Source: Desulforegula conservatrix Mb1Pa (GTDB lineage Bacteria; Desulfobacterota; Desulfobacteria; Desulfobacterales; Desulforegulaceae). From it: DNA of 64,000 nucleotides. Numbering within the stretch: position 1 is the stretch's first letter; the number at the start of each line of letters is the position of its first letter. The position numbers and the translations under genes are program-made. The stretch lies in NCBI RefSeq assembly GCF_000426225.1, contig NZ_AUEY01000004.1:1-64000 (forward strand), given 5' to 3'. The notes beneath the pieces were generated by a model. The model saw nothing but the letters and a program-made list of their open reading frames with translations. It was not told the origin of the DNA and ran no database searches. Of the stretch, positions 1-64,000 are shown one piece after another.

Positions 1-2
1 AA

Positions 3-269
3 CCCCATGTTACTGGAGGTGGTAAAGCAGCTGTAGAGCATCCATCCTTCAAATGGGTCAATATAATACTTGGTAACTTAAAAAATGCGCTCAAAGGTAC
101 TTATCATGCAATTAATCGCAAGCATGTTCCGCGGTACCTGGCAGAATTTCAGTACAGATTCAATCGCCGATATGATCTGCCGTCCATGATTCACAGACTG
201 ATTTATGTTGCTCTTAGGACTCCACCCATGCCATCAACCATGCTTTCTATGGCTGAAGCAGAGTGGTAA
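3..269 (+). CDS. IS1595-family (ISXO2-like) transposase, C-terminal fragment cut by window edge
   Basis: Frame 3 is open from the first base and encodes 88 residues ending in a TAA at 267-269. It contains the motifs HPSFKWVNIILGNLKNAL, GTYHAINRKHVPRYLAEFQ and RFNRRYDLP, which I recognise as the conserved C-terminal block of DDE transposases of the IS1595/ISXO2 family. The N-terminal and catalytic portion lies outside the window, so intactness cannot be judged. The stop codon abuts the stop of the convergent membrane-protein gene at 270. No clear terminal inverted repeat or target duplication was identified downstream, so the exact element end is unknown. Confidence 0.85.
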   Translation, partial: PHVTGGGKAAVEHPSFKWVNIILGNLKNALKGTYHAINRKHVPRYLAEFQYRFNRRYDLPSMIHRLIYVALRTPPMPSTMLSMAEAEW

Positions 270-1076
270 TCAGATTAAGAAAAGCGAGTCTACTGTCGGA
301 ATGGGTTTTCTATTGTTATCATCAAGCCCAAGTGCGCCCCTGAAAATAAACAAAAGGATCAAAGCAACAACAGGCAGAGTAACCATTGAAAAAATGAGTA
401 GATCATAAGGTTTTGGGCGAAATAAGGCTAAAAACATCAAGGCTATGCAAAAAAAATTGGCTGCCCATGAAAAAATACTCAGTCTTCCAATAATCTGTTT
501 TTTCTCTTCTTCGGTTTTCCCGAAGCGCATGGAATTTATCGCCTGATCCAACTCATTCTGATATTCCAGAGCAGTCAGGTTGACTATTTTCTTATCCAGC
601 AATTCAATCAGTTCTGCCCTTCTCTCAAATCTATTACCAGCAAAAACTTTCTTTTTTGGGGGATCTCTGAGTTCTAAGACAAGTCCCGTTTCACTGATTC
701 TATAGCCATTAATGTCATCCCAAATAAGCTCTTTTATTCTAAAAACTCCAAAATATTTTATCCTGTCAGGATAAATTTCAAGCTTCTCTTCTTTAAAAGC
801 GGCAAACAATCCATAGATAATCAAGAATAGACCGACAGGTAATACCATCACTGCAAGCCAGATATTACTTGACGGCATATTATTTGACGGCCATTTCCCT
901 GTTAATATTTCAAACAAAGCAAATCCCAAAACAATTACGATTATAGCGACACCAATCGAATTAAATTTTTTCCACCCAATGGCAATTCTGAAAACCGCTA
1001 CCTTATCTTGATCATATATTTCATCTGATGTCACAAAAGCATCCTTTTCCCTGTTCTCAAATCGTTTCAAGTCCAT
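270..1076 (-). CDS. Hypothetical integral membrane protein with PH-like middle region
   Basis: This 268-residue protein has two predicted membrane segments near residues 38-60 and 74-95 and another pair in the C-terminal third (about 200-245). The soluble stretch between them, with motifs such as EEKLEIYPDRIKYFG and KELIWDDINGYRI, resembles bacterial PH-like (bPH) domains, in which a strand-rich unit follows a membrane hairpin; this is pattern recognition only. The C-terminus ends directly against the transposase fragment, so the last residues may derive from insertion-sequence DNA and the original C-terminus may be altered. No strong Shine-Dalgarno is visible before the chosen ATG. Function unknown. 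Confidence 0.6.
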   Translation of the reverse strand: MDLKRFENREKDAFVTSDEIYDQDKVAVFRIAIGWKKFNSIGVAIIVIVLGFALFEILTGKWPSNNMPSSNIWLAVMVLPVGLFLIIYGLFAAFKEEKLEIYPDRIKYFGVFRIKELIWDDINGYRISETGLVLELRDPPKKKVFAGNRFERRAELIELLDKKIVNLTALEYQNELDQAINSMRFGKTEEEKKQIIGRLSIFSWAANFFCIALMFLALFRPKPYDLLIFSMVTLPVVALILLFIFRGALGLDDNNRKPIPTVDSLFLI

Positions 1077-1137
1077 TCATAAAAAACACAGCAATCCCTT
1101 AGGCACTTCATCACTTTCATAGGCTTCCGAATTCAAT

Positions 1138-2640
1138 CTATTCTAAATCACCAATTTCACCCACCCAATAATCATAATGCCCCTGCCCGTCCTTTTTCCT
1201 GAATTCGATCATATGGGTCATGCAGTCAGGGAACTCGTCCCTTCTGTGGGATACGTAAAGAACCTGAATTCCTGTTGATCTTGAAACTTCGGAAACAGTC
1301 GCAATCAATTTCATCCTGTTTTCATTGTCCAGTCCCTGACAAGGCTCGTCGAGAATGAGCATCTGCGGAAATTTGACAATGGCCCTGGCAAGAAGAACCA
1401 TTCTTTTTTCTCCGTATGAGAGAAGGTTGAAGCTTTTGTTTCCAAGATCCGAAATGCCGAGGTTTGAAAGCCATTCCATGGCCGTATTTTTCTGATTGGC
1501 CGTAACTCTTTTGTAAAGCCCGATTGAATCAAAAAAACCGGACATGACAACTTCATGAACGCTGATATTGTTTCTGTAAGCATTCTGAAATTCAGGAGAA
1601 AGAAATCCCTGCCTTGCCTTTATGTCCCAGATGCTCTCGCCAGGGCCTCTCTTCTTCCCAAAAAGTTTGATGTCATTGGAATATGCCTGGAGATGATCGC
1701 CTGAAATAAGTTTCAGAAGAGTCGATTTGCCAGCTCCGTTTGGCCCGACCATAGCCCAGTTTTCATTTCTCCTGACTGTCCAGTTGAGGTTATCCAGAAT
1801 CTTTTTTGAACCATAAGCCACATTTACATTTTTCATTACAATCACAGGCTCATCTGACACTTCATATTTCATAAGGGTTTTCTGATTCATTGATTGTTCA
1901 GAACGCTTTGCTTCAATCCTTTTGGACTCCAGAGTGTTCAGAACAGCCTCTCTTTCCCCTGAAGCAGTCACCTTGCCGTTTTCCATATAAAGAACATGGC
2001 TGATATTGTCTGAAATCTCGTCAACATGATGAGTAACAAGGATGATGGAAGTATCAAGATCTGACAGTTTCCTGAAAAAATCGGTCATCTTCGGCCTTAT
2101 TTCTGAATCAAGTCCATCATAAGGCTCGTCAAGAATAAGAATCCTGTGGGATTTAAGAAGAGCGCGTGTAATCAGAAATTTGCGCATCTCTCCATTTGAA
2201 AGATGGACAATGGGGGAATCGAGAATCGGCGCTATGCCAGAAGATTCGATGAGTTCATCAAGGTTATTGCCTGGCTCAGGATGATTCGCCGCTTCACCAA
2301 GCATCTGACGGACAGTTGCGCCCTCGTCTACGCTTCCTGCAAAGTCCCTCGAATATGACTGCCTGTGTTCGTTTGCCATCAGCTGCTGATGCATTTCAAA
2401 AGATACGCTTGAAATGCTGGAACGGAGATCTTTGTCCATATATGTGACAGTCCCCCGGGAATACGGCAGCCTGCCCTGAATCACCTGCATTAAAAGGGTT
2501 TTACCGCATCCGTTTGGACCTACAACGGCCCAGTTCTGGTCTTTCTGTATTTCCCAGTATATATTTTCAAGAATATTTTTCCCGTTTCTGGTGAAAACCA
2601 GATTTTCAATCTTTATGAGTGAATCAATTTTATTATTCAT
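1138..2640 (-). CDS. Twin ABC-domain ATPase, ModF-like
   Basis: A 500-residue soluble protein with two complete ABC ATPase domains in tandem. The first has Walker A GPNGCGKT near residue 42, signature LSNGEMRK and Walker B ILILDEP; the second has Walker A GPNGAGKST near 296, signature LSYGEKR and Walker B MLILDEP. There is no membrane segment. Length and arrangement match E. coli ModF (about 490 aa), a molybdenum-locus ATPase of unclear role, and similar two-domain ATPases. No permease or binding-protein gene lies beside it, so a transport role is not supported. It could instead be a stand-alone regulatory or stress ABC ATPase. The ModF assignment is family level. Confidence 0.75.
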   Translation of the reverse strand: MNNKIDSLIKIENLVFTRNGKNILENIYWEIQKDQNWAVVGPNGCGKTLLMQVIQGRLPYSRGTVTYMDKDLRSSISSVSFEMHQQLMANEHRQSYSRDFAGSVDEGATVRQMLGEAANHPEPGNNLDELIESSGIAPILDSPIVHLSNGEMRKFLITRALLKSHRILILDEPYDGLDSEIRPKMTDFFRKLSDLDTSIILVTHHVDEISDNISHVLYMENGKVTASGEREAVLNTLESKRIEAKRSEQSMNQKTLMKYEVSDEPVIVMKNVNVAYGSKKILDNLNWTVRRNENWAMVGPNGAGKSTLLKLISGDHLQAYSNDIKLFGKKRGPGESIWDIKARQGFLSPEFQNAYRNNISVHEVVMSGFFDSIGLYKRVTANQKNTAMEWLSNLGISDLGNKSFNLLSYGEKRMVLLARAIVKFPQMLILDEPCQGLDNENRMKLIATVSEVSRSTGIQVLYVSHRRDEFPDCMTHMIEFRKKDGQGHYDYWVGEIGDLE

Positions 2641-2756
2641 GGATAAATGATCAGCCGTAATTATTCAGATGTTTAAAAAAGCATTAAAGATTATAATGCT
2701 AAGCCTTGAATAGTTTTCTTTATGGCATAATCCATTAAAAATAAAGGGCAGCATGA

Positions 2757-3020
2757 ATGAAAACAGGCTGGGTCCTCACATTTTTTCACATATGCATTTG
2801 CGTGCTTACATTCATATTTTTCGGTATCGGACTCGAAGGCAATAAGACCGGAGCCTATATTTTACAGGTTCTGCTTCAGCCCATGCTCTTTATATTTGAA
2901 GGAACCGCAACTGGTGGTATTTTTGTCTGGCTGCTCTTTTTCATAAACAGCATGATATGGGGTTTCGGCTTGGCCTGGGTTATAAATTTTTTATCTTTAA
3001 GGACTTCAAAAAGGAACTAG
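2757..3020 (+). CDS. Small two-helix membrane protein
   Basis: An 87-residue hydrophobic protein with two to three likely membrane segments (about 5-25, 35-55 and 58-80) and a short basic tail RTSKRN. An AAAGGG ribosome-binding sequence lies upstream of the ATG at 2757; an earlier ATG at 2753 is in another frame. Its stop is only four bases before the GTG start of the following sigma-54 activator, so the two are probably co-transcribed and perhaps translationally coupled. I do not recognise the family and assign no function. Confidence 0.55.
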   Translation: MKTGWVLTFFHICICVLTFIFFGIGLEGNKTGAYILQVLLQPMLFIFEGTATGGIFVWLLFFINSMIWGFGLAWVINFLSLRTSKRN

Positions 3021-3024
3021 TGCA

Positions 3025-4989
3025 GTGTACAACCCTGAAATAAGAGAAAAAATAGCCCCGGAATGGAAAAGATTCTGCGAGACAGGCAATGCCGATCCTT
3101 CGGTTATAAGGGATTTCATTCTGCTGTCATGGAAAAGAAGCAGAAAGATGAATGTCAGCCCTGTAAAGCCTCCAAAAAACATGATCCAGCAAGAGCTTCT
3201 GCCTGCAATCCTTGCATCAAAATCCCTGTTAATTGAAACAGCCAGACCGGTCATGGAAAAAATATATGCCTTCATAAAAGGCTCAGGCAGCCTGATTGTA
3301 CTTACTGACGAAAACGGCATAATTCTTCACTCCATGGGAGACGAGGAATACCTCATAAGTCCTGATATTCTTGCTCCGGGCAGGGACTATTCAGAATCTG
3401 CCATAGGAACAAACGGAATGGGAACATGCATATTTGAAGATCGGCCTGTCCAGATATGGGCCGAAGAGCATTATTATATGGGCTTTCAGGACTGGAACTG
3501 TTCCGCAGCAACAATACATGACGAATCTGAAAAAATCTTAGGTTGCCTTAATCTTGCCTGCCACTGGGACAAAGTTCACCAGCACACGCTCGGAATGGTG
3601 ATTGCAGCGGCCCAGGCCATTGAAGAACAGTTAAAAATCAAAAACGTACTTGCAGCAAAAACGAAAATTCTGAATGAGCGCAACGCAGTGATAGAGCTGA
3701 TGAACGACGGAATAATGGTGCTGGGAAGCAATCTCTGCATATGCCATATCAATCATCATGCATCCACTCTGCTTGGGGTCAAACCTGATTCAGGTAAAAT
3801 AATAACCGATATCATTAAATCAGGGGTTGATTTCAAGCAGCTCGCCAAAGCAGGTATTGACATACATGACAGGGAGGCTGTTCTTGAGCTTGAAAGCGGC
3901 AGAATCCAGTGCCTCATGTCTGTATCTGTAATAAAAGACAGCGGCGGCCTTGTCGTGACTCTAAAGGAAAGCGGCTCTATCAGGACATTTGTAAACAGGC
4001 TGACCGGCGCAAGGGCTGTTTTCACGTTTGACAATATAATAGGCTCGTCAGATGCTCTTAAAGAAGCCCTTGATCTTGCAAGAATCGCTGCCGGAAGCAC
4101 ATCAAACACACTTATTCTTGGTGAAAACGGCACAGGCAAGGAAATGATTGCACAGTCGATTCACACAGGAGGCAAAAGAAAAAACGGGCCATTCATAGCA
4201 GTAAACTGCGGAGCGCTTCCAAGAAATCTCATACAGAGCGAACTTTTCGGCTACGAAGGCGGCGCGTTCACAGGATCTAAAAAAGATGGGAATCCGGGTA
4301 AATTTGAGCTCGCAGACGGAGGGACAATCTTTCTGGATGAAATAGGAGACATGCCCCTCGAAGCCCAGGTCAGCCTTTTAAGGGTTCTCCAGACCGGAGA
4401 GGTTGTAAGAGTTGGCGGCAAATACCCTAAAAAGGTGGATGTCAGAATTATAGCCGCCACAAACAGGAATCTCGTGACCGCAATTTCAGACAATACTTTC
4501 AGGGAGGATCTTTTCTTCAGACTGAATGTTCTGACCATAAGCGTTCCTTCTTTAAGGGAAAGGGCGGAAGACATTCCGGTGCTTGCTCCATTTTTCGCAA
4601 AAAAGGCAGCGCTAAGCCTTGGCAGAGCATTCAGCGGGATAGATCATGAAGTTCTGAAGATACTCGCTGCCCATCCTTTTCCCGGCAATATAAGAGAGCT
4701 TGAAAACATCATGGAAAGGGCCGTCAATGTAAGCAGAACAGGATTCATAACGGCGGATGAGCTACCGGCAGCCTTGAAAAACAAATCAATCCTGACCTGG
4801 CATGTTTCAAACGAGCCTTCCTTGAAAACAGACGGCTTAAAAGACAGGGAAAAGCAGCACATAATTGAAACACTAAAGAAATCGGGCGGAAATATGAGAC
4901 AGGCAGCCAAGGCCCTTGGGATAGCAAGGAGCAGTCTGTATGCAAGGCTTTTAAAATTTGGGATAGAGAAGGACTCATTTAGACAATAA
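3025..4989 (+). CDS. Sigma-54-dependent transcriptional activator, AcoR-like
   Basis: A 654-residue enhancer-binding protein. The N-terminal GAF-like region (about 60-205, with SAIGTNGMGTC) matches AcoR/DhaR-type sensors of small metabolites. A PAS-like segment follows at about 220-320. The AAA+ domain has a Walker A GENGTGKE near 366, an intact sigma-54 contact loop GAFTG near 413, and Walker B GTIFLDEIGD near 435. A Fis-type helix-turn-helix (MRQAAKALGIARSSLYARL) closes the protein. The start is GTG at 3025, preceded by AAGGA. Target genes and ligand are not evident; AcoR relatives usually control neighbouring catabolic genes, and here the nearest candidates are the downstream lipid genes on the opposite strand. 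Confidence 0.85.
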   Translation: MYNPEIREKIAPEWKRFCETGNADPSVIRDFILLSWKRSRKMNVSPVKPPKNMIQQELLPAILASKSLLIETARPVMEKIYAFIKGSGSLIVLTDENGIILHSMGDEEYLISPDILAPGRDYSESAIGTNGMGTCIFEDRPVQIWAEEHYYMGFQDWNCSAATIHDESEKILGCLNLACHWDKVHQHTLGMVIAAAQAIEEQLKIKNVLAAKTKILNERNAVIELMNDGIMVLGSNLCICHINHHASTLLGVKPDSGKIITDIIKSGVDFKQLAKAGIDIHDREAVLELESGRIQCLMSVSVIKDSGGLVVTLKESGSIRTFVNRLTGARAVFTFDNIIGSSDALKEALDLARIAAGSTSNTLILGENGTGKEMIAQSIHTGGKRKNGPFIAVNCGALPRNLIQSELFGYEGGAFTGSKKDGNPGKFELADGGTIFLDEIGDMPLEAQVSLLRVLQTGEVVRVGGKYPKKVDVRIIAATNRNLVTAISDNTFREDLFFRLNVLTISVPSLRERAEDIPVLAPFFAKKAALSLGRAFSGIDHEVLKILAAHPFPGNIRELENIMERAVNVSRTGFITADELPAALKNKSILTWHVSNEPSLKTDGLKDREKQHIIETLKKSGGNMRQAAKALGIARSSLYARLLKFGIEKDSFRQ

Positions 4990-4995
4990 GCTTAT

Positions 4996-5847
4996 CTAAC
5001 ATTCCATCACGCCCCAAAGATCAATTGCCCCGCAGGCCATTTCAAGACCATGCTCATAGCCTTTTAAAAGGTCGGACTTTTTTCTGCTCAATCTTGATAT
5101 TCTGAATTCGTCAGGCGGGTTTATTTCTATTATTTTTATTCCTTGAGGAGGGGTGCGTATAAGCGAAACTGATTCGTTATATTTATCTGCACGGACGAGC
5201 ATGGCATCCCCGAGATCAGATGGAATAGGCATGTAGGGCATCACAAACTTTTGCACCAAGCTCTTCTGCTTTTTGTAATTCTTGTGACGTGTCCGTATCA
5301 CCATTATGCGGGTCGCGCCCATATTGATGGCCTCCCGGACTGGTATTGAGTCTGCGATCCCGCCGTCAGTGGTTTCGGCTCCATCTATAACAGGAAATTT
5401 TCTATAAACAACAGGAAGCGCACTTGAAGCCTTCAAGACATCCTCGAGCGATCCGGCGTCAGTGTTCCTGTATATTGCCCGACCTGTGGAAGCATCTGTC
5501 AAAGCAACAATAAAAGGCCGTTTCTTTTCGTATATCCTTTTAAGATCAATACGCATCTCAGAAATAGTAATATCCCATAGCCAGTCAAGATCCATAAGAT
5601 GTCCGCCCTTCAGAAATCGTGCAAGACTCATGAATTCTGGCCTTAGGGCATAATCAGAGTAAATCTTCAGGTTTCTTCCAGGCATTTCTGCAAGAAATGA
5701 CGCAAGATTGCAGGCTCCTGACGAAACACCGATGTAAAGATCAAAGGGGTCAAAACCCTTCGAGAGAAAACCGTCAAGCACCCCGGTTGAAAAAACACCG
5801 CGCATTGCGCCGCCTTCCACAACGATTGCGTTTTTTATATCAGCCAT
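4996..5847 (-). CDS. Patatin-like phospholipase, YjjU/RssA type
   Basis: A 283-residue serine acyl hydrolase of the patatin family. The glycine-rich oxyanion motif EGGAMRGVF is near residues 11-19, the nucleophile elbow GVSSG places the catalytic serine at 43, and the DGG motif places the catalytic aspartate at 161, so the Ser-Asp dyad is intact. No signal peptide is visible, which suggests a cytoplasmic or membrane-associated enzyme. It starts almost at the stop codon of the upstream acyl-ACP thioesterase gene (one base between), so the two form a tight pair concerned with acyl-chain release or lipid turnover. The specific substrate is unknown. Confidence 0.85.
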   Translation of the reverse strand: MADIKNAIVVEGGAMRGVFSTGVLDGFLSKGFDPFDLYIGVSSGACNLASFLAEMPGRNLKIYSDYALRPEFMSLARFLKGGHLMDLDWLWDITISEMRIDLKRIYEKKRPFIVALTDASTGRAIYRNTDAGSLEDVLKASSALPVVYRKFPVIDGAETTDGGIADSIPVREAINMGATRIMVIRTRHKNYKKQKSLVQKFVMPYMPIPSDLGDAMLVRADKYNESVSLIRTPPQGIKIIEINPPDEFRISRLSRKKSDLLKGYEHGLEMACGAIDLWGVMEC

Positions 5848-5848
5848 G

Positions 5849-6580
5849 TCAAATTTTACCCCGAAAAGTGATCATACCGCCTGCAAAAATTTTCTCCCCC
5901 ATGATCCCGAATCTGTATCCGCAACCGTCCCTTGAGAGTTGTGCTCTTATAACCCCGACGCCCTTTCCTATTTCAGAGGAATAATTTATCCTGACACTCC
6001 TGATTTCCTCATCTTCCATATCACCATGGGCAAGAAGAGTTTCAACATAATCGAGATAGACCGTATTATTGACATGGCCAAGCGGGTCAAAATCAGTGCT
6101 CCTGACCGTTATATCCGCAGACAGATAAGGTTCGGACATAAAATCAGGCCTGAAAAAATCGATATCCGATTCGAGGGCTTTTCTTTCAATCGATGAATAT
6201 CCTGAATCCACGTCAGAAGGAATCTTCATGATTTTTTTGTCTTTCAGACTTACGAAAAGCCAGATACTCGATGCAGCGGCTATTTTCTCGTTTCCTGAAA
6301 AAACCTCGAAATCCCTGTAGGATCTGAAACCCCTCGACCCTCTGTGCCAGGTTATTATTTCAAGACGTTCTCCGTATGCTGGGTATCTGTAAAAATCCAT
6401 GGCGAGCCTGTTAAGAACCCAGCCAACTCCTCTGGCAGTTAGATCCTCTGATCCGAACCCAGCCTTTTCGGAATGATCTGCCGCAGCCTCCTGAAACTGT
6501 CTTAAAATCGCCGAAAGCTTCATTTTATAAGAAGTATTCACTTCGTGATATTCGACTCTGTGCTTCCTTATCACTTCCAT
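5849..6580 (-). CDS. Acyl-ACP thioesterase family protein
   Basis: This 243-residue protein resembles bacterial acyl-ACP thioesterases (FatA/FatB-like, double hotdog fold). The N-terminal hotdog carries RHRVEYHEVNTSYK-like and LRQFQEAAADHS-like signatures, with WVLNRLAMDFYRYP in the middle. The second hotdog has the diagnostic DFDPLGHVNNTVYLDYVE, in which the Asn and His residues align with the catalytic set of the family. It would hydrolyse acyl-ACP to free fatty acid in the cytoplasm. It is followed directly by the patatin-like gene, implying joint expression. The start is supported by AGGTT at seven bases upstream. Confidence 0.85.
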   Translation of the reverse strand: MEVIRKHRVEYHEVNTSYKMKLSAILRQFQEAAADHSEKAGFGSEDLTARGVGWVLNRLAMDFYRYPAYGERLEIITWHRGSRGFRSYRDFEVFSGNEKIAAASSIWLFVSLKDKKIMKIPSDVDSGYSSIERKALESDIDFFRPDFMSEPYLSADITVRSTDFDPLGHVNNTVYLDYVETLLAHGDMEDEEIRSVRINYSSEIGKGVGVIRAQLSRDGCGYRFGIMGEKIFAGGMITFRGKI

Positions 6581-6661
6581 ATATGAACCTGTGATTTTGC
6601 AATAATAATGGCAAGGTAAAAGGCCTTTGATTTCAGTCTTTTACCAGGCCATCAAAATCGA

Positions 6662-7432
6662 TTATTCTCCGGTGAAGACCGCCGGCCGTTTTTCAAGGAA
6701 TGCGGTGAAACCTTCGACCGCATCCTTTGAATTCATGGCAACATTGCTCATTTCTTCCTCAACCTTAAGGCCTGCGTCAACTCCTTCGTATATTCCTGCA
6801 GACATTGCCTTAAGAACTCCTGTTACAGCAAGAGGAGGACGGGCTGCGAGCTTTGTGGCAAGATCCATGGCCTTGTTCATAAGATCCGCAACAGGCGCCG
6901 TGTCATTAAGCATTCCAGCGGCAAGTGCCTCTTCGGCAGAAAGGCGATGACCGAATAGAATCATATCGAGCGCCTTCTGCTTTCCGGTGGCCATCATTAG
7001 CCTCTGGGTTCCGCCCCAGCCTGGAATTATGCCGAGATTAAGCTCTGTAAGACCTGTTTTTGCTCCGTTATCATTGGCCATTATTCTGAAATGGCAGCAA
7101 AGGGCTAACTCAAGTCCACCGCCTAATGCATGACCATTCATTGCGGCAATGACAGGTTTCGGGAATCTGTCCACCCTCCTCCAAAGGTCACGGCCCATGG
7201 CAGCAGTCTTTACGGCATTTCCTGCGTCGCTCACGTCAAAACCGGCTGAGAAGCACTTATCCCCTGCTCCAGTAATAATGACGACCCTCACATTCTTGTC
7301 AGCCTCAACATCATCCAGTACCTTTTGAAAATCCTCCATTGCGCCAAGATTCCAGGAATTGGCTGAAGGCCTGTTTATCGTGACAATGGCGACATGGTTT
7401 TTCTTATCGAGCAGGACATTCGTAAGTTCCAT
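6662..7432 (-). CDS. Enoyl-CoA hydratase/isomerase (crotonase family)
   Basis: A 256-residue crotonase-fold enzyme for hydration of 2-enoyl-CoA in beta-oxidation. The CoA/oxyanion region CFSAGFDVSD is near residue 60, and both catalytic glutamates of true hydratases appear conserved: one in HALGGGLELAL and one in TELNLGIIPGWGGTQR. This favours hydratase over dehalogenase or decarboxylase activity. A GGAG ribosome-binding site precedes the ATG. It is one of five CoA-metabolism genes on this strand, but gaps of 250-580 bp suggest separate transcripts rather than one operon. Confidence 0.9.
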   Translation of the reverse strand: MELTNVLLDKKNHVAIVTINRPSANSWNLGAMEDFQKVLDDVEADKNVRVVIITGAGDKCFSAGFDVSDAGNAVKTAAMGRDLWRRVDRFPKPVIAAMNGHALGGGLELALCCHFRIMANDNGAKTGLTELNLGIIPGWGGTQRLMMATGKQKALDMILFGHRLSAEEALAAGMLNDTAPVADLMNKAMDLATKLAARPPLAVTGVLKAMSAGIYEGVDAGLKVEEEMSNVAMNSKDAVEGFTAFLEKRPAVFTGE

Positions 7433-7582
7433 TTTCTTGTTCTCCGTGTTCAGAATTTTATATAGATGACAATATATTAAAAAAATGGCTATGCACTTTC
7501 CTCAGTATGGTTGCATGAGTTGAAAAATTTGAATTCTTGAAATTTAAGAGAGTATTGTTTTTCAATAATCTGACATCACCAT

Positions 7583-7616
7583 AAAGTTTTTGCGGAGCTT
7601 TTTCCAAAAAAGCGAC
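7583..7616 (+). repeat. Dispersed hairpin repeat, copy 1 (partial)
   Basis: Contains TTTTTGCGGAGCTTTTT and AAAAAAGCGAC, the core of the dispersed intergenic repeat. The GCTTTTT and AAAAAGC arms can form a short hairpin. The usual CCGCCGGAGGC tail is missing here (CTTCC instead). It lies between the enoyl-CoA hydratase and 3-hydroxyacyl-CoA dehydrogenase genes. Confidence 0.7.
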
Positions 7617-7635
7617 TTCCTTACTGATACAGGAA

Positions 7636-7665
7636 GGCTCTCATAACTGAAATTATGAAAGAGCC
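7636..7665 (-). terminator. Hairpin downstream of the 3-hydroxyacyl-CoA dehydrogenase gene
   Basis: GGCTCTCATAA is complementary to TTATGAAAGAGCC apart from a two-base bulge, giving a stable stem with a six-base loop about 20 bases after the stop codon. No long T-run follows on the minus strand, so termination strength is uncertain. Confidence 0.45.
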
Positions 7666-7686
7666 ACATAAAAAACATCAGCTAAC

Positions 7687-8838
7687 TTATCTGTAAGCGC
7701 CTTCCCTTATAAGTCTGGCTGGTTTGAAAACCTCCTTACCATATTTTTCAGATAGCCCTTCTAATCTTTTGCATAGATCTTCAGGCTGAATTCCCTTTAT
7801 GACGGCAATAAGTCCGAGTGCATTTCCAGTCGCGTTTTTTATGGCGACATCGACATCATCGAATGAACAGGCACCCTGTTCGACTATTTTTGCAGCCTCG
7901 TTGGAATTTACGGCAACAATGTCCATGGGATCAAATTTATCTGTATTTTTGGAAAGATCTATTACAGCTCTGCCGTTTTCCCATTTGAAAATTCCAGATC
8001 CAGTCTTTTTCCCAAGCTCTCCAGCCTGAAATTTTGCTGTGAGTGTTTTGCCCATGGCAAAATCAGGATGAACAGACTGGGCAAAATAGCCGCTGACATG
8101 GTAATTGATGTCAACGCCTGTGTAGTCGATGACTTCATATGGCCCCATGGGCATTCCGAGCCTTCTCATTACGGCATCGACCTCATCCGGAGCAGCCTCG
8201 CCTTTGTCCAGGATGCTGTTAAGAAGAATGGATGCAGGAGCCTGTACACGGTTTACTATGAACCCTGGAACATCCTTATGTACCCTCACTGGTATCTTTT
8301 TGTTCTTTAAAACAAAATCGTAACAGACCTGCATGGTTTCCTCAGATGTCTTATCACCTTTTATGACTTCAACCAGTTTCATTATGATGGCAGGGTTGAA
8401 ATAATGAAGCCCTACAAATTTCTCCGGCCTTTTGGTGGCAGAGGCAATTTCTGAAATACTCATGGTTGAAGTGTTTGACGCAAGGATTGCATGGGAAGGA
8501 GCGGCGTTGTCGACTATTCTGAAAGTTTCCTTCTTAAGATCCATGATCTCAGGTATCGCTTCAATGACAAGATCCGCCTCTTTTACAGCCTCTTCAAGAT
8601 CAACACAGGAAACAAGAAGTTCATTCTTTATCTTCTCATAATGATCCGGAGCAACCTTCCCCTTGCTGACAAGTTTTTCAAGGCTCTCATGGATTCTTGA
8701 AACGCCCTTATCCACATATTCTTTTTTTACGTCCCTTAAAAAAACCTTATATCCTGCGATAAGCGCCACTTCCGCAATGCCGTGACCCATGTCTCCAGCG
8801 CCTAAAACTGCTATTGTCCTGATGTCATCTACTTTCAT
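7687..8838 (-). CDS. 3-hydroxyacyl-CoA dehydrogenase
   Basis: A 383-residue NAD-dependent dehydrogenase that oxidises 3-hydroxyacyl-CoA to 3-ketoacyl-CoA. The Rossmann motif GAGDMGHGIAEVA is at 13-25 and an acidic residue of the NAD site follows at LRD. The catalytic His lies in VGLHYFNPA near residue 143. The canonical C-terminal domain is followed by a second, shorter copy (about 300-380, DPMDIVAVNSNEAAKIVEQG), making it about 100 residues longer than the stand-alone 3-hydroxybutyryl-CoA dehydrogenase; this duplicated form is known in some archaea and deltaproteobacteria. An inverted repeat at 8922-8937 upstream may be an operator. Confidence 0.9.
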   Translation of the reverse strand: MKVDDIRTIAVLGAGDMGHGIAEVALIAGYKVFLRDVKKEYVDKGVSRIHESLEKLVSKGKVAPDHYEKIKNELLVSCVDLEEAVKEADLVIEAIPEIMDLKKETFRIVDNAAPSHAILASNTSTMSISEIASATKRPEKFVGLHYFNPAIIMKLVEVIKGDKTSEETMQVCYDFVLKNKKIPVRVHKDVPGFIVNRVQAPASILLNSILDKGEAAPDEVDAVMRRLGMPMGPYEVIDYTGVDINYHVSGYFAQSVHPDFAMGKTLTAKFQAGELGKKTGSGIFKWENGRAVIDLSKNTDKFDPMDIVAVNSNEAAKIVEQGACSFDDVDVAIKNATGNALGLIAVIKGIQPEDLCKRLEGLSEKYGKEVFKPARLIREGAYR

Positions 8839-8921
8839 CTTTAATCCTTAATAAAGAGCTTAAATTTGTTTTAAAGCTGATTAGCTCAGCCTAAAGCCAT
8901 AAAATCCGACAATCATTAAAG

Positions 8922-8937
8922 TTTACGCTAACGTAAA
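8922..8937. promoter_or_regulatory. TTTACG-CTAA-CGTAAA inverted repeat, candidate operator
   Basis: TTTACGCTAACGTAAA is a six-base inverted repeat with a four-base centre, about 85 bp upstream of the 3-hydroxyacyl-CoA dehydrogenase start. From memory it resembles sites of the MerR-family regulator LiuR in proteobacterial acyl-CoA and branched-chain amino acid genes. No such regulator is in the window, so the assignment is tentative. Confidence 0.4.
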
Positions 8938-9053
8938 TAAAATAATTAATTCACTACCAAAACTAACAGTGGTTTGCAAAACAAACTTTGATTCATAAAA
9001 ACCATATCCCAGCCCCAAAGGCCCCAATGATTTTGAATTAAAGATTTCCCGTA

Positions 9054-9080
9054 GGGTGCGTGCCGTCCTTGCACGCACCC
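9054..9080 (+). repeat. GGGTGCGTGC hairpin repeat
   Basis: GGGTGCGTGC and GCACGCACCC form a perfect 10-bp stem with a seven-base loop, followed by only three T residues. It belongs to the same loose GGTGCG-type family as the hairpins at 24016, 31126 and 50173. No plus-strand gene ends here, so a terminator role is unclear. Confidence 0.6.
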
Positions 9081-9351
9081 TTTGGTTGAATTGGTGCGTG
9101 GTGATCTCGAGACATTCTCTCTGGGTAGAAAATCCTGTACCGCCTCTTTATGTCGCTACTATAAGTGAAGGCAGGGTCACTGATTAGTAGCAGTTTCCAG
9201 ATTCAGCAGACCGAAGTTGAAACTCCTGCACTGTCATAAAGAAGCCTTATCCCGCGATTATAGCTTGCCAGGAGCGTTCCTTCAGACGCTGCTGATTTCC
9301 TGTTCTACCACATCAAAAAATCTTATTTTAAAAGGCACCCTAAATATCCGA

Positions 9352-9385
9352 AAATTTTTGAGGAGCTTTTTTCAAAAAGCGACCC
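9352..9385 (+). repeat. Dispersed hairpin repeat, copy 2 (degenerate)
   Basis: TTTTTGAGGAGCTTTTTTCAAAAAGCGACCC-type core with one substitution (GAGG for GCGG). It sits just downstream of the dehydratase-family gene that ends at 9420. Confidence 0.65.
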
Positions 9386-9419
9386 AAAACCCTGCTTGAT
9401 CGCAGATGCGGTGAGGGGA

Positions 9420-10868
9420 TCATGCCTTCTCTATACCGCAAAGCCCTTTGGCAAGCTTCTGCTTGGCAGCCATATCAACAAGTCTTGCAATCATGACCCT
9501 CTGGGCCTGCGGGGAACCTGCTCCGTGCATTGATTCTGTCAGATAACCAACCGCGGCTGTTCCGAGCGTGATATTTTCAATCAGCCTCAAAATTCTGAAA
9601 CGATCTTCGATAGATACATCTGATCTTCCCTTGAAATATTTTTCTATCCACTTTCCTGTTTCCTCGGACTTGAAATCTTCTGCAGAAGGAAGTGTGACTA
9701 TCAAACCACCCGCAATATCCTGGGCAAGTCTGGCTATTTCATAGGGGAGTCTTGTCACATTCTGTTTGGAAATATTTGCAAGCAGAGTATCCACGCAGAA
9801 AGTTCCGCTCGCCTCTTTTTTCCCTTCACATCCACAGGCAATGGCTCCGCAGAATAGCGTCTCGTTCAGGTGATTCATCTCGATTATCTTGTCCTTGATG
9901 TGAGAAGCCTTATGAGCGCCGTTATATTCGGCGGCAGTCTGGGCTGCACCAATCAGAACATCGCCCACGCCTGACTTGCACGCATAGCTCTGACGGTGGT
10001 ATGAAGCAAATTTTTCCACAAGCTGACCTGCAAAATCATACTCACGGAACATGAAGACCCTTTCCCAAGGCACAAAAACATTATCGAACACGCATAATGC
10101 CTCGTGACCTCCATAAAAAAGATTTCCGCGATCAAGTTCAGATGCCTCAAGCTTTCTCGTGTCGCATGACTGTCTGCCCATGATGTAAGTTATGCCTTCT
10201 GCGTCACTTGGCAGGGCAAATGAAATGGCATAATCCTTGTCAGCTTCCTGCATGGCTATTGTCGGCATGATTATTATTTCATGGGAGTTGACAGCACCTG
10301 TCTGATGCGCCTTGGCACCGCAAACAATGATACCGTCATCTTTTACTTCCTTTACCCTCATGAACATGTCAGGGTCAGCCTGCTTATGCGGAGGAAGTGA
10401 TCGATCGCCTTTGGGATCAGTCATGGCTCCATCACAGGTAAGATCATTTTCCTGAACATACTCAAGGTATTTGATGAATCTTTTGTAGTATTCTGTTCCG
10501 TATTTCTGGTCTATGTTCCAGGTGACTATGGAAAGAGCGTTAAGCGAGTCAACGCCAACGCATCTTTGAAAACAGCAACCTGTGAGAGAACCCAGCAGTC
10601 TGCCCATCTTGGCTTTTTTAATCAGATCCTCTGTGCTCTGATGAATATGAGTGAAACGGTTGATCTTTTTGCCCGAAATATGGGAGGTCGCGGTCATTAT
10701 ATCTTCATATTCAGGAAGCTGAGCCATTTCATAGGTCTTTGCGACAGCATTCATGGACGGCCTTATTATCGGATCATCCACGACATTTTTGACCCTCTTT
10801 CCGAACATATAGACCTTAAGACTCAGTTTTCTTAAACTTGCTTCATATTCAGTGGCTGTCATCATCAT
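9420..10868 (-). CDS. 4-hydroxybutyryl-CoA dehydratase/vinylacetyl-CoA delta-isomerase family protein
   Basis: A 482-residue flavoprotein of the 4-hydroxyphenylacetate 3-hydroxylase/AbfD family. I place the start at 10868 because GAGGTG lies five to six bases upstream and the resulting MMMTATEY start matches the family; an upstream ATG at 10880 would add four residues. The cluster cysteines then fall at 99 and 103 (CFQRC), identical to the numbering known for AbfD, with His291 and Cys297 as the other likely [4Fe-4S] ligands and Tyr295/Lys298 as active-site candidates. The His-Cys spacing is one residue shorter than in AbfD (292/299). It may dehydrate 4-hydroxybutyryl-CoA to crotonyl-CoA or isomerise vinylacetyl-CoA; a related oxygenase-like enzyme is less likely given the cysteines. 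Confidence 0.8.
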   Translation of the reverse strand: MMMTATEYEASLRKLSLKVYMFGKRVKNVVDDPIIRPSMNAVAKTYEMAQLPEYEDIMTATSHISGKKINRFTHIHQSTEDLIKKAKMGRLLGSLTGCCFQRCVGVDSLNALSIVTWNIDQKYGTEYYKRFIKYLEYVQENDLTCDGAMTDPKGDRSLPPHKQADPDMFMRVKEVKDDGIIVCGAKAHQTGAVNSHEIIIMPTIAMQEADKDYAISFALPSDAEGITYIMGRQSCDTRKLEASELDRGNLFYGGHEALCVFDNVFVPWERVFMFREYDFAGQLVEKFASYHRQSYACKSGVGDVLIGAAQTAAEYNGAHKASHIKDKIIEMNHLNETLFCGAIACGCEGKKEASGTFCVDTLLANISKQNVTRLPYEIARLAQDIAGGLIVTLPSAEDFKSEETGKWIEKYFKGRSDVSIEDRFRILRLIENITLGTAAVGYLTESMHGAGSPQAQRVMIARLVDMAAKQKLAKGLCGIEKA

Positions 10869-10959
10869 TGAACACCTCATTTTTTTTGATATGAAATCAT
10901 TAAGGAATGCATAACAATCTATTTTAATTGATTTTAATCAATGTTATCTGTAACTATGG

Positions 10960-12774
10960 CTAACCACCAAAGCATGCGTCTGGTATCCGGAGGGCCGAAT
11001 CGTCGAAATTCAGTATTGCTTCAAGCCTTGCTACAGCTTCAGGAAGACAGTTATGAAAGAAGAACTCCGCAGTCATAACCTGCCCCATATAGTAATCTTT
11101 GTCCTTTTTGCCCAAATCCTTGTTATTTTTCCTGAGAGCGACTGATGCACGCCACAGAAGCATCCATGCCATGATAATGTCACCTGTTGATTCGAGGAAT
11201 GGAAATGCATACAAAAAGGCATTTTTCATGGTATCCGGCACAGATCTGTTTTTTAGAAAAGCGGCTGTTTCTTCAAGAACTGAAAGACTTTTTTCAAGGA
11301 TCGCACAGAATTTGGGAAGCTGCGTGATGTCGCTGCAATCAGAGATGGTTTTTCTGACCTCGTTTGTAAAACATGTAAAAAGCTGGCCGCCCTTCATATT
11401 CAGTTTTCGACCCATAAGATCCATTGCCTGAATCCCATCGGTTCCCTCGTATATGGATGTTATCCTGGAATCCCTCAAAAGCTGCTCAACAGGATATTCC
11501 CTGATATAGCCATATCCGCCATATACCTGCATGGCTTCTGAACAGACCTTGAAACTCCTTTGGCTGCAATATGCCTTTACAAGCGGAATGCAAAAATCGA
11601 TGAGATTTTTCAGTCTTTCATTTGTCTGGGAATCATTTTCCGGGGAAATATGATCGAAAAGAATGGATACGTAATAGAGAAAGCTTCTCATACCATCCAC
11701 ATGGGATTTCATCCACATAAGCATTCTTCTGATATCAGGATGGTTGATTATGGCTACTCCTGAAGAATTTGAATCCTTTCCGGCAGCCATGTCTTTTCCC
11801 TGAATACGTTCTTTTGCGTAATTTGCGGCATAAAGATATGCTGACGAGGCATAGGTAAAAGCCTGGAAGCCAACATTGAACCTTGCCTCGTTCATCATAT
11901 GAAACATGATGGACATGCCCATGTTTTCCTTGCCGAGAAGAAGGCCCCTGCATTTTCCTTTTTCACCCATGGACATGCTGCATGTTGCGCTTCCATGGAT
12001 ACCCAGCTTTTCTTCAATGCCGGTGCATATTATGTCGTTTGGTTCTCCGAGTGTTCCGTCAGGATTGACCCATATTTTAGGCACCAGGAATATTGAGATG
12101 CCGCCTGTTCCTTCAGGAGCACCATCAATCCTTGCCAGTACAGGATGTATGATGTTTTCGGAAAGGTCATGATCTCCATTTGTTATGAAGATCTTGCTCC
12201 CAGTGATGCTATAAGTACCGTCCTGATTTCTGACTGCCTTTGTTGTAAGCGCCCCGACATCTGACCCGGCCTGAGACTCGGTCAGAAGCATAGTGCCTGT
12301 CCATTCAGCCTTGTAAAGCTTCCTTAGAAAAAGGGCTTTCTGCTCGTCAGTTCCGAAAAGCTCCACCATCTTGCCAGTTCCGTGTCCCATTGTGCCGTAG
12401 TTTGCAAGACAGTAATTTGCACCCCAGATATACTCAAAGCAGGCAGTATTTATAACGGTTGGAAGTCCCTGACCTCCAAGCTCCTGGTCTTCGTTTATTG
12501 ATGTCCACTCGCCATCGAGAAAAAGCCTGTATGGCCTGTGATAGCATTCCGGAACGTAAACGGAGCCTTTTTCAAAGCGTACTCCAGCCCTGTCTCCCTC
12601 AGAATTTGTCGGAAGTATCTCGTTTATGGACAGCTTGCGTGCCTCGGAAATAATGCTGTCCATGAATTTTCTTTTAAGCCAGCTGAATTTTTCGTATTTT
12701 ACAAATTCTTCTATCCTAAGCTGCTCATATAAAACGAAATCGACATCTCTTCTATCTGCAAGTATCTGTGACAT
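10960..12774 (-). CDS. Acyl-CoA dehydrogenase, long form (about 600 aa)
   Basis: A 604-residue FAD-dependent dehydrogenase that would introduce the 2,3-double bond into acyl-CoA. The FAD/substrate region contains TGTMLLTESQAGSDVGALTT near residue 160 and the C-terminal helical domain contains VYGGYGYIREYPVEQLLRDSR near 440, both hallmarks of the family. The extra C-terminal helical extension after about 470 is typical of the long subfamily that includes DmdC-like and FadE-type enzymes of deltaproteobacteria. Electrons would pass to ETF. AAGGA precedes the ATG. Substrate chain length cannot be told from sequence. Confidence 0.9.
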   Translation of the reverse strand: MSQILADRRDVDFVLYEQLRIEEFVKYEKFSWLKRKFMDSIISEARKLSINEILPTNSEGDRAGVRFEKGSVYVPECYHRPYRLFLDGEWTSINEDQELGGQGLPTVINTACFEYIWGANYCLANYGTMGHGTGKMVELFGTDEQKALFLRKLYKAEWTGTMLLTESQAGSDVGALTTKAVRNQDGTYSITGSKIFITNGDHDLSENIIHPVLARIDGAPEGTGGISIFLVPKIWVNPDGTLGEPNDIICTGIEEKLGIHGSATCSMSMGEKGKCRGLLLGKENMGMSIMFHMMNEARFNVGFQAFTYASSAYLYAANYAKERIQGKDMAAGKDSNSSGVAIINHPDIRRMLMWMKSHVDGMRSFLYYVSILFDHISPENDSQTNERLKNLIDFCIPLVKAYCSQRSFKVCSEAMQVYGGYGYIREYPVEQLLRDSRITSIYEGTDGIQAMDLMGRKLNMKGGQLFTCFTNEVRKTISDCSDITQLPKFCAILEKSLSVLEETAAFLKNRSVPDTMKNAFLYAFPFLESTGDIIMAWMLLWRASVALRKNNKDLGKKDKDYYMGQVMTAEFFFHNCLPEAVARLEAILNFDDSALRIPDACFGG

Positions 12775-12928
12775 GGTTAATCCTTTTATCTACGGTTGAG
12801 CTCTTTGAACTAATATCCAAAGTGCCCTGAAAGCATTTTTACGAAACGTGGCTGAAGCCCATCTCAGGACTTGTAATTGAATTCAGACCGCCTGAGTTTG
12901 TCTTGGCGTAAGCTCTATCAGCTGGAAT

Positions 12929-14104
12929 CTACCTTAGGACAGCAACCGCTGTTCCCATTCCCCCACCTGCGCATAATGAAGCAATGCCGGTTTTTGAGTT
13001 TCTGCGCTTCATCTCAAAAATGAGAGTTGTTACTATCCTTGCACCTGTCGCTCCTACAGGATGGCCGAGGCCTATCCCGCTTCCATTTACATTTGTTTTG
13101 CTTCTGTCTAAGCCAAGCAGCTTTTCACATGCCAAGTACTGGGCTGCGAAAGCTTCGTTTATTTCAAAAAGTTCAATGTCGCTCAGTCTCAATGAGATTT
13201 TTTCAAGAGTCCTGTTTATTGCTGAAACAGGGCCAATACCCATTATTTCCGGCTCGATTCCAGTTGTCGCTGTTCCCGTGATCTCGGCAAGAATGTTGAT
13301 TCCTAACTCGTTTGCTTTTTCAGATGACATGAGTATCAAGCCTGCCGACCCGTCATTTATTCCAGAGGCATTGCCTGCCGTAACTGACCCGTTTTCCTTG
13401 AAACTTGGTTTTAGTTTGGATAGGGAATCCAGGGTAATATCCCTTCTTGGATGCTCATCTGTTGATATGATTCTTTTGAGTCTGTTTTCTGTAACTTCAA
13501 CAGGCACGATTTCTTCTTCAAACCGGCCTTCATCGATTGCTGCAATCGCCTTCTGGTTGCTCGCAAGCGCCAGTTCGTCCTGATCTTTTCTTGAAATTCC
13601 ATACTTTTCAGCAAGGTTTTCGGCTGTTATGCCCATTGGAGGGCCGATGCCAAGTTCTGTCAGGGAATCCCACATTGAATCCCTGATTTCCGTGTGACCT
13701 ACTCTTGTGCCGTATCTTATTTTTTCAATGGTATATTGAGCCGAACTCATGCTGTCTGTTCCGCCAACCATTATGGCATCTGCTTCACCACATTTTATCT
13801 GGTAAAATGCAAACTGGATTGCAGACATTGAAGAAGTGCAGTTTCTGTGGATTGTTACGCCTGGTACAGATACAGGCAAGCCGGCCTTTACAGCAGCAAC
13901 CCTTGCAAGATTATTTTCCCTGTATGTCTTCTGATAATTGCAACCCCAGAAAACATCATTCAATATCTCAGGTTTTATGCATGAGCGTTTTATAAGTGCC
14001 TGCATTACCGGAATAGTAAGATCAACAGCAGATTTTTCTCTGAAAACGCCTCCGAACCTGCCTATGGCTGTACGTGCTGCCGCAACGATTACAACTCTGT
14101 TCAT
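12929..14104 (-). CDS. Acetyl-CoA acetyltransferase (thiolase)
   Basis: A 391-residue thiolase. The acyl-accepting cysteine is Cys89 in HRNCTSSMSA, the active-site NEAFA and GLGHPVGATGAR motifs are near 317 and 345-356, and the second catalytic cysteine is Cys378 in SLCAGGGMG, so all catalytic residues are present. It would cleave 3-ketoacyl-CoA or condense acetyl-CoA, completing the beta-oxidation set encoded on this strand. Upstream there is a near-consensus sigma-54 element (14171-14186) and a perfect palindrome (14280-14303), which suggest activation by an enhancer-binding protein, possibly the one encoded next door at 14352-16106. Confidence 0.92.
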   Translation of the reverse strand: MNRVVIVAAARTAIGRFGGVFREKSAVDLTIPVMQALIKRSCIKPEILNDVFWGCNYQKTYRENNLARVAAVKAGLPVSVPGVTIHRNCTSSMSAIQFAFYQIKCGEADAIMVGGTDSMSSAQYTIEKIRYGTRVGHTEIRDSMWDSLTELGIGPPMGITAENLAEKYGISRKDQDELALASNQKAIAAIDEGRFEEEIVPVEVTENRLKRIISTDEHPRRDITLDSLSKLKPSFKENGSVTAGNASGINDGSAGLILMSSEKANELGINILAEITGTATTGIEPEIMGIGPVSAINRTLEKISLRLSDIELFEINEAFAAQYLACEKLLGLDRSKTNVNGSGIGLGHPVGATGARIVTTLIFEMKRRNSKTGIASLCAGGGMGTAVAVLR

Positions 14105-14170
14105 TTTTGTTTTTCCTGTGAGTTGAGTTTGAGATTCCTAAATATGTCCGGCCGAACAATCCTGTATATT

Positions 14171-14186
14171 CTCAAGATCCGTGCCA
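14171..14186 (-). promoter_or_regulatory. Candidate sigma-54 (-24/-12) promoter of the thiolase gene
   Basis: Read on the minus strand: TGGCAC, five bases, TTGAG. The -24 half is exact; the -12 half differs from TTGCA/T at the usually conserved C. It lies about 70 bases upstream of the thiolase ATG, a normal leader length, and about 95 bp downstream of the palindrome at 14280-14303, the usual distance to an enhancer site. Confidence 0.5.
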
Positions 14187-14279
14187 GAAGAAATTATCCA
14201 GGTTATTTCAAGGTAACCATTTGTATTTTAATGATTTTTAATTGAAAGGCAGCAATACTGAAGTGGATAGTGGAATAGA

Positions 14280-14303
14280 ATAAGTGTAACCGGTTACACT
14301 TAT
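14280..14303. promoter_or_regulatory. Perfect 24-bp palindrome, candidate enhancer or operator
   Basis: The half-site ATAAGTGTAACC is followed by its exact reverse complement GGTTACACTTAT. A second palindrome, TATATGTATACATATA, lies about 18 bp further on. The site is between the sigma-54 regulator gene and the thiolase promoter. It could be the upstream activating sequence of that regulator, or a TetR-type operator. Confidence 0.6.
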
Positions 14304-14351
14304 GTGTGTAAACACAAGTGTATATGTATACATATATTAATATCTTGGTTT

Positions 14352-16106
14352 TCAGGCAGTAAAAGAGAGGTTGTGTTTAATGATTTTTTTATAGAGTGTT
14401 TTTCTGCTTATACCGAGGATTCTTGCAGCCTTTGCCTTGTTCCATCCTGTTTTCTCAAGAGCCTCGAGTATATCCTTAACTTCGTGCTCCATTGATACAC
14501 TTTCAGGTTTCTGTGATAATCGGGTTCCTGTCTTTATCTCTGCGGGGATATGACTCAGACTTATAAGGCTTCCCTTGCCAAGAATTATGGCTCTTTCTAT
14601 TGCATGCTCAAGTTCCCTTATGTTGCCGGGCCATTTATAGTTCATGAATGCACAAATAACATCATCATTAACGCCTTCTGCTGTTATCCTGAATCTGTTT
14701 TCATAGACTGATATGAAATGATCTATCAAAAGAGGCAGATCATCTAGTCTGTCCCTTAAAGGTGGAAGCTTTATTTCAAGTACCTTCAGTCTGTAATAAA
14801 GATCCTCTCTGAATTCTCCTCGCCTTACTTTCTCTTTCAGATCCTTGTGGGTGCAGGCTATAACCCTGACATCAACTTTTACAGATCTGGAATCGCCAAC
14901 TTTTTCAAATTCCTTCTCCTGGAGCACCCTGAGGAGTTTCAACTGAATAACAGGTGAAATATCGCCAATCTCATCAAGTAATATTGTCCCTCCGTCAGCA
15001 GCCTGGAATCTACCGACATGATCCCTGACAGCCCCTGTAAAAGCTCCTTTGACATGTCCGAAAAGCTCGCTCTCAAGAAGATTTTCTGCAAGAGCTGAGC
15101 AGTTTACAGTCACAAAAGGCTTGAAGCTTCTGTTTCCGCTGTTATGTATAGCCCTCGCCACTAGCTCCTTTCCGGTTCCGCTTTCTCCTGTGATGAGAAC
15201 AGTAGCCTCATAATCTGAAATATCCTCGATAAGTCTGTAAATATTTTGCATCTCACGACTTTTTCCGATCATCTGATGGAATCCGTCGCGTTTTTTTAGT
15301 TCCTGTTCAAGATCCATGAGTCTAGTTATGTCTCTTATGACAAGAACGGCACCGATAAAACATCCGTTATGATCCTCAAGCGGTGTGCAGGACATGCTGA
15401 CCCTCTGCATGGGGTTTGTAAATCTTCCGCATGTAACGAGATGGTTTCGTATCGGCTTTTTAATTTTAAGGGTCTCTTCTATGACGTTTCTGCATGTTTG
15501 ACCGCATACTGAGTTGTCAAGGCATAGAAAGCCCTTACCCTTCGAATCTGATGGAATACCGCAGATTTTACCAGCCGCCTCATTGATCTCTGTTATGTCA
15601 AGATTAAGATCCACAGTTATTATTGCATCATCAACGCTTCTGAATATCGCGGCAAGACTGTTTCTCTGTCTTATTATCTCTGCTTCTGCTTTTTTTCTTT
15701 TGGTTACGTCACGCATGATGCATCTGAAGCCGTTAACAATCCCGGAACTATCTTTTAAAACCGCTATGGAAATTTCAACATTCCTCTTTGTCCCGTCTTT
15801 TCTAATTATCTCATAATCGAAAGCCTTATTTGGAATGCCGCTCTTATAAACCTTGTTGAAAGTGGAGTATACGTTTTCGGCATTTTCTTTATCCATATAC
15901 GTCCTGTAGGAAAGGCCCGGAGTCTCTTTAGGAGGATATCCGCAAAGCTCGCAGAAGGCTTTGTTGAAACGTGTGGTATTTCCTTTAAGATCAGTCTCTA
16001 TGAATCCGTCCTCAAGGGTTTCTATTATTCCTTTAAGTTCGTCCCGTTCAAAGAGCAGAGCGGTTATATGGCCCTGTAACATTTCATGAATAGCTGGATC
16101 GTTCAT
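14352..16106 (-). CDS. PAS-containing sigma-54-dependent activator
   Basis: A 584-residue enhancer-binding protein. Two PAS domains occupy about 20-135 and 145-265; the second contains a cysteine group ([11 protein letters not shown]) that may bind metal or sense redox. The AAA+ domain has Walker A GESGTGKE near 302, GAFTG near 353 and [10 protein letters not shown] near 375; a Fis-type helix-turn-helix ([19 protein letters not shown]) ends the protein. The GAFTG loop is intact, so activation of sigma-54 promoters is expected. No receiver domain is present, so the PAS domains probably sense a signal directly. It is encoded next to the thiolase gene, whose upstream region has sigma-54-like elements. 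Confidence 0.9.
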
Positions 16107-16550
16107 ATTTTCTCTATATATGTGATTTTTTGAGACTTTGCATTCCCCTGTGTTCAGCTTGCAGGCCTATGGCAGACAATTATAGACCTGATTAAAAGGA
16201 TGCCTCCTAAAATAGACTATTTGCACGATAGTTGAATCGGCGCAATACTCGAATCCGCACTTATATCCGATAAATCATAGTTCTTTAATAAACCTTTTCC
16301 TTGGCACCTTATCAAAATCTCTGATTCTTTAGATGTCCCTCCAAAAGTCTTCGAAACGATTCCCAGCTTTCGTTCTCTGAACATCCCAAGCCCTCATTGG
16401 AACAAAAACCACGGGACTTTTTATTCAATGTAAATTATAGAATTGATTCAAGTATTTCAACCCTACAAAAAGAATAGCCTCGTTTGAAACAAGAAACATC
16501 AGATTCTCAAGCAGGCGGATCTGGTCTTAAATCATTAATGATTGACAACA

Positions 16551-16574
16551 GGACATGTATGGCAAAACATGTCC
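16551..16574. promoter_or_regulatory. GGACATGT inverted repeat, candidate regulator site
   Basis: GGACATGT and ACATGTCC form a perfect eight-base inverted repeat separated by eight bases, about 150 bp upstream of the YqhD-like start. The half-sites lie about 16 bp apart, consistent with a dimeric regulator. Confidence 0.45.
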
Positions 16575-16673
16575 CTAAATCGAACAATACAATTTACAGA
16601 CAAAAACCTCTTCATAAATCTTAACATATTAATTTTATATTTAATTATTAAACAATCAGCACACGGACACCGC

Positions 16674-16689
16674 TGGCACGATTCTGGTA
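16674..16689 (+). promoter_or_regulatory. Weak sigma-54-like element upstream of YqhD-like gene
   Basis: TGGCAC, five bases, TGGTA: the -24 half is exact but the -12 half is poor (two of four key bases differ). It lies about 35-50 bases before the ATG at 16726 and about 100 bp after the inverted repeat at 16551. Chance occurrence is quite possible. Confidence 0.25.
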
Positions 16690-16725
16690 TTACTGTCATT
16701 CAAAAAACCAAGAAAGGACATTAGA

Positions 16726-17880
16726 ATGCAGAATTTCATTTTTCACAATCCGGTAAAAGTTGTTTTCGGCAAGGGAGAGATCTCCAAAATAGCAGAACTC
16801 ATTCCTGAACAGGCCAATATTCTTCTCACATTCGGCGGAAGCTCCATAAAAAAGAACGGGGTGTATGATCAGGTTAAAGCAGCCCTTAAAAATCGAAAAG
16901 TAACTGACTTTGGCGGAATTGAACCAAATCCTGATTATGCGACATGCATGAAGGCAGTTAAAATAATCAGGGAAGAAAAAATCGATTTTATACTGGCCGC
17001 AGGCGGCGGATCAGTAATTGACGGATCAAAATTCATAGCCGCTGCTGCATGTTTTGAAGGCGCTGATCCCTGGGATATTCTGTCTAAAGGCGCTGCCATA
17101 AAAAAAGCTGTGCCAATCGGCGCGATACTGACTCTTTCAGGAACTGGTTCTGAAATGAACTCCTTTGCAGTTATTTCAAAAAGAGAAACCGGAGAAAAAC
17201 TTGCTTTCGGAAGCCCGGAAGTTTTCCCGAAATTCTCGATTCTTGATCCTGAAACGACATTTTCTTTGCCAGCGAACCAGACTTCAAACGGCGTGGTTGA
17301 TGCGTTTGTCCATGTTCTTGAACAATATATGACCTATGACGTAAACGCGCCTCTCCAGGACAGACAGGCAGAAGCGATTCTTCTGACACTAATGGAAGAA
17401 GGAAAAAAAGTTTTAGAAACGCCAAATGATTACAATGTCAGGGCAAACATAATGTGGTGCGCCACCCAGGCTTTGAACGGGAATATCTCGGCAGGAGTTC
17501 CCCAGGACTGGGCATCTCATTCCATAGGCCACGAACTTACGGCAAGATTCGGCCTTGCCCACGGAGAATCACTTGCCGTTATTGCTCCGGCAGTGATGAG
17601 AAACCAGAAGGAAAACAAGAAAGACAAACTTCTAAAATATGCTTCAAGAATATGGGGAATCACTGAGGGCAGTCAGGATTCAATCATTGAGCAGGCCATT
17701 TATCTTACTGAAAAATTTTTCAGGGAAATGGGGCTTAAATCCAAGCTTTCTGAATATGGAATCGAAATAGAAAAAGCCCTTGTCATAGCTGATGACTTTG
17801 AAGCAAGGGGCTGGAAGCTTGGTGAAAGAGGCAAAATCGGGAAAAACGAAGTGATTGAAATTCTAAAATCAGCACTTTAA
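16726..17880 (+). CDS. Iron/zinc-dependent alcohol dehydrogenase, YqhD-like aldehyde reductase
   Basis: A 384-residue group III alcohol dehydrogenase closely resembling E. coli YqhD, an NADPH-dependent aldehyde reductase. The nucleotide site has GGGSVIDGSKF near residue 94. Metal ligands align as Asp192, His196, His265 and His279, matching YqhD Asp194, His198, His267 and His281. AGGA precedes the ATG. It heads a plus-strand series with a DJ-1/Hsp31-like protein and later two OYE-type reductases, which suggests scavenging of reactive aldehydes; a fermentative alcohol-forming role is an alternative. Confidence 0.88.
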   Translation: MQNFIFHNPVKVVFGKGEISKIAELIPEQANILLTFGGSSIKKNGVYDQVKAALKNRKVTDFGGIEPNPDYATCMKAVKIIREEKIDFILAAGGGSVIDGSKFIAAAACFEGADPWDILSKGAAIKKAVPIGAILTLSGTGSEMNSFAVISKRETGEKLAFGSPEVFPKFSILDPETTFSLPANQTSNGVVDAFVHVLEQYMTYDVNAPLQDRQAEAILLTLMEEGKKVLETPNDYNVRANIMWCATQALNGNISAGVPQDWASHSIGHELTARFGLAHGESLAVIAPAVMRNQKENKKDKLLKYASRIWGITEGSQDSIIEQAIYLTEKFFREMGLKSKLSEYGIEIEKALVIADDFEARGWKLGERGKIGKNEVIEILKSAL

Positions 17881-17926
17881 TAGTTGATGATTTTTTCTAA
17901 AGAAATTTCAAACACAAAAACAATAT

Positions 17927-17973
17927 AAAGTTTTTTGCGGAGCTTTTTTGCAAAAAAGCGACCCGCTGGAGGC
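17927..17973 (+). repeat. Dispersed hairpin repeat, copy 3 (full length, carries an RBS)
   Basis: Full 47-bp copy running from AAAGTTTTTTGCGG through GCTTTTTT and AAAAAAGC to CCGCTGGAGGC. Its terminal GGAGG is eight bases before the ATG of the DJ-1-like gene at 17981, so the repeat seems to provide that gene's ribosome-binding site. Confidence 0.85.
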
Positions 17974-17980
17974 CATCACT

Positions 17981-18778
17981 ATGAAAAAAAAAATACTCGT
18001 AATTTTATCAGGGTCTGACCGTCTCAATCTGAAAGACGGCAAAATATATAATACTGGTTTCTACCTAAACGAATTCATGGTTCCTGTGAAGAAAATGCTG
18101 GATGCCGGATTCGAGCTTGAATTTGCCAATCCTGAAGGTACAAAACCATTTCTTGATAAAGGATCTGACAGTGCCGCATATTTCGGGAATAATGAAGATC
18201 AGCACAGAATCCACAAAGAACTTCTTGAAAAGCTGAAAATTCTTTCTGAAAAGGATAGCCCGGTAAAAAGCTTCAAAAAAATCATGGAAGAAGGTCTTGA
18301 CAGATTTGACGGGATCTTTGTTCCAGGCGGCCATGCTCCGATGGAAGACCTTACCGACAACCATGATTTAGGCTTAATCTTCAGACATTTTCATGAAAAG
18401 TCAAAACCCACAGCGCTTGTCTGCCATGGGCCTGTAGCTCTTCTTTCAGCAATATGCAACGCAGCCGGATTCATGCAAAAAGTTAAGACTGGCGACTTTG
18501 AAGCGGCAAAATCAGCCATGAAAGACTGGCCTTATTCTGGCTATGACATGACAGTTTTCAGCACTGACGAAGAAAACGCGGTTGCTGGCGAAAGGGGCAT
18601 AGGCGGGTTTGTTCAGTTTGACCCGCAGACCACACTTAAGCTTGCAGGCGGGAATATGAAGCCTGGCCAGAATATGTTCGAAAATAACGTAGTGGTTTGC
18701 AGAGAACTTGTTACAGGCCAAAACCCGGCGTCAGACGAAGAACTTGCAGAAAAATTCATAAACATGCTCAAAAAATAG
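17981..18778 (+). CDS. DJ-1/PfpI superfamily protein, Hsp31-like
   Basis: A 265-residue class I amidotransferase-like protein. The nucleophile-elbow cysteine is Cys148 in ALVCHGPVAL, with the acidic residue expected near the N-terminal third and VPGGHAPMED near 110-119, as in Hsp31-type deglycase/glyoxalase III proteins. I chose the ATG at 17981 because GGAGG is eight bases upstream; an upstream in-frame ATG at 17948 lies inside the dispersed repeat and lacks a ribosome-binding site. It probably acts on methylglyoxal or damaged proteins in the cytoplasm, and sits directly downstream of the YqhD-like reductase. Confidence 0.85.
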   Translation: MKKKILVILSGSDRLNLKDGKIYNTGFYLNEFMVPVKKMLDAGFELEFANPEGTKPFLDKGSDSAAYFGNNEDQHRIHKELLEKLKILSEKDSPVKSFKKIMEEGLDRFDGIFVPGGHAPMEDLTDNHDLGLIFRHFHEKSKPTALVCHGPVALLSAICNAAGFMQKVKTGDFEAAKSAMKDWPYSGYDMTVFSTDEENAVAGERGIGGFVQFDPQTTLKLAGGNMKPGQNMFENNVVVCRELVTGQNPASDEELAEKFINMLKK

Positions 18779-18791
18779 TCAGGAAAAGGCC

Positions 18792-19223
18792 ATGAAATCA
18801 AAAATTAGATTGTCTTTCAGGATGGAACTCATCGGCAAAGGTTATTACAGCAAATTAGCGGATCAGAACGCAAAAAAGAATCCTGAACTTGCTGAAAAGT
18901 TGAGCCTTTTTTCAAGACATGAACATAAACACAGCAAGCTTTTTGCCAAACTTTATTCTGACCGCTACGGAAAGCAGCCTGGCTATGAATGGCCATGGCA
19001 GCTTGCGGGAAAGACAATGGGAGTGATTTTATGGCCACTTCCGCTCAAACTAAAACTGAAGCGCCTGGGTTCAATTGAAAAGATGGCTGTGAGGCAGATA
19101 GAAAAAGCTCTGGCCAGCGGAGAAGAAGGCGGGTATTTTGATGTAATCATGGCAATTCTGCCAGATGAACAGAAACACGCCGCTCTATTCAATGATTTTT
19201 TCCACCAGGAAGGAAATGCATGA
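18792..19223 (+). CDS. Ferritin-like (rubrerythrin-type) di-iron protein
   Basis: A 143-residue helical protein. It carries two ExxH motifs, one in RHEHKHSKLF near residues 36-45 and one in PDEQKHAALF near 125-134, together with glutamates in MELIGKGYY and RQIEKAL; this spacing fits a four-helix di-iron bundle. There is no rubredoxin domain. A peroxide or oxygen scavenging role is plausible but not shown. A stretch around residues 67-85 (TMGVILWPLPLKLKLK) is hydrophobic and may touch the membrane. The stop overlaps the next gene (ATGA), so the two are translationally coupled. Confidence 0.7.
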   Translation: MKSKIRLSFRMELIGKGYYSKLADQNAKKNPELAEKLSLFSRHEHKHSKLFAKLYSDRYGKQPGYEWPWQLAGKTMGVILWPLPLKLKLKRLGSIEKMAVRQIEKALASGEEGGYFDVIMAILPDEQKHAALFNDFFHQEGNA

Positions 19224-19648
19224 TGAAAATTTTGATGGCATTTTTAATTGCCTTCTCCCTTACAGGATGCTCGGCAAAAGGAGGCAATACAATGGAACGT
19301 ATGTCTGAATGTCCTGATTCACCAAACTGTGTGTCTTCTTTGTCAAAAATGGAATCGCATTTAATTGCCCCCATAAGCTTCAAGGGGGACCCGCAAAAGG
19401 CTATGGAAAAGCTTGAAAAAGTTATTCTTTCCATGAAACGGGCTGAAATAGAAATCAAGGAACAAGGATATATCAAGGCTGTATTCTCATCCGCAGTTTT
19501 CAGATTCAAGGATGATGTGGAATGCCTTCTTGATAAAGATAAAAGCATCATAAATATCAGGTCTGCCTCAAGGCTCGGCTATTCTGACTTTGGCGTCAAC
19601 AGGGCAAGGGTCGAGGAAATTCGCAAACTTTTTGATCAGCAGGGGTAA
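19220..19648 (+). CDS. DUF1499 family lipoprotein
   Basis: A 142-residue secreted protein. The N-terminus is a short lipoprotein signal peptide ending in the lipobox LTGC, giving a mature lipid-anchored Cys at about residue 17. The rest matches DUF1499: CPDSPNCVSS near 31-40, followed by the conserved end IRSASRLGYSDFGVNRARVEEIR. Function of the family is unknown. The start overlaps the stop of the ferritin-like gene by four bases, and a NIPSNAP-family gene follows five bases after the stop, so it lies within an operon. Confidence 0.8.
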   Translation: MMKILMAFLIAFSLTGCSAKGGNTMERMSECPDSPNCVSSLSKMESHLIAPISFKGDPQKAMEKLEKVILSMKRAEIEIKEQGYIKAVFSSAVFRFKDDVECLLDKDKSIINIRSASRLGYSDFGVNRARVEEIRKLFDQQG

Positions 19649-19653
19649 CAGAA

Positions 19654-19974
19654 ATGTTTTTTGAATTAAGATTCTATCCGGTAAAGCCGGGCAAGATGGA
19701 AGAATGGGTCAATCAGATGGAAGAGGTGGTAATTCCTTTTCAGGTTTCAAGGGGCATAACCTTTGTGGCGAGCTTTGTTTCCCTCGACAACCCGGACGAA
19801 TACATCTGGATCAGACGCTTTGAAAGTGAAGAGGAAAAGGAAAGGCTTTATAAGACTATTTACGAAAGCGATGTCTGGAAAGAACAGATTGGCCCTAAAA
19901 ATGGCGAACTAATAGACCGGGCAAACATCAGGGTTGTGAGAATGGCTGCTACGCCTAAATCTGTAATCAGGTAA
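19654..19974 (+). CDS. NIPSNAP family protein
   Basis: A 106-residue protein matching the NIPSNAP/dimeric alpha-beta barrel fold: it starts MFFELRFYPVKPGKMEEW, has a central GITFVASF strand and the conserved EYIWIRRFESEEEKERL helix, and ends with IRVVRM. No catalytic residues are obvious. Such proteins are small soluble dimers of unclear role, sometimes acting as monooxygenase-like or chaperone-like proteins. It follows the DUF1499 gene by five bases and appears co-transcribed with the aldehyde-detoxification group. Confidence 0.8.
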   Translation: MFFELRFYPVKPGKMEEWVNQMEEVVIPFQVSRGITFVASFVSLDNPDEYIWIRRFESEEEKERLYKTIYESDVWKEQIGPKNGELIDRANIRVVRMAATPKSVIR

Positions 19975-20041
19975 ACAAGACAGCTGGGAAAATAGCAGTG
20001 TCTGATGGGAAATATTAACAGGTTTTCTAAAAAGCAATAAC

Positions 20042-20314
20042 ATGATGAAAAAGAAAATATTGATTAGATTCGTAATGATTGGAGCGCTACATTCATTTTT
20101 ATATTTATGGTTTGTTCCTTTTATAATCTATCCAAGGTTTGGCCATGATGGTTTCATGCTCACTGTAGCGATTGCCGTAGTCATTTCTGTATCACTTTTA
20201 GGGATGCTTTTTCTTGGCAAGAAAAGAGAACAGAATCCAGATATCGTTTCGGATAACGATTCTGGGAAGCATGATGAGGTGGGCGAGTATACTTATAATG
20301 AAATCAAAACATAA
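20042..20314 (+). CDS. Small two-helix membrane protein
   Basis: A 90-residue hypothetical protein with a basic N-terminus (MMKKK), two likely membrane helices (about 8-29 and 37-58), a basic GKKREQN turn and an acidic, polar C-terminal tail. No conserved motif is recognised. It lies between the NIPSNAP gene and a lipoprotein hydrolase gene on the same strand; no strong ribosome-binding site is seen. Function unknown. Confidence 0.5.
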   Translation: MMKKKILIRFVMIGALHSFLYLWFVPFIIYPRFGHDGFMLTVAIAVVISVSLLGMLFLGKKREQNPDIVSDNDSGKHDEVGEYTYNEIKT

Positions 20315-20360
20315 TCCAAGTTTAGACAATAAAAATGTTTCTAAAAAAAGGAATCTTTAA

Positions 20361-21260
20361 ATGAAATTAGTTTTGAGAACATTAGTTACGATGCTTCTTT
20401 TGAGCTTTATGGGATGTGCATCCACCCTTCTTTCAGTTTCGAAATACATAGAACATTCAAGGGCTGATCTTGAAAACAAGACTGTAACTGTGGGCACTCA
20501 CACGATCCATTATCTTGAAGGAGGAACTGGGGATAATATTATTCTCATACATGGTTTTGGTGCAGACAAGGATAACTGGACCCGTTTTTCAAGATATCTG
20601 ACTGACAAATACCATGTGGTTGCCCTGGATCTGCCTGGTTTTGGAGAAAGTTCCCGAATTCCTGAAGAATCATACAGCGTAGAAGCCCAGGCCAAAAGAG
20701 TGCATCAGTTTGCTGAAAAACTTGGAATGAAAAAATATCATATAGTCGGTAATTCCATGGGCGGTTACATTGCTGGAGTGTACGGAGCTGAATATCCTTC
20801 AGAAGTACTTTCCGTCGGACTTTTTGCTCCAGCAGGGATAAAGCCGGTTGTTGAAAACGATCTGGTTAAAGAGCTTAAAAAAGGGAAGAATCCTCTTATT
20901 GTAAGCACCAATGAGGAATACGACCATCTCCTTGATCTCTGCTTCGAAAAGCAGCCTTATATTCCCTGCTCTGTCAAAAACCATCTTGCAGGCATTGCCA
21001 TTAAACACAGGGATTTCAACGAAAAGGTTTTCAAAGAATTTGCACAAAGCTTTGTTCTTGAGGAAAGAATGAAGGATATTTCCGCAAAAACTCTGGTTCT
21101 ATGGGGTGACAAGGACAAAATTCTTGATGTTTCAGGAGCTGATGTTCTGACCAAAGGCATAAAGAATTCAAAAAAAATCATAATGAAAGATTGCGGTCAT
21201 ACGCCAATGATTGAAAGACCAGAGGAAACCGCAGGGTATTATCTGGATTTCATAAAATAG
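20361..21260 (+). CDS. Alpha/beta hydrolase with lipoprotein signal
   Basis: A 299-residue hydrolase. The N-terminus has a hydrophobic segment ending in the lipobox-like MGCAS, suggesting export and lipid anchoring at the cysteine. The hydrolase core has the oxyanion motif HGFGADKDNW near 64-73, nucleophile elbow GNSMGG with Ser near 132, catalytic Asp in LWGDKDKIL near 250 and His in DCGHTPMIERPE near 276. All three catalytic residues are present. It resembles esterases and C-C bond hydrolases of the MhpC type. The substrate is not evident; AGGA supports the start. Confidence 0.8.
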   Translation: MKLVLRTLVTMLLLSFMGCASTLLSVSKYIEHSRADLENKTVTVGTHTIHYLEGGTGDNIILIHGFGADKDNWTRFSRYLTDKYHVVALDLPGFGESSRIPEESYSVEAQAKRVHQFAEKLGMKKYHIVGNSMGGYIAGVYGAEYPSEVLSVGLFAPAGIKPVVENDLVKELKKGKNPLIVSTNEEYDHLLDLCFEKQPYIPCSVKNHLAGIAIKHRDFNEKVFKEFAQSFVLEERMKDISAKTLVLWGDKDKILDVSGADVLTKGIKNSKKIIMKDCGHTPMIERPEETAGYYLDFIK

Positions 21261-21330
21261 AATGACCCATATACATAATCGGGGCTGAAAAACTTATGGG
21301 GGATTTTTTGAAAATAAAAATCATAAACAT

Positions 21331-21374
21331 AAAGTTTTTGCAGAGCTTTTTACAAAAAGCGACCAGCCGGAGGC
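21331..21374 (+). repeat. Dispersed hairpin repeat, copy 4
   Basis: AAAGTTTTTGCAGAGCTTTTT, then AAAAAGCGACCAGCCGGAGGC. The GGAGG is followed within five bases by ATG codons, but these open only a short frame; the real downstream gene starts at 21454 with its own GGAGG. Confidence 0.8.
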
Positions 21375-21453
21375 TCATGATGTTAGATTTTTGATGGCAA
21401 ATTGACCATACAAAACACACCATATCCTTAATGATAAATATACGGAGGCCACC

Positions 21454-22683
21454 ATGACAAAACCATATGAAAAACTGGGTAAACCTCTCACCCTGCCTTG
21501 CGGGGCGGTTATAAAAAACAGATTTCTGAAATCAGCCATGAGCGAGATACTTGGCACTCCTGAATTCGCTCCCAGCAATGCGCTTCCGATTCTTTACGCA
21601 AAATGGGCGGACGGAGGCACAGGTCTTCTTGTCACAGGAAACGTGATGATAGATCAGACAGCTCTTGGCGAGCCTATGAACGTGGTGATCGAGGATGAGC
21701 GACATCTCGCAGCCCTTACTAAATGGGCAAACGCTGGAAAAAAAAATGGCGCGCACATCTGGGTTCAGCTCAATCATCCTGGAAAGCAGAGTCCTAAGAA
21801 TCTGTCTCCGAAGCCGGTTGCTCCTTCTGCCATTCCGTTCGAGTCCGCGCTCAGTAAATTCTTTGCGACTCCAAAGGAGCTCAGCGAAGAAGAAATCCAG
21901 CAGCTTATTCTGAGATTCGCAAGATCTGCTGGCATAGTCAAAAAAGCCGGATTCACTGGAGTTCAGATCCACGGAGCTCATGGATATCTTGTCAGCCAGT
22001 TTCTGTCACCTCTTCACAACCAGAGAAATGACAGATGGGGAGGTTCAATTGAAAACAGGATGCGCTTTGTAATGGAAATTTACAGGGCCATAAGAAATGA
22101 GGTGGGCCCGGAATTTCCTGTGGGAATAAAGCTCAATTCCGCTGATTTCCTTAAAGGCGGCTTTTCAGAAGACGACGCGGCCGAAGTTGTCACAGCCCTT
22201 GCGAGCGAAGGCATTGACCTTGTGGAAATTTCAGGCGGAACCTATGAGGCTCCAGCCATGACAGGAAGCAGAATGGCAAAGAGCGGAGAAGAGGCATATT
22301 TTCTGGGATTTGCCAGAAAGATAAGAAAAACCGTAAATGTGCCACTTGTGGTAACAGGCGGTTTCAGAACTTCAGATGCAATGGCCGCAGCAATGGAAGG
22401 AGGAGAAATAGACATGGTCGGACTTGGAAGACCAATTGTCGTTGATCCTAATCTTCCCAACGAGATTCTTTCCGGCCAGCCTTACAGAAGCACGGTTAAA
22501 CCGCTAACCACAGGAGTCAAGGCATTAGACAGAATGGCTATGCTCGAGATCACCTGGTACGAAAACCAGATAGGCAGAATTGGAAAAGGCAAGGAACCCA
22601 AGCCGCATGAAAACGTATGGGTATCCATGGGCAAGATCATTACAAGAAGCGGAATTGACCAATTCAGACGACGAAGGGCTTAA
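21454..22683 (+). CDS. NADH:flavin oxidoreductase, old yellow enzyme family
   Basis: A 409-residue FMN-dependent (beta/alpha)8-barrel enzyme. It has the typical start LTLPCGAVIKNRFLKSAMSE, the active-site stretch WVQLNHPGKQSP near 105-116, the substrate/FMN histidine region VQIHGAHGYLVSQFLSP near 172-188 and the phosphate-binding end VVTGGFRTSDAM. A further C-terminal segment lacks the cysteine cluster of 2,4-dienoyl-CoA reductases, so it is a single-domain ene-reductase. It probably reduces electrophilic alkenes or quinone-like compounds. GGAGG precedes the ATG. A paralogue follows 186 bp downstream. Confidence 0.88.
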   Translation: MTKPYEKLGKPLTLPCGAVIKNRFLKSAMSEILGTPEFAPSNALPILYAKWADGGTGLLVTGNVMIDQTALGEPMNVVIEDERHLAALTKWANAGKKNGAHIWVQLNHPGKQSPKNLSPKPVAPSAIPFESALSKFFATPKELSEEEIQQLILRFARSAGIVKKAGFTGVQIHGAHGYLVSQFLSPLHNQRNDRWGGSIENRMRFVMEIYRAIRNEVGPEFPVGIKLNSADFLKGGFSEDDAAEVVTALASEGIDLVEISGGTYEAPAMTGSRMAKSGEEAYFLGFARKIRKTVNVPLVVTGGFRTSDAMAAAMEGGEIDMVGLGRPIVVDPNLPNEILSGQPYRSTVKPLTTGVKALDRMAMLEITWYENQIGRIGKGKEPKPHENVWVSMGKIITRSGIDQFRRRRA

Positions 22684-22706
22684 TTACAATTTGCTATTTA
22701 AGAGAT

Positions 22707-22749
22707 GTCTCCGACGGGTCGCTTTTTGGAAAAAGCTCCGCAAAAACTT
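22707..22749 (-). repeat. Dispersed hairpin repeat, copy 5 (reverse orientation)
   Basis: GTCTCCGACGGGTCGCTTTTT, GG, AAAAAGCTCCGCAAAAACTT: the reverse complement of the standard repeat. It lies between the two OYE-family genes just after the first stop, and its stem may act as a transcriptional pause or RNA-stability element. Confidence 0.8.
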
Positions 22750-22868
22750 AAAGGTTATGCCTGATACACTAATAATTATGCAACATGGGCTTTGAATTTT
22801 TTTAGAAGAAAAGGTCAGCAATTCTGAGCAATAAGCTTAGCCACACCAAGATTTATAAAGGAAATTTC

Positions 22869-23990
22869 ATGTCAAAGCTTTTTGATAAAACCAGCATTAA
22901 TGGAATGAATCTTTCAAACAGGTTCGTAAGATCAGCGACTCACGAGGCTCTTGCCAATACTGACGGCACATGTACTGATGCTCTTATAAAAATGATGGAG
23001 GATCTTGCAGAAGGCAATGTGGGGTTGATTATTTCAGGCCACACCTTCGTAAGCCCTGAAGGGCGGGCAGGAGCACTTCAGGCAGGAATTCATTCTGATG
23101 AAATGATTCCTGGACTCAAAAAAATGGCCGACGCTGTTCATGCAAAAAACGGCAGAATCATATGCCAGCTTGCCCACGCAGGGGCACATGCGGACGTTAA
23201 ATCATCCGGACTTGATGCTTTGGGGCCATCAGAAATCAAAAAAGATGAAAAGACAATATGCCGTGAAATAACCGTGGATGGCATCAAAAGTCTGATTTCA
23301 GCATTCGGAGATGCGGCTCTAAGGGCAAAGACAGCAGGATTTGACGGAGTTCAGATTCATTCTGCCCACGGATACATGCTCAGCCAGTTTCTATCGCCAA
23401 GATCAAACAAAAGGACTGACTCTTACGGCGGAAGCGTCAAAAACAGGGCGAGATTCCTTGTCGAGGTACTTGAAAACATCAGATCAAAAACCGGACGTGA
23501 TTTTCCTGTAACTGTTAAGCTGAATTCAGAGGATTTCACGGAAAACGGACTTAACGTCGATGATATGCTGGCCGTTTCAAAAATGCTGGAAGCAGGTGGT
23601 GCAGATGCAATAGAAATGAGCGGAGGAATTCTTGGAGCTGAGGAGAAATCTCCGGTCAGAAAAGGACTTCTGAAGACCGAGGAAGATGAAGTTTATTATC
23701 GCGACTCTGCCGTTAAATTCAAAAAGCAGCTTGGTATTCCGCTGATGCTGGTCGGAGGAATAAGGTCTTTCAACGTTGCCGAAAAAATCGTGAATTCAGG
23801 GATGGCAGACTACATCGCCCTTTCAAGGCCGCTTATACGCGAGCCAAAACTTGTGAGCCGCTGGCAGGCTGGAAACACAGAAAAAGCAACCTGCCTTTCC
23901 TGCAATAAATGCTTTTTGCCCATGATGCGCGGTGAAGGCGTTTCATGCGAGGTTGATAACAGACAGAGAGCCAAAGGCAAGTCAGTATGA
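22869..23990 (+). CDS. NADH:flavin oxidoreductase, OYE family with C-terminal Cys cluster
   Basis: A 373-residue paralogue of the preceding enzyme, with NLSNRFVRSATHEA at the start, ICQLAHAGAHADV near 97-109, VQIHSAHGYMLSQFLSPRSN near 161-180 and LVGGIRSFNVA near 297. Unlike its neighbour it ends with cysteines at 342, 345, 348 and 360 (CLSCNKC then VSCEVD), like the [4Fe-4S] segment of 2,4-dienoyl-CoA reductase FadH, but it has no FAD/NAD(P)H domain after it. It may therefore receive electrons from a separate partner. A strong terminator follows at 24016. Confidence 0.85.
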   Translation: MSKLFDKTSINGMNLSNRFVRSATHEALANTDGTCTDALIKMMEDLAEGNVGLIISGHTFVSPEGRAGALQAGIHSDEMIPGLKKMADAVHAKNGRIICQLAHAGAHADVKSSGLDALGPSEIKKDEKTICREITVDGIKSLISAFGDAALRAKTAGFDGVQIHSAHGYMLSQFLSPRSNKRTDSYGGSVKNRARFLVEVLENIRSKTGRDFPVTVKLNSEDFTENGLNVDDMLAVSKMLEAGGADAIEMSGGILGAEEKSPVRKGLLKTEEDEVYYRDSAVKFKKQLGIPLMLVGGIRSFNVAEKIVNSGMADYIALSRPLIREPKLVSRWQAGNTEKATCLSCNKCFLPMMRGEGVSCEVDNRQRAKGKSV

Positions 23991-24485
23991 TTTTGCCATA
24001 TTAATATTTTTGCAGGGTGCGTGGAGCTTTACCACGCACCTTTTTGTAAGCCCAATAGTACGTGCAAAGACGGGATATGCCTAAAATTAGAGCGGTTTAA
24101 ACAAGCAATTATTTCAAAAATTCTTTTCAACTTTTCAAATTCTAAAATTTGTTTTTACAGATGTTCCCCAACTCCAAATCAACCTTTTTTAATAAAAACC
24201 GTCAAAAATGATTAGAGGTTCCAATCGGATTTGTGGTAATCTGCAAATATTAAAAACATTCTTCTTCATCTTTTCTAAAGGCATTGCACCATCGTTCTTT
24301 TTTTACTGTTACAGGCCGAAACAAAAAGTCTTTTCTCCCTCAATCTACACTTAAAGCCTCAGCAGAAAAGACCCAAGATCACTTAAACCATGCAACTTTC
24401 CCGGCCAGATATAAAAAAAGCCCCGTTTCAACTGGCATAAACCATATCCGCGTAAAGCACTGAGCTAATAACAGGGGAAAATAAA
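23991..24485. other. Intergenic region before hybrid kinase
   Basis: Apart from the terminator hairpin at 24016-24045 this 495-bp gap is AT-rich and I see no gene in it. The reading frame at 24021-24215 begins inside the terminator and has no coding character. The promoter of the hybrid kinase presumably lies in its last 200 bp, but no clear -35/-10 pair stands out. Confidence 0.5.
24016..24045 (+). terminator. Rho-independent terminator after the second OYE gene
   Basis: GGTGCGTGG, seven-base loop, CCACGCACC, then TTTTT. A perfect nine-base stem with a T-run 25 bp after the stop codon. The stem sequence belongs to the GGTGCG-type hairpin family of this window. Confidence 0.85.
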
Positions 24486-27400
24486 ATGCATCTTCGATTT
24501 TCCATCAAACGATCTTTTCTTATCCCAATTCTCTTTTTAGCCCTGATTTTGATTTGTGCCATGCCTGCCTTTCCAGCTTCAACATTGGTCAAGGCCGGTG
24601 TTTATAATTTCAAACCCATGGTTTTTTTTGAAGAAGGGCATGAACCCAGTGGATTATATGTCGATGTGCTGAATCATATTGCAGAAAAGGAAGGCTGGCA
24701 GATCATATACATCCCCGGAAGCTGGAATGATTGCCTGAAGCGGCTTGAGAGCGGCGAAATAGATATTGTGGTCTGTATAGGTTACTCCGAAGAACGGGCA
24801 AAGATCTATGACTACCCCAAGGGTTTTCTAATACTCGACTGGGGTCTTATCTACCAGTCCAAAGACATAAAAATAGACAGTATTTTTGATCTTAAAAACC
24901 AAACAATAGCTGTGCTTAAAAGCAGTATTTATACGATAGGATTCAAAAGCCTGCTCGATCAGTTCAGTATCAAGGCAAAGCTGATAGAAAAATCTGATTA
25001 CAAGGAAGTCTTTAAGGCCATTGAAAATCATGAGGCAGATGCTGGAATTTGCGCAAATATTGCTGGAATGTCACTTGAAGTAAACTACCCGGTCGAGCGC
25101 ACCTCAATCATGTTTTCTCCAGTGCGTATATCCTATGCAGTTCTTAAAGGTAAAAATGCCGTCTTACTTGAAGCCCTTGACCGCCATATTCAAGAGATGA
25201 AGGTAGATGATCATTCATTTTTAAACCTGAAAATCAGAGAATGGATAGAGGGCGGCCAATCTCATATTCCTCGCAAAGTGATAATGGGCATTATTGTTCT
25301 CTTTGGCGGTATCATTTTTTTATTTGCTTTTGTTATAATTCTAAGACTTCGGGTTAAAGCTAAAACAAAGGCTCTTGTAGAACAGAATATTGAACTGCAC
25401 CAAAGCGAGAATCGTTTCAGGGGAATATTCGAACAAGCGGCGGTGGGGGTGGCGATAGTTGGCATCGATGGCAAATGGCTGAGAGTGAACAACAAGCTGT
25501 GCGAAATAGTTTCCTATCCAAAGGAAGAGCTTTTAAACCTGACTTTCCAGGATATCACTCACCCGGAAGATCTTGATTCGGATCTTGAATTTTACAAAAA
25601 AGCTTTGGAAGGAATCATATCCACCTATACACTCGAAAAAAGATATATTAAAAAAACAGGGGGAAATGTATGGATTAACCTGACAGTTTCTTTGGTCAGA
25701 GATGAAAAAAAATCTCCAATCTTCTTCATAGCTGTAATTGACGATATATCCTCAAGAAAAATTGCAGAAAACGCCCGCAAAGAAAGCGAAAAACAGTACA
25801 GGGGCCTTCTTATGAATCTCCAGGTCGGCATTGTAGTTCATGCTCCTGATACCAGAATCCTCATCAGTAATGCAGCTGCAAGCCAGATTCTTGGCCTCTC
25901 GGAAAATCAGATACTTGGAAAGGAAGCCATTGACCCTGAATGGAAGTTTCTCCGTGACGATGGATCAATAATGCCTGTGGAGGAATACCCTGTTAATATG
26001 GTTATAAGGACAGGGCAGCCTCTCACAAGATATATTGTCGGGATCAGAAAGAATCAAACACAACAAATCGCATGGGTACTTGTAAGCGCATATCCGTCTT
26101 TTTTTGAAAACAATGAACTTCAGCAAGTAGTTGTAACTTTTATAGACATCTCAGAACTCAAGCAGGCCGAAGCAGCTCTTCTGGCAGAAAAGGAAAGACT
26201 TGCGGTTACTCTCCGCAGCATCGGTGATGGAGTAATAACAACCGATACTGATGGAAGAATAACCCTTATGAATAAAGTCGCTGAAGAGTTAACAGGCTGG
26301 ATGCTTAAAGACGCTGTTGGCAAACCGCTTGACGAGGTATTCAGAATCATAAATAAAAAAACTCGTATTGCATGCGAGAACCCGGCGCACAAAGTTATCA
26401 CGACCGGAAATAGCATAGAGCTTGAGAATCACACAGTCCTTGTAAGCCGCTATGGAGACGAGAGGATTATTGCTGACAGCGGTGCGCCTATCCTTGATAA
26501 AAACAGCAAAATAATCGGGGTTGTTCTTGTTTTCAGGGATATGACGGAGAAACAAAAAATTGAAGATGCTCTTCAAAACGCCTTAAAGCTTGAATCACTG
26601 AATATTTTGGCAGGTGGCATTGCCCACGATTTCAATAATCTGCTCGGCGGAATTTTCGGATTCATAGACATGGCTCTGGAATATGCAAATGACGGTGACC
26701 TGGAAAATATCAAAACAAGCATTACAGATTCCATGACAGTTTTTGAACGGGCAAAGGATCTGACCCAACAACTGTTGACATTTGCCAAGGGAGGAGATCC
26801 TGTACGAAAAATCGGTGATATAGGCAAGCTTGTAAGGGATTCATTCCAGTTCGCATTAACAGGCTCCAATGTATCCATTTCATTTGATATTCCTGATTGC
26901 CCATTCATCTGCGATTTCGATAAGAATCAGATGGGGCAGGTAATAGATAACATGGCCATAAATGCCAGACAGGCAATGCCACTTGGCGGCAAACTTGAGG
27001 TTGTATTGTCCAAAGTCCCTCCTCATAAAGCTCCTGCATTACTACCCAGAGTAAATTATGTCAGAATCTCCATAACTGACAATGGCCCCGGAATTTCGAG
27101 GGAAAACCTTCAGCATATTTTTGATCCTTTTTTCACCACAAAAAAACAGGGCACAGGACTCGGACTAGCCACTTGCTATTCAATAATCAAAAGACATGAT
27201 GGAATAATAGAGGTCGAAACAGAAGAAAGCAAAGGCACTAATTTCCATATATATCTGCCAGAAGCTTCGGGGCAGGCCGAAATTGCTGAAACAGGGACAA
27301 AAACAGCTTACAAAGGTAGTGGCAGAATTCTTGTCATGGACGATCAGGAATCCATAATCAAAGTCACATCCTCCATGCTGTCCAGACTTGGCTATAGCGT

Positions 27401-27698
27401 AGTGAGCGCCTCGAACGGAGACGAAGCGGTTGAACTTGTAAGACAGGCTCATAATGAGAATCAATCCTTTGTAGCGGCAATACTTGACCTGACCATTCCG
27501 GGAGGAAGAGGCGGCAAAGACTCAGTGGATGAAATTCTTGATATTGATCCATCAATAAAACTTGTGGCAGCAAGCGGATATTCTGGTGATTCAATAATGT
27601 CGAATCCGTCGGCATTCGGATTTTCAGCGTGCCTGATAAAACCATTCAGGGTAAGTGAACTGACAAAGGTTCTTGAAAGTCTGGCTATTGGGATTTGA
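24486..27698 (+). CDS. Hybrid sensor histidine kinase: solute-binding domain, three PAS, kinase, receiver
   Basis: A 1070-residue membrane sensor. After a signal sequence (residues 1-30) comes a periplasmic SBP_bac_3-type domain (about 32-255), one membrane helix (about 263-287), PAS domains starting near 309, 437 and 574, a HisKA domain with the phospho-accepting histidine in GGIAHDFNNLLGG (about 714), an HATPase_c domain (about 820-935, GTGLGLATCYSIIKRH) and a C-terminal receiver domain (about 947-1068) with the acceptor Asp in ILDLTIP (about 1000) and a conserved Lys in LIKPF. The periplasmic domain implies sensing of a small solute such as an amino acid or carboxylate. No separate output regulator is adjacent; a chemotaxis receptor follows. 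Confidence 0.9.
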   Translation: MHLRFSIKRSFLIPILFLALILICAMPAFPASTLVKAGVYNFKPMVFFEEGHEPSGLYVDVLNHIAEKEGWQIIYIPGSWNDCLKRLESGEIDIVVCIGYSEERAKIYDYPKGFLILDWGLIYQSKDIKIDSIFDLKNQTIAVLKSSIYTIGFKSLLDQFSIKAKLIEKSDYKEVFKAIENHEADAGICANIAGMSLEVNYPVERTSIMFSPVRISYAVLKGKNAVLLEALDRHIQEMKVDDHSFLNLKIREWIEGGQSHIPRKVIMGIIVLFGGIIFLFAFVIILRLRVKAKTKALVEQNIELHQSENRFRGIFEQAAVGVAIVGIDGKWLRVNNKLCEIVSYPKEELLNLTFQDITHPEDLDSDLEFYKKALEGIISTYTLEKRYIKKTGGNVWINLTVSLVRDEKKSPIFFIAVIDDISSRKIAENARKESEKQYRGLLMNLQVGIVVHAPDTRILISNAAASQILGLSENQILGKEAIDPEWKFLRDDGSIMPVEEYPVNMVIRTGQPLTRYIVGIRKNQTQQIAWVLVSAYPSFFENNELQQVVVTFIDISELKQAEAALLAEKERLAVTLRSIGDGVITTDTDGRITLMNKVAEELTGWMLKDAVGKPLDEVFRIINKKTRIACENPAHKVITTGNSIELENHTVLVSRYGDERIIADSGAPILDKNSKIIGVVLVFRDMTEKQKIEDALQNALKLESLNILAGGIAHDFNNLLGGIFGFIDMALEYANDGDLENIKTSITDSMTVFERAKDLTQQLLTFAKGGDPVRKIGDIGKLVRDSFQFALTGSNVSISFDIPDCPFICDFDKNQMGQVIDNMAINARQAMPLGGKLEVVLSKVPPHKAPALLPRVNYVRISITDNGPGISRENLQHIFDPFFTTKKQGTGLGLATCYSIIKRHDGIIEVETEESKGTNFHIYLPEASGQAEIAETGTKTAYKGSGRILVMDDQESIIKVTSSMLSRLGYSVVSASNGDEAVELVRQAHNENQSFVAAILDLTIPGGRGGKDSVDEILDIDPSIKLVAASGYSGDSIMSNPSAFGFSACLIKPFRVSELTKVLESLAIGI

Positions 27699-27864
27699 TT
27701 TATCATAACCTTGATTTTATTGATAACCCGGAGAAGAAAAGTACCAATTATCCTTAATTAATGGTAAATAAAAACACTGCGTACTAAAAAACCGCCGAAA
27801 ACATCTTTTTTGAAGCTTTTAAAGTGTTCTGATTTTTAATTTTCTACCCAGAAGGAATAACCTC

Positions 27865-29586
27865 ATGAACTTACTGAATAACATGAAAATAGCCAAAAAA
27901 TTAGCAGTCGGATTTATGCTGGTTACCGCCATAGCTATGATTATAGGTATTGTTGGATTTATGGGAGTTCTTAATCTGAATAAAAACATCAATGAAATTG
28001 GCGATGTAAGAATACCCAGCCTTTATGGCCTGGCACTTATGAATGATGCACAGATTACTATAAAGACGGCCCAGCGTACTCTGCTGATCCAGGCCGATTC
28101 CAAGACTCACGCGGAAAGGCAGTATGACCATATCAAAAAGGCTTTTGAAAGTGCGGACAAAGGCTGGAAAATATATGAGCCATTGCCCCAGACCGAAGAA
28201 GAGGCAACACTGTGGAAAGAGTTTGTACCTGTATGGACCAAATGGAAAAAGGCTTCAGAAGATTTTATTGAGATGAGCAAAAAATATCAGGAGTCTAAAG
28301 ACCAGGCCATTTACGACAAAATGTTGGCCTCTTCATTAAAGGAACTGGATGCCGACTTCAGGTTATCTGAAAATCTTCTGGACAAGATATTTGAAATAAA
28401 TAACCAAGTTGCAAATGAGAGTACTTTGACAGCACATTCTTCAGAAAAATCGGTTAGAAGCGAGATTGCTATGGCCATGATGCTTGGCCTAATCATTTCC
28501 ATTTTTCTTAGTATATCCATCAGCAGGAGTATTGCCATTCCTTTAAAAAGGGTTTCTGTTCATCTTCAGGAAATGGCAAAGGGTGATTTTTCAAAACCTT
28601 CGGATGAATCTGATTTACAACGCGGTGATGAAATAGGTGATGTAGCAGGCTCCAGCAAGTTTCTTAATGAAAGCATGAAAAAAATAATACGTGAAATTAC
28701 CGGCGGCGTTCAGACCATGGTTTCGTCATCTACAGAGCTTTCCGCTGTTTCGACCCAGATGACATCAAACACCAGGGGAATATCAGAGAAGACCACATCA
28801 GTTGCGGCTGCGGCAGAAGAAGCAAGCTCAAGCACAGACACCGTCGCAGGAATAATGGATCGCTCCACGGCAAACCTGAACTCAGTAGCTTGTGCCACAG
28901 AAGAAATGAGCGCCACAATTGGAGAAATTGCCGCAAACACTGAAAAAGCGAGAAGCATCAGCGGAGAAGCTTCAGTTCAGGCAAAAACAGCATCTGATAC
29001 AATGAAAGTACTTGGACTTGCTGCCCAGGAAATAGGCAAAGTTACGGAAGCGATATCCGATATTTCAGAACAAACCAATCTGCTTGCCCTTAATGCCACA
29101 ATTGAAGCGGCAAGAGCCGGAGAAGCAGGCAAGGGTTTTGCGGTTGTGGCAAACGAAATAAAAGAACTGGCAAGACAAACTGCGACTGCCACATCTGATA
29201 TAAAAGACAGAATAACAGGAATTCAGACATCATCCTCAGCAGCCATAGGAAATATTGGACAAATCTCTTCTGTTATTACCCAGGTGGGAGATATTGTTGC
29301 CGGAATTGCCGCGGCAATAGAAGAACAATCTTCTGTAACAAGGGATCTCGCGGCAAATATCGCAACCGTTTCAGCAGGAGTCAAAGATTCGAATGACAGA
29401 GTAGGCCAGACCGCAATAGTGTCACGTTCCATTGCCGAAGATATTGCCCATGTAAACGTCAGCATAGGCGAAATAGCAGGCGGGGGAATTCAGGTGCAGA
29501 CAAGCGCAAGTGACCTCAGCAAACTCGCTGAAGAGCTTAAGAATCTGGTGGCTCAATTTAAAACAGATAATAATTCCATATTATAA
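27865..29586 (+). CDS. Methyl-accepting chemotaxis protein
   Basis: A 573-residue transducer. Transmembrane helix 1 is at about 12-33, a helical periplasmic four-helix-bundle sensor follows (about 35-195) and transmembrane helix 2 is at about 200-222. A HAMP domain (about 223-275) leads to a long cytoplasmic coiled coil. The kinase-control tip contains [20 protein letters not shown] and [15 protein letters not shown], the MCP hallmark. There is no C-terminal CheR/CheB-binding pentapeptide. No che genes are close by, so it is a stand-alone receptor. GGAA precedes the ATG. Confidence 0.93.
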
Positions 29587-29602
29587 AAAGCATTGATCGA
29601 CT

Positions 29603-29728
29603 CGAAAAAAGTCAAAAAATGGCTTTATCGTCATGCCGGAGTTGATCCGGCATCCAGTATTTTCAAATATTTCTGGATTCCGGTCTGAGCCGGAATGACG
29701 GTAATCGGACTTTTTGCAACCTTGTCAA
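29603..29728. repeat. MITE-like element, copy 1
   Basis: The element has GAAAAAAGTC at one end and GACTTTTTGC plus CTTGT at the other, with internal arms CGTCATGCCGG and CCGGAATGACG and two small hairpins. It is closely similar to the copies at 41101, 42410 and 62568. Located just downstream of the chemotaxis receptor. Confidence 0.8.
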
Positions 29729-29824
29729 CATTAGGCAGAGGAGAATTTGCCTTACATCATGAATTGATACATTTGAGCTTTGTGATTTTTTGCAAATAAC
29801 TAATAATATGGAGGAAAAGAGCCT

Positions 29825-30241
29825 ATGAAACCGTGCAGGGAATGCGGCAATGAAATATCTGAACAGGCTGTTTCGTGTCCGAAATGCGGAGCCCCCTACC
29901 CTTCAAAGAGCAAATGGGATGGTTGGGGTTACGAATACAAATCCAAGCTGAAATTTTTCGGTCTTCCGCTTTTGCATGTGTCATTCAAATACAGACCAAA
30001 TCGCACTCCAGTTGTTGCAAAAGGCATAATAGCCATAGGCCAGTTCGGATGCGGAGTCATAACTCTTGCCCAGTTCGGAATAGGAGTTTTCAGCATTTGC
30101 CAGTTCTCGATTGCCGCATTTGCTGTTGCACAGTTTGCCTTGGCCTATTCACTTATTGCCCAATTTGGGATCTATATTAATCAAGGAAGCGGCCAGTTCC
30201 TGAAAAGCGTTGCAGAAATAGTGGCACTAATAGGCAAATAG
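29825..30241 (+). CDS. Zinc-ribbon protein with QF decapeptide repeats
   Basis: A 138-residue protein. Residues 4-21 form a zinc ribbon (Cys4, Cys7, Cys18, Cys21). A stretch with FGLPLLHVSFKYRP leads into a hydrophobic C-terminal half where Gln-Phe recurs exactly every ten residues at 73, 83, 93, 103 and 113, and again at 124, in units such as QFGIGVFSIC. This could be a small beta-solenoid or a membrane-embedded repeat. GGAGG precedes the ATG. I know similar zinc-ribbon proteins with IAIG-type repeats but no function for them. Confidence 0.65.
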   Translation: MKPCRECGNEISEQAVSCPKCGAPYPSKSKWDGWGYEYKSKLKFFGLPLLHVSFKYRPNRTPVVAKGIIAIGQFGCGVITLAQFGIGVFSICQFSIAAFAVAQFALAYSLIAQFGIYINQGSGQFLKSVAEIVALIGK

Positions 30242-30437
30242 GATTTGGCAAATAAAACTTTTGAGACAATCAAAGCAATATTCAAGAATTGATATTTCAT
30301 TGGTTTTTAACAAAGAAATACATTATTATTTTTTCAGCAGCTAAATAAAAAAACCGCTGCAAGTCCTTCCGCATTCTGACTTTTTTTCAGCTTTCAAATT
30401 ACAATTGACCATTTCCAGACTCAATAAACGAGGAAAA

Positions 30438-31076
30438 ATGGGCAAACCTGAAATTGAAACAACAAATCTCGACATAATCATAGAAAAAATCCGCTCTGAC
30501 GGCATCGAAGCAGCGGAAAAAGAAGGCCTGCGCATAAAAGACGAGGCGCGTGCCGATGCCGACAATATTATTAAAAGGGCAAAAATAGCGGCTGAAATAC
30601 TCAAGGCTGATGCTGAAAAAGAAATAGCCCACAAAGAAAATATAAGCAGAAAAGCCCTTGAATTTGCAGTCAGGGATTCCATCCTGATGATCCGGTCATA
30701 TCTTGAAAATCTGTTTAAGAATCTTGTCAGAAAAAAATGCGCAGAAGTTCTATGCGAAAACCTCCTGAAAGACATGATCCTCAAAGTTACGGATAAATGG
30801 TCAGAATCGGCCACATGGGAAGACATAAAAATCCAGATATCAGATGAAGACAGCAACAGAATAAAAGAGGTTCTTTATTCGGCAATTTCAGAAGAAATAA
30901 AATCAGGTAAAGTGGTGTCTGGCCTTGAAATAATACCGATTCCTGACCTAAAGGCTGGCTTCCGCATATCAAAAAAAGGAGAGAACTTTTACCATGATTT
31001 CAGTGATGAAAGTATTGCTGAAATCCTGATGTTCTTTCTTTCATCTGAAATAAAAGAACTGCTTGATCCTGTTTAA
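30438..31076 (+). CDS. atpE: V/A-type ATP synthase subunit E
   Basis: A 212-residue peripheral-stalk subunit. The N-terminal half is a charged, alanine-rich coiled coil (SDGIEAAEKEG, KDEARADADNIIKRAK) and the C-terminal half a globular domain with SEEIKSGKVVSGLEI, matching subunit E of bacterial V-type ATPases. I chose ATG 30438 because GAGG precedes it; an earlier in-frame ATG at 30405 adds eleven residues without a ribosome-binding site. It heads the operon E-DUF2764-A-B-D-I-K. It would link the catalytic head to subunit I. Confidence 0.8.
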   Translation: MGKPEIETTNLDIIIEKIRSDGIEAAEKEGLRIKDEARADADNIIKRAKIAAEILKADAEKEIAHKENISRKALEFAVRDSILMIRSYLENLFKNLVRKKCAEVLCENLLKDMILKVTDKWSESATWEDIKIQISDEDSNRIKEVLYSAISEEIKSGKVVSGLEIIPIPDLKAGFRISKKGENFYHDFSDESIAEILMFFLSSEIKELLDPV

Positions 31077-31125
31077 AAAGAAAAAATGTAAGGTACTAAA
31101 ACCAGATGGGTTTGCGAACCATTTC

Positions 31126-31153
31126 GGTGCGCAAGCCTTGCGGCTTGAGCACC
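31126..31153. repeat. GGTGCG-type hairpin repeat in V-ATPase operon
   Basis: GGTGCGCAAGCC, four-base loop TTGC, GGCTTGAGCACC: a 12-bp stem with one mismatch. It lies between the E-subunit stop and the DUF2764 start. Nearly the same sequence occurs at 50173-50202 in the opposite orientation. Confidence 0.75.
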
Positions 31154-31179
31154 CTACGAAACCCCGCATTAAGGAAGGC

Positions 31180-31737
31180 ATGATGAACAGACAATACTAT
31201 TATCTGATCTCTATTCTTCCTTCACTTTTATTTGAAAAAAAGACGCCTGTTGATTCAAAACAGTTCAGACAGCTCTGCTCTGATCATCTTAATCGTAAAG
31301 ACCTTGAAGCTCTTCAGGGCATAATCACTGGAGAATCCCAAGACAAACCGCTTCACAGTTTTTACGATGAATGGAATATTTGGGACAGGGGATTGAAAAA
31401 GGAGCTGGCCATCATGCGTGCCAGTCAAATTTCGAAAAGGGATAAGGGGCTTATACCTCCCCTGCCCCAAATTGACAATAAACATCAGGGGCTTATAAAC
31501 CGGATCATGGAGGCAAAAAATCCGCTCGATGCTGAAAGGGTTCTGGCAAAAGCGAGATGGAACCATCTTGATAAAATGGAATTCGGGCATTATTTCGACT
31601 TTGAAAAAATCATCTCTTATGCCTTGAAACTAAAAATAATGGAAAGGCTCGAATCCTTTGATCAGGCAAAAGGCGGGCAAGTATTCAAGAGTCTGCTCGA
31701 GTCATTTAAGCCAGACAGCAAAGCTTTTTCAACATAG
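31180..31737 (+). CDS. DUF2764 family protein, V-ATPase operon
   Basis: A 185-residue helical protein matching the DUF2764 family, found in V-ATPase operons of spirochaetes and Bacteroidetes between subunits E and A. The ATG at 31180 follows AAGGAAGG; a longer frame from 31063 would read through the hairpin repeat and overlap subunit E, so I reject it. Its position and all-helical nature suggest it replaces the central-axle subunit C (d) of the complex, but that is inference. Motifs include MNRQYYYLISILPSL at the start and KARWNHLDKMEFGHYF near 135. Confidence 0.75.
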   Translation: MMNRQYYYLISILPSLLFEKKTPVDSKQFRQLCSDHLNRKDLEALQGIITGESQDKPLHSFYDEWNIWDRGLKKELAIMRASQISKRDKGLIPPLPQIDNKHQGLINRIMEAKNPLDAERVLAKARWNHLDKMEFGHYFDFEKIISYALKLKIMERLESFDQAKGGQVFKSLLESFKPDSKAFST

Positions 31738-31757
31738 AATAACAATCAAAAACACAT

Positions 31758-31804
31758 AAAGTTTTTTGCGGAGCTTTTTTACAAAAAAGCGACCCGCCGG
31801 AGGC
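31758..31804 (+). repeat. Dispersed hairpin repeat, copy 6 (full length)
   Basis: Full 47-bp copy with perfect GCTTTTTT and AAAAAAGC arms and the tail CCGCCGGAGGC, between the DUF2764 and subunit A genes. The GGAGG is about fifteen bases from the subunit A ATG, too far for an efficient ribosome-binding site. Confidence 0.85.
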
Positions 31805-31818
31805 ACGGCATTTAGCCC

Positions 31819-33705
31819 ATGGGAAAAAGCATAGGCGAGATAACAGGCATAAACGGCAATATCATAAAGGTCCGGTTTGACCATGATGTGCGCCAGAACG
31901 AAGTGGCCTATGCCATCACACAAAACCTGCGCCTAAAATCAGAAGTCATAAGAATAAAAAACAATATTGCCGAACTCCAGGTGTTTGAAAGCACAAAAAG
32001 CCTTAAAAATGGAGATGCCGTTGAATTTTCTGGTGAGCTGCTGTCAGTCGAATTAGGGCCAGGACTTCTTGGATCGCTTTTTGACGGCCTTCAAAATCCT
32101 CTTAATGCTGTCGCGGAGCTGACAGGCTTTTTTCTTGAAAAAGGAATAGAGCTAAGGGCTCTGGATAATGCAAAAAAATGGGATTTCACGCCTTTATGCA
32201 AAAAAGGCGACAAAGTCAGTGCAGGCGATCATATCGGATTCGTTCATGAAGGGATATTTGAGCATAAGATAATGGTTCCTTTTTTCTTTAACGGAATTCA
32301 TGAAATCACCGAAATATCCAAAAATTCTGAAATCAGCATTGATTCGACTATCGCCACGCTGAAAGACGAAAAAGGAAAGGAAAGGCCTCTTACAATGAGT
32401 TTCAGATGGCCGGTGAAGCAGGCTGTCAGATCATACGCAGAAAGACTTTTCCCGGACGAGCAGCTCATCACGAGAAACAGGATAATAGACACTCTTTTTC
32501 CTGTGGCAAAAGGCGGGACATACTGCATTCCAGGGCCTTTCGGAGCAGGCAAGACAGTTCTCCAGCAGCTTACAAGCAGGCACGCCAAAATCGATATTGT
32601 TATAATTGCCGCATGCGGTGAAAGAGCCAACGAAGTTGTGGAAACCATAAAGGAATTCCCTGAACTTATAGATCCCCACACTGGCAAATCCCTTATGGAA
32701 AGAACAGTCATAATCTGCAACACCAGCTCCATGCCTGTTGCTGCAAGGGAATCCTCTGTCTATACGGCAGTCACAATAGCTGAGTATTACAGACAGATGG
32801 GGCTTGATGTACTTATGCTTGCCGATTCCACTTCAAGATGGGCACAGGCAGTCAGGGAGAGATCAGGCAGGCTTGAGGAAATCCCCGGAGAAGAGGCATT
32901 CCCAGCTTATCTTGAGTCTCTCATTGCTGAATTTTACGAAAGGGCCGGAGCAGTAAAACTAAGTAACGGAAGCAAAGGTTCAGTGACAATTGGCGGAACC
33001 ATAAGCCCTGCAGGAGGCAATTTTGATGAACCAGTAACAAGATCCACCCTTAAGGTTGTGGGAGCCTTCCATGCCCTTTCAGGCGAAAGGGCCGACGCGA
33101 GGCGCTTTCCTGCAATCTCTCCGCTTGAAAGCTGGTCAAGATACAAGGGAATAATTCCTGAAAAAGCAAGAAAACAGACAATAGCCTTTCTCGCAAGGGC
33201 TTCTGAGATAGACCAGATGATGAAGGTAATCGGAGAGGAAGGAACGTCTATCCATGATTTTATAATTTATCTGAAGGCAGAGCTTTTTGATGCTGTTTAT
33301 CTTCAGCAAAATGCCTTTGATGAGGTTGACGCCTCAACTCCTGAAAAACGCCAGATTGAATTCTTCTCGATTATTTCAAGGATCATGAATACTGAATTCA
33401 TATTCCAAGACAAAGAAGAAGCAAGGAGCATTTTTTACAGATTCAGACAACTTTTCATAGACTACAACTGCTCGCACTGGGATTCAAAAAATATTAACAA
33501 ACAGAAAGACGCCATAGAATCCCTTTTATCAGAATTTGCGGACACTTCTTTAAAAGAAAGCTCTCCACATCTCAGACAGGCATTAATAGAAACCAATATG
33601 GAAGCGAGCTTCAGGAAACCGTCAGGACTTGCAGGCTACCGTTCTGAAAGTGCTGCGCTTGAAAATGTCGGGGCTGAAAGAGAAAGCGATGAGGAAAGTA
33701 TATAA
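31819..33705 (+). CDS. atpA: V/A-type ATP synthase catalytic subunit A
   Basis: A 628-residue catalytic ATPase subunit. It has the N-terminal beta-barrel ([15 protein letters not shown]), the A-subunit-specific insertion (about 115-190), Walker [13 protein letters not shown] near 240, Walker B region [15 protein letters not shown] near 330, and [20 protein letters not shown] near 356. It is slightly longer than the usual 580-600 residues because of a polar C-terminal tail. A stop codon directly upstream of the ATG at 31819 fixes the earliest possible start. Its end overlaps the subunit B start by 17 bases. Confidence 0.93.
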
Positions 33706-35005
33706 TAAGATTCTTCAGATAACAGGAAGCGTCATAGCTGTTCAGGCATCAGGAATCAGCTACGGAGAGCTTGCGCTGATATCGTCCCCATCAGGAAGCT
33801 CTCTTGCTGAAGTCATCAAGATTGACGGAGATCTTGTCCATCTTCAGGTTTCGGCAGGCAACAGAGGTGTATCAACAGGAGATGAAATCAGATTTCTCGG
33901 ACATTTTCTGAAGGTTTCGGCTTCTGAAAATCTCCTCGGGAGAGTATTCGACGGCAAAGGTGAGCCAAGGGACAAAGGCCCGGTTCTTTCGGATCATCAG
34001 GTTGAAACAAGGGGGCCGTCCGTAAATCCGGCAAAACGTGTCGTGCCTTCAAGGATGATCCACACAGGGATTCCGATGATAGATGTTTTCAATTCCCTGG
34101 TGGAATCCCAGAAGATCTCAATTTTCACCAGCGCTGGCGAGCCTTACAATGAGCTTACCGCAAGAATCGCGCTCCAGGCCGAGGTGGATATAATCATTCT
34201 CGGAGGCATGGGTTTAAGGTACGATGACTATCTTTTTTTCAGGAACAGGCTTGAAAAAGGAGGCGCCGCATTCAGAAGCGTAATGTTCGTGCACACAGCC
34301 CAGGACCCTGTTGTCGAATGCCTGAATATTCCGGATCTTTGTCTGGCTGTTGCTGAAAAATTCGCACTTGACAACAAAAGAGTTCTTGTGCTTCTGACTG
34401 ACATGACCAGTTACTGCGATGCTTTGAAGGAAATATCCGTGAGCATGGATCAGGTTCCTTCAAACAGGGGCTATCCCGGAGATCTCTACTCAAGGCTTGC
34501 GGAAAGATATGAAAAGGCCGTGGATTTCACAGAAGCAGGATCAATCACAATACTTTCTGTAACAACAATGCCTGGCAACGACGTCACCCATCCTGTTCCT
34601 GACAACACAGGTTATATAACCGAAGGTCAGTATTATCTGAATAATGGCAAGATTGAGCCATTCGGTTCACTCAGCAGACTCAGGCAGCTTGTGAACAAGG
34701 ACACGAGGGAAGATCACAGAAGCCTTATGGACGCAATGATCAGGCTTTACGCATATTTTCAGGCAACCCTCGAAAAAAAAGCCATGGGCTTCAGAATGTC
34801 ATCCTGGGACGAAAAACTTCTGAAATACGGCAGAGATTTTGAAGAAGGCCTCATGGATCTTGATGTCAATATTTCTCTTTTCGAGGCCCTGGACAGGGGA
34901 TGGGAAATTCTTAGCGAATGCTTTTCTCCTGACGAATCAGGGATGAGGTCGGATCTTATCTCAAAATTCTGGCCTGATTCATCGGACGTAGCTATGCATG
35001 GGTAA
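33689..35005 (+). CDS. atpB: V/A-type ATP synthase regulatory subunit B
   Basis: A 438-residue non-catalytic head subunit. It has the B-subunit start [15 protein letters not shown], and at the P-loop position the degenerate [10 protein letters not shown] of non-catalytic B subunits. Further family signatures are [16 protein letters not shown] and [20 protein letters not shown] near 250-290, and [17 protein letters not shown] near 300. I set the start at 33689, giving a normal N-terminus; an upstream in-frame ATG at 33629 would add 20 residues inside subunit A. The overlap with subunit A implies translational coupling. Confidence 0.92.
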
Positions 35006-35010
35006 TGAGA

Positions 35011-35056
35011 GCCTCCGGCGGGTCGCTTTTTTGAAAAAAAGCTCCGCAAAAAACTT
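35011..35056 (-). repeat. Dispersed hairpin repeat, copy 7 (reverse orientation)
   Basis: GCCTCCGGCGGGTCGCTTTTTT, then AAAAAAAGCTCCGCAAAAAACTT: full-length reverse copy in the gap between subunits B and D of the V-ATPase operon. Confidence 0.85.
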
Positions 35057-35074
35057 ATGGATTGTGGAAATAAA

Positions 35075-35662
35075 ATGGCCGGAATTAAGCTGACAAAGAT
35101 AGAGCTTAAAAAACAGAAAGACAGCCTGAAGAGATTCAGGAGGTATCTGCCGACCCTTTACATAAAAAAGCAGCTTCTCCAGAAAGAAGTGGCGCGCATC
35201 AACGAACAGATAGAACTTAACAGAAAAACTGAAAAATCAATATATGAGTCTGTTAGTCAGTGGCAGGGAGTATTCTGTGAACAAACTGATCTTGGCAAAC
35301 TTGTAAGCGTGAAAGAAATCATAACAGGCTTGGACAATATTGCAGGCATAGATATTCCAGTGCTGGAATATGTGAAAATTGAAACAGAATCCTATGATTT
35401 TTTTGAGACTCCGCTCTGGGTAGATAGCGCGGTTCTTGTCATTAAAGAACTGCTGGAATTAAAAATCAGAATTTCAGTTTTGGAAACTCAGAAAAAACTA
35501 CTTTCCGAGGAACTAAGGATAACAAGCCAGAGGGTCAATCTGTTTGAAAAAGTAAAAATACCTGAAACAGTTGATTCAATAAGCAAAATAAATATTTATC
35601 TCGGTGATCTTCAGACCGTTGCAGCTGGCTGGGCAAGGATGGCAAAGAAAAAGATTTCATGA
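35075..35662 (+). CDS. atpD: V/A-type ATP synthase subunit D
   Basis: A 195-residue central-stalk subunit forming a long antiparallel coiled coil. The N-terminus IKLTKIELKKQKDSLKRFRR and the C-terminal helix LSEELRITSQRVNLFEKVKIP are the family signatures. I prefer ATG 35075 (GGAAATAAA upstream); an in-frame ATG at 35057 adds six residues but sits at the repeat edge without a ribosome-binding site. It rotates with the proteolipid ring. A further repeat copy follows it before subunit I. Confidence 0.87.
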   Translation: MAGIKLTKIELKKQKDSLKRFRRYLPTLYIKKQLLQKEVARINEQIELNRKTEKSIYESVSQWQGVFCEQTDLGKLVSVKEIITGLDNIAGIDIPVLEYVKIETESYDFFETPLWVDSAVLVIKELLELKIRISVLETQKKLLSEELRITSQRVNLFEKVKIPETVDSISKINIYLGDLQTVAAGWARMAKKKIS

Positions 35663-35691
35663 AATCAGGCTTCAAAAATCGAAAATCCTAA

Positions 35692-35730
35692 AAAGTTTTT
35701 GCGGAGCTTTTTTCAAAAAGCGATCCTCAT
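35692..35730 (+). repeat. Dispersed hairpin repeat, copy 8
   Basis: AAAGTTTTTGCGGAGCTTTTTT, CAAAAAGCGATCC: core intact, distal CCGCCGGAGG part degenerate. It lies between subunits D and I of the V-ATPase operon. Confidence 0.8.
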
Positions 35731-35804
35731 AAGACTCGGTTTTTGATAGACAAACACAACCCGAAAACAGCGCAATAATCGCTATTCTTTGTTGCGGGGC
35801 GTAC

Positions 35805-37595
35805 ATGATCGTATCCATGAAAAAAATCACCGTGATTTTTGATTCCGTAAAAACGGAGGAGACTCTTTGCGCACTTCGTGAATATGGATCATTTCACCCA
35901 TCTCCGGGTAAAAAGCCAGAGTCCCCTGAAATTGAAATGCTCAAAAAAAACACTGGAATTCTGGATAAAGCTTTAAGCCTGCTTCCTGAAACCAAAGATA
36001 ACGATGACCAAACAACTCAAAATGGTGATTTAATTGGGCTTGCCAATAACATTATTGCAACAGCCTCCAATATCAAAATCATTCATGAAGATCTTAAACC
36101 GCTTGAAAAGGAACTGGACTCCATAAAAAAATGGGGAAAGTCTGACAAGACTCTGATTGATGACCTTATAAATAAAGGAATAAATATCAGATTTTTCAGA
36201 TGCCCCAAGAAAGATATGGCGCAATTCCCTGACAATGTTTTCAGTTTTTATGCTTTTGATGACGGAGGAATGACAGTTGCAGGGGTTGTTCTTTATAATC
36301 AGGCAATAGATTCAGATCTTGGTTTCCAGGAAGTTTTCCCGCCGCTGAGAAATGTAGAAACCGTGGCCGGTATTATTAAAGAGAAAGAAAAAAAGCTTCT
36401 TGAACTTGAAATAAAGCTTGAATCATATGGTAAATTAAAAAAGGCGCTGGAGGACGAACTTTTAAGCCTTCAGAAGAGACTTGAGTTTGAAACTGTAAAA
36501 GCAGGAATAATTGAAAAAGATAGAATCTCCATACTTACTGGTTTTTGTCCTGAATCAGAAGCAGACAGACTAAAAAAACTGGCTGAAAAGCATGCATGGG
36601 CAATAATGTCTGAAGCGCCTGATGAAAAAGATCCTGCGCCCACACTTGTAAGACATTCTAAAATATCCGGACTTTTCAGTCCTGTAATGGATTTTGTGGG
36701 GATAGTCCCTGCTTACCACGAATACGACGCAAGCATGTCTTTCCTTGTTTTTTTCACCATTTTTTTTGCGATACTCGTTGGTGATGCTGGCTATGGTGTG
36801 ATTATTCTCATAGCCACATTTTTATTCAGCAGATTCACGAACCGATTGCCCCAAAATGCGATACTCCTTCTTTATTTGCTTTCAACTGCGGCAATCATCT
36901 GGGGGGCAATTTCAGGCATATGGTTCGCGTCTGAAAGGATAGCTGAAATTCCTTTTTTCAGAGCTTTCATCATTCCTTCAATTTTTGGTTTTTCGCCCGA
37001 GAGTGATATATCAATCCCAAGGATCTGCATGGTCATAGCTTTTCTGCAACTTGCTTCAGCCCATGTATGGAGGGCGGCAAGGGCTTATCCTTCACTTCTG
37101 ATTTTTGCGGAAGCAGGCTGGATAGCCGTGCTTGGCGGAGTTTTTTTCATAATAGACTTCCTGATTCTGAACAGTCCCGTATCTCCACTTATAAAACCGC
37201 TGGTTATTTTCGGATCAATCTGCGTCTTGATATTTGCCGGGCAGAACAGCGACGGATTCAAAAGCGGAATGATAAGAGGTCTGAAAAATATGCCGATGAC
37301 CCTTCTGAGTGGTATTGGCTGCTTTTCTGACACTGTCTCATATATCCGTCTCTTTGCAGTCGGACTTGCTTCAAAGGAAATGGCTGTCGCATTCAACAAC
37401 ATTGCGTTGAGTGTTGGTTTCGAATCATTTATTCCAGCGACTGCGGCTGTACTTATATTAATTTCAGGCCATGCCATCAATATTGCGCTGGCTGTAATGG
37501 CTGTTCTGGTTCACGGTATCAGACTTAATTTTCTGGAATATTCTACCCACCTAAACATGGAATGGACGGGCATAAAATATGCTCCTTTCAGATAA
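35805..37595 (+). CDS. atpI: V/A-type ATP synthase membrane subunit I
   Basis: A 596-residue subunit with a cytoplasmic, coiled-coil N-terminal half (about 1-290) and a membrane C-terminal half with about seven or eight helices beginning near 305 (SFLVFFTIFFAILVGDAGYG). The start MIVSMKKITVIF matches the typical start of the family, so I keep ATG 35805. The motif ISYIRLFAVGLASKEMA-like (SYIRLFAVGLAS near 505) carries the conserved arginine used in ion translocation. It couples ion flow to the rotor ring encoded directly downstream. Confidence 0.9.
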   Translation: MIVSMKKITVIFDSVKTEETLCALREYGSFHPSPGKKPESPEIEMLKKNTGILDKALSLLPETKDNDDQTTQNGDLIGLANNIIATASNIKIIHEDLKPLEKELDSIKKWGKSDKTLIDDLINKGINIRFFRCPKKDMAQFPDNVFSFYAFDDGGMTVAGVVLYNQAIDSDLGFQEVFPPLRNVETVAGIIKEKEKKLLELEIKLESYGKLKKALEDELLSLQKRLEFETVKAGIIEKDRISILTGFCPESEADRLKKLAEKHAWAIMSEAPDEKDPAPTLVRHSKISGLFSPVMDFVGIVPAYHEYDASMSFLVFFTIFFAILVGDAGYGVIILIATFLFSRFTNRLPQNAILLLYLLSTAAIIWGAISGIWFASERIAEIPFFRAFIIPSIFGFSPESDISIPRICMVIAFLQLASAHVWRAARAYPSLLIFAEAGWIAVLGGVFFIIDFLILNSPVSPLIKPLVIFGSICVLIFAGQNSDGFKSGMIRGLKNMPMTLLSGIGCFSDTVSYIRLFAVGLASKEMAVAFNNIALSVGFESFIPATAAVLILISGHAINIALAVMAVLVHGIRLNFLEYSTHLNMEWTGIKYAPFR

Positions 37596-37613
37596 TTTTC
37601 CAAGGAGGAACAC

Positions 37614-38048
37614 ATGGAAATTCTCCCAAGCATAGGCTTTGTCTGTGCGCTTTTCTTTCCGGCAGTCGGCTCTGTTTTGGGAGCAAGCGCTGCTGGCATG
37701 GCATCAATAGCCGCTATGAAGAAGTGCTTTTTAAGGGGTGAACCCGCGCCCTTCATCCTGATTGCCTTTGTGGGCATCCCGCTTTCACAGATTATTTACG
37801 GAATGATTCTGATGAATTCCATAATAAAAGCCGCTGATAAAATTCTTCCAATAACAGGATTCCTGGCAGGACTTCTTGGAGGAATCGCCATAGGCATATC
37901 CGCTGTATACACAGGAAAGGCAGGAGCGCTTGCAGCAGACGCTATGGGCGAGACAGGAAAAGGTTTCGGGTTTTATATAATGGTGATGGGAATACTTGAA
38001 ACAGCAGGACTTTTTGTAATGGTGTTTCTGATGGCCATACTGAAATAG
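37614..38048 (+). CDS. atpK: V/A-type ATP synthase proteolipid subunit K
   Basis: A 144-residue membrane rotor subunit with two helical hairpins (four helices). The ion-binding glutamate is Glu129 in MGILETAGLF; the first hairpin has Gln59 in PLSQIIYG instead of an acidic residue. Ser58, Gln59 and Tyr62 align with Thr64, Gln65 and Tyr68 of the Na+-binding NtpK of Enterococcus hirae, while Thr100 replaces Gln110. This hints at Na+ coupling but is not decisive. AAGGAGG precedes the ATG. It is the last gene of the operon; no F subunit is found. Confidence 0.9.
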   Translation: MEILPSIGFVCALFFPAVGSVLGASAAGMASIAAMKKCFLRGEPAPFILIAFVGIPLSQIIYGMILMNSIIKAADKILPITGFLAGLLGGIAIGISAVYTGKAGALAADAMGETGKGFGFYIMVMGILETAGLFVMVFLMAILK

Positions 38049-38167
38049 AAAAGACATTAAAGCCCAAAAACAGCTTCGACTTTTTTTCAACTTGTTTGTA
38101 TAATAATAAAAAAGACGAAATCAAGCTCCGGATTTTTCAACCAGTGCCATCAGACAAAGGATATCTT

Positions 38168-39094
38168 ATGGAAAAGAAAATTCTGATAGCCGTTGATCCT
38201 TCAGTATATACTGTGAATGCCCTAAGATACGCAGCAATGATAGCTAAAAAAATTGACGTGTCTTTTTCCCTCATTCATATTCAGCCAACCATTTCCAGTT
38301 TTCTTATGGAAGAAGCAAAAAAAGACCCTGAAGCCATAAAAAGATTACAGAAACAATCTGAAAAGCACAGCGAGGATGCTATAACCGTATTTGAGTATTG
38401 CACGGACAGATTCACAAGATTCGGAGTCAGCAGAGACAAAATTGAGTGCTTTTCGCCAATGAAAGCCCACAGCGTGGCCAAGGATATAATTGCCCACGCA
38501 AATATGAAACTCTATGATGCCATAATTATTGGAAGAAGAGGCCTGACAAAAATACAGGAGACCTTAATGGGAAGCCTGTCCAAGTCCCTGCTTGAAAGTT
38601 CGGAACTCATACCTCTCTGGGTTGTTGATGGTGAAATAAATTCAGAAAAATTTCTCCTCGCGGTTGACGGCACAACCAACTCTTTTCGTGCCGTAGACCA
38701 TCTCTGCTTTATTCTAAGCGGAAACCCTGATGCAAAAATCACACTTATGCATGTGATGCCTGCCTTCGGATCTTTTTCAGGAATAAACTTCAACGACAAG
38801 GAATGCGATTCATGCAATATCGACATCGCCGCAGACAATAAGAAATTAGATAATTTCTATGGGCTTGCAAAAAAAAGGTTCAAAGAGGCCGGATTAACGG
38901 AAAAACAGATTGAAATAAAAGCTTTGAGGTGTACAGCAAACGTAGCCAAGGCTATCATATGCGAAGCTGAAAAGGGACACTATGGGACAATCGTACTGGG
39001 CAGAAGAAAATCAGGGCCAGCAGTGTTTTCTTCCAGCGTTTCCCTAAATGTTCTGGACAATATCAGAAACAGGGCTGTATGGGTTGTTCTGTAA
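38168..39094 (+). CDS. Tandem universal stress protein
   Basis: A 308-residue protein with two UspA domains (about 1-150 and 155-308). The first begins KKILIAVDPSVYTVNALRYA and contains IIGRRGLTKIQETLMGSLSKS, with the G-x2-G-x9-G-S/T type ATP-binding motif; the second has KFLLAVDGTTNSFRAVDH and IVLGRRKSGPAVFSSSVS. ATP binding is likely in the first domain. I choose ATG 38168, preceded by AAAGGA, rather than the in-frame ATG at 38096. It follows the V-ATPase operon by about 120 bp and may belong to the same energy-stress response. Confidence 0.85.
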   Translation: MEKKILIAVDPSVYTVNALRYAAMIAKKIDVSFSLIHIQPTISSFLMEEAKKDPEAIKRLQKQSEKHSEDAITVFEYCTDRFTRFGVSRDKIECFSPMKAHSVAKDIIAHANMKLYDAIIIGRRGLTKIQETLMGSLSKSLLESSELIPLWVVDGEINSEKFLLAVDGTTNSFRAVDHLCFILSGNPDAKITLMHVMPAFGSFSGINFNDKECDSCNIDIAADNKKLDNFYGLAKKRFKEAGLTEKQIEIKALRCTANVAKAIICEAEKGHYGTIVLGRRKSGPAVFSSSVSLNVLDNIRNRAVWVVL

Positions 39095-39118
39095 AATCCC
39101 ACTATCTTATGAAATGAA

Positions 39119-40255
39119 CTAATCGTTCTTATTCCTGGCCTTGAACCTGTCTTTCATGGATTTACCGGCCATTAAAGACAGGGAAAGAGGATCTATTTTC
39201 CCTCGTTTCTTTGCAAGCCTTAGATAAGTCATTGTAAAACTGTCCGGAAGAACAGGCTGGTCAATTTTGGTTTTTCTCTTAAGTACAATCGCTTTCCATG
39301 GACATGTTGTGACACACAGACCGCAGCCTATGCATCTTTTTTTCATAATTTCCGCAAGATCACCGCTGAAAGATATGGCATCAACCTGACAACGTTTAAG
39401 ACATATTCCGCAGCCTGTACAACGATCTGCATCAACTACTGCATAAAAAGGAGACGCAATAATTTCACCCGGATTAGGACTTTTTTTAATATTGCGAAGA
39501 AGAGCGCAACAACACCCGCAGCAGCAGCAAATCCAGCTGATGTCTTTTCCGTTTGTGGGCTGAAGAACAAGCCCAGCCTTATCAGCCAATGCCAGAAGCT
39601 CAAGAACCTCATCAAGAGATGCCTTTCTGCCTGCCCCTGTTTTCAGAAAAAAATCTTCGTCACTTCCGAAAGTAATGCAGGTTTCAACGGGCTTCTCACA
39701 AATATGACCTTTCAGGGCTTTTTCTTTTCTGCAAATACAAGGCGTTATTACAAAACTGGTCTTTGTTTTAACAAGTGCCTCAGCATTTTCATAAGTCATT
39801 ACTCTTAGCACCGGATCAATGCTTTTATTTATCGGAATAACCCTCATCTGGGGAGTTTTTTGCCAGACATCCGCACTTAGAACCACGGGCATATATGCCT
39901 CCATCTCCCTTGCAAGCTCAGGAGTCAGTCTGCCGACCTGCAATTCCCATATGCCAACAATAAACTGACCAGCCATGTAGCTGTCTGGCTTTCCATCTTT
40001 TCTAATCTTAAAAACAAGCCCCTTGGTGGTCATATTTTCAATCAGATTTTGAGCTTTTTCTGCACTGATTCCTGCTCTGACAGCGAGAGTGGTTGGTTCT
40101 TCAGCAATCATATTCAAATGCAGCGCAAATTCTGCCTCGTCAGGAGTAAAAAGAAGCTTCAGAATTCGTATTTCAACACCATCAGGAGTTGAAGGATATC
40201 CTCCTGGCTGATTATCAAGATGCTTTGCCAGTTTGTGATATATGCTTGCAGACAT
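39119..40255 (-). CDS. Cysteine-rich 4Fe-4S ferredoxin-type protein
   Basis: A 378-residue protein. The N-terminal part (about 30-90) resembles a winged-helix region; the middle has cysteines in TPCICRKEKALKGHICEKP and an unusual run ICCCCGCCCALL near 242-253; the C-terminal part has two [4Fe-4S] motifs, CTGCGICLKRCQVDA near 278 and CIGCGLCVTTCPWKA near 311. No membrane helix is visible. Proteins of this layout occur in sulfate reducers and are probably electron carriers or redox-responsive proteins, but no function is known to me. It is convergent with the stress-protein gene. Confidence 0.8.
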   Translation of the reverse strand: MSASIYHKLAKHLDNQPGGYPSTPDGVEIRILKLLFTPDEAEFALHLNMIAEEPTTLAVRAGISAEKAQNLIENMTTKGLVFKIRKDGKPDSYMAGQFIVGIWELQVGRLTPELAREMEAYMPVVLSADVWQKTPQMRVIPINKSIDPVLRVMTYENAEALVKTKTSFVITPCICRKEKALKGHICEKPVETCITFGSDEDFFLKTGAGRKASLDEVLELLALADKAGLVLQPTNGKDISWICCCCGCCCALLRNIKKSPNPGEIIASPFYAVVDADRCTGCGICLKRCQVDAISFSGDLAEIMKKRCIGCGLCVTTCPWKAIVLKRKTKIDQPVLPDSFTMTYLRLAKKRGKIDPLSLSLMAGKSMKDRFKARNKND

Positions 40256-40263
40256 TTACAGCT

Positions 40264-41073
40264 CTATTTCCTTTCCAGTTTAGAAATACTAAAATTGAAT
40301 TTATGAATCTCTCTTCCTACTGCAACAGAAAGAATAAGATCCCCTGCTGCTGAACCCGAACCTGTACCAGAAACTGTATCAGAACCTTTACCAAGACCTT
40401 CATCAGGCCCTGAATTATTATCAGCAATGGAAGGATGCTCAATCACAAGAATACCGGTATAAGGCTGACCTTTTTTAAGGATCCTGTTCTGAAGAGATTC
40501 CCTGTAAATCTTGCTGAAATCGAAATCATCAGAATACATGGAAGATTGCTTAAAGCCGCTTTCGGTCTTTTCATCTGTCCCTTTTGATTCAGAAGAAGGC
40601 TCCTCAAAATATCTGCCTGACTCCGAGTTGAGATTGCCAGGAGGATAATTCCTGTCATCATACATCATCTTATGTATTCCGCTGCCATCATCACCACCAA
40701 AGCGTTTGCCCCCTAAAATTATGCCCTGATTATTCCTGTAAATCTGAATCTCCTGAATCAGTTCTGAAAACGAGTACACTTTTAATGGCCTGCCATTATA
40801 GCTTGCGGAAATCTCATGAAAAAGAAAATCAGATGGAGCATCCTTAAAATTTTCCACAAGAAGCTCCACCCTCAGGCGCATGAGTGACGAACAAGGTGAA
40901 TTAACAGAGCCTGCTATGGCAATGCTGTCTCTATTTTTTGAAACAATATAAGGGATGTTTTTATATTCTTTTGTTTCCTGATTAGAAAGCATGTTTCCTG
41001 GCTTCAGTGCGATCAGATTCCCGCAGGAGAACAGCATGGAGCATAATGCCAGAATTGATAGTTTTTTAAACAC
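40264..41073 (-). CDS. Hypothetical lipoprotein
   Basis: A 269-residue protein of unknown family. Starting at GTG 41073 gives a clean lipoprotein signal peptide, MFKKLSILALCSMLFSCG, with the lipid-modified cysteine at 17, and AGGGTGAG lies just upstream. A longer frame starting at TTG 41115 would read from inside the neighbouring repeat element and is rejected. The mature part is polar, with glycine- and serine-rich stretches near the C-terminus (GTGSGSAAGD). It lies directly upstream of the ferredoxin-type gene on the same strand, but a shared role is not evident. Confidence 0.65.
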   Translation of the reverse strand: MFKKLSILALCSMLFSCGNLIALKPGNMLSNQETKEYKNIPYIVSKNRDSIAIAGSVNSPCSSLMRLRVELLVENFKDAPSDFLFHEISASYNGRPLKVYSFSELIQEIQIYRNNQGIILGGKRFGGDDGSGIHKMMYDDRNYPPGNLNSESGRYFEEPSSESKGTDEKTESGFKQSSMYSDDFDFSKIYRESLQNRILKKGQPYTGILVIEHPSIADNNSGPDEGLGKGSDTVSGTGSGSAAGDLILSVAVGREIHKFNFSISKLERK

Positions 41074-41100
41074 GAAGCTCACCCTAGGCCCAGTAAATAA

Positions 41101-41235
41101 TTGTTGGCTTTGCAAAAAGTCAAAAAAAAGATGTCAGCGTCATGCCTGACTTGATCCGGCATCCATTAATTTCAGCCTCTTCTGGATTCCGGCCTGCGCC
41201 GGAATGACTGTAATAGGACTTTTTGCGATCTTGTC
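41101..41235. repeat. MITE-like element, copy 2
   Basis: TTTGCAAAAAGTC at the left end and GACTTTTTGCGATCTTGTC at the right end; internal CGTCATGCCTG, TGATCCGGCATCC, TTCCGGCCTGCGCCGGAA and AATGAC. It lies between the lipoprotein and OmpA-like genes and provides their shared intergenic DNA. Confidence 0.85.
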
Positions 41236-41257
41236 ATTATTAAGCAAAATCCGAAGA

Positions 41258-42211
41258 TCATTTTATAAATACTTCGACCCTTCTATTTTTAGCTCTGCCA
41301 TCCGGAGTTTTGTTTGTGGCTACAGGTTTCTTGTCACCAAGGTAAGAAACCTTGATCTTTGACTCAGGCACGCCCGCTTTTTTTACAAGATAATCCTTAA
41401 CAGCCTCGGCCCTGATTTTGCTGATCTCCATGCTCCGTTCCTTGTCCTTGTCAAAATCAGTGTGACCTGTGACATATATCTTGCGGCTTTTTCCCTTATC
41501 CTTCTTAAAAGTATCAGCAAGAGCCTTAAGCTTTTTATGGTATTCAGGAGCAACTTCGTCAATTTCAGGTTCAAATTTAATCGTGACAACGGAACTTTTA
41601 GAATTAGACGCCACTTTCTTCGGCTGAGATTTATGAGCGACCGGTGCCGAAGGAGTTATTATATTGGATACAATGGAGATTTTTTTAACCTTGGCGACAT
41701 CAAGATTCTCCTCACGCCAGGATTTATTGAAGCCGTCATAACTGTAGACCACAAATTCCTTAACCGGAGTATCGTGTCCCACATATTTAAATAAAGTGGC
41801 GTCTGTTAAAATGCTTGTTTCACCGCTAATTTTTTTAATCCTGAGCTGCCCCTTCTTATATGGACTTAGCCCCGGACTCATGAGCTCAATTTCCACGGCT
41901 TCTTTCAGTACATCATCCCAGTTTATCTGGACGAACCGTCCGTTCATGATTGCTCCGATCATCCCTATATTGATGCTCTTCAGCTTGATATTTTCTGAAA
42001 CAGTCGAGGATAAACCGGCGGCAGATGGTGGCCCGGCAGGCCTGCCACTTGATTCTATTACAAGCCCATCCCTCAGATAAACCTGGATGACAGCTGGCTT
42101 TGTTTCCATGCAGAGTGCAGGAGCGCAAAAAAAAGTCAAAAACAACAATAAACACATGAGTCTGATGAAACCGGCTGTATTTTTTATCTGTCTGCCTTCT
42201 GAATTTCTCAT
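41258..42211 (-). CDS. OmpA-family secreted protein
   Basis: A 317-residue exported protein. Starting at ATG 42211 (GGGAAAAT upstream) gives a signal peptide with a hydrophobic core IRLMCLLLFLTFFCAPALC; the longer frame from 42301 lacks this advantage. The middle part (about 40-190) is of unknown type. The C-terminal domain (about 210-317) is OmpA-like, with YVTGHTDFDKDKERSMEIS and IRAEAVKDYLV and the final GDKKPVATNKTPDGRAKNRR, matching peptidoglycan-binding OmpA domains. It probably anchors the envelope to the cell wall; it has no beta-barrel of the classical OmpA type. Confidence 0.82.
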   Translation of the reverse strand: MRNSEGRQIKNTAGFIRLMCLLLFLTFFCAPALCMETKPAVIQVYLRDGLVIESSGRPAGPPSAAGLSSTVSENIKLKSINIGMIGAIMNGRFVQINWDDVLKEAVEIELMSPGLSPYKKGQLRIKKISGETSILTDATLFKYVGHDTPVKEFVVYSYDGFNKSWREENLDVAKVKKISIVSNIITPSAPVAHKSQPKKVASNSKSSVVTIKFEPEIDEVAPEYHKKLKALADTFKKDKGKSRKIYVTGHTDFDKDKERSMEISKIRAEAVKDYLVKKAGVPESKIKVSYLGDKKPVATNKTPDGRAKNRRVEVFIK

Positions 42212-42409
42212 AATATTTTCCCTTTTTTCAAAACCTGAGATATAAAAAGCCTGATTGGTTTTTAAAAAGGCCTGTGCTAAGATTTGCTGCACATAAGCCA
42301 AAGCTAACCACCAAAGACGAATAACCCAAAAGAATCACAAAAAGCCCTGAATTGTCATAAAAGCCGGAAGCCGACAATAAAAGACGGATGATGACATTCA
42401 CAAATAATG

Positions 42410-42543
42410 ATGGCTTCGCAAAAAAGTCAGAAAAGGGCTTTTAGCGTCATGCCAGGATTGACTCTGCATCTGTGTATTTTCAGATACTTCTGGATTCCGG
42501 CCTTCGCCGGAATGACGGTAACCGGACTTTTTGCAGACTTGTA
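42410..42543. repeat. MITE-like element, copy 3
   Basis: GGCTTCGCAAAAAAGTC at the left end and GACTTTTTGCAGACTTGT at the right, with internal CGTCATGCCAG and TTCCGGCCTTCGCCGGAA followed by TGACGG. It ends about 20 bp before the start of the HD-GYP gene, so it may affect that gene's expression. Confidence 0.85.
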
Positions 42544-42563
42544 AATAATTAAGCGGAGCATAA

Positions 42564-44186
42564 ATGAACAACCAACCCACTGACAGCGTCACGTCAGATA
42601 AATCTGAAACCATTCCGGATAAAATGGACGACCAGTTGATTTTTGCAGACGAGTCTGAACGGCTCTCCGCTCAGGTCTATTCCAGAGCCAACTGGAAGAT
42701 ATTAATAGTTGATGATGAGCCAGAGGTTCACAGTATAACAAAAATGGTTCTCAGGGACTATTCATTTCTTAACAGGGGAATAGACTTCTTAAGCGCCTTT
42801 TCTGCGGAAGGGGCAAAAATACTCCTTAAGGATGAGCCAGATGCGGCAATAATCATCCTTGATGTTGTCATGGAAACAGATGATGCAGGGTTAAAATTAG
42901 TCAAATATATTCGCGAAGACCTGAAAAACAGAATCATACGCATAATAATGAGAACAGGACAACCAGGCAAGGCTCCTGAAAACGACATCATAACAAATTA
43001 TGACATTAATGATTATAAAGCCAAGACAGAGCTCACGTCACAAAAGCTTTTCACGACGGTGACAACAGCCCTCAGATCATATAACGATCTTCAGACCATT
43101 GAAAAAAACAGGAGAGGGCTTGAGCTCATACTAAACTCTTCTGCCCAGCTTTTCAGATATCAGTCCTTGAAAACATTTGCAGCCGGAGTTCTGACTCAGT
43201 TGCTTGCCATACTCAGGCTTAATGACGACGCAATGTATATGAGGGGTTCGGTTTTTGCGGCCGCGTGCGGCAAGGAAGAACTTAGCATACTGGCAGCCAC
43301 CGGCCAGTACGAGGATTTCATCCAGAAACCCATACATACGGTTCTCCCACCAAACGCCCACAAATACATTGAAATAGTAATGAAGGAAAAATCGGATCTT
43401 TTCATAGATGACTGCTACATCGGCTACTCGATAAGCCAAAGCGGCACACACAATCTTCTTTACCTTACGGGCTGCGAGAATCTGACAGAGATGGAAAAAA
43501 ATCTGGTCAGAATATTCGCGTCCAATGTGTCAATAGCATTCGACAACATATATCTTGCAAGAGATGTGGTCAAAACCCAGAAAGAAGTCATCTACACCCT
43601 CGGAGAAGTGGTTGAAACAAGATCAAAAGAGACAGCCAACCATGTCCAGAGGGTGGCCCAGATGTCCAAACTGCTTGCGCTCAAATCAGGACTTGGAGAA
43701 AAAATAGCCGATATAGTCAAAATGGCGGCACCGATGCACGATATAGGCAAAATAGGAATGCCAGACTCAATCATGTCAAAGGCCGAATCCCTGACCTTTG
43801 AAGAATTTGAAATCATCAAAACCCACCCTGTAATCGGTTATGAAATTCTAAAAAAATCAGACAGGGAAATCATGCAGGCAGCAGCAATAATAGCTCACGA
43901 ACATCATGAAAGATGGGACGGAAAAGGTTATCCAAGAGGCCTCAAAGGCGAAGAAACCCATATATATGGCAGAATTACGGCCATTGCCGATGTTTTTGAT
44001 GCCCTGACTCATAAAAGAATATACAAGCCAGCTTGGAGCCATGAAGAAGCAGCATCATATATAAAAACGCAGGAAGGCAAACATTTTGATCCTGTCCTTG
44101 CCGATCTATTTGCAAAAAACCTGAATGAATTCGTGGAAATAAATCAGGCTTATGCAGATGGTGGAAATGAAGACAACGATGAATAA
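42564..44186 (+). CDS. Response regulator with DUF3369 and HD-GYP domains
   Basis: A 540-residue cytoplasmic regulator. The receiver domain (about 42-165) has KILIVDDEPEVHS and the acceptor aspartate in IILDVVME near 101. A DUF3369 domain (about 180-335) follows. The C-terminal HD-GYP domain (about 345-530) has the metal-binding HD in PMHDIGKIGMPDSI near 391 and HHERWDGKGYPRGLKGEE near 447, so cyclic-di-GMP phosphodiesterase activity is expected. GGAG precedes the ATG. No partner kinase is adjacent; the nearest sensor kinase lies 15 kb upstream. Confidence 0.92.
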   Translation: MNNQPTDSVTSDKSETIPDKMDDQLIFADESERLSAQVYSRANWKILIVDDEPEVHSITKMVLRDYSFLNRGIDFLSAFSAEGAKILLKDEPDAAIIILDVVMETDDAGLKLVKYIREDLKNRIIRIIMRTGQPGKAPENDIITNYDINDYKAKTELTSQKLFTTVTTALRSYNDLQTIEKNRRGLELILNSSAQLFRYQSLKTFAAGVLTQLLAILRLNDDAMYMRGSVFAAACGKEELSILAATGQYEDFIQKPIHTVLPPNAHKYIEIVMKEKSDLFIDDCYIGYSISQSGTHNLLYLTGCENLTEMEKNLVRIFASNVSIAFDNIYLARDVVKTQKEVIYTLGEVVETRSKETANHVQRVAQMSKLLALKSGLGEKIADIVKMAAPMHDIGKIGMPDSIMSKAESLTFEEFEIIKTHPVIGYEILKKSDREIMQAAAIIAHEHHERWDGKGYPRGLKGEETHIYGRITAIADVFDALTHKRIYKPAWSHEEAASYIKTQEGKHFDPVLADLFAKNLNEFVEINQAYADGGNEDNDE

Positions 44187-44301
44187 AAGTTGATTAATTA
44201 AAACTCCCAAAAGCTCTGAAAACCATTTATTTTCAGGGCTCATCATTTCAAAATATACCTCCACATCTTTCTTTAGGGATGTTCTTTAAGGAAATGCGCC
44301 C

Positions 44302-45120
44302 ATGAGAAAACTAAATATGGAACAATGCACTCCTTTTGCAGAAATGGGTAAGACATGCCAGACAAGAGAGATAATTGAAAAAAAAGTTCGATGGCCTGAC
44401 ATAGGAATAAGGGAGTATTGCGGAGGCAGATACAGAGCAAGGGCCATAAGTATTTCCAATTTTGAAAAAACAGCTGAATTATGGAGACTCGCCTACCCTG
44501 AAATCTATGGTTCAAGCTATGAATGGATGCTTTTTCCTGAGGAATACGAAAACAGGATTGCCGTAGCAGAAAACTGGGAAAAAGACAGCCATGAAAAAAG
44601 CCAGTGCATACTCATAATAGAAGACAAGGAAAAAGACAGAGTCATTGGTGGCAACATATATGCAAAAGACGACAAAAACCTGAGTATAGAGTTCAGTTTT
44701 GGGGCGCTTCACCCTGATTACAGGAAAACCCTGGACGCTCATATGATCATATTTGCAAATGCCGAGGCGCTTAAGATCATGGAAGAAAAGTCAGGGGCAG
44801 AATACTTTTCTGCATACTGCGAAACATGGCATAATATAACCCAGTATCTTTGCCTCAAGCAATGGGGATGGAAGGTTGGCGGCATTCTTCCGGGCCATTT
44901 CACCCTGTGGTGTGGCGCAAACAGGGAATACAGGGGTTGCAGCGTATATTTCTACAAGCTTCTGGAAAACGGAGAAAAGCATTCCACAAAACATTCAGAA
45001 TGGAAGCTCCTGCCTGAATTCGAAAAACTGTGGGAGGTACTTGAAGAAATAAATAAAGACTCGGATGATGCCGCAATGAAAGCTGTTCTTTCCGGCAATA
45101 TACTCGATACTGGCAATTGA
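44302..45120 (+). CDS. GNAT-like acetyltransferase, putative
   Basis: A 272-residue soluble protein. The central part (about 45-190) resembles a GNAT fold: ISISNFEKTAELWRLAYPE, then the strand pair CILIIEDKEKDRVIGGNIYA and IEFSFGALHPDYR followed by a helix with AHMIIFANAEALKIMEE. The acetyl-CoA pyrophosphate-binding loop is not clearly conserved, so enzymatic activity is uncertain. A C-terminal acidic helical tail follows. AGGA precedes the ATG. It may be a single-gene transcript; its neighbours give no functional hint. Confidence 0.5.
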   Translation: MRKLNMEQCTPFAEMGKTCQTREIIEKKVRWPDIGIREYCGGRYRARAISISNFEKTAELWRLAYPEIYGSSYEWMLFPEEYENRIAVAENWEKDSHEKSQCILIIEDKEKDRVIGGNIYAKDDKNLSIEFSFGALHPDYRKTLDAHMIIFANAEALKIMEEKSGAEYFSAYCETWHNITQYLCLKQWGWKVGGILPGHFTLWCGANREYRGCSVYFYKLLENGEKHSTKHSEWKLLPEFEKLWEVLEEINKDSDDAAMKAVLSGNILDTGN

Positions 45121-45362
45121 AACATATTGATTTTTATCGGCTTCAAAAGATCATGTATAATCTGTTGTCCGCTACGTGCTAATCTCTTTAGGAGAAAAAA
45201 CCTAAAAGCCAACTGAATGATTTCAAATAAAAAGGTACTATTTAATCTTAAAAGGATGTAATCGAATAAAGTTAATTTAAAGGCCTATGTTTTTTTATGG
45301 ATAGCTTAAGCAGTAATCAAATCACGACATAATAATATTAAAAAAATAAGGAGATCATACCC

Positions 45363-45695
45363 ATGAATAAGAGAATAAGAAGAAAAAAATGCCTGGGAGA
45401 ATTCAAGGAATTTTGCGCTCCAATAGCACTCAAGATAACTGCTGGAACTGATATGGAAGAATTCCTTAATGCTCTTCTTACAGAAGCTATTGAAGCAAAC
45501 GAATGCTGTCTCGGAGGCGGTGGCGACGATGAGGTTTTTGAAGGTTTCATCGAACTTGGGAACGCAAAAGACAAACCAGAGGAAAAACTTGAAAAAGTTG
45601 TCAACTGGATCAAAAGCAGATCAGAAGTTGAAAAAATTGTTACGGGCAGACTCACAGATGCATGGTATGGCCCATTCGACGAAATAGAAATTTAA
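45363..45695 (+). CDS. YggL family (DUF469) 50S ribosome-binding protein
   Basis: A 110-residue small protein resembling the YggL/DUF469 family: basic start NKRIRRKKCLGEFKEF, a central segment DMEEFLNALLTEAIEANECCLGGGG, and C-terminal helix with KVVNWIKSRSEVEKI ending in DAWYGPFD. YggL of E. coli binds 50S subunits, so a ribosome-associated role is plausible here. AGGAG precedes the ATG at a spacing of about nine bases. A hairpin at 45746-45774 follows the stop. Confidence 0.7.
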   Translation: MNKRIRRKKCLGEFKEFCAPIALKITAGTDMEEFLNALLTEAIEANECCLGGGGDDEVFEGFIELGNAKDKPEEKLEKVVNWIKSRSEVEKIVTGRLTDAWYGPFDEIEI

Positions 45696-45745
45696 TTTAG
45701 CCAGTTTCTGAAACTCCGTATCATAAAAATCTGATGAATTGAAAA

Positions 45746-45774
45746 TGTGGGAGGTTTTTTAAAAGCCCCCCACA
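45746..45774. terminator. Hairpin downstream of the YggL-like gene
   Basis: TGTGGGAGG pairs with CCCCCCACA apart from one mismatch, with an eleven-base AT-rich loop. No T-run follows on the plus strand, so this is a weak terminator call. Confidence 0.4.
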
Positions 45775-45900
45775 CAACCAAAGCTTTCAAGCATCGAAAT
45801 CAACACCCCAGCTCCACCTATATCCATTAGTCTTTAAAGAATTATCTATTTCATGCAAAACCTCTTGGCCATTTACTCTTAAAAACAGAAGGAGATGCCA

Positions 45901-46149
45901 ATGACTTTTGAAACTACACGCTCAATCTTAGCATGGTGTTCATTAATCAATTTAGGTCTTTTGACATGGTGGTTTCTGTTTTTTGTGTTTGCGAGAAACT
46001 GGATGCTGAAAATCCACGGCAGATGGTTCAGGATTCCTGAAGACAGATTTGATTCGATTCATTATTCAGGGATGGCTTTTTACAAGATATGCATTCTTAT
46101 TTTCAATCTTGTGCCTTATCTTGCCATGAGGATTATAGTATCTCCATAA
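45901..46149 (+). CDS. DUF6868-like small membrane protein
   Basis: An 82-residue protein with two membrane helices (about 10-31 and 58-78) separated by the conserved loop WMLKIHGRWFRIPEDRFD and HYSGMAFYKI. I chose ATG 45901 because AAGGAG sits six bases upstream; an ATG at 45895 would touch that site. The pattern matches a small conserved family I know as DUF6868, of unknown function. A bidirectional terminator follows at 46179-46211. Confidence 0.7.
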   Translation: MTFETTRSILAWCSLINLGLLTWWFLFFVFARNWMLKIHGRWFRIPEDRFDSIHYSGMAFYKICILIFNLVPYLAMRIIVSP

Positions 46150-46178
46150 TGACAATGGTAAAAAGCCGACTAAAAAAA

Positions 46179-46211
46179 ATGGCAAATGCCTTTTTCAAAG
46201 GTGTTTGCCAT
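46179..46211. terminator. Bidirectional hairpin between convergent genes
   Basis: ATGGCAAATGCC and GGTGTTTGCCAT form a 12-bp stem with two mismatches and a nine-base loop. It lies between the ends of the DUF6868-like gene (plus) and the hydrolase gene (minus), with an A-run upstream that reads as a T-run on the minus strand. Confidence 0.65.
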
Positions 46212-46241
46212 AGTTTAAAATTTGACTGGGGAATAATGTGG

Positions 46242-46862
46242 TCAGCTTATTGCGGTCAGAGCCTTCTCATACAGATCATCTTCGTGGCCGACCCAGAAAT
46301 GATCCGCTTCTTCAATAGACTCAAAATAAACAGCTCTTGCCCAATCATTCATGACTTTTTTAACTGAAAACGGCCTACCAAGATTATCGTAACCACCAGA
46401 AATTATTTTCAATTCCAGATTAACCGATTTTTTATCAAAACCTATGAAATCCACAGGAGGTGACACCAGAAGCATGCCTTCCAGAGGAAATGAAGCAAGA
46501 AAACCTCTGCAAGCAGCTGAATGGCTTACCCAGCTGCCGTATGAGTATCCTGCAAGAAATACCGGGCTAAGTCCTTTTTCAACTATAAATGCTGCCGCCG
46601 CCGCAACATCCTGCATCTCGCCGTCTCCGCTTTCTGTATGATGGCCCTGGCTCGAGCCTGCACCCCTAAAATTAAATCTAAGGGTTGAATATCCTCTGTC
46701 CTTGAATACCGAAACCAGAGTCTCAACTACATTATTATACATATTCCCGCCATACAGCGGATGAGGGTGAGTTATTATCACGCCTTTCCCATTTATGCCT
46801 GACGGATCAAAAAGCCCTTCAAGCAGAAGCTCTCCTGATTTTATGGATATTTTCTCTTCCAT
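46242..46862 (-). CDS. Alpha/beta hydrolase, COG2945-like
   Basis: A 206-residue hydrolase. The N-terminal strand ends in VIITHPHPLYGGNMYNN, typical of the COG2945 group; the nucleophile elbow GYSYGSWV puts the catalytic serine near residue 97, the aspartate is probably in IISGGYDNLG and the histidine in EEADHFWVGHE near 190. No signal peptide is visible, so it is cytoplasmic. It is 21 bp downstream of the RNase D gene on the same strand and probably shares its transcript. Substrate unknown. Confidence 0.8.
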   Translation of the reverse strand: MEEKISIKSGELLLEGLFDPSGINGKGVIITHPHPLYGGNMYNNVVETLVSVFKDRGYSTLRFNFRGAGSSQGHHTESGDGEMQDVAAAAAFIVEKGLSPVFLAGYSYGSWVSHSAACRGFLASFPLEGMLLVSPPVDFIGFDKKSVNLELKIISGGYDNLGRPFSVKKVMNDWARAVYFESIEEADHFWVGHEDDLYEKALTAIS

Positions 46863-46883
46863 TTTCTGCCTTTTTCTTATGCC

Positions 46884-48029
46884 CTAATCTATGGTGTTCA
46901 AAAATTTAATAAGATCAGCCCCGATGGTTTTTATCTGCCAGGCCTTCATCTCCGGAATACAGCAAAGATCGTCACTGCTTCTCGGCATTTTGACCGCTAT
47001 TGTCGAAATAACAGCATTTTTCATTAAAAGTGGAGGATCTATGGAAATATTTGCGGCAACCTCATCCCTCCAGATCTTCAGCTTTCTTATTCTCTGGGGA
47101 AGTCCTGGCACAGATGGTTCAGGTCTTGATCTCGGATACCTCGGAAGCATTTCGTCTGGCAAGGTCATTGCCTCCTTTACAATCCTGATAAGATCATCGC
47201 CATACATATGAAGCTGTTTTATGGAAAGAAGCCTTGATTCGAAAAGTTTGTCTGTGTTGTCAGGACGGGTTATGGCTATTCTCATCAGGCTCTCGTTGCC
47301 AAGAACTTTAAAAAGTGGCCTGTCCCTTTTTTCAGCCATTTCAAATCTGAATTTCAGGAGTCCTTCAAGAATTGCAAGGCTTCTGCGATCAAGCCTTCCG
47401 GCGCCTTTAAATCTCTTGAAAAAAGGCTCGTCTCCATTATCCTGGGGCCTGACCATACTGAGGTTGTTGCACTCTTCCATCACCCAGGAAAGCCTTCCAA
47501 GGGATGCAAGTTTCTGCTGGAATTCTTCTGCGAGCTGGATAAGAAAAACAACATCAAATGCAGCATATTCAACCATTTCATCCGACAAAGGACGTTGGGA
47601 CCAGTCCTTTTTCTGAAATCTCTTGTCAAGATCTATACCGAAACGCTTTTGTATTACCGAATCAAGCCCTGTTTCTCTGAAACCAAGGAATCTGCTGGCT
47701 ATTTCAGTATCAAACAGATTGGATATTGTTATCCCGAAATCCCTGAAAAGAGATCTTACATCATAATCTGCTCCGTGGAACACTTTCTGGATTTCAGGAT
47801 TTGCAAAAACAGGCTTGAGAGCGGATAAATCAGAAGTGACAAGAGGATCTATTATGTATACAGCTGAATCAGCGCCTATCTGGATAAGACAGACTTTTTC
47901 CCTGAAGTGGAACATCGAATCAGCCTCAAGATCAACCGCCACCTTTTTTTTACCTAACAGCAGAGATGCGAGCTCTATAACCCCCTGATCTGATTCTATG
48001 AAGAAGAAATTGCTTTTGAACTGTTTCAT
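46884..48029 (-). CDS. rnd: Ribonuclease D
   Basis: A 381-residue exoribonuclease of the DEDDy family. The conserved acidic residues are visible in KVAVDLEADSMFHF near 30-43, VFHGADYDVRSLFRDFGI near 90-107 and YAAFDVVFLIQLAEEF near 155-170, where the tyrosine and aspartate of the fourth motif are intact. An HRDC-type helical domain follows (about 215-290). It would trim 3' ends of tRNA precursors. The ATG follows GGAT. The gene is divergent from thrS, so both promoters lie in the 218-bp gap between them. Confidence 0.9.
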   Translation of the reverse strand: MKQFKSNFFFIESDQGVIELASLLLGKKKVAVDLEADSMFHFREKVCLIQIGADSAVYIIDPLVTSDLSALKPVFANPEIQKVFHGADYDVRSLFRDFGITISNLFDTEIASRFLGFRETGLDSVIQKRFGIDLDKRFQKKDWSQRPLSDEMVEYAAFDVVFLIQLAEEFQQKLASLGRLSWVMEECNNLSMVRPQDNGDEPFFKRFKGAGRLDRRSLAILEGLLKFRFEMAEKRDRPLFKVLGNESLMRIAITRPDNTDKLFESRLLSIKQLHMYGDDLIRIVKEAMTLPDEMLPRYPRSRPEPSVPGLPQRIRKLKIWRDEVAANISIDPPLLMKNAVISTIAVKMPRSSDDLCCIPEMKAWQIKTIGADLIKFLNTID

Positions 48030-48247
48030 ATTTTTAAATCCGTAAAGCCTGCGGAAAAAGTCCTTTTTATACCCTGTTAATTCAAACTTGCTATAATTTC
48101 ACATTTTTACTTGACCCACAAGATCGGTTCTCTTACATATCCGGGTATTTATAAAGAAAAATCTGTAATTCGTTCGTTTTTTTTCATATAATGCCCTAAT
48201 TTTTTTGCTCAAGCAAAAAATTACCACTCATTAATAAGGGTTTGAAA

Positions 48248-50164
48248 ATGATTCGCATCACACTTCCTGACAACAGTATTAGAACTTATGACAATCCTCC
48301 GTCCGGCCTTGATGTTGCAAAAAGCATATCTGAAGGCCTAGCAAGGGATTGCGTGGCAATGGTGCTCGATGAAGAGCTCGTTGACCTTTCAAAAATCATA
48401 GAAAAAGATTCAAAAGTCAAGCTCCTGACGACCAAGGATCCTGAATCACTCGAAATAATGCGTCACAGTGCGGCCCATGTAATGGCCCAGGCTGTTCTTA
48501 AAGTTTATCCGGAAGCAAAACTGACCATTGGGCCGGTTGTTGAAGAAGGATTCTACTATGATATCGACATGCCGCCTGTTTCAGAAGAGGCTTTTCCTAA
48601 AATAGAGGAAGAGATCCAGAAAATTGTAAAGGCCAAACTTCCATTCACAAGAGCTGAAATAGCCAAGGCAGAAGCACTCGAGCATTATAAAAACGAAAAA
48701 TACAAGGTGGAAATCCTTGAAGGTCTGGAAGACGGTAAAATATCGTTTTACAGTCAGGGAGATTTTACTGACCTTTGCCGTGGCCCCCATATTCCGCACA
48801 CAGGATTCATCAAGGCGGTAAAACTTATGAGGGTTTCAGGCGCTTACTGGAGGGCTGACCAGAATAATGCCCAGCTCCAGAGAATATACGGCACAGCTTT
48901 TTTCGACAAAAAAGATCTGAACGAATATCTGACCATGATCGAGGAAGCAAAGAAGCGTGACCACAGAAAAGTCGGGCCTGCGCTTGATCTCTTCAGCTTC
49001 CATGATGAAGCTCCGGGCATGCCTTTTTTCCACGCGAAAGGAATGGCTCTTTGGAATTCACTTCTCGAATACTGGAGAGAAGAACACAGGGCAGCAGGTT
49101 ATGTTGAAACAAAAACTCCTGTAATGCTCATGAAAACCCTGTGGGAAAAGAGCGGCCACTGGGCAAATTACCGCGAGAACATGTATACATCTGTCGTGGA
49201 TGAGCGTGAATACGCAATAAAGCCAATGAACTGCCCTGGCGGGATGATTCTTTTCGGAATGAAAAATCATTCCTATAAAGATCTGCCCCACAGAGCAGCA
49301 GAAATCGGTCTTGTTCACAGGCACGAGCTGAGCGGAGTTCTTTCAGGGCTTTTCAGGGTAAGGGCTTTCCATCAGGATGACGCACATATTTTCATGACTC
49401 CTGATCAGATCCAGGATGAAATCCTTGGAGTTCTCAGGCTTGTAGACAGAGTTTATTCGACTTTCGGCCTTAGCTTCCATCTTGAGCTTTCCACAAGACC
49501 AGAAAAGTCCATTGGAAGCGACGAGCAGTGGGAAATTGCGACAAACGGCCTTCAGTCCGCCCTTGATCAATATGGCCAGCCATACAAGATCAACGAAGGC
49601 GACGGTGCGTTCTACGGCCCTAAAATTGACATCCACATAAAGGATGCAATCGGCAGAACCTGGCAGTGCGGAACAATTCAGCTCGACATGTCCCTGCCTG
49701 AAAGATTCGATCTTTCTTACATAGGCTCTGACAATGAAAAACACAGACCAATCATGATACACAGGGTTGTTTTCGGATCAATCGAAAGATTCATTGGAAT
49801 TCTGACAGAACATTTTGCAGGAAAATTCCCGCTATGGCTGGCTCCTGTCCAGATTGTTCTTCTTCCCATGAATGAAGAGCTTGCTGATTATGCGGCAGAG
49901 CTGAAAAACATCCTTGAAAAGGAAAGTCTCAAGACAGAAATTGACCAGAGAAATGAGAGTCTCAAGAAAAAGGTGCGTGATGCACAGCTTTCACAGATTC
50001 CTCTGATTCTCACTGTCGGAAACAAGGAAAAGGACGAAAAAACAGTTGCCGTCAGAACCCTCGACGGAACAGTTAAACAGGGAATGCCGATTGATGCTTT
50101 CCTTGAAAAAGTTAAGGCTCATATCAAGTCCAGAAAAATGAATCTTGATATTTTTGCTGAATAA
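48248..50164 (+). CDS. thrS: Threonyl-tRNA synthetase
   Basis: A 638-residue class II aminoacyl-tRNA synthetase. The N-terminal TGS domain (IRITLPDNSIRTYDN) is followed by the editing domain with HSAAHVMAQAV and the CRGPHIPHTG motif, and by the catalytic core with motif 2 GLFRVRAFHQDDAHIF, the zinc site including PMNCPGG near 334, and DGAFYGPKIDI. The C-terminal anticodon-binding domain ends LDIFAE. I place the start at ATG 48248, preceded by AAGGG; an alternative TTG at 48242 is less likely. The hairpin at 50173 follows the stop. Confidence 0.96.
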   Translation: MIRITLPDNSIRTYDNPPSGLDVAKSISEGLARDCVAMVLDEELVDLSKIIEKDSKVKLLTTKDPESLEIMRHSAAHVMAQAVLKVYPEAKLTIGPVVEEGFYYDIDMPPVSEEAFPKIEEEIQKIVKAKLPFTRAEIAKAEALEHYKNEKYKVEILEGLEDGKISFYSQGDFTDLCRGPHIPHTGFIKAVKLMRVSGAYWRADQNNAQLQRIYGTAFFDKKDLNEYLTMIEEAKKRDHRKVGPALDLFSFHDEAPGMPFFHAKGMALWNSLLEYWREEHRAAGYVETKTPVMLMKTLWEKSGHWANYRENMYTSVVDEREYAIKPMNCPGGMILFGMKNHSYKDLPHRAAEIGLVHRHELSGVLSGLFRVRAFHQDDAHIFMTPDQIQDEILGVLRLVDRVYSTFGLSFHLELSTRPEKSIGSDEQWEIATNGLQSALDQYGQPYKINEGDGAFYGPKIDIHIKDAIGRTWQCGTIQLDMSLPERFDLSYIGSDNEKHRPIMIHRVVFGSIERFIGILTEHFAGKFPLWLAPVQIVLLPMNEELADYAAELKNILEKESLKTEIDQRNESLKKKVRDAQLSQIPLILTVGNKEKDEKTVAVRTLDGTVKQGMPIDAFLEKVKAHIKSRKMNLDIFAE

Positions 50165-50172
50165 AAAATGTG

Positions 50173-50202
50173 GGGTGCTCAAGCCGCAAGGCTTGCGCAC
50201 CC
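50173..50202 (+). terminator. GGTGCG-type hairpin after thrS
   Basis: GGGTGCTCAAGCC, loop GCAA, GGCTTGCGCACCC: a 13-bp stem with one mismatch, followed by CTTTAC. It probably terminates thrS and is the reverse-oriented relative of the hairpin at 31126. A dispersed repeat copy follows directly. Confidence 0.65.
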
Positions 50203-50210
50203 TTTACTAT

Positions 50211-50257
50211 GCCTCCGGCGGGTCGCTTTTTTGTAAAAAAGCTCCGCAAAAAACTTT
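50211..50257 (-). repeat. Dispersed hairpin repeat, copy 9 (reverse, full length)
   Basis: GCCTCCGGCGGGTCGCTTTTTT, GT, AAAAAAGCTCCGCAAAAAACTTT. It follows the thrS hairpin immediately, and together they fill most of the gap before the VanZ-like gene. Confidence 0.85.
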
Positions 50258-50308
50258 CTATACTGGACCAGAAAATCACGATAGTTGAGGGCTAAACAAA
50301 AAGCTATA

Positions 50309-50722
50309 ATGACATCCAACACAAAACAAAAACTCTTTGCCTGGCTTCCGGTTCTTTTATATTTTGGATTGATTTTTTACGAGTCATCCCATCCTCTGCC
50401 CAAAGGATTCCCCACCAAATGGAATTTCGACAAGTTATGCCATTTTTTCGCTTACCTTGTTGCCGGCATACTTGTACTCAGAGCTGTTCGAACTATCCCC
50501 AAATTAAAATCTCCAGCTATTTCAGCCGCAATCAGCATCGTGACTGTTTCTTTATACGGAGTGTCAGACGAACTGCATCAGTGCTTTGTTCCATCAAGAT
50601 GCGCAGATCGTTACGACCTTATCGCCAACATACTCGGATGTACAGTTGGCGTACTTTTATATGCATACATATTCCGCATCAGGAAAAAAGAACTCCTTTT
50701 CGAAGAGATTCGGAAAGTCTGA
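50309..50722 (+). CDS. VanZ-like family membrane protein
   Basis: A 137-residue protein with four likely membrane helices and the VanZ-type motif SDELHQCFVPSRCADRYDLIANILG near 80-105 (key residues Asp, Glu, His, Gln, Asp and Asn). The first cytoplasmic or periplasmic loop has FYESSHPLP. I prefer ATG 50309 over a TTG at 50285. Its last 44 bases overlap the end of the convergent GCS2-family gene. VanZ-like proteins are linked to glycopeptide or envelope stress in other bacteria, but a function here is not established. Confidence 0.8.
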   Translation: MTSNTKQKLFAWLPVLLYFGLIFYESSHPLPKGFPTKWNFDKLCHFFAYLVAGILVLRAVRTIPKLKSPAISAAISIVTVSLYGVSDELHQCFVPSRCADRYDLIANILGCTVGVLLYAYIFRIRKKELLFEEIRKV

Positions 50723-51902
50723 ACCAGGTATCAAGAACAGCCTTTTCTCCGAAATCTTTACCAAGGGAAGAAACTATTCTTGAAGACAAATTTCTTTCAA
50801 GAATAATTTCAAGACTGTCATTAAAAGGCGATAGTTCGGAGCAGTCAGATGACAGTTTTTCGTAAATACTTTTTACGGCATCCCCTGCCCTTGCCTTTTC
50901 TCCGCCAATGCCAAAAAAAGCAAGGAATTCAGAATCTTTAATCTCAGCATCTCCGCCCTTTTCAAAGCATTTAAAAAGAATATCCGCCAGCCTTTCAGTG
51001 GCAAAATTCTTATATTTGGAAAAAGGCGCGTACCTTTCTTCAGCAATTGCCTTCACAAGGTAAAAAACAAAAGCGCAAATCGATATATCGGCTTTCGGAC
51101 ATTCCTGGGTGTCTATGAGTCTTATTTCTATGGCATTTCGTTCAAAACGGGCAATCGCCCCCCTGGAATTTAGCCACTCATCCTGGAGTATTTCCTCAGG
51201 ATCATAAGGAGCAATATCTTTATACATGCTGGATAGGATTTTATCCCTGTACTCTGATTCTGAAAAAACAGGTTCTGGTATTATCATGCCTGCTATGGAA
51301 GGAATCTTTGCCTGGTTGTGTCTGTAAACATTGAGCCTTGTATCAGAAAAGCCGGTCAGCCGTCCTTCCATAACCGGCGAACTTGAGCTGATTGCGGGAA
51401 TAAGCGGAAGCACAAGCCTTATTGAGGAATGGAGCCTTGCAAATTCCTCATCGCCCTGAAAAGGCATGTTAATATGCACGCTCTGGAGATTCGACCATCC
51501 ATGCCCCTTGCATCCGAATATCCGGTCGTATGCGTTATAAATGGTTTTGTCGCCATAGGGCCATAAAACAGTGTCAGTATCAGGCTTCATAAAAGGATGC
51601 ATGCCGCCCGGAAGAAGCATGGCATAATATTTTTCAAGCTTTTTATTAACTATATCAGCCTGTTTTTGGAATTCACCTGAAAGGCCGTCAAAGGATGAAA
51701 CAGGAGAGGCGAGCTTGAACTCTATCACATGTGAGACAAGTTCATTAGACCAGTTGATGACGCCCATTTCAATCTCATTTTCAATTGTTCCGTCCGGCAG
51801 GGTCAGAAGCTTTTCCGCAAGCGGCCTTACAGAAAGGGAATCCTTGTCAACGATCATATATTCGATTTCAATACCAACAGCTTCAAAAATGGAATAAGTC
51901 AT
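50679..51902 (-). CDS. GCS2-family glutamate-cysteine ligase-like protein
   Basis: A 407-residue enzyme of the glutamine synthetase-like GCS2 family. It begins SIFEAVGIEIEYMIVD, with the metal-binding EIEY, and has the core features MGVINWSNELVSHVIEFK, VHINMPFQG and AIEIRLIDTQECP near 270, which match carboxylate-amine ligases that join an amino group to a carboxylate (glutamate or similar) using ATP. Whether it makes gamma-glutamylcysteine cannot be told. Its gene is on the same strand as the ATP-grasp/C39 pair, with one divergent gene between. GGAG precedes the ATG. Confidence 0.85.
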   Translation of the reverse strand: MTYSIFEAVGIEIEYMIVDKDSLSVRPLAEKLLTLPDGTIENEIEMGVINWSNELVSHVIEFKLASPVSSFDGLSGEFQKQADIVNKKLEKYYAMLLPGGMHPFMKPDTDTVLWPYGDKTIYNAYDRIFGCKGHGWSNLQSVHINMPFQGDEEFARLHSSIRLVLPLIPAISSSSPVMEGRLTGFSDTRLNVYRHNQAKIPSIAGMIIPEPVFSESEYRDKILSSMYKDIAPYDPEEILQDEWLNSRGAIARFERNAIEIRLIDTQECPKADISICAFVFYLVKAIAEERYAPFSKYKNFATERLADILFKCFEKGGDAEIKDSEFLAFFGIGGEKARAGDAVKSIYEKLSSDCSELSPFNDSLEIILERNLSSRIVSSLGKDFGEKAVLDTWFRLSESLRKGVLFS

Positions 51903-52235
51903 TTTTTCTCCGTTTTCAGATCAGGTTGATGCGTAGCCTTTCATCAAAGACCTTTGAGTGCAAAATTTCCACAGACTATAGCTTCATGGATGGCAGATCA
52001 AGTATTTCTGAATTATTTACCTGGTTAATCCAGTGGATCAGCACCATCTTTAGTTAGCCCCAAAAGCTGGCCAAGCATTAAGTCTATTCCTTATTTATCA
52101 ATATTGACTTGCGTTGTTATAGATTTATACTTCTTTTAGAATCCATAAATAAAGAAATGTTGAACAGACCGAGCAATGATGTTCCTTGATTTTATTAAAA
52201 AATCATTATCATCATGGCTCTTATCGGAGGCCGAA
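51903..52235. other. Divergent intergenic region
   Basis: This 333-bp gap separates the GCS2-like gene (minus) and the His-rich protein gene (plus). The clear element is a sigma-70 promoter at 52104-52131. I see no gene in the rest. Confidence 0.6.
52104..52131 (+). promoter_or_regulatory. Sigma-70-type promoter
   Basis: TTGACT, 16 bases, TATACT: both hexamers have only one mismatch from consensus. The expected start point is about 95 bases upstream of the ATG at 52236. It should drive the His-rich secreted protein. Confidence 0.7.
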
Positions 52236-52748
52236 ATGAAAACGGATCGCATTTTAAACGCAATCGTACTTTTATCGGGCATGTTTATTTTTTTATTCAT
52301 TGCCCCAAGCTGGGTTCAAGCAGGATATTATGTTTCCAAGCATGGAGGAATAAACCATACCCCCGCAGGATATCATTCCTACAAAGAACCTTGGCTCGAT
52401 GTGAACATTTTCAGCCCGGTGCCTTCAAGGGTTCAGGAATACAGGACTTATGAACGTCATTATAATAATTATGATGACGATGGATATATGTATTCTGATC
52501 ACAATCATCACAAAAAATATCATTACAAACACCATAAAAAGCATGGCCCGCCTCCTGGCTGGTATACAAGGGTAAGGCCCGGATATGTTATGCCGCCTGA
52601 TATATATGTATACAGAGAACCTGTTCCCCAATATATCATGGTCAAAATGCCTCCCCAGCCGCCTGGGGTCATTCATGTAATGATTGGCGGAAAAATAGTC
52701 AGGCTGATGGAGGCGACGCTGACGATAATGGATGTATTTGATATGTAA
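52236..52748 (+). CDS. Secreted His/Tyr-rich small protein
   Basis: A 170-residue protein. The start at 52236 is set by GGAGG five bases upstream; an in-frame ATG at 52176 has none. A signal peptide ends at about PSWVQA (residue 29). The mature protein is rich in His, Tyr and Pro, with a dense patch of nine or more histidines (DHNHHKKYHYKHHKKHG near 90-106) followed by PPPGW and REPVPQY. No domain is recognised. The His patch could bind metal ions or act in the envelope. It has its own promoter and terminator and lies between the two minus-strand ligase genes. Confidence 0.65.
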   Translation: MKTDRILNAIVLLSGMFIFLFIAPSWVQAGYYVSKHGGINHTPAGYHSYKEPWLDVNIFSPVPSRVQEYRTYERHYNNYDDDGYMYSDHNHHKKYHYKHHKKHGPPPGWYTRVRPGYVMPPDIYVYREPVPQYIMVKMPPQPPGVIHVMIGGKIVRLMEATLTIMDVFDM

Positions 52749-52758
52749 TTCTAAATTT

Positions 52759-52792
52759 AAAGCCGCTAAGGAAGAGTCTTCCAAGCGGCTTT
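52759..52792. terminator. Bidirectional terminator
   Basis: AAAGCCGCT and AGCGGCTTT form a nine-base stem, with an inner GGAAGA/TCTTCC stem on top. It lies between the ends of the His-rich protein gene (plus) and the ATP-grasp gene (minus) and can serve both. Confidence 0.8.
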
Positions 52793-52827
52793 AGGTTTTC
52801 AAATGCAGGCAAAATTTCTAATCGAAA

Positions 52828-54285
52828 CTACACAGCCTTTTTCCTTCTCACGCTCTCCATAAAATGGTTCATTATTTTAAGATAAAGTCCTTCCTTCATC
52901 ACATCATCTTCAATGCCGCTGTCTATGCTTGGGTTATCATTTACCTCGATCACATAATTTTTACTCTCGAATGTCTTGATGTCGATTCCATAAAGACCTT
53001 CGCCGATCAGCCTTGAAGCGCGTAGAGCCATTTTTATTACAGCGTCAGGCACATCTTCAATTTTCAGGGCTTCGGTATTACCCATTTCGACCGATGTTTT
53101 TTTCCACTCGACTATCTGCCAGTGGGAGCCTGCCATATAATACTTACAGGCGTAGATGACCTCTCCGGCAAGTGTTCCAATGCGCCAGTCAAAGGCTGTA
53201 GGCATGAATGCCTGGGCTATTATGAGTTCTGATTTCTGGAGCATCTGACCGGCTTTAATCATGAAATCATCATAATCCTCTGCCTTTACAACGCCCTGGG
53301 AGAATGAACTGTCAGGCTGCTTGATTATGCATGGAAAGCTGAGCCTCGAAACAACCTTATCAAGGCTCTTCCTGTTTATAATGACTGTATCAGGCGATGG
53401 GATTCTGTGCTGACCAAGAAGCTCTGCAAGATAGACCTTGTTCGTGCACCTTATGATGGACTGGGGATCATCAATAACAAAAAGCCCTTCTGCCTCTGCC
53501 CTCTGGGCAAATTTGAAGGTATGATGATTAACTGCGGTCGTTTCACGGATAAAAAGGGCATCAAATACTGGAAGCCTGTGATAGTCATTCTTTGTGATGA
53601 TTTCTGTATTGAATCCGCATGACTCGGCAGCTTTTTCAAATTTTGAAATAGCCTTTGCATCTGACGGAGGCATTTTTTCATCTGGGTCTATCAGAATTGC
53701 AAGATCATACACCCTGCTCTTCCTGCGCCTCTGCTTTTGTTCATGCCCTTCGAGATAAGCTCCGGCAAAATCTATCACATATGGAAAGTGATTTTCAGGG
53801 ATATCACTGACCGCAATCATGCTGACATTTCTAAGATGCCATTTACCATCTTTCTTAAAGAAAAAAGCCCTTAGAAACGGACATCTGAACAGGTTGAAAA
53901 GCTCCATGCTTAGCCTGTCGTACTTCATGGCAAGATTTTTGCCGAAATAGATGCTCAGCTCAAAGGTTTCCGACTGTATCTGTTTGAAACTTTTCTGAAT
54001 TATTTCATCCATCTCCTCACTTACAAGGCGCATTACTGATCTTGATTTCAGATCAAGTATGGATGTTATGGACGGGAAAGCCTTATGCCCCCTTGCCGCT
54101 GCAATGAGCGAGACATAATATCCCATTGTCTGATATCTGTATGACTTGCACAGATTAAAAACCCTGGTTCTTCTTGGAAGATCACCAAGACGGCTTTCAA
54201 GATAATCACGCGCTGAAACAACGCCGACATTGGGTATATTGAGTGGCCAGTTTTTGGGATTATCAACCACCAGAAGTACGTTCAT
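52828..54285 (-). CDS. RimK-like ATP-grasp ligase with RLAN N-terminal domain
   Basis: A 485-residue ligase. The N-terminal region (about 1-190; NVLLVVDNPKNWPLNIPNV start, then NLCKSYRYQTMGYYVSLIAAAR) matches the RLAN domain found before some ATP-grasp modules. The C-terminal ATP-grasp part (about 270-480) has SFPCIIKQPDSSFSQGV, AFMPTAFDWRIGTLAGE and the metal-binding VIEVNDNPSID with Glu447 and Asn449. It would form an amide bond between a carboxylate and an amino group using ATP, as RimK does when it adds glutamate. The start overlaps the stop of the C39-like gene (TGATG), so the two are translationally coupled. Confidence 0.88.
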   Translation of the reverse strand: MNVLLVVDNPKNWPLNIPNVGVVSARDYLESRLGDLPRRTRVFNLCKSYRYQTMGYYVSLIAAARGHKAFPSITSILDLKSRSVMRLVSEEMDEIIQKSFKQIQSETFELSIYFGKNLAMKYDRLSMELFNLFRCPFLRAFFFKKDGKWHLRNVSMIAVSDIPENHFPYVIDFAGAYLEGHEQKQRRRKSRVYDLAILIDPDEKMPPSDAKAISKFEKAAESCGFNTEIITKNDYHRLPVFDALFIRETTAVNHHTFKFAQRAEAEGLFVIDDPQSIIRCTNKVYLAELLGQHRIPSPDTVIINRKSLDKVVSRLSFPCIIKQPDSSFSQGVVKAEDYDDFMIKAGQMLQKSELIIAQAFMPTAFDWRIGTLAGEVIYACKYYMAGSHWQIVEWKKTSVEMGNTEALKIEDVPDAVIKMALRASRLIGEGLYGIDIKTFESKNYVIEVNDNPSIDSGIEDDVMKEGLYLKIMNHFMESVRRKKAV

Positions 54286-55013
54286 CAGTTCTCCTGCAAA
54301 ACACTGCTTTCAGCCGGTTCAATAACCAGAAGATTGGAATCAAAAGTTACTATACCGAGCAAAATTGCATGAATCAGTCTGTTTATATTAACCGAATAAT
54401 AATGTTTTTTGAATAAAGGATTTGAGTGATAGGGGTCTGCAATCATAACTTTTTTTCTGAGCAGGTCATACCCCCTCAAAACCACAAAATGTCCGCTGGG
54501 AACGCCTTTCACATCATGGTATTCATTAGTTTCGGGAACCTCACGCGCCGTGTCATAGAGGTATGTCGCACTGAGACCAGCAAGAATCGGTTTTTCATGC
54601 TGAAGATACATCCTTATAAGCTTGCGGGTAATTGGCGCAAAATGTATTTCTCCGCCATTTTCAAGAAACGACAAATACCCGGACGTCGCATTTTTGAATC
54701 TGTCCGACCTCTTGTGCTTGGCCTGTGCTAATAGCTTTTGTTTCAGGGATACGCCTTTTCCCTTAAACCATGTCGGATCAAACATATGAAGATTATTTGT
54801 AAAAATATCAGCCTTATAGCCACGTTTTAAAGCATGATTTCCAAGATGTACAGCCAGAGTTCCGCCTGTATCAACGCAACGAACCTCGTCAATGACCTGA
54901 TCTATTGAAATCTGGTCGCCATAGTAATTATATATTGCATGAAGGCAGGTGGGGCCGCATGTTTCATCATCTGGCTGGGGTAGAATTTCAAGGGGAAGCT
55001 TCTGCATGATCAT
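54285..55013 (-). CDS. C39-like cysteine peptidase
   Basis: A 242-residue papain-fold protein of the C39 type. Catalytic residues are visible: Cys19 in DDETCGPTCL, His175 in PSGHFVVLRGYD and Asp193 in MIADPYHSNP. There is no signal peptide or membrane segment, so it acts in the cytoplasm. It is the first gene of a pair with the ATP-grasp ligase; the ATG at 55013 has GGAGG six bases upstream. In such clusters a cysteine peptidase may process the ligase product or its peptide substrate, or act as a transpeptidase. The natural substrate is unknown. Confidence 0.87.
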   Translation of the reverse strand: MIMQKLPLEILPQPDDETCGPTCLHAIYNYYGDQISIDQVIDEVRCVDTGGTLAVHLGNHALKRGYKADIFTNNLHMFDPTWFKGKGVSLKQKLLAQAKHKRSDRFKNATSGYLSFLENGGEIHFAPITRKLIRMYLQHEKPILAGLSATYLYDTAREVPETNEYHDVKGVPSGHFVVLRGYDLLRKKVMIADPYHSNPLFKKHYYSVNINRLIHAILLGIVTFDSNLLVIEPAESSVLQEN

Positions 55014-55134
55014 AAGACACCTCCGCCTGTCATAAGATTAATTGAATCAAGAGGATGCTGATAAACCTGAATAAAGACAGAATAACCATTGAATTGGAAG
55101 AAAGCACGGAAAAAAGAAATGATTATGAAACTCT

Positions 55135-55287
55135 ATATATAACTGATGTCAGGGTCTTGTAAATATCTGCAAGATTTGCCTTTAATTCTTCCAGTGATTC
55201 CCCCTGGGTCATATAATCAGGACATTCTTCAGAATAACCCAGCCAGAAATCTGCTTCCTGCCAGCAAACAAATCTTGTGGTATCCAT
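55135..55287 (-). CDS. Short HicB-like antitoxin homologue
   Basis: A 50-residue protein read from ATG 55287, with GGAGG about five bases upstream, to a TAG at 55135. The sequence MDTTRFVCWQEADFWLGY, then DYMTQGESLEELKANL, matches the N-terminal half of HicB-like antitoxins, which usually continue another 15-20 residues. It stops soon after the helix ending KTLTSVI, so it is probably a truncated or decayed HicB. It lies downstream of a complete hicBA pair on the same strand. Confidence 0.7.
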
Positions 55288-55325
55288 AATATCCTCCGAT
55301 GATTTAAAACCTATATATCCCCAGA

Positions 55326-55550
55326 TTACACGAAGGTTAAAAAGTCATCAACGGTCATTTCACAATCGTTTAGTATTTTGATCATTAGCCCGCTTCCGAT
55401 TGTTTCACCAGAATGAACAGCGACAACTGTACAACGACCATCTTCATGTTGAAGAAAATGATGACTGCCTTTTATGCGAATAACTTCAAATCCAGCTTTC
55501 CGCAAAGCAGAAATAACCTTTTTGCCTGTTATCCTTGGAAGCCTGCTCAT
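55326..55550 (-). CDS. hicA: HicA-family mRNA interferase toxin
   Basis: A 74-residue toxin with the HicA signature SRLPRITGKKVISALRKAGFEV and the catalytic-histidine motif IKGSHHFLQHEDG near 27-38, followed by VVAVHSGETIGSGLMIKI. The double-stranded RNA-binding-like fold would cleave mRNA when free of antitoxin. The start codon overlaps the stop of the preceding HicB gene by four bases, so the two are translationally coupled and the antitoxin is made first. Confidence 0.88.
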   Translation of the reverse strand: MSRLPRITGKKVISALRKAGFEVIRIKGSHHFLQHEDGRCTVVAVHSGETIGSGLMIKILNDCEMTVDDFLTFV

Positions 55551-55762
55551 GCCTCGACTGATATCCTCTGAACTCCAACAAACTCTGTATATCTGACATT
55601 ATCGCCTTCAACCTCAATACATAGTTCAATGGCTTCGCGAACTCTCTTCATAAGTGTATCAAGGTTTTTTGCCTGGGTGTGGCAACCTTTTAATTCAGGT
55701 ACTGAGGCGACAAAAAAGCCATCTTCATCGCGCTCAATGATAACATTGAACTCTCGTTTCAT
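55547..55762 (-). CDS. hicB: HicB-family antitoxin
   Basis: A 71-residue antitoxin with the RNase H-like fold signature FNVIIERDEDGFFVASVPELKG and the typical TQAKNLDTLMKRVREAIEL helix. I choose ATG 55762 because AGGAGG lies six bases upstream; a longer frame starting at 55813 is rejected. There is no C-terminal helix-turn-helix domain, so autoregulation may be weak or need HicA. It is the first gene of the hicB-hicA order and should neutralise the toxin encoded directly after it. Confidence 0.88.
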   Translation of the reverse strand: MKREFNVIIERDEDGFFVASVPELKGCHTQAKNLDTLMKRVREAIELCIEVEGDNVRYTEFVGVQRISVEA

Positions 55763-55869
55763 ACAGCGCCTCCTATGGACATCTCGACAATGCATTGAAA
55801 GAATAAACCGCAATCCCCTTATGACTCTACTCTTAATTTGAGATTTCTCAAACCTGAATATTTGTCCAT

Positions 55870-55911
55870 AAGTTTTTGCTGAGCTTTTTTCAAAAAGCGC
55901 CCCGTCGAGGC
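55870..55911 (+). repeat. Dispersed hairpin repeat, copy 10 (degenerate)
   Basis: AAGTTTTTGCTGAGCTTTTTT, CAAAAAGCGCCCCGTCGAGGC. Several substitutions relative to the full copies. It lies between the HicB gene and the NfnB-like gene. Confidence 0.75.
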
Positions 55912-56039
55912 AAAAATTCTCTATTTTTGATTGAAGTTTTTTAAAGTATTGCCCGGCGTCTTTAAATCAAAAATCTAAACTCATAAAACAACAATTCATG
56001 ATGTCGGATTTTGGATAGCCTCAATCGGATCTAAATTTT

Positions 56040-57473
56040 TTATTTTTCTTCAGGCCAGCTATCATCCTTTCCTGAAAGATAAGCATCAATCGAATCGGCT
56101 GCCTTTCTGCCTGCGCCCATGGCAAGAATTACTGTAGCCTGACCAGTCACAATATCTCCTCCGGCCCAGACTCCTTTTTTGGTTGTCCTGCCGGTTTCGG
56201 GATCTGCGATGATATAGTTTCTTTTTGTCAGCTTCATATCCGGGGCCGAAGAAGTGAGGATGGGATTTGCTCCTGAGCCAACTGCAATTATGGCCATATC
56301 GCATGGGACTATGTATTCCGAACCCTTGACTTCTACAGGTCTTGGCCTGCCGGATGAATCAGGCTCGCCAAGCTCCATTTTGAGACACTCAACTCCAACA
56401 AGACGGCCATTCTCATTTCCAATAAATCTTAAAGGAGCGGTCAGGAATCTGTACTCAACGCCTTCTTCCTCGGCATGGTGAATTTCTTCCGCCCTTGCCG
56501 GCATCTCAGCCCTTGTGCGCCTGTATATGATCTCAACCTTTTCGGCTCCAAGTCTTAAAGCAGTTCTTGCGGAATCCATGGCAACGTTGCCTGCTCCAAA
56601 AACAGCCACATGCCTTCCCCTTGCGATGGGAGTGTCATATTCAGGATAAAGATAGGCCTTCATAAGATTGGCGCGGGTCAGATATTCGTTTGCTGAATAT
56701 ACACCGATATAGTTTTCACCAGGGATATTCAGAAAGCTTGGAAGACCTGCCCCAACCCCGACATAGACGGCCTCGAATCCAGAAGCAAAAAGCTCGTCAA
56801 CAGATACAACCTTTCCTATGACCATATTGGTCTCGATTTTCACTCCAAGTCTTTCAAGGAAGTTAATCTCATCCGCGACTATATCCTTTGGCAGCCTGAA
56901 TTCAGGAATACCGTAGACAAGCACTCCGCCAGCCTTGTGAAAGGCTTCGAAAACAGTAACCTCATAACCTTTTATTACAAGGTCGCCAGCAACAGTAAGT
57001 CCGGATGGCCCTGAACCCACAACAGCGACTTTTTTACCTATGGAAGCTACTTTAGGCGGCATTTCATGGACACCTGTAAGTCTTTCAGTATCAGCTGCAA
57101 ATCTCTCGAGTGCGCCAATAGCGACGGATTCACCTTTTTTTGCAAGAATACATGAACCCTCGCACTGGATTTCCTGGGGACAGACCCTTCCGCAGACCGC
57201 TGGCAGGGCATTTCTTTCCCAAATCTTTCTTATGGAAGCCTTGAAATTACCTTCAGCTATGAGATTTATGAAAGCGGGGATGTCTACATTTACAGGACAA
57301 CCCGCAACACAGCCCGGTTTCTTGCACTGGAGGCATCTCTTTGCCTCGGAAATGGCTGTTTCAGGCGAATATCCAAGCGGAACCTCAAGAAAATTTTTGT
57401 TTCTTTCCTCTGGTTTCTGTTCAGGCATTTTATTTCTTGGAAGTTTCGACGCTTTAATCTTGTTATCAGTCAT
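56040..57473 (-). CDS. NfnB/SudA-like FAD-NAD(P) oxidoreductase (glutamate synthase small-subunit type)
   Basis: A 477-residue flavoprotein. The N-terminal domain binds two [4Fe-4S] clusters via CLQCKKPGCVAGCPVNVDIPA near 47-67 and CGRVCPQEIQCEGSC near 94-108. Two dinucleotide-binding motifs follow, GSGPSGLTVAGDL near 152 and GAGNVAMDSARTA near 291, with the terminal GDIVTGQATVILAMGAGR. This matches GltD-like proteins that, when paired with a ferredoxin-NADP reductase-like partner, form NfnAB or SudAB. The partner gene is directly upstream. Bifurcating NADPH formation is a plausible role, but a plain sulfide dehydrogenase is possible. Confidence 0.88.
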   Translation of the reverse strand: MTDNKIKASKLPRNKMPEQKPEERNKNFLEVPLGYSPETAISEAKRCLQCKKPGCVAGCPVNVDIPAFINLIAEGNFKASIRKIWERNALPAVCGRVCPQEIQCEGSCILAKKGESVAIGALERFAADTERLTGVHEMPPKVASIGKKVAVVGSGPSGLTVAGDLVIKGYEVTVFEAFHKAGGVLVYGIPEFRLPKDIVADEINFLERLGVKIETNMVIGKVVSVDELFASGFEAVYVGVGAGLPSFLNIPGENYIGVYSANEYLTRANLMKAYLYPEYDTPIARGRHVAVFGAGNVAMDSARTALRLGAEKVEIIYRRTRAEMPARAEEIHHAEEEGVEYRFLTAPLRFIGNENGRLVGVECLKMELGEPDSSGRPRPVEVKGSEYIVPCDMAIIAVGSGANPILTSSAPDMKLTKRNYIIADPETGRTTKKGVWAGGDIVTGQATVILAMGAGRKAADSIDAYLSGKDDSWPEEK

Positions 57474-57514
57474 TTTAAGATCTCTCTGAAAGGGATTTCA
57501 AAATTTACGGTAAA

Positions 57515-58354
57515 TTAAGGTTTGCCGGTCAGCCTGCACTTATGATCTTCCATGGCTTTACGCTCTTCTGTGTCATATGATTTCAGGCGCATCATGATTT
57601 CATCAAAATCCACAAGATGGCCGTCGAATTCTGGCCCGTCCACGCATGCGAATCTGGTCTGGCCGCCAACGCTCACACGGCAGCATCCGCACATTCCCGT
57701 GCCGTCAATCATTAGCGGGTTAAGGCTGACTATGGTTTTTACGCCATATTCTTTTGTAAGCTTTGAGACATTCTTCATCATTGGGACAGGGCCAATGGTC
57801 ACCACAAAATCTGGCTTTTCGGATTCAAGCATTTCCCTTAAAGGATCTGTCACAAAGCCTTTTCTTCCATAAGAACCGTCATCTGTTGTAATTATGACTT
57901 CATCTGAAATCTTTTTCATACGTTCTTCAAAAACAAGAAGATCCTTTGACCTTGCTCCAAGTATGCTTGTGACATGATTGCCAGCCTCCTTGAGCCCCCT
58001 TGCTATTGGATGAAGAACGGCAATCCCAGTGCCGCCGCCAACACAAACGACTTTTCCATATTTTTCAAGATGGGTTGCCTGACCAAGCGGGCCTATGACG
58101 TCCTGAAAGCAGTCACCTGCTTTAAGATCAGCAAAAATACGGGTTGATTTGCCAACGATAAGATAAAGTATTGTAATAAGGCCCTTTTCGATATCCCTGT
58201 CAGCTATTGTGAGCGGAATTCGTTCTCCGGTCTCATTGGCTTTAAGGATCACAAACTGGCCTGGTTTAGACTTTGCTGCTATGAGCGGAGCTTCGATCTG
58301 ATTTTCAACTATTGCAACGCCAGCGATCTCTTTTCTGTCAACTATTCTGAACAT
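57515..58354 (-). CDS. NfnA/SudB-like FAD/[2Fe-2S] subunit
   Basis: A 279-residue FNR-like subunit. The FAD-binding barrel contains GERIPLTIAD near 45, the NAD(P)-binding part has CVGGGTGIAVLHPIARGL near 110, and the C-terminal cysteines in GMCGCCRVSV and FACVDGPEFDG form a [2Fe-2S] site as in dihydroorotate dehydrogenase electron-transfer subunits. I choose ATG 58354, since the ATG at 58360 would be only three bases from the GGGA ribosome-binding sequence. It precedes the NfnB-like gene by 41 bp and the pair forms an NADH-ferredoxin-NADP oxidoreductase. Confidence 0.88.
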   Translation of the reverse strand: MFRIVDRKEIAGVAIVENQIEAPLIAAKSKPGQFVILKANETGERIPLTIADRDIEKGLITILYLIVGKSTRIFADLKAGDCFQDVIGPLGQATHLEKYGKVVCVGGGTGIAVLHPIARGLKEAGNHVTSILGARSKDLLVFEERMKKISDEVIITTDDGSYGRKGFVTDPLREMLESEKPDFVVTIGPVPMMKNVSKLTKEYGVKTIVSLNPLMIDGTGMCGCCRVSVGGQTRFACVDGPEFDGHLVDFDEIMMRLKSYDTEERKAMEDHKCRLTGKP

Positions 58355-58566
58355 AACCATGTTCCCTTTTTATAAAGGCTTGATAATCATCATCCAATCA
58401 AAAAAGCAGAAAAAACACCTTACTCCCTGCATCTTTGTAAATCAAGCTGAAACCGGCCGAAAATAAGCCTTACTATTAATGAAAAAAACAAACCCTCGAT
58501 TTGCCTGCCGCTTATTAAAATGCTATGACCCCTCAGACTTTATTCAACGGATTTTAAGGAGACCAC

Positions 58567-59343
58567 ATGCATTTTTTTGATAGTCACTGCCATCTTGATG
58601 ATTCCTCATACACCAAAGATTTTGAAAAAATGATAGACAGAGCAAAGGAAGCCGGCGTAACTGGAATGATGACGGTCGGCGTGACTGAAAGATCATCTGA
58701 AATATGTGTACATGTGGCGGAGCAGTATGACGGGGTTTACGCATCAGTAGGAATTCATCCCCATGATGCCAAGGAATGCAGCGAGGAAGTCCTGAAACAC
58801 CTCGAAAAACTTTCCAAAAGCAGCAAGGTCAAGGCATGGGGCGAGACAGGTCTTGATTTCAACAGAATGCATTCTCCTAAAAATGTTCAGGAAAAATGGT
58901 TTATCCGTCAGTTAGAATATGCATACAGACTTGATCTGCCACTCATATTCCACGAAAGGGATTCAGAAGGAAGATTTCTGGAAATCCTCAAACATCACGA
59001 AGTCAAAAACAGACGCGGAGTCGTGCATTGTTTCAGCGGGGATAAAAAGGAACTTGAATCTTATCTCGATCTCGGTTTATATATAGGAATAACAGGTATA
59101 ATTACGATGAATGAAAGAGGCGAAACTTTAAGAGATCTTGTCAGGTACATTCCTTCTGACAGAATACTGATTGAGACCGACGCGCCCTACCTTACCCCGG
59201 CTCCACATAAAAACAAAACAAGAAGAAACGAACCGTCATTCGTACCGGCCGTGCTGCTTAAAATTGCTGAAGTACTTGAAAAAGATTCAAAAACAATAGC
59301 TGAATCAATATGGGATAATACCTGTGAATTATATGGTATCTGA
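58567..59343 (+). CDS. TatD-family deoxyribonuclease/hydrolase
   Basis: A 258-residue metal-dependent hydrolase of the TatD type. It begins FFDSHCHLDDSSY with the metal-binding HCH residues near 6-8, has GIHPHDAKE near 63, the Glu site in WGETGLDF near 92, and VVHCFSGDKKEL and LIETDAPYLTP near 155 and 200. TatD proteins act in DNA fragmentation and quality control. AAGGAG precedes the ATG. It is divergent from the NfnA-like gene and is followed by an acyltransferase gene. Confidence 0.92.
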   Translation: MHFFDSHCHLDDSSYTKDFEKMIDRAKEAGVTGMMTVGVTERSSEICVHVAEQYDGVYASVGIHPHDAKECSEEVLKHLEKLSKSSKVKAWGETGLDFNRMHSPKNVQEKWFIRQLEYAYRLDLPLIFHERDSEGRFLEILKHHEVKNRRGVVHCFSGDKKELESYLDLGLYIGITGIITMNERGETLRDLVRYIPSDRILIETDAPYLTPAPHKNKTRRNEPSFVPAVLLKIAEVLEKDSKTIAESIWDNTCELYGI

Positions 59344-59396
59344 CCATTAGCACGGCTTAGGGCAATTCCAACCTCATAACAAAAGGAGCGTCCACA

Positions 59397-60506
59397 GTGA
59401 AGACGCTACATGCCATTCAGGCATACAGAGGTTTCGCAGCTGTTCTTGTCGTGCTTCATCATACAAATTTCATAATGAGCAAATATTCATTGGAAACCCC
59501 TCTTAGCCAAATTTTCCATTTTGGCCATGCAGGGGTTGAATTCTTTTTCGTTCTGAGCGGCTTTATTCTTTATCATACTTACTGCAACGGTAATAAGAGC
59601 CGCGATATAAAATCTTTTTTGAAAAACAGATTCATCAGAATCTATCCACTTTACTGGACAGTCACACTGGTGCTGCTTCCTGTCTGGCTGCTGCGTCCAA
59701 GCTTTGGGGAGCCATATCACAGAAATCTCTCAGGCATAATAACCAGCCTCCTGCTGATGCCTCAAGAACATCCGCCGCATGTAATTGTAGCTTGGTCGCT
59801 GACCCATGAGATTCTTTTCTATCTCTTTTTTTCATTGATCATTATGAACAAAAAAACAGGACTAACTGTATCTGGCTTGATATTCACACTCACAGTTTTT
59901 TTTAATATATTTAGTAACACTCCCGACTTCCCCTCGGTATTTCTCCTATCAAAATACAACACTTTGTTCTTATTAGGGATATTAACAGGCCTATTAACAG
60001 AAAAGATCAAGTCCGGCATAAGAACAAACCAAGCTGATATTTTGAGGTATTCAGCTTTCTTTGCTGGAAATGCCCTTTTCATTATTTTAGGCTTACTCGA
60101 CAACACTTCATCTTTAGAAGGCAAATACACATGGTTTTTTGGAATTGCATCGGCCATGATAATCATTGGAAGCTGTTCTAATGGGATAAACAGTTTTTTA
60201 AAAAAAAGACAAATAGCTCTTTTTGTCGGAAGCGCCTCTTATTCAATCTATCTGATTCACATTTTTATTATTGAATTTTTCTGCAAACGAATTAAAAGCA
60301 CCAATATGTCTGAACTAATCCCAAATGATATGACATTATTGCTGCTCGCTTTATCAGGAGTTTTAGGCGGTTCTTTTCTCTATGTAATGTTTGAAAAAAG
60401 AGTTCTCGCATGGATGAAAACAAAGTCTATATCAACACGTAATATTAATAATGAAAACTTGTCTTATGCTGGCTTAAAACCCATCAAATATGATGAAACA
60501 TTTTAG
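59397..60506 (+). CDS. Acyltransferase-3 family membrane protein
   Basis: A 369-residue multi-spanning protein with about ten membrane helices, of the acyltransferase-3 (OatA-like) type. The conserved histidine region AVLVVLHHTNFIMS is near 15-28, the GHAGVEFFFVLSGFILYH motif follows near 43-60, and KSFLKNRFIRIYPLYW near 71. It probably transfers acyl groups to a cell-surface polysaccharide or peptidoglycan. The start is GTG 59397 with AAAGGAG eight bases before. The 3' half (from about 59830) is noticeably AT-richer than neighbouring genes, a possible sign of transfer. Confidence 0.85.
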   Translation: MKTLHAIQAYRGFAAVLVVLHHTNFIMSKYSLETPLSQIFHFGHAGVEFFFVLSGFILYHTYCNGNKSRDIKSFLKNRFIRIYPLYWTVTLVLLPVWLLRPSFGEPYHRNLSGIITSLLLMPQEHPPHVIVAWSLTHEILFYLFFSLIIMNKKTGLTVSGLIFTLTVFFNIFSNTPDFPSVFLLSKYNTLFLLGILTGLLTEKIKSGIRTNQADILRYSAFFAGNALFIILGLLDNTSSLEGKYTWFFGIASAMIIIGSCSNGINSFLKKRQIALFVGSASYSIYLIHIFIIEFFCKRIKSTNMSELIPNDMTLLLLALSGVLGGSFLYVMFEKRVLAWMKTKSISTRNINNENLSYAGLKPIKYDETF

Positions 60507-60530
60507 TATTATACATAAGGCTTATCAAAA

Positions 60531-60887
60531 ATGAACAAATACAGGCTTCTATTTGCTATTTCATTCATAATTAATTTTATTGTTTTTCCTGCAATTTCAA
60601 GCGCTGCAGATATCACAGCCAACGGTTACACTTTATCCATGGTAAACATATCGCAGTCAGGAGACTCACTTGAGGTTTCCGGCAGACTCGAATACGGCCC
60701 TACTTGCAGTAACCTGAAATTAGCCATAAGGCTTCAAAGCGATAAAGGGACGCATAAAACCATCAACTGCATGGTAAAGGACGCTGGCACTGGTTCGAGT
60801 CTTTTTGAGGGAAGCTCAAAAATTAAAAAGAATGAATCCCTTACCTGGACTGTTGAAGATGTTAAAACCAAATGCATGGGCAATTAG
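60531..60887 (+). CDS. Small secreted protein of unknown function
   Basis: A 118-residue protein with a clear signal peptide (hydrophobic LLFAISFIINFIVFPAISSAA, cleavage near residue 26). The mature part has a beta-rich look with cysteines at CSNLKL, NCMVKD and a final KCMGN, so one or two disulfides are possible. No family is recognised. It follows the acyltransferase gene by 24 bp on the same strand and AAGG precedes its ATG, so the two may be co-transcribed. Function unknown. Confidence 0.6.
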   Translation: MNKYRLLFAISFIINFIVFPAISSAADITANGYTLSMVNISQSGDSLEVSGRLEYGPTCSNLKLAIRLQSDKGTHKTINCMVKDAGTGSSLFEGSSKIKKNESLTWTVEDVKTKCMGN

Positions 60888-61193
60888 ATGAAGCATTTTT
60901 AAGATAATTTAACATCGCCGCCCACCCTGCTTTTGACCAAGTCCGAAGATCCATCAAAAAAAATAACAATGCTACTACAGAATACACTTCCTATAAACAT
61001 TATTCACAACACACTCCTGTGAACACTTGTCATTCTTTAAAAACAACAGATACATTCATAAATAACAACGTTATCCCATAAACCAATAAACCCTTGATTA
61101 TGTTTTTTTATGGGGCTATACCCCTCACGAATTCTCCCTTTATTAAAAACATAAACCCTAAGCAGAATAAAGAAAAAGCAAGGCAATCCATAT
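60888..61193. other. Intergenic region before FadL-like gene
   Basis: A 306-bp AT-rich gap. I see no gene, hairpin or clear promoter in it. Confidence 0.45.
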
Positions 61194-62552
61194 ATGATAA
61201 TTCTAATTTTATTAATGATTTCAGCAGTCATATTCCAGGCAATTTTCGTATGCCCGGTCATGGCAGGCAATGTTGACAACTTCGGAATAGGCTCACGGGC
61301 CATATCAGTCTGCGGAGCTGTTGCAGCCTGTCCGGACGAAACATATGCTTTGTTCAACAATCCTGGCGCTCTTAAAGGCAGCGACAGATTCACTTTTTCA
61401 GCCGGAACTTCGCTTGTAAAGCCGGACCTGATAGTAAACGAATACAGCGTTAGCCATGATCCTTATCATCAAAAAACAGCTCCTTTTTCCAGCACGACTG
61501 ACGGCATAGCAGTTCCGCATTTCAGCGCGTCTAAAAAAATCAATGACAGAATAACAGCAGGAGTCGCGGCATATGTGCCATTCGGGCTTGAGATGGAATG
61601 GCCGTCTAATCCCAACAGAAACCCTGCGGCATATAACAGTCATGAGTCTTATTATGTTAGGGAAGTTATCACTCCAGGAATGTCCTTTAATATCAATGAT
61701 ACTTTTTCCATCGGAACGGGTCTTTCTATAGGCAAAGCAAAGACTGGCCAGAGCAACAGAGAGTATTTCCCTGAATACATAGCAACGTCCCAGCCTGTGA
61801 GGGACAAAACAGGACTCGACGAAGCAACGCTCAAAAAAATTTCTTCATTGTTCCACGATGCTGACATAAGGGTTGACCTTGAAGATGACGCAAATCTTTC
61901 CATGAATATAGGCATGCTTTTTACGCCATCTGAAGACATAAACCTTGGCATTACGTGGAGAAGCGGAACAGAGGCTGATTTTTCAGGAAGCGCGGTGGTT
62001 GTTGCCCCAAATGGCATGATCCTGAGATCAAAGGCTGATACTGCGATTGACTTCCCCCAGCAGATCCAGGCCGGAGTAAGGATATATCCGCTTAAAACCG
62101 TTGCTTTCGAGGCAGACATTCTCTGGACAGAATGGTCAGTTACAAATGCTTATCACCTTTCTTTCAGCCCGGCCATTATTGGAATGATCCCTGAAATTTC
62201 ATATCCAAGAAAATGGGAAGATAAATTCCAGCTCAAATTCGGTACAGAATGGCAGATTATTGAAAAAGTTACGCTTCGATGCGGATATACATATGATCCC
62301 TCACCCATACCTGATGAAACTTTTGATTTTGTATGGCCAGACGCAGACCGCCATGTTTATGGGATCGGCGCGGGAATAGATCTGGAAGGAGTTACGGTCG
62401 ACATTGCAGGAACATACGTGACATCAGACGGAGACAGAATAATAAAAGGCGAAAGCCAGAATCTGAACAGCTCATATAAAAGCCTCCCAGTCAGCATGAA
62501 AGCTGGTGGTGATATGAAAGGAATCGGCCTGACCCTTACCTGGAAATACTGA
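61194..62552 (+). CDS. OmpP1/FadL-family outer-membrane protein
   Basis: A 452-residue outer-membrane channel. A signal peptide ends near CPVMAG (residue 25). The N-terminal hatch has GSRAISVCGAVAACPDETYALFNNPG, where the NPG stretch matches the conserved NPA region of FadL, and the rest is a series of amphipathic strands (for example IRVDLEDDANLSMNIGMLF and LGITWRSGTEADFSGSA) ending in an aromatic residue (WKY), as required for barrel insertion. It would import long-chain fatty acids or other hydrophobic compounds, which fits the beta-oxidation genes 50 kb away in this window. Confidence 0.87.
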   Translation: MIILILLMISAVIFQAIFVCPVMAGNVDNFGIGSRAISVCGAVAACPDETYALFNNPGALKGSDRFTFSAGTSLVKPDLIVNEYSVSHDPYHQKTAPFSSTTDGIAVPHFSASKKINDRITAGVAAYVPFGLEMEWPSNPNRNPAAYNSHESYYVREVITPGMSFNINDTFSIGTGLSIGKAKTGQSNREYFPEYIATSQPVRDKTGLDEATLKKISSLFHDADIRVDLEDDANLSMNIGMLFTPSEDINLGITWRSGTEADFSGSAVVVAPNGMILRSKADTAIDFPQQIQAGVRIYPLKTVAFEADILWTEWSVTNAYHLSFSPAIIGMIPEISYPRKWEDKFQLKFGTEWQIIEKVTLRCGYTYDPSPIPDETFDFVWPDADRHVYGIGAGIDLEGVTVDIAGTYVTSDGDRIIKGESQNLNSSYKSLPVSMKAGGDMKGIGLTLTWKY

Positions 62553-62567
62553 TCAATAATTCCAATT

Positions 62568-62703
62568 TTGATGCCTTCACAAAAAGTCAAAAAATGGCAT
62601 CGGCGTCATGCCGGACTTGATCCAGCATCCAATATTTTCAGTTATTCATGGATTCCGGCCCGCGCCGGAATGACGGGAATCTGACTTTTGACGACCTTGT
62701 AAA
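62568..62703. repeat. MITE-like element, copy 4
   Basis: CACAAAAAGTC at the left end and GACTTTTGACGACCTTGT at the right, with internal CGTCATGCCGG, TTCCGGCCCGCGCCGGAA and TGACGG. It lies directly downstream of the FadL-like gene and upstream of the end of the convergent solute-binding protein gene. Confidence 0.85.
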
Positions 62704-62752
62704 TGTTCAAAAAAGATAACGTAAAAGTCGTTTGCCATTTCTCTATAAGCAG

Positions 62753-63655
62753 CTATTTTCTGCCATCGCTATTATTATTCTCAGTTAAAGACTCTTTCAA
62801 AAAATGTGCTGAATACGCTTTCCTGAATCTATCAAGACTGCCTTTATCAAGCCATTTTTCAAAGATATCCCGATATTCATCGGTATTTCTTCTCTCTTTC
62901 AGGATTCTTTCAATCTCGGTCATCACTCCCCTGCCCCATTCATTTTTGGGGCATGCAGCATAGCCCATTGTGTATTCCATGTTTTCCCTGATTGGTATAT
63001 TGATTACAGAGTCACCGACATCCATTTTTTTATGTATATACCCGGCCTCAAGAGGAGATCCAAGTATGAAATCGATGCGGCCTGCAAGAAGCATCCTTAA
63101 CAGCCCGGAATAAATATCAGCGCCTGACCTTGCATAAACAAGAGAGCTGCCTTCATTTCTCTTCAGAATATTGTCCAGGGGTTTTCCATAAGACCTGTCT
63201 GCGGCGATACCCACCCTCAATTTTTTCTTTTCAAGAAGTTCAGCCAGGGAACAATTATCATGATCAGGGAAGTCATCTTTCCTGTCAGCTTTTATGGTTA
63301 TACCAACAGGCGGCACAATGTCCGTAGGAATCGATGAAAAAAGGGCCTCAGCCTCCCGTTCGCTTGTCCTGAACAGAGCTGCGTGGCAAACATGCTCCCC
63401 GTTTCGCATCATATACATCAGCCTTGAAAGATTTATAACCCGGTGCTCATGGTCATACTGGGGCATATTTTTCTGAAGAAGCAGTGTTATTTCATCGACA
63501 ACCCCTTTGCCTTTGTCGCTTCCTTCAAGAATATAAAAGGGCGGAGCATCGACATCAACCCAGATTATTTTATCTTTTGCAAAAGCTGACGACGCAAAAG
63601 TCAGCATAAACATGGCAAAAGCAGCTATCGTCAATATTTTTTCTTTCGATATCAT
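62753..63655 (-). CDS. Periplasmic solute-binding protein (SBP_bac_3-like)
   Basis: A 300-residue periplasmic binding protein. Starting at ATG 63655 gives a signal peptide with core KILTIAAFAMFMLTFASSAFA; a GTG at 63673 would add six residues. The mature part begins KDKIIWVDVDAPPFYILEG, the usual start of type 3 solute-binding proteins, with RVGIAADRSYGKPLDNIL near 150 and LRMLLAGRIDFILGSPLEAGYI near 185. No permease or ATPase gene is adjacent, so it may be a receptor rather than a transporter component. A repeat element lies just downstream of its stop codon. Confidence 0.8.
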   Translation of the reverse strand: MISKEKILTIAAFAMFMLTFASSAFAKDKIIWVDVDAPPFYILEGSDKGKGVVDEITLLLQKNMPQYDHEHRVINLSRLMYMMRNGEHVCHAALFRTSEREAEALFSSIPTDIVPPVGITIKADRKDDFPDHDNCSLAELLEKKKLRVGIAADRSYGKPLDNILKRNEGSSLVYARSGADIYSGLLRMLLAGRIDFILGSPLEAGYIHKKMDVGDSVINIPIRENMEYTMGYAACPKNEWGRGVMTEIERILKERRNTDEYRDIFEKWLDKGSLDRFRKAYSAHFLKESLTENNNSDGRK

Positions 63656-63696
63656 GAACCTGATTAAAAGCACGCCCTTGAATCCTTACTTAAATA

Positions 63697-64000
63697 TCAT
63701 CTTTTTTTCATATACATTGCCTTTACCTTTTCCTGAACCTTTTCAAGATAAATGTAAATGACAGGCGTAATATAAAGGGTCAGAAACTGCGAAACGACCA
63801 GTCCTCCTACAACAGCGAGTCCAAGCGGACGTCTTGCTTCAGCTCCCGCTCCGATTCCAAGAGCTATAGGAAGCGTTCCCATGAGAGCAGCCATGGTCGT
63901 CATCATTATAGGTCTGAATCTCATGATGCAGCCTTCAAATATGGAATCTTCGGCATTCTTGCCTTCGTTTCTCTGGGCCGAGATCGCAAAGTCTATCATC
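63697..64000 (-). CDS. RND-family efflux transporter, C-terminal fragment cut by window edge
   Basis: The visible 100 residues, with GCIMRFRPIMMTTMAALMGTLP, the region IALGIGAGAEARRPLGLAVVGG and VSQFLTLYITPVIYIYLEK, are the last part of an AcrB/MdtB-type RND pump containing the final membrane helices. The gene continues beyond the right edge, so its start and length are unknown. In RND operons the membrane-fusion protein gene usually lies upstream, outside this window. The gene stops 42 bases upstream of the solute-binding protein gene on the same strand. Confidence 0.88.
   Translation of the reverse strand, partial: MIDFAISAQRNEGKNAEDSIFEGCIMRFRPIMMTTMAALMGTLPIALGIGAGAEARRPLGLAVVGGLVVSQFLTLYITPVIYIYLEKVQEKVKAMYMKKR

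Follow-up and report, generated by a model that had tools for sequence, protein, structure and literature searches.

Do the two amide ligases and the cysteine peptidase encoded close together in Desulforegula conservatrix Mb1Pa belong to one pathway, and what would such a pathway make? The window, that is, the whole stretch of 64,000 nucleotides that was analysed, carries on its minus strand the gene of a C39-like papain-fold cysteine peptidase (54285-55013, 242 aa), which comes first, and those of an RLAN/RimK-like ATP-grasp amide ligase (52828-54285, 485 aa) and of a GCS2-family carboxylate-amine ligase (50679-51902, 407 aa). The original prediction had placed three genes with these family names on one strand; our ORF calls reproduce the three pairs of coordinates exactly and Pfam agrees with the families. 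As it had also proposed, the peptidase and ATP-grasp genes are coupled: stop and start codons overlap by one base in ...CAGGAGAACTGATGAAC..., forming TGATG (54283-54287, minus strand), with AGGAG immediately upstream. In the host genome the GCS2 gene is set apart from these two by an opposite-strand gene (52176-52748, plus strand), already described as divergent, for a His-rich secreted-type protein with a signal-peptide-like N-terminus. The His-rich family has three copies in the host, two of them paralogues on contigs C78 and C19, and no match was found among 39 genomes of the same order; hence, the gene was ruled out as a pathway component. Promoter and terminator sites were no commoner at the locus than in shuffled sequences, so that the scan is uninformative on a separate GCS2 promoter.

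The ATP-grasp ligase, single-copy in the host genome, is composed of an N-terminal RLAN domain (PF14401, residues 25-166, 53788-54213 on the minus strand; 1.3e-44, 151.9 bits against a cut-off of 25) fused to a RimK-type ATP-grasp domain (1e-10, 42 bits against 21), an arrangement that places it in the RLAN family. For the RLAN domain, sequence comparison found no matching solved structure. The ATP-grasp core (residues 193-481, 52843-53709, minus strand) was compared with the PDB using an AlphaFold model, folded from an alignment from which one plasmid-record protein was left out. Structural matches span residues 190-484 and are led by ArgX (Z 28.6, 267 residues aligned, rmsd 2.2), in a tie with LysX and RimK, which lie within about 1 Z; glutathione synthetase 1gsa also matches (Z 22.9, 267 residues, rmsd 2.8). 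Residues K283, K322, D435, E447 and N449 are unchanged across phyla, the last three aligning with the D, E and N of RimK. The protein stays below the NCBIfam cut-offs for the RimK family alpha-L-glutamate ligase (TIGR00768, 69.9 of 143.4 bits) and for the E. coli RimK model (PRK10446, 19.9 of 331 bits). Phage records gave weak matches to the ATP-grasp core only, and a BFVD structural search gave generic ATP-grasp proteins only.

The peptidase matches Peptidase_C39_2 (PF13529, 2.1e-10, 41.8 bits against 24) and Peptidase_C39 (PF03412, 7.1e-8, 32.8 bits against 22). Both the Cys-His-Asp triad and the oxyanion Gln expected of a peptidase of this family are present, and Q13, C19, H175 and D193 are unchanged in 57 homologues across phyla, in line with the catalytic residues first noticed in this protein and in the ATP-grasp ligase. 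It is a single domain that is not fused to an ABC transporter, unlike a C39 transporter peptidase, and no signal peptide is apparent. Its AlphaFold model (pLDDT 93.9) finds papain-fold structures at Z about 16. The list is headed by Alr0975, a primitive phytochelatin synthase in its structure with glutathione (Z 16.6, 161 residues, rmsd 2.5). The C39 transporter peptidases PCAT1/ComA tie with it (Z 16.5), and therefore the fold does not discriminate between them; in Pfam the phytochelatin synthase family was unmatched at E 0.01. The GCS2 protein covers profile positions 1-281 of 291 of PF04107 (2.8e-26, 93 bits against 21) and is 40-48% identical to GCS2 proteins encoded in operons at 52 other loci, which assigns it to the operon subtype; its catalytic residues are retained as well. 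It is remote in sequence from YbdK and plant glutamate-cysteine ligase (best PDB E 0.007), falling below the cut-off of the corresponding NCBIfam models (TIGR02050, PRK13515-13518; best 50.1 of 176.4 bits), and its glutamate substrate is hence a family-level prediction.

The functional link between the C39, ATP-grasp and GCS2 genes is strongly supported, because the three form a conserved operon, co-occur across genomes and co-evolve. In about 65 of the best 80 ATP-grasp relatives, from at least 16 bacterial phyla, they follow one another on the same strand in the order C39, RLAN/ATP-grasp, GCS2, in most cases with near-zero spacing; as a rule, the stop codon of one gene overlaps the start codon of the next. 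The suggested search for co-occurrence of the three families thus returned a tight operon; the statement that the set is not one strict operon holds for the host locus and fails elsewhere, where a strict operon is usual. Cultured carriers include Thiobacillus thioparus, Nitrosomonas, Pontibacter, Rufibacter and Blastopirellula marina. Among 297 genomes of the host's phylum, the ATP-grasp gene is found in 14 (about 5%). The GCS2 subtype occurs in 11, all with the ATP-grasp gene, and the C39 subtype in 11, ten of them with it. Distance matrices of the pathway proteins correlate with r 0.64-0.73, values reached in 0/1000 permutations.

A fourth gene, absent from the three-component set of the original prediction, emerged from these loci. 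A homologue of N-formylglutamate amidohydrolase (FGase) directly follows GCS2 in 37 of the 58 complete loci with room for it, and in Legionella adelaidensis the ATP-grasp, GCS2 and FGase genes are consecutive. The FGase subtype is present in eight of the 297 genomes, every one with both ATP-grasp and GCS2; for the partners, co-occurrence with the ATP-grasp gene has hypergeometric p values of 1e-17 to 2e-12. The only FGase of the host (G000:C178) lies on a different contig from the window. It belongs to the FGase family (PF05013, 77.8 bits against 28.9) and to the operon subtype (297 bits with the operon-FGase profile, 37-50% identity to operon copies), and E14, H15, H124 and H128 are unchanged in 30 homologues. 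The three-gene set occurs without FGase in four genomes (G021, G183, G262 and G296), so FGase is dispensable. No paper tying FGase to the RLAN/ATP-grasp core was found in the literature searched, a body that lay outside Iyer et al. 2009. Taking into account that: (i) the operon is conserved elsewhere; (ii) the FGase partner of the host is off-contig, and (iii) the genes co-occur in the 297 genomes, the window carries a broken-up, rearranged copy of a conserved four-gene pathway. A housekeeping role was rejected since, among the 297 genomes, the GCS2 and FGase subtypes are confined to those with the ATP-grasp gene, and a defence system was dropped after a PADLOC search gave zero matches for the C39, ATP-grasp, GCS2 and FGase proteins.

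We consider it somewhat probable that the locus is a dispersed copy of a cytosolic pathway in which a glutamate-type peptide or amide, the predicted product class, is built up and trimmed. In the model, the GCS2 ligase would activate a carboxyl with ATP and join it to an amine; precedent in the family points to glutamate and its gamma-carboxyl. LysX, ArgX and RimK ligate glutamate or aminoadipate; in their style, the RLAN/ATP-grasp ligase would convert a carboxyl to the acyl-phosphate and add a further amino acid. Via a Cys19 acyl-enzyme, the papain-fold enzyme may then cut or transfer the product; genomes that have the FGase-type metallo-amidohydrolase would use it to strip an acyl group from a glutamate-containing piece or to recycle that piece. 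Two bond-making and two bond-breaking enzymes would thus make up a cycle of synthesis and turnover. Against the model count the ATP-grasp copies that stand without the other genes, the three-gene sets that do without FGase, and the remoteness of the GCS2 protein from YbdK and plant glutamate-cysteine ligase. The joint assembly role first put forward stands as far as the three-gene link is concerned, with a cytoplasmic peptide- or amide-forming pathway as its best reading, while small peptide, glutamyl conjugate and protein tail look alike by sequence. More tentatively, the four genes could be an undescribed bacterial peptide cofactor or tag system, based on a glutamate-built small molecule or modification and spread over at least 16 phyla, with GCS2 and RLAN/ATP-grasp as putative writers and the peptidase and amidohydrolase as putative erasers. 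A tight operon in 16 phyla that is yet held by about 5% of the sampled same-phylum genomes suggests a useful, patchily held small pathway, and the fourth gene together with the named cultured carriers makes its product directly searchable.

Modification of a protein tail is a less likely but serious alternative. The ATP-grasp ligase, perhaps with GCS2, would extend a protein C-terminus by glutamate or some other amino acid, which the C39 enzyme would remove; such a scheme resembles RimK/RimB or LysX/LysW, with a papain-fold protein as the eraser. ArgX, LysX and RimK, the closest solved structures to the core, act on protein C-terminal glutamate, their substrates being LysW and RpsF. Solitary ATP-grasp copies would be expected as well, and such relatives exist: one is fused to GNAT (L010), one is alone (L008) and that of Pseudomonas aeruginosa stands alone adjoining pagP, so the gene has uses without the other three. 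RimK and RimB of Pseudomonas are a ligase/peptidase pair (PMC12239564). Against protein tails, the RimK cut-offs are missed, the GCS2 ligases and FGases known so far act on small molecules, and no conserved precursor-peptide or partner-protein gene was found around the operon loci, a result more in keeping with a small product or with a target whose gene lies elsewhere.

A small product could also be made in the manner of glutathione and phytochelatins, although we regard this as improbable. GCS2 would form a gamma-glutamyl dipeptide, to which the ATP-grasp ligase would add another residue; acting as a transpeptidase, the C39-like enzyme would then polymerise the product, just as phytochelatin synthase polymerises glutathione. 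Glutathione synthesis likewise pairs GCS2 with an ATP-grasp ligase, 1gsa matches the core, and Alr0975 heads the peptidase matches. However, that lead is a tie, the peptidase is C39/C39_2 in sequence, and LysX/RimK stand clearly above glutathione synthetase (28.6 against 22.9). RiPP or graspetide maturation, in which the ATP-grasp enzyme would cross-link a ribosomally made precursor whose leader the C39 enzyme cleaves off, is very improbable. Such clusters in general include C39 and ATP-grasp proteins, and PCAT leader peptidases share the fold; but no conserved ORF of 20-110 aa adjoins the operons, where the small ORFs that recur are either antisense shadows or shared by close relatives alone, the peptidase is a single domain with no ABC transporter, and GCS2 and FGase are, to our knowledge, not members of such clusters. 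That three genes of unrelated processes are neighbours by chance is scarcely credible: the opposite-strand gene splitting the host set and the distant FGase would fit, but the neighbourhood conserved in 16 phyla, the co-occurrence and the co-evolution refute it.

The glutamate-type pathway that we favour shares parts with several known systems. Its core was probably described in the comparative genomics of RLAN/ATP-grasp amidoligase neighbourhoods by Iyer and colleagues in 2009 (Iyer et al. 2009), which reportedly linked RLAN-RimK-like ATP-grasp proteins to GCS2, GNAT and papain-like peptidases. The RLAN fusion is the one found in the window protein. We know of no product reported for these neighbourhoods in 2009 or since. 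RimK/RimB of Pseudomonas resembles the set in its pairing of a RimK-type ligase with a peptidase and in the fold of the C-terminal core, whereas RimB is aspartic and retropepsin-like, and the present pathway adds the RLAN domain, GCS2 and FGase. LysX/ArgX provide the top structural match, but lack the extra RLAN domain, and the operons show no conserved carrier-protein gene. Glutathione synthesis combined with Alr0975 offers the same three enzyme types, a GCS2-type ligase, an ATP-grasp ligase and a papain-fold enzyme, without the phytochelatin synthase match in the C39 protein, for which transporter peptidases tie in Z. Finally, the operon FGases match PF05013 (Atu2144 structure 2odf; E 3e-37) and keep its conserved residues, but, apart from the unlinked host copy, they are set among ligases instead of histidine degradation genes.

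Three minus-strand genes of the window, transcribed in the order C39 peptidase (54285-55013), RLAN/ATP-grasp ligase (52828-54285) and GCS2 ligase (50679-51902), were located by the ORF check exactly where the original prediction had placed them, and Pfam matches assigned them to the same families: Peptidase_C39_2 and Peptidase_C39 (2.1e-10 and 7.1e-8), RLAN and RimK-type ATP-grasp (1.3e-44 and 1e-10), and GCS2 (2.8e-26). The stop-start sharing proposed for the C39 and ATP-grasp genes corresponds to a 1-base overlap in TGATG, preceded by AGGAG, and the ATP-grasp and GCS2 genes are indeed split by an opposite-strand gene (52176-52748, plus strand). This encodes a His-rich, possibly metal-binding protein whose N-terminus resembles a signal peptide. 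Since the family has three copies in the host (the others at G000:C78:366-860 and G000:C19:28539-28736) and, among 40 Desulfobacterales genomes searched, was absent from the 39 others, the gene is treated as a lineage-specific insertion. A HicB-like antitoxin homologue (88 aa; PF15919, 3.6e-7) is encoded 5′ of the C39 gene (55547-55813, minus strand).

The neighbourhood is conserved in other genomes, which answers the check originally proposed. Among 85,000 species genomes scanned, at least 533 ATP-grasp relatives were found, and profiles were run on all ORFs of 84 loci, namely those of the best 80 relatives, three from genomes of the same order, and the window. The three genes occur together in 67 of the 84 loci; seven hold only C39 and ATP-grasp (two truncated by the contig end), three lack C39, and in seven ATP-grasp is alone. 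With relatives restricted to those best 80, full-trio loci represent 16 named phyla, and median spacing is 0 bases from C39 to ATP-grasp and -4 bases from ATP-grasp to GCS2, the latter value depending on ORF start choice. One genome of the same order (G021, locus L009) carries a strict overlapping C39-ATP-grasp-GCS2 operon.

Clustering of the neighbouring ORFs at loci from the best 80 of at least 533 relatives put one family far ahead of the rest, an N-formylglutamate-amidohydrolase (FGase, PF05013) homologue immediately 3′ of GCS2 in 41 loci. It is present in 37 of the 58 trio loci with room for it (4.6 kb distant in one), and its operon-linked copies span 12 phyla within this sample. The independent annotation of Legionella adelaidensis likewise has a RimK-family protein, a glutamate-cysteine ligase family protein and an N-formylglutamate amidohydrolase adjacent. 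The single host FGase gene lies on a different contig (G000:C178:1325-2038) and is of the kind encoded in the operons, scoring 297 bits against the profile of those copies and being ~37-50% identical to them. Four trio genomes are without FGase, which is thus not essential to the trio.

All four genes were sought in one common set of 297 genomes from Desulfobacterota, the phylum of the host. ATP-grasp was found in 14 of them, and the operon subtypes as follows: GCS2 in 11, all with ATP-grasp; C39 in 11, ten with ATP-grasp; and FGase in eight, all with both ATP-grasp and GCS2. Hypergeometric p values of 1e-17 to 2e-12 are rough, since genomes are not independent. Correlations between the proteins' pairwise distance matrices amount to 0.64-0.73, a level reached in 0 of 1000 permutations. 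In the ATP-grasp tree the window clusters with another sequence of the same order (L008) and four from Spirochaetota, the remaining same-order copies being placed away from it, a topology compatible with, though no proof of, horizontal spread. The exceptional C39 gene (G173:C85:3185-3901) lies in a genome without ATP-grasp, GCS2 and FGase. In G264, an ATP-grasp gene seemingly broken into two frames, with TGA (G264:C6:7193-8661; L109, L112), may be a decaying copy, GCS2 and FGase being still present.

Some relatives occur in other contexts. A GNAT-RLAN-ATP-grasp fusion (L010, 6704-8653; G019, same order), without operon-subtype C39, GCS2 and FGase, may be a stand-alone version whose acetyltransferase guards the amine. 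A divergent RLAN/ATP-grasp gene stands alone on a Pseudomonas aeruginosa plasmid record (L094, 5905-7494), near pagP, a glutamate/aspartate ABC transporter and ggt. The host has a second, very divergent GCS2-family protein (L011, 6276-7586, G000:C23; 35.8 bits), not of the operon subtype; its gene comes directly after those of an MFS transporter whose N-terminus is sensor-like and of an ABC-type binding protein.

The catalytic residues ascribed to the C39 and ATP-grasp proteins were corroborated by conservation: Q13, C19, H175 and D193 of C39 are invariant or all but invariant in 57 homologues, and K283, K322, D435, E447 and N449 of ATP-grasp are invariant in 64, the last three aligning with D, E and N of RimK. 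The fold predicted for C39 (pLDDT 93.9) is as close to phytochelatin synthase Alr0975 (Z 16.6, rmsd 2.5 over 161 residues) as to C39 transporter peptidases (Z 16.5, rmsd 2.1 over 136 residues). Residues 193-481 of the ATP-grasp model (pLDDT 88.4, pTM 0.60) match ArgX (Z 28.6, 267 residues, rmsd 2.2) and also LysX and RimK. Judged from its sequence, the GCS2 protein is a distinct subtype, its closest solved structures being YbdK (E 0.007) and plant glutamate-cysteine ligase (E 0.03).

The RLAN family was reportedly named by Iyer et al. in their 2009 comparative genomics of amidoligases, where RLAN/ATP-grasp is said to have been tied already to GCS2 and papain-like peptidases; our literature search found no paper combining 'formylglutamate' with 'ATP-grasp'. 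Hence, the window locus is rated as a rearranged version of a previously predicted system, to which the present work adds FGase as a partner and the test of phyletic co-occurrence.

GCS2 and ATP-grasp would perform two ligation steps, and C39 and FGase one or two cleavage steps, with ligases and cleaving enzymes sharing one glutamate-type molecule as substrate. Taking into account that (i) the neighbourhoods of the operon loci from the best 80 of at least 533 relatives share no conserved gene for a partner protein or a precursor, and (ii) known GCS2 and FGase enzymes have small-molecule substrates, we favour a small molecule over a protein tail as the product. Modification of a protein tail is a less probable alternative, and the affinity of the ATP-grasp protein to LysX/ArgX/RimK speaks for it. 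In combining makers with breakers, the trio with FGase resembles glutathionylspermidine synthetase/amidase. The same set resembles the RimK/RimB pair, again a maker with its breaker (PMC12239564).
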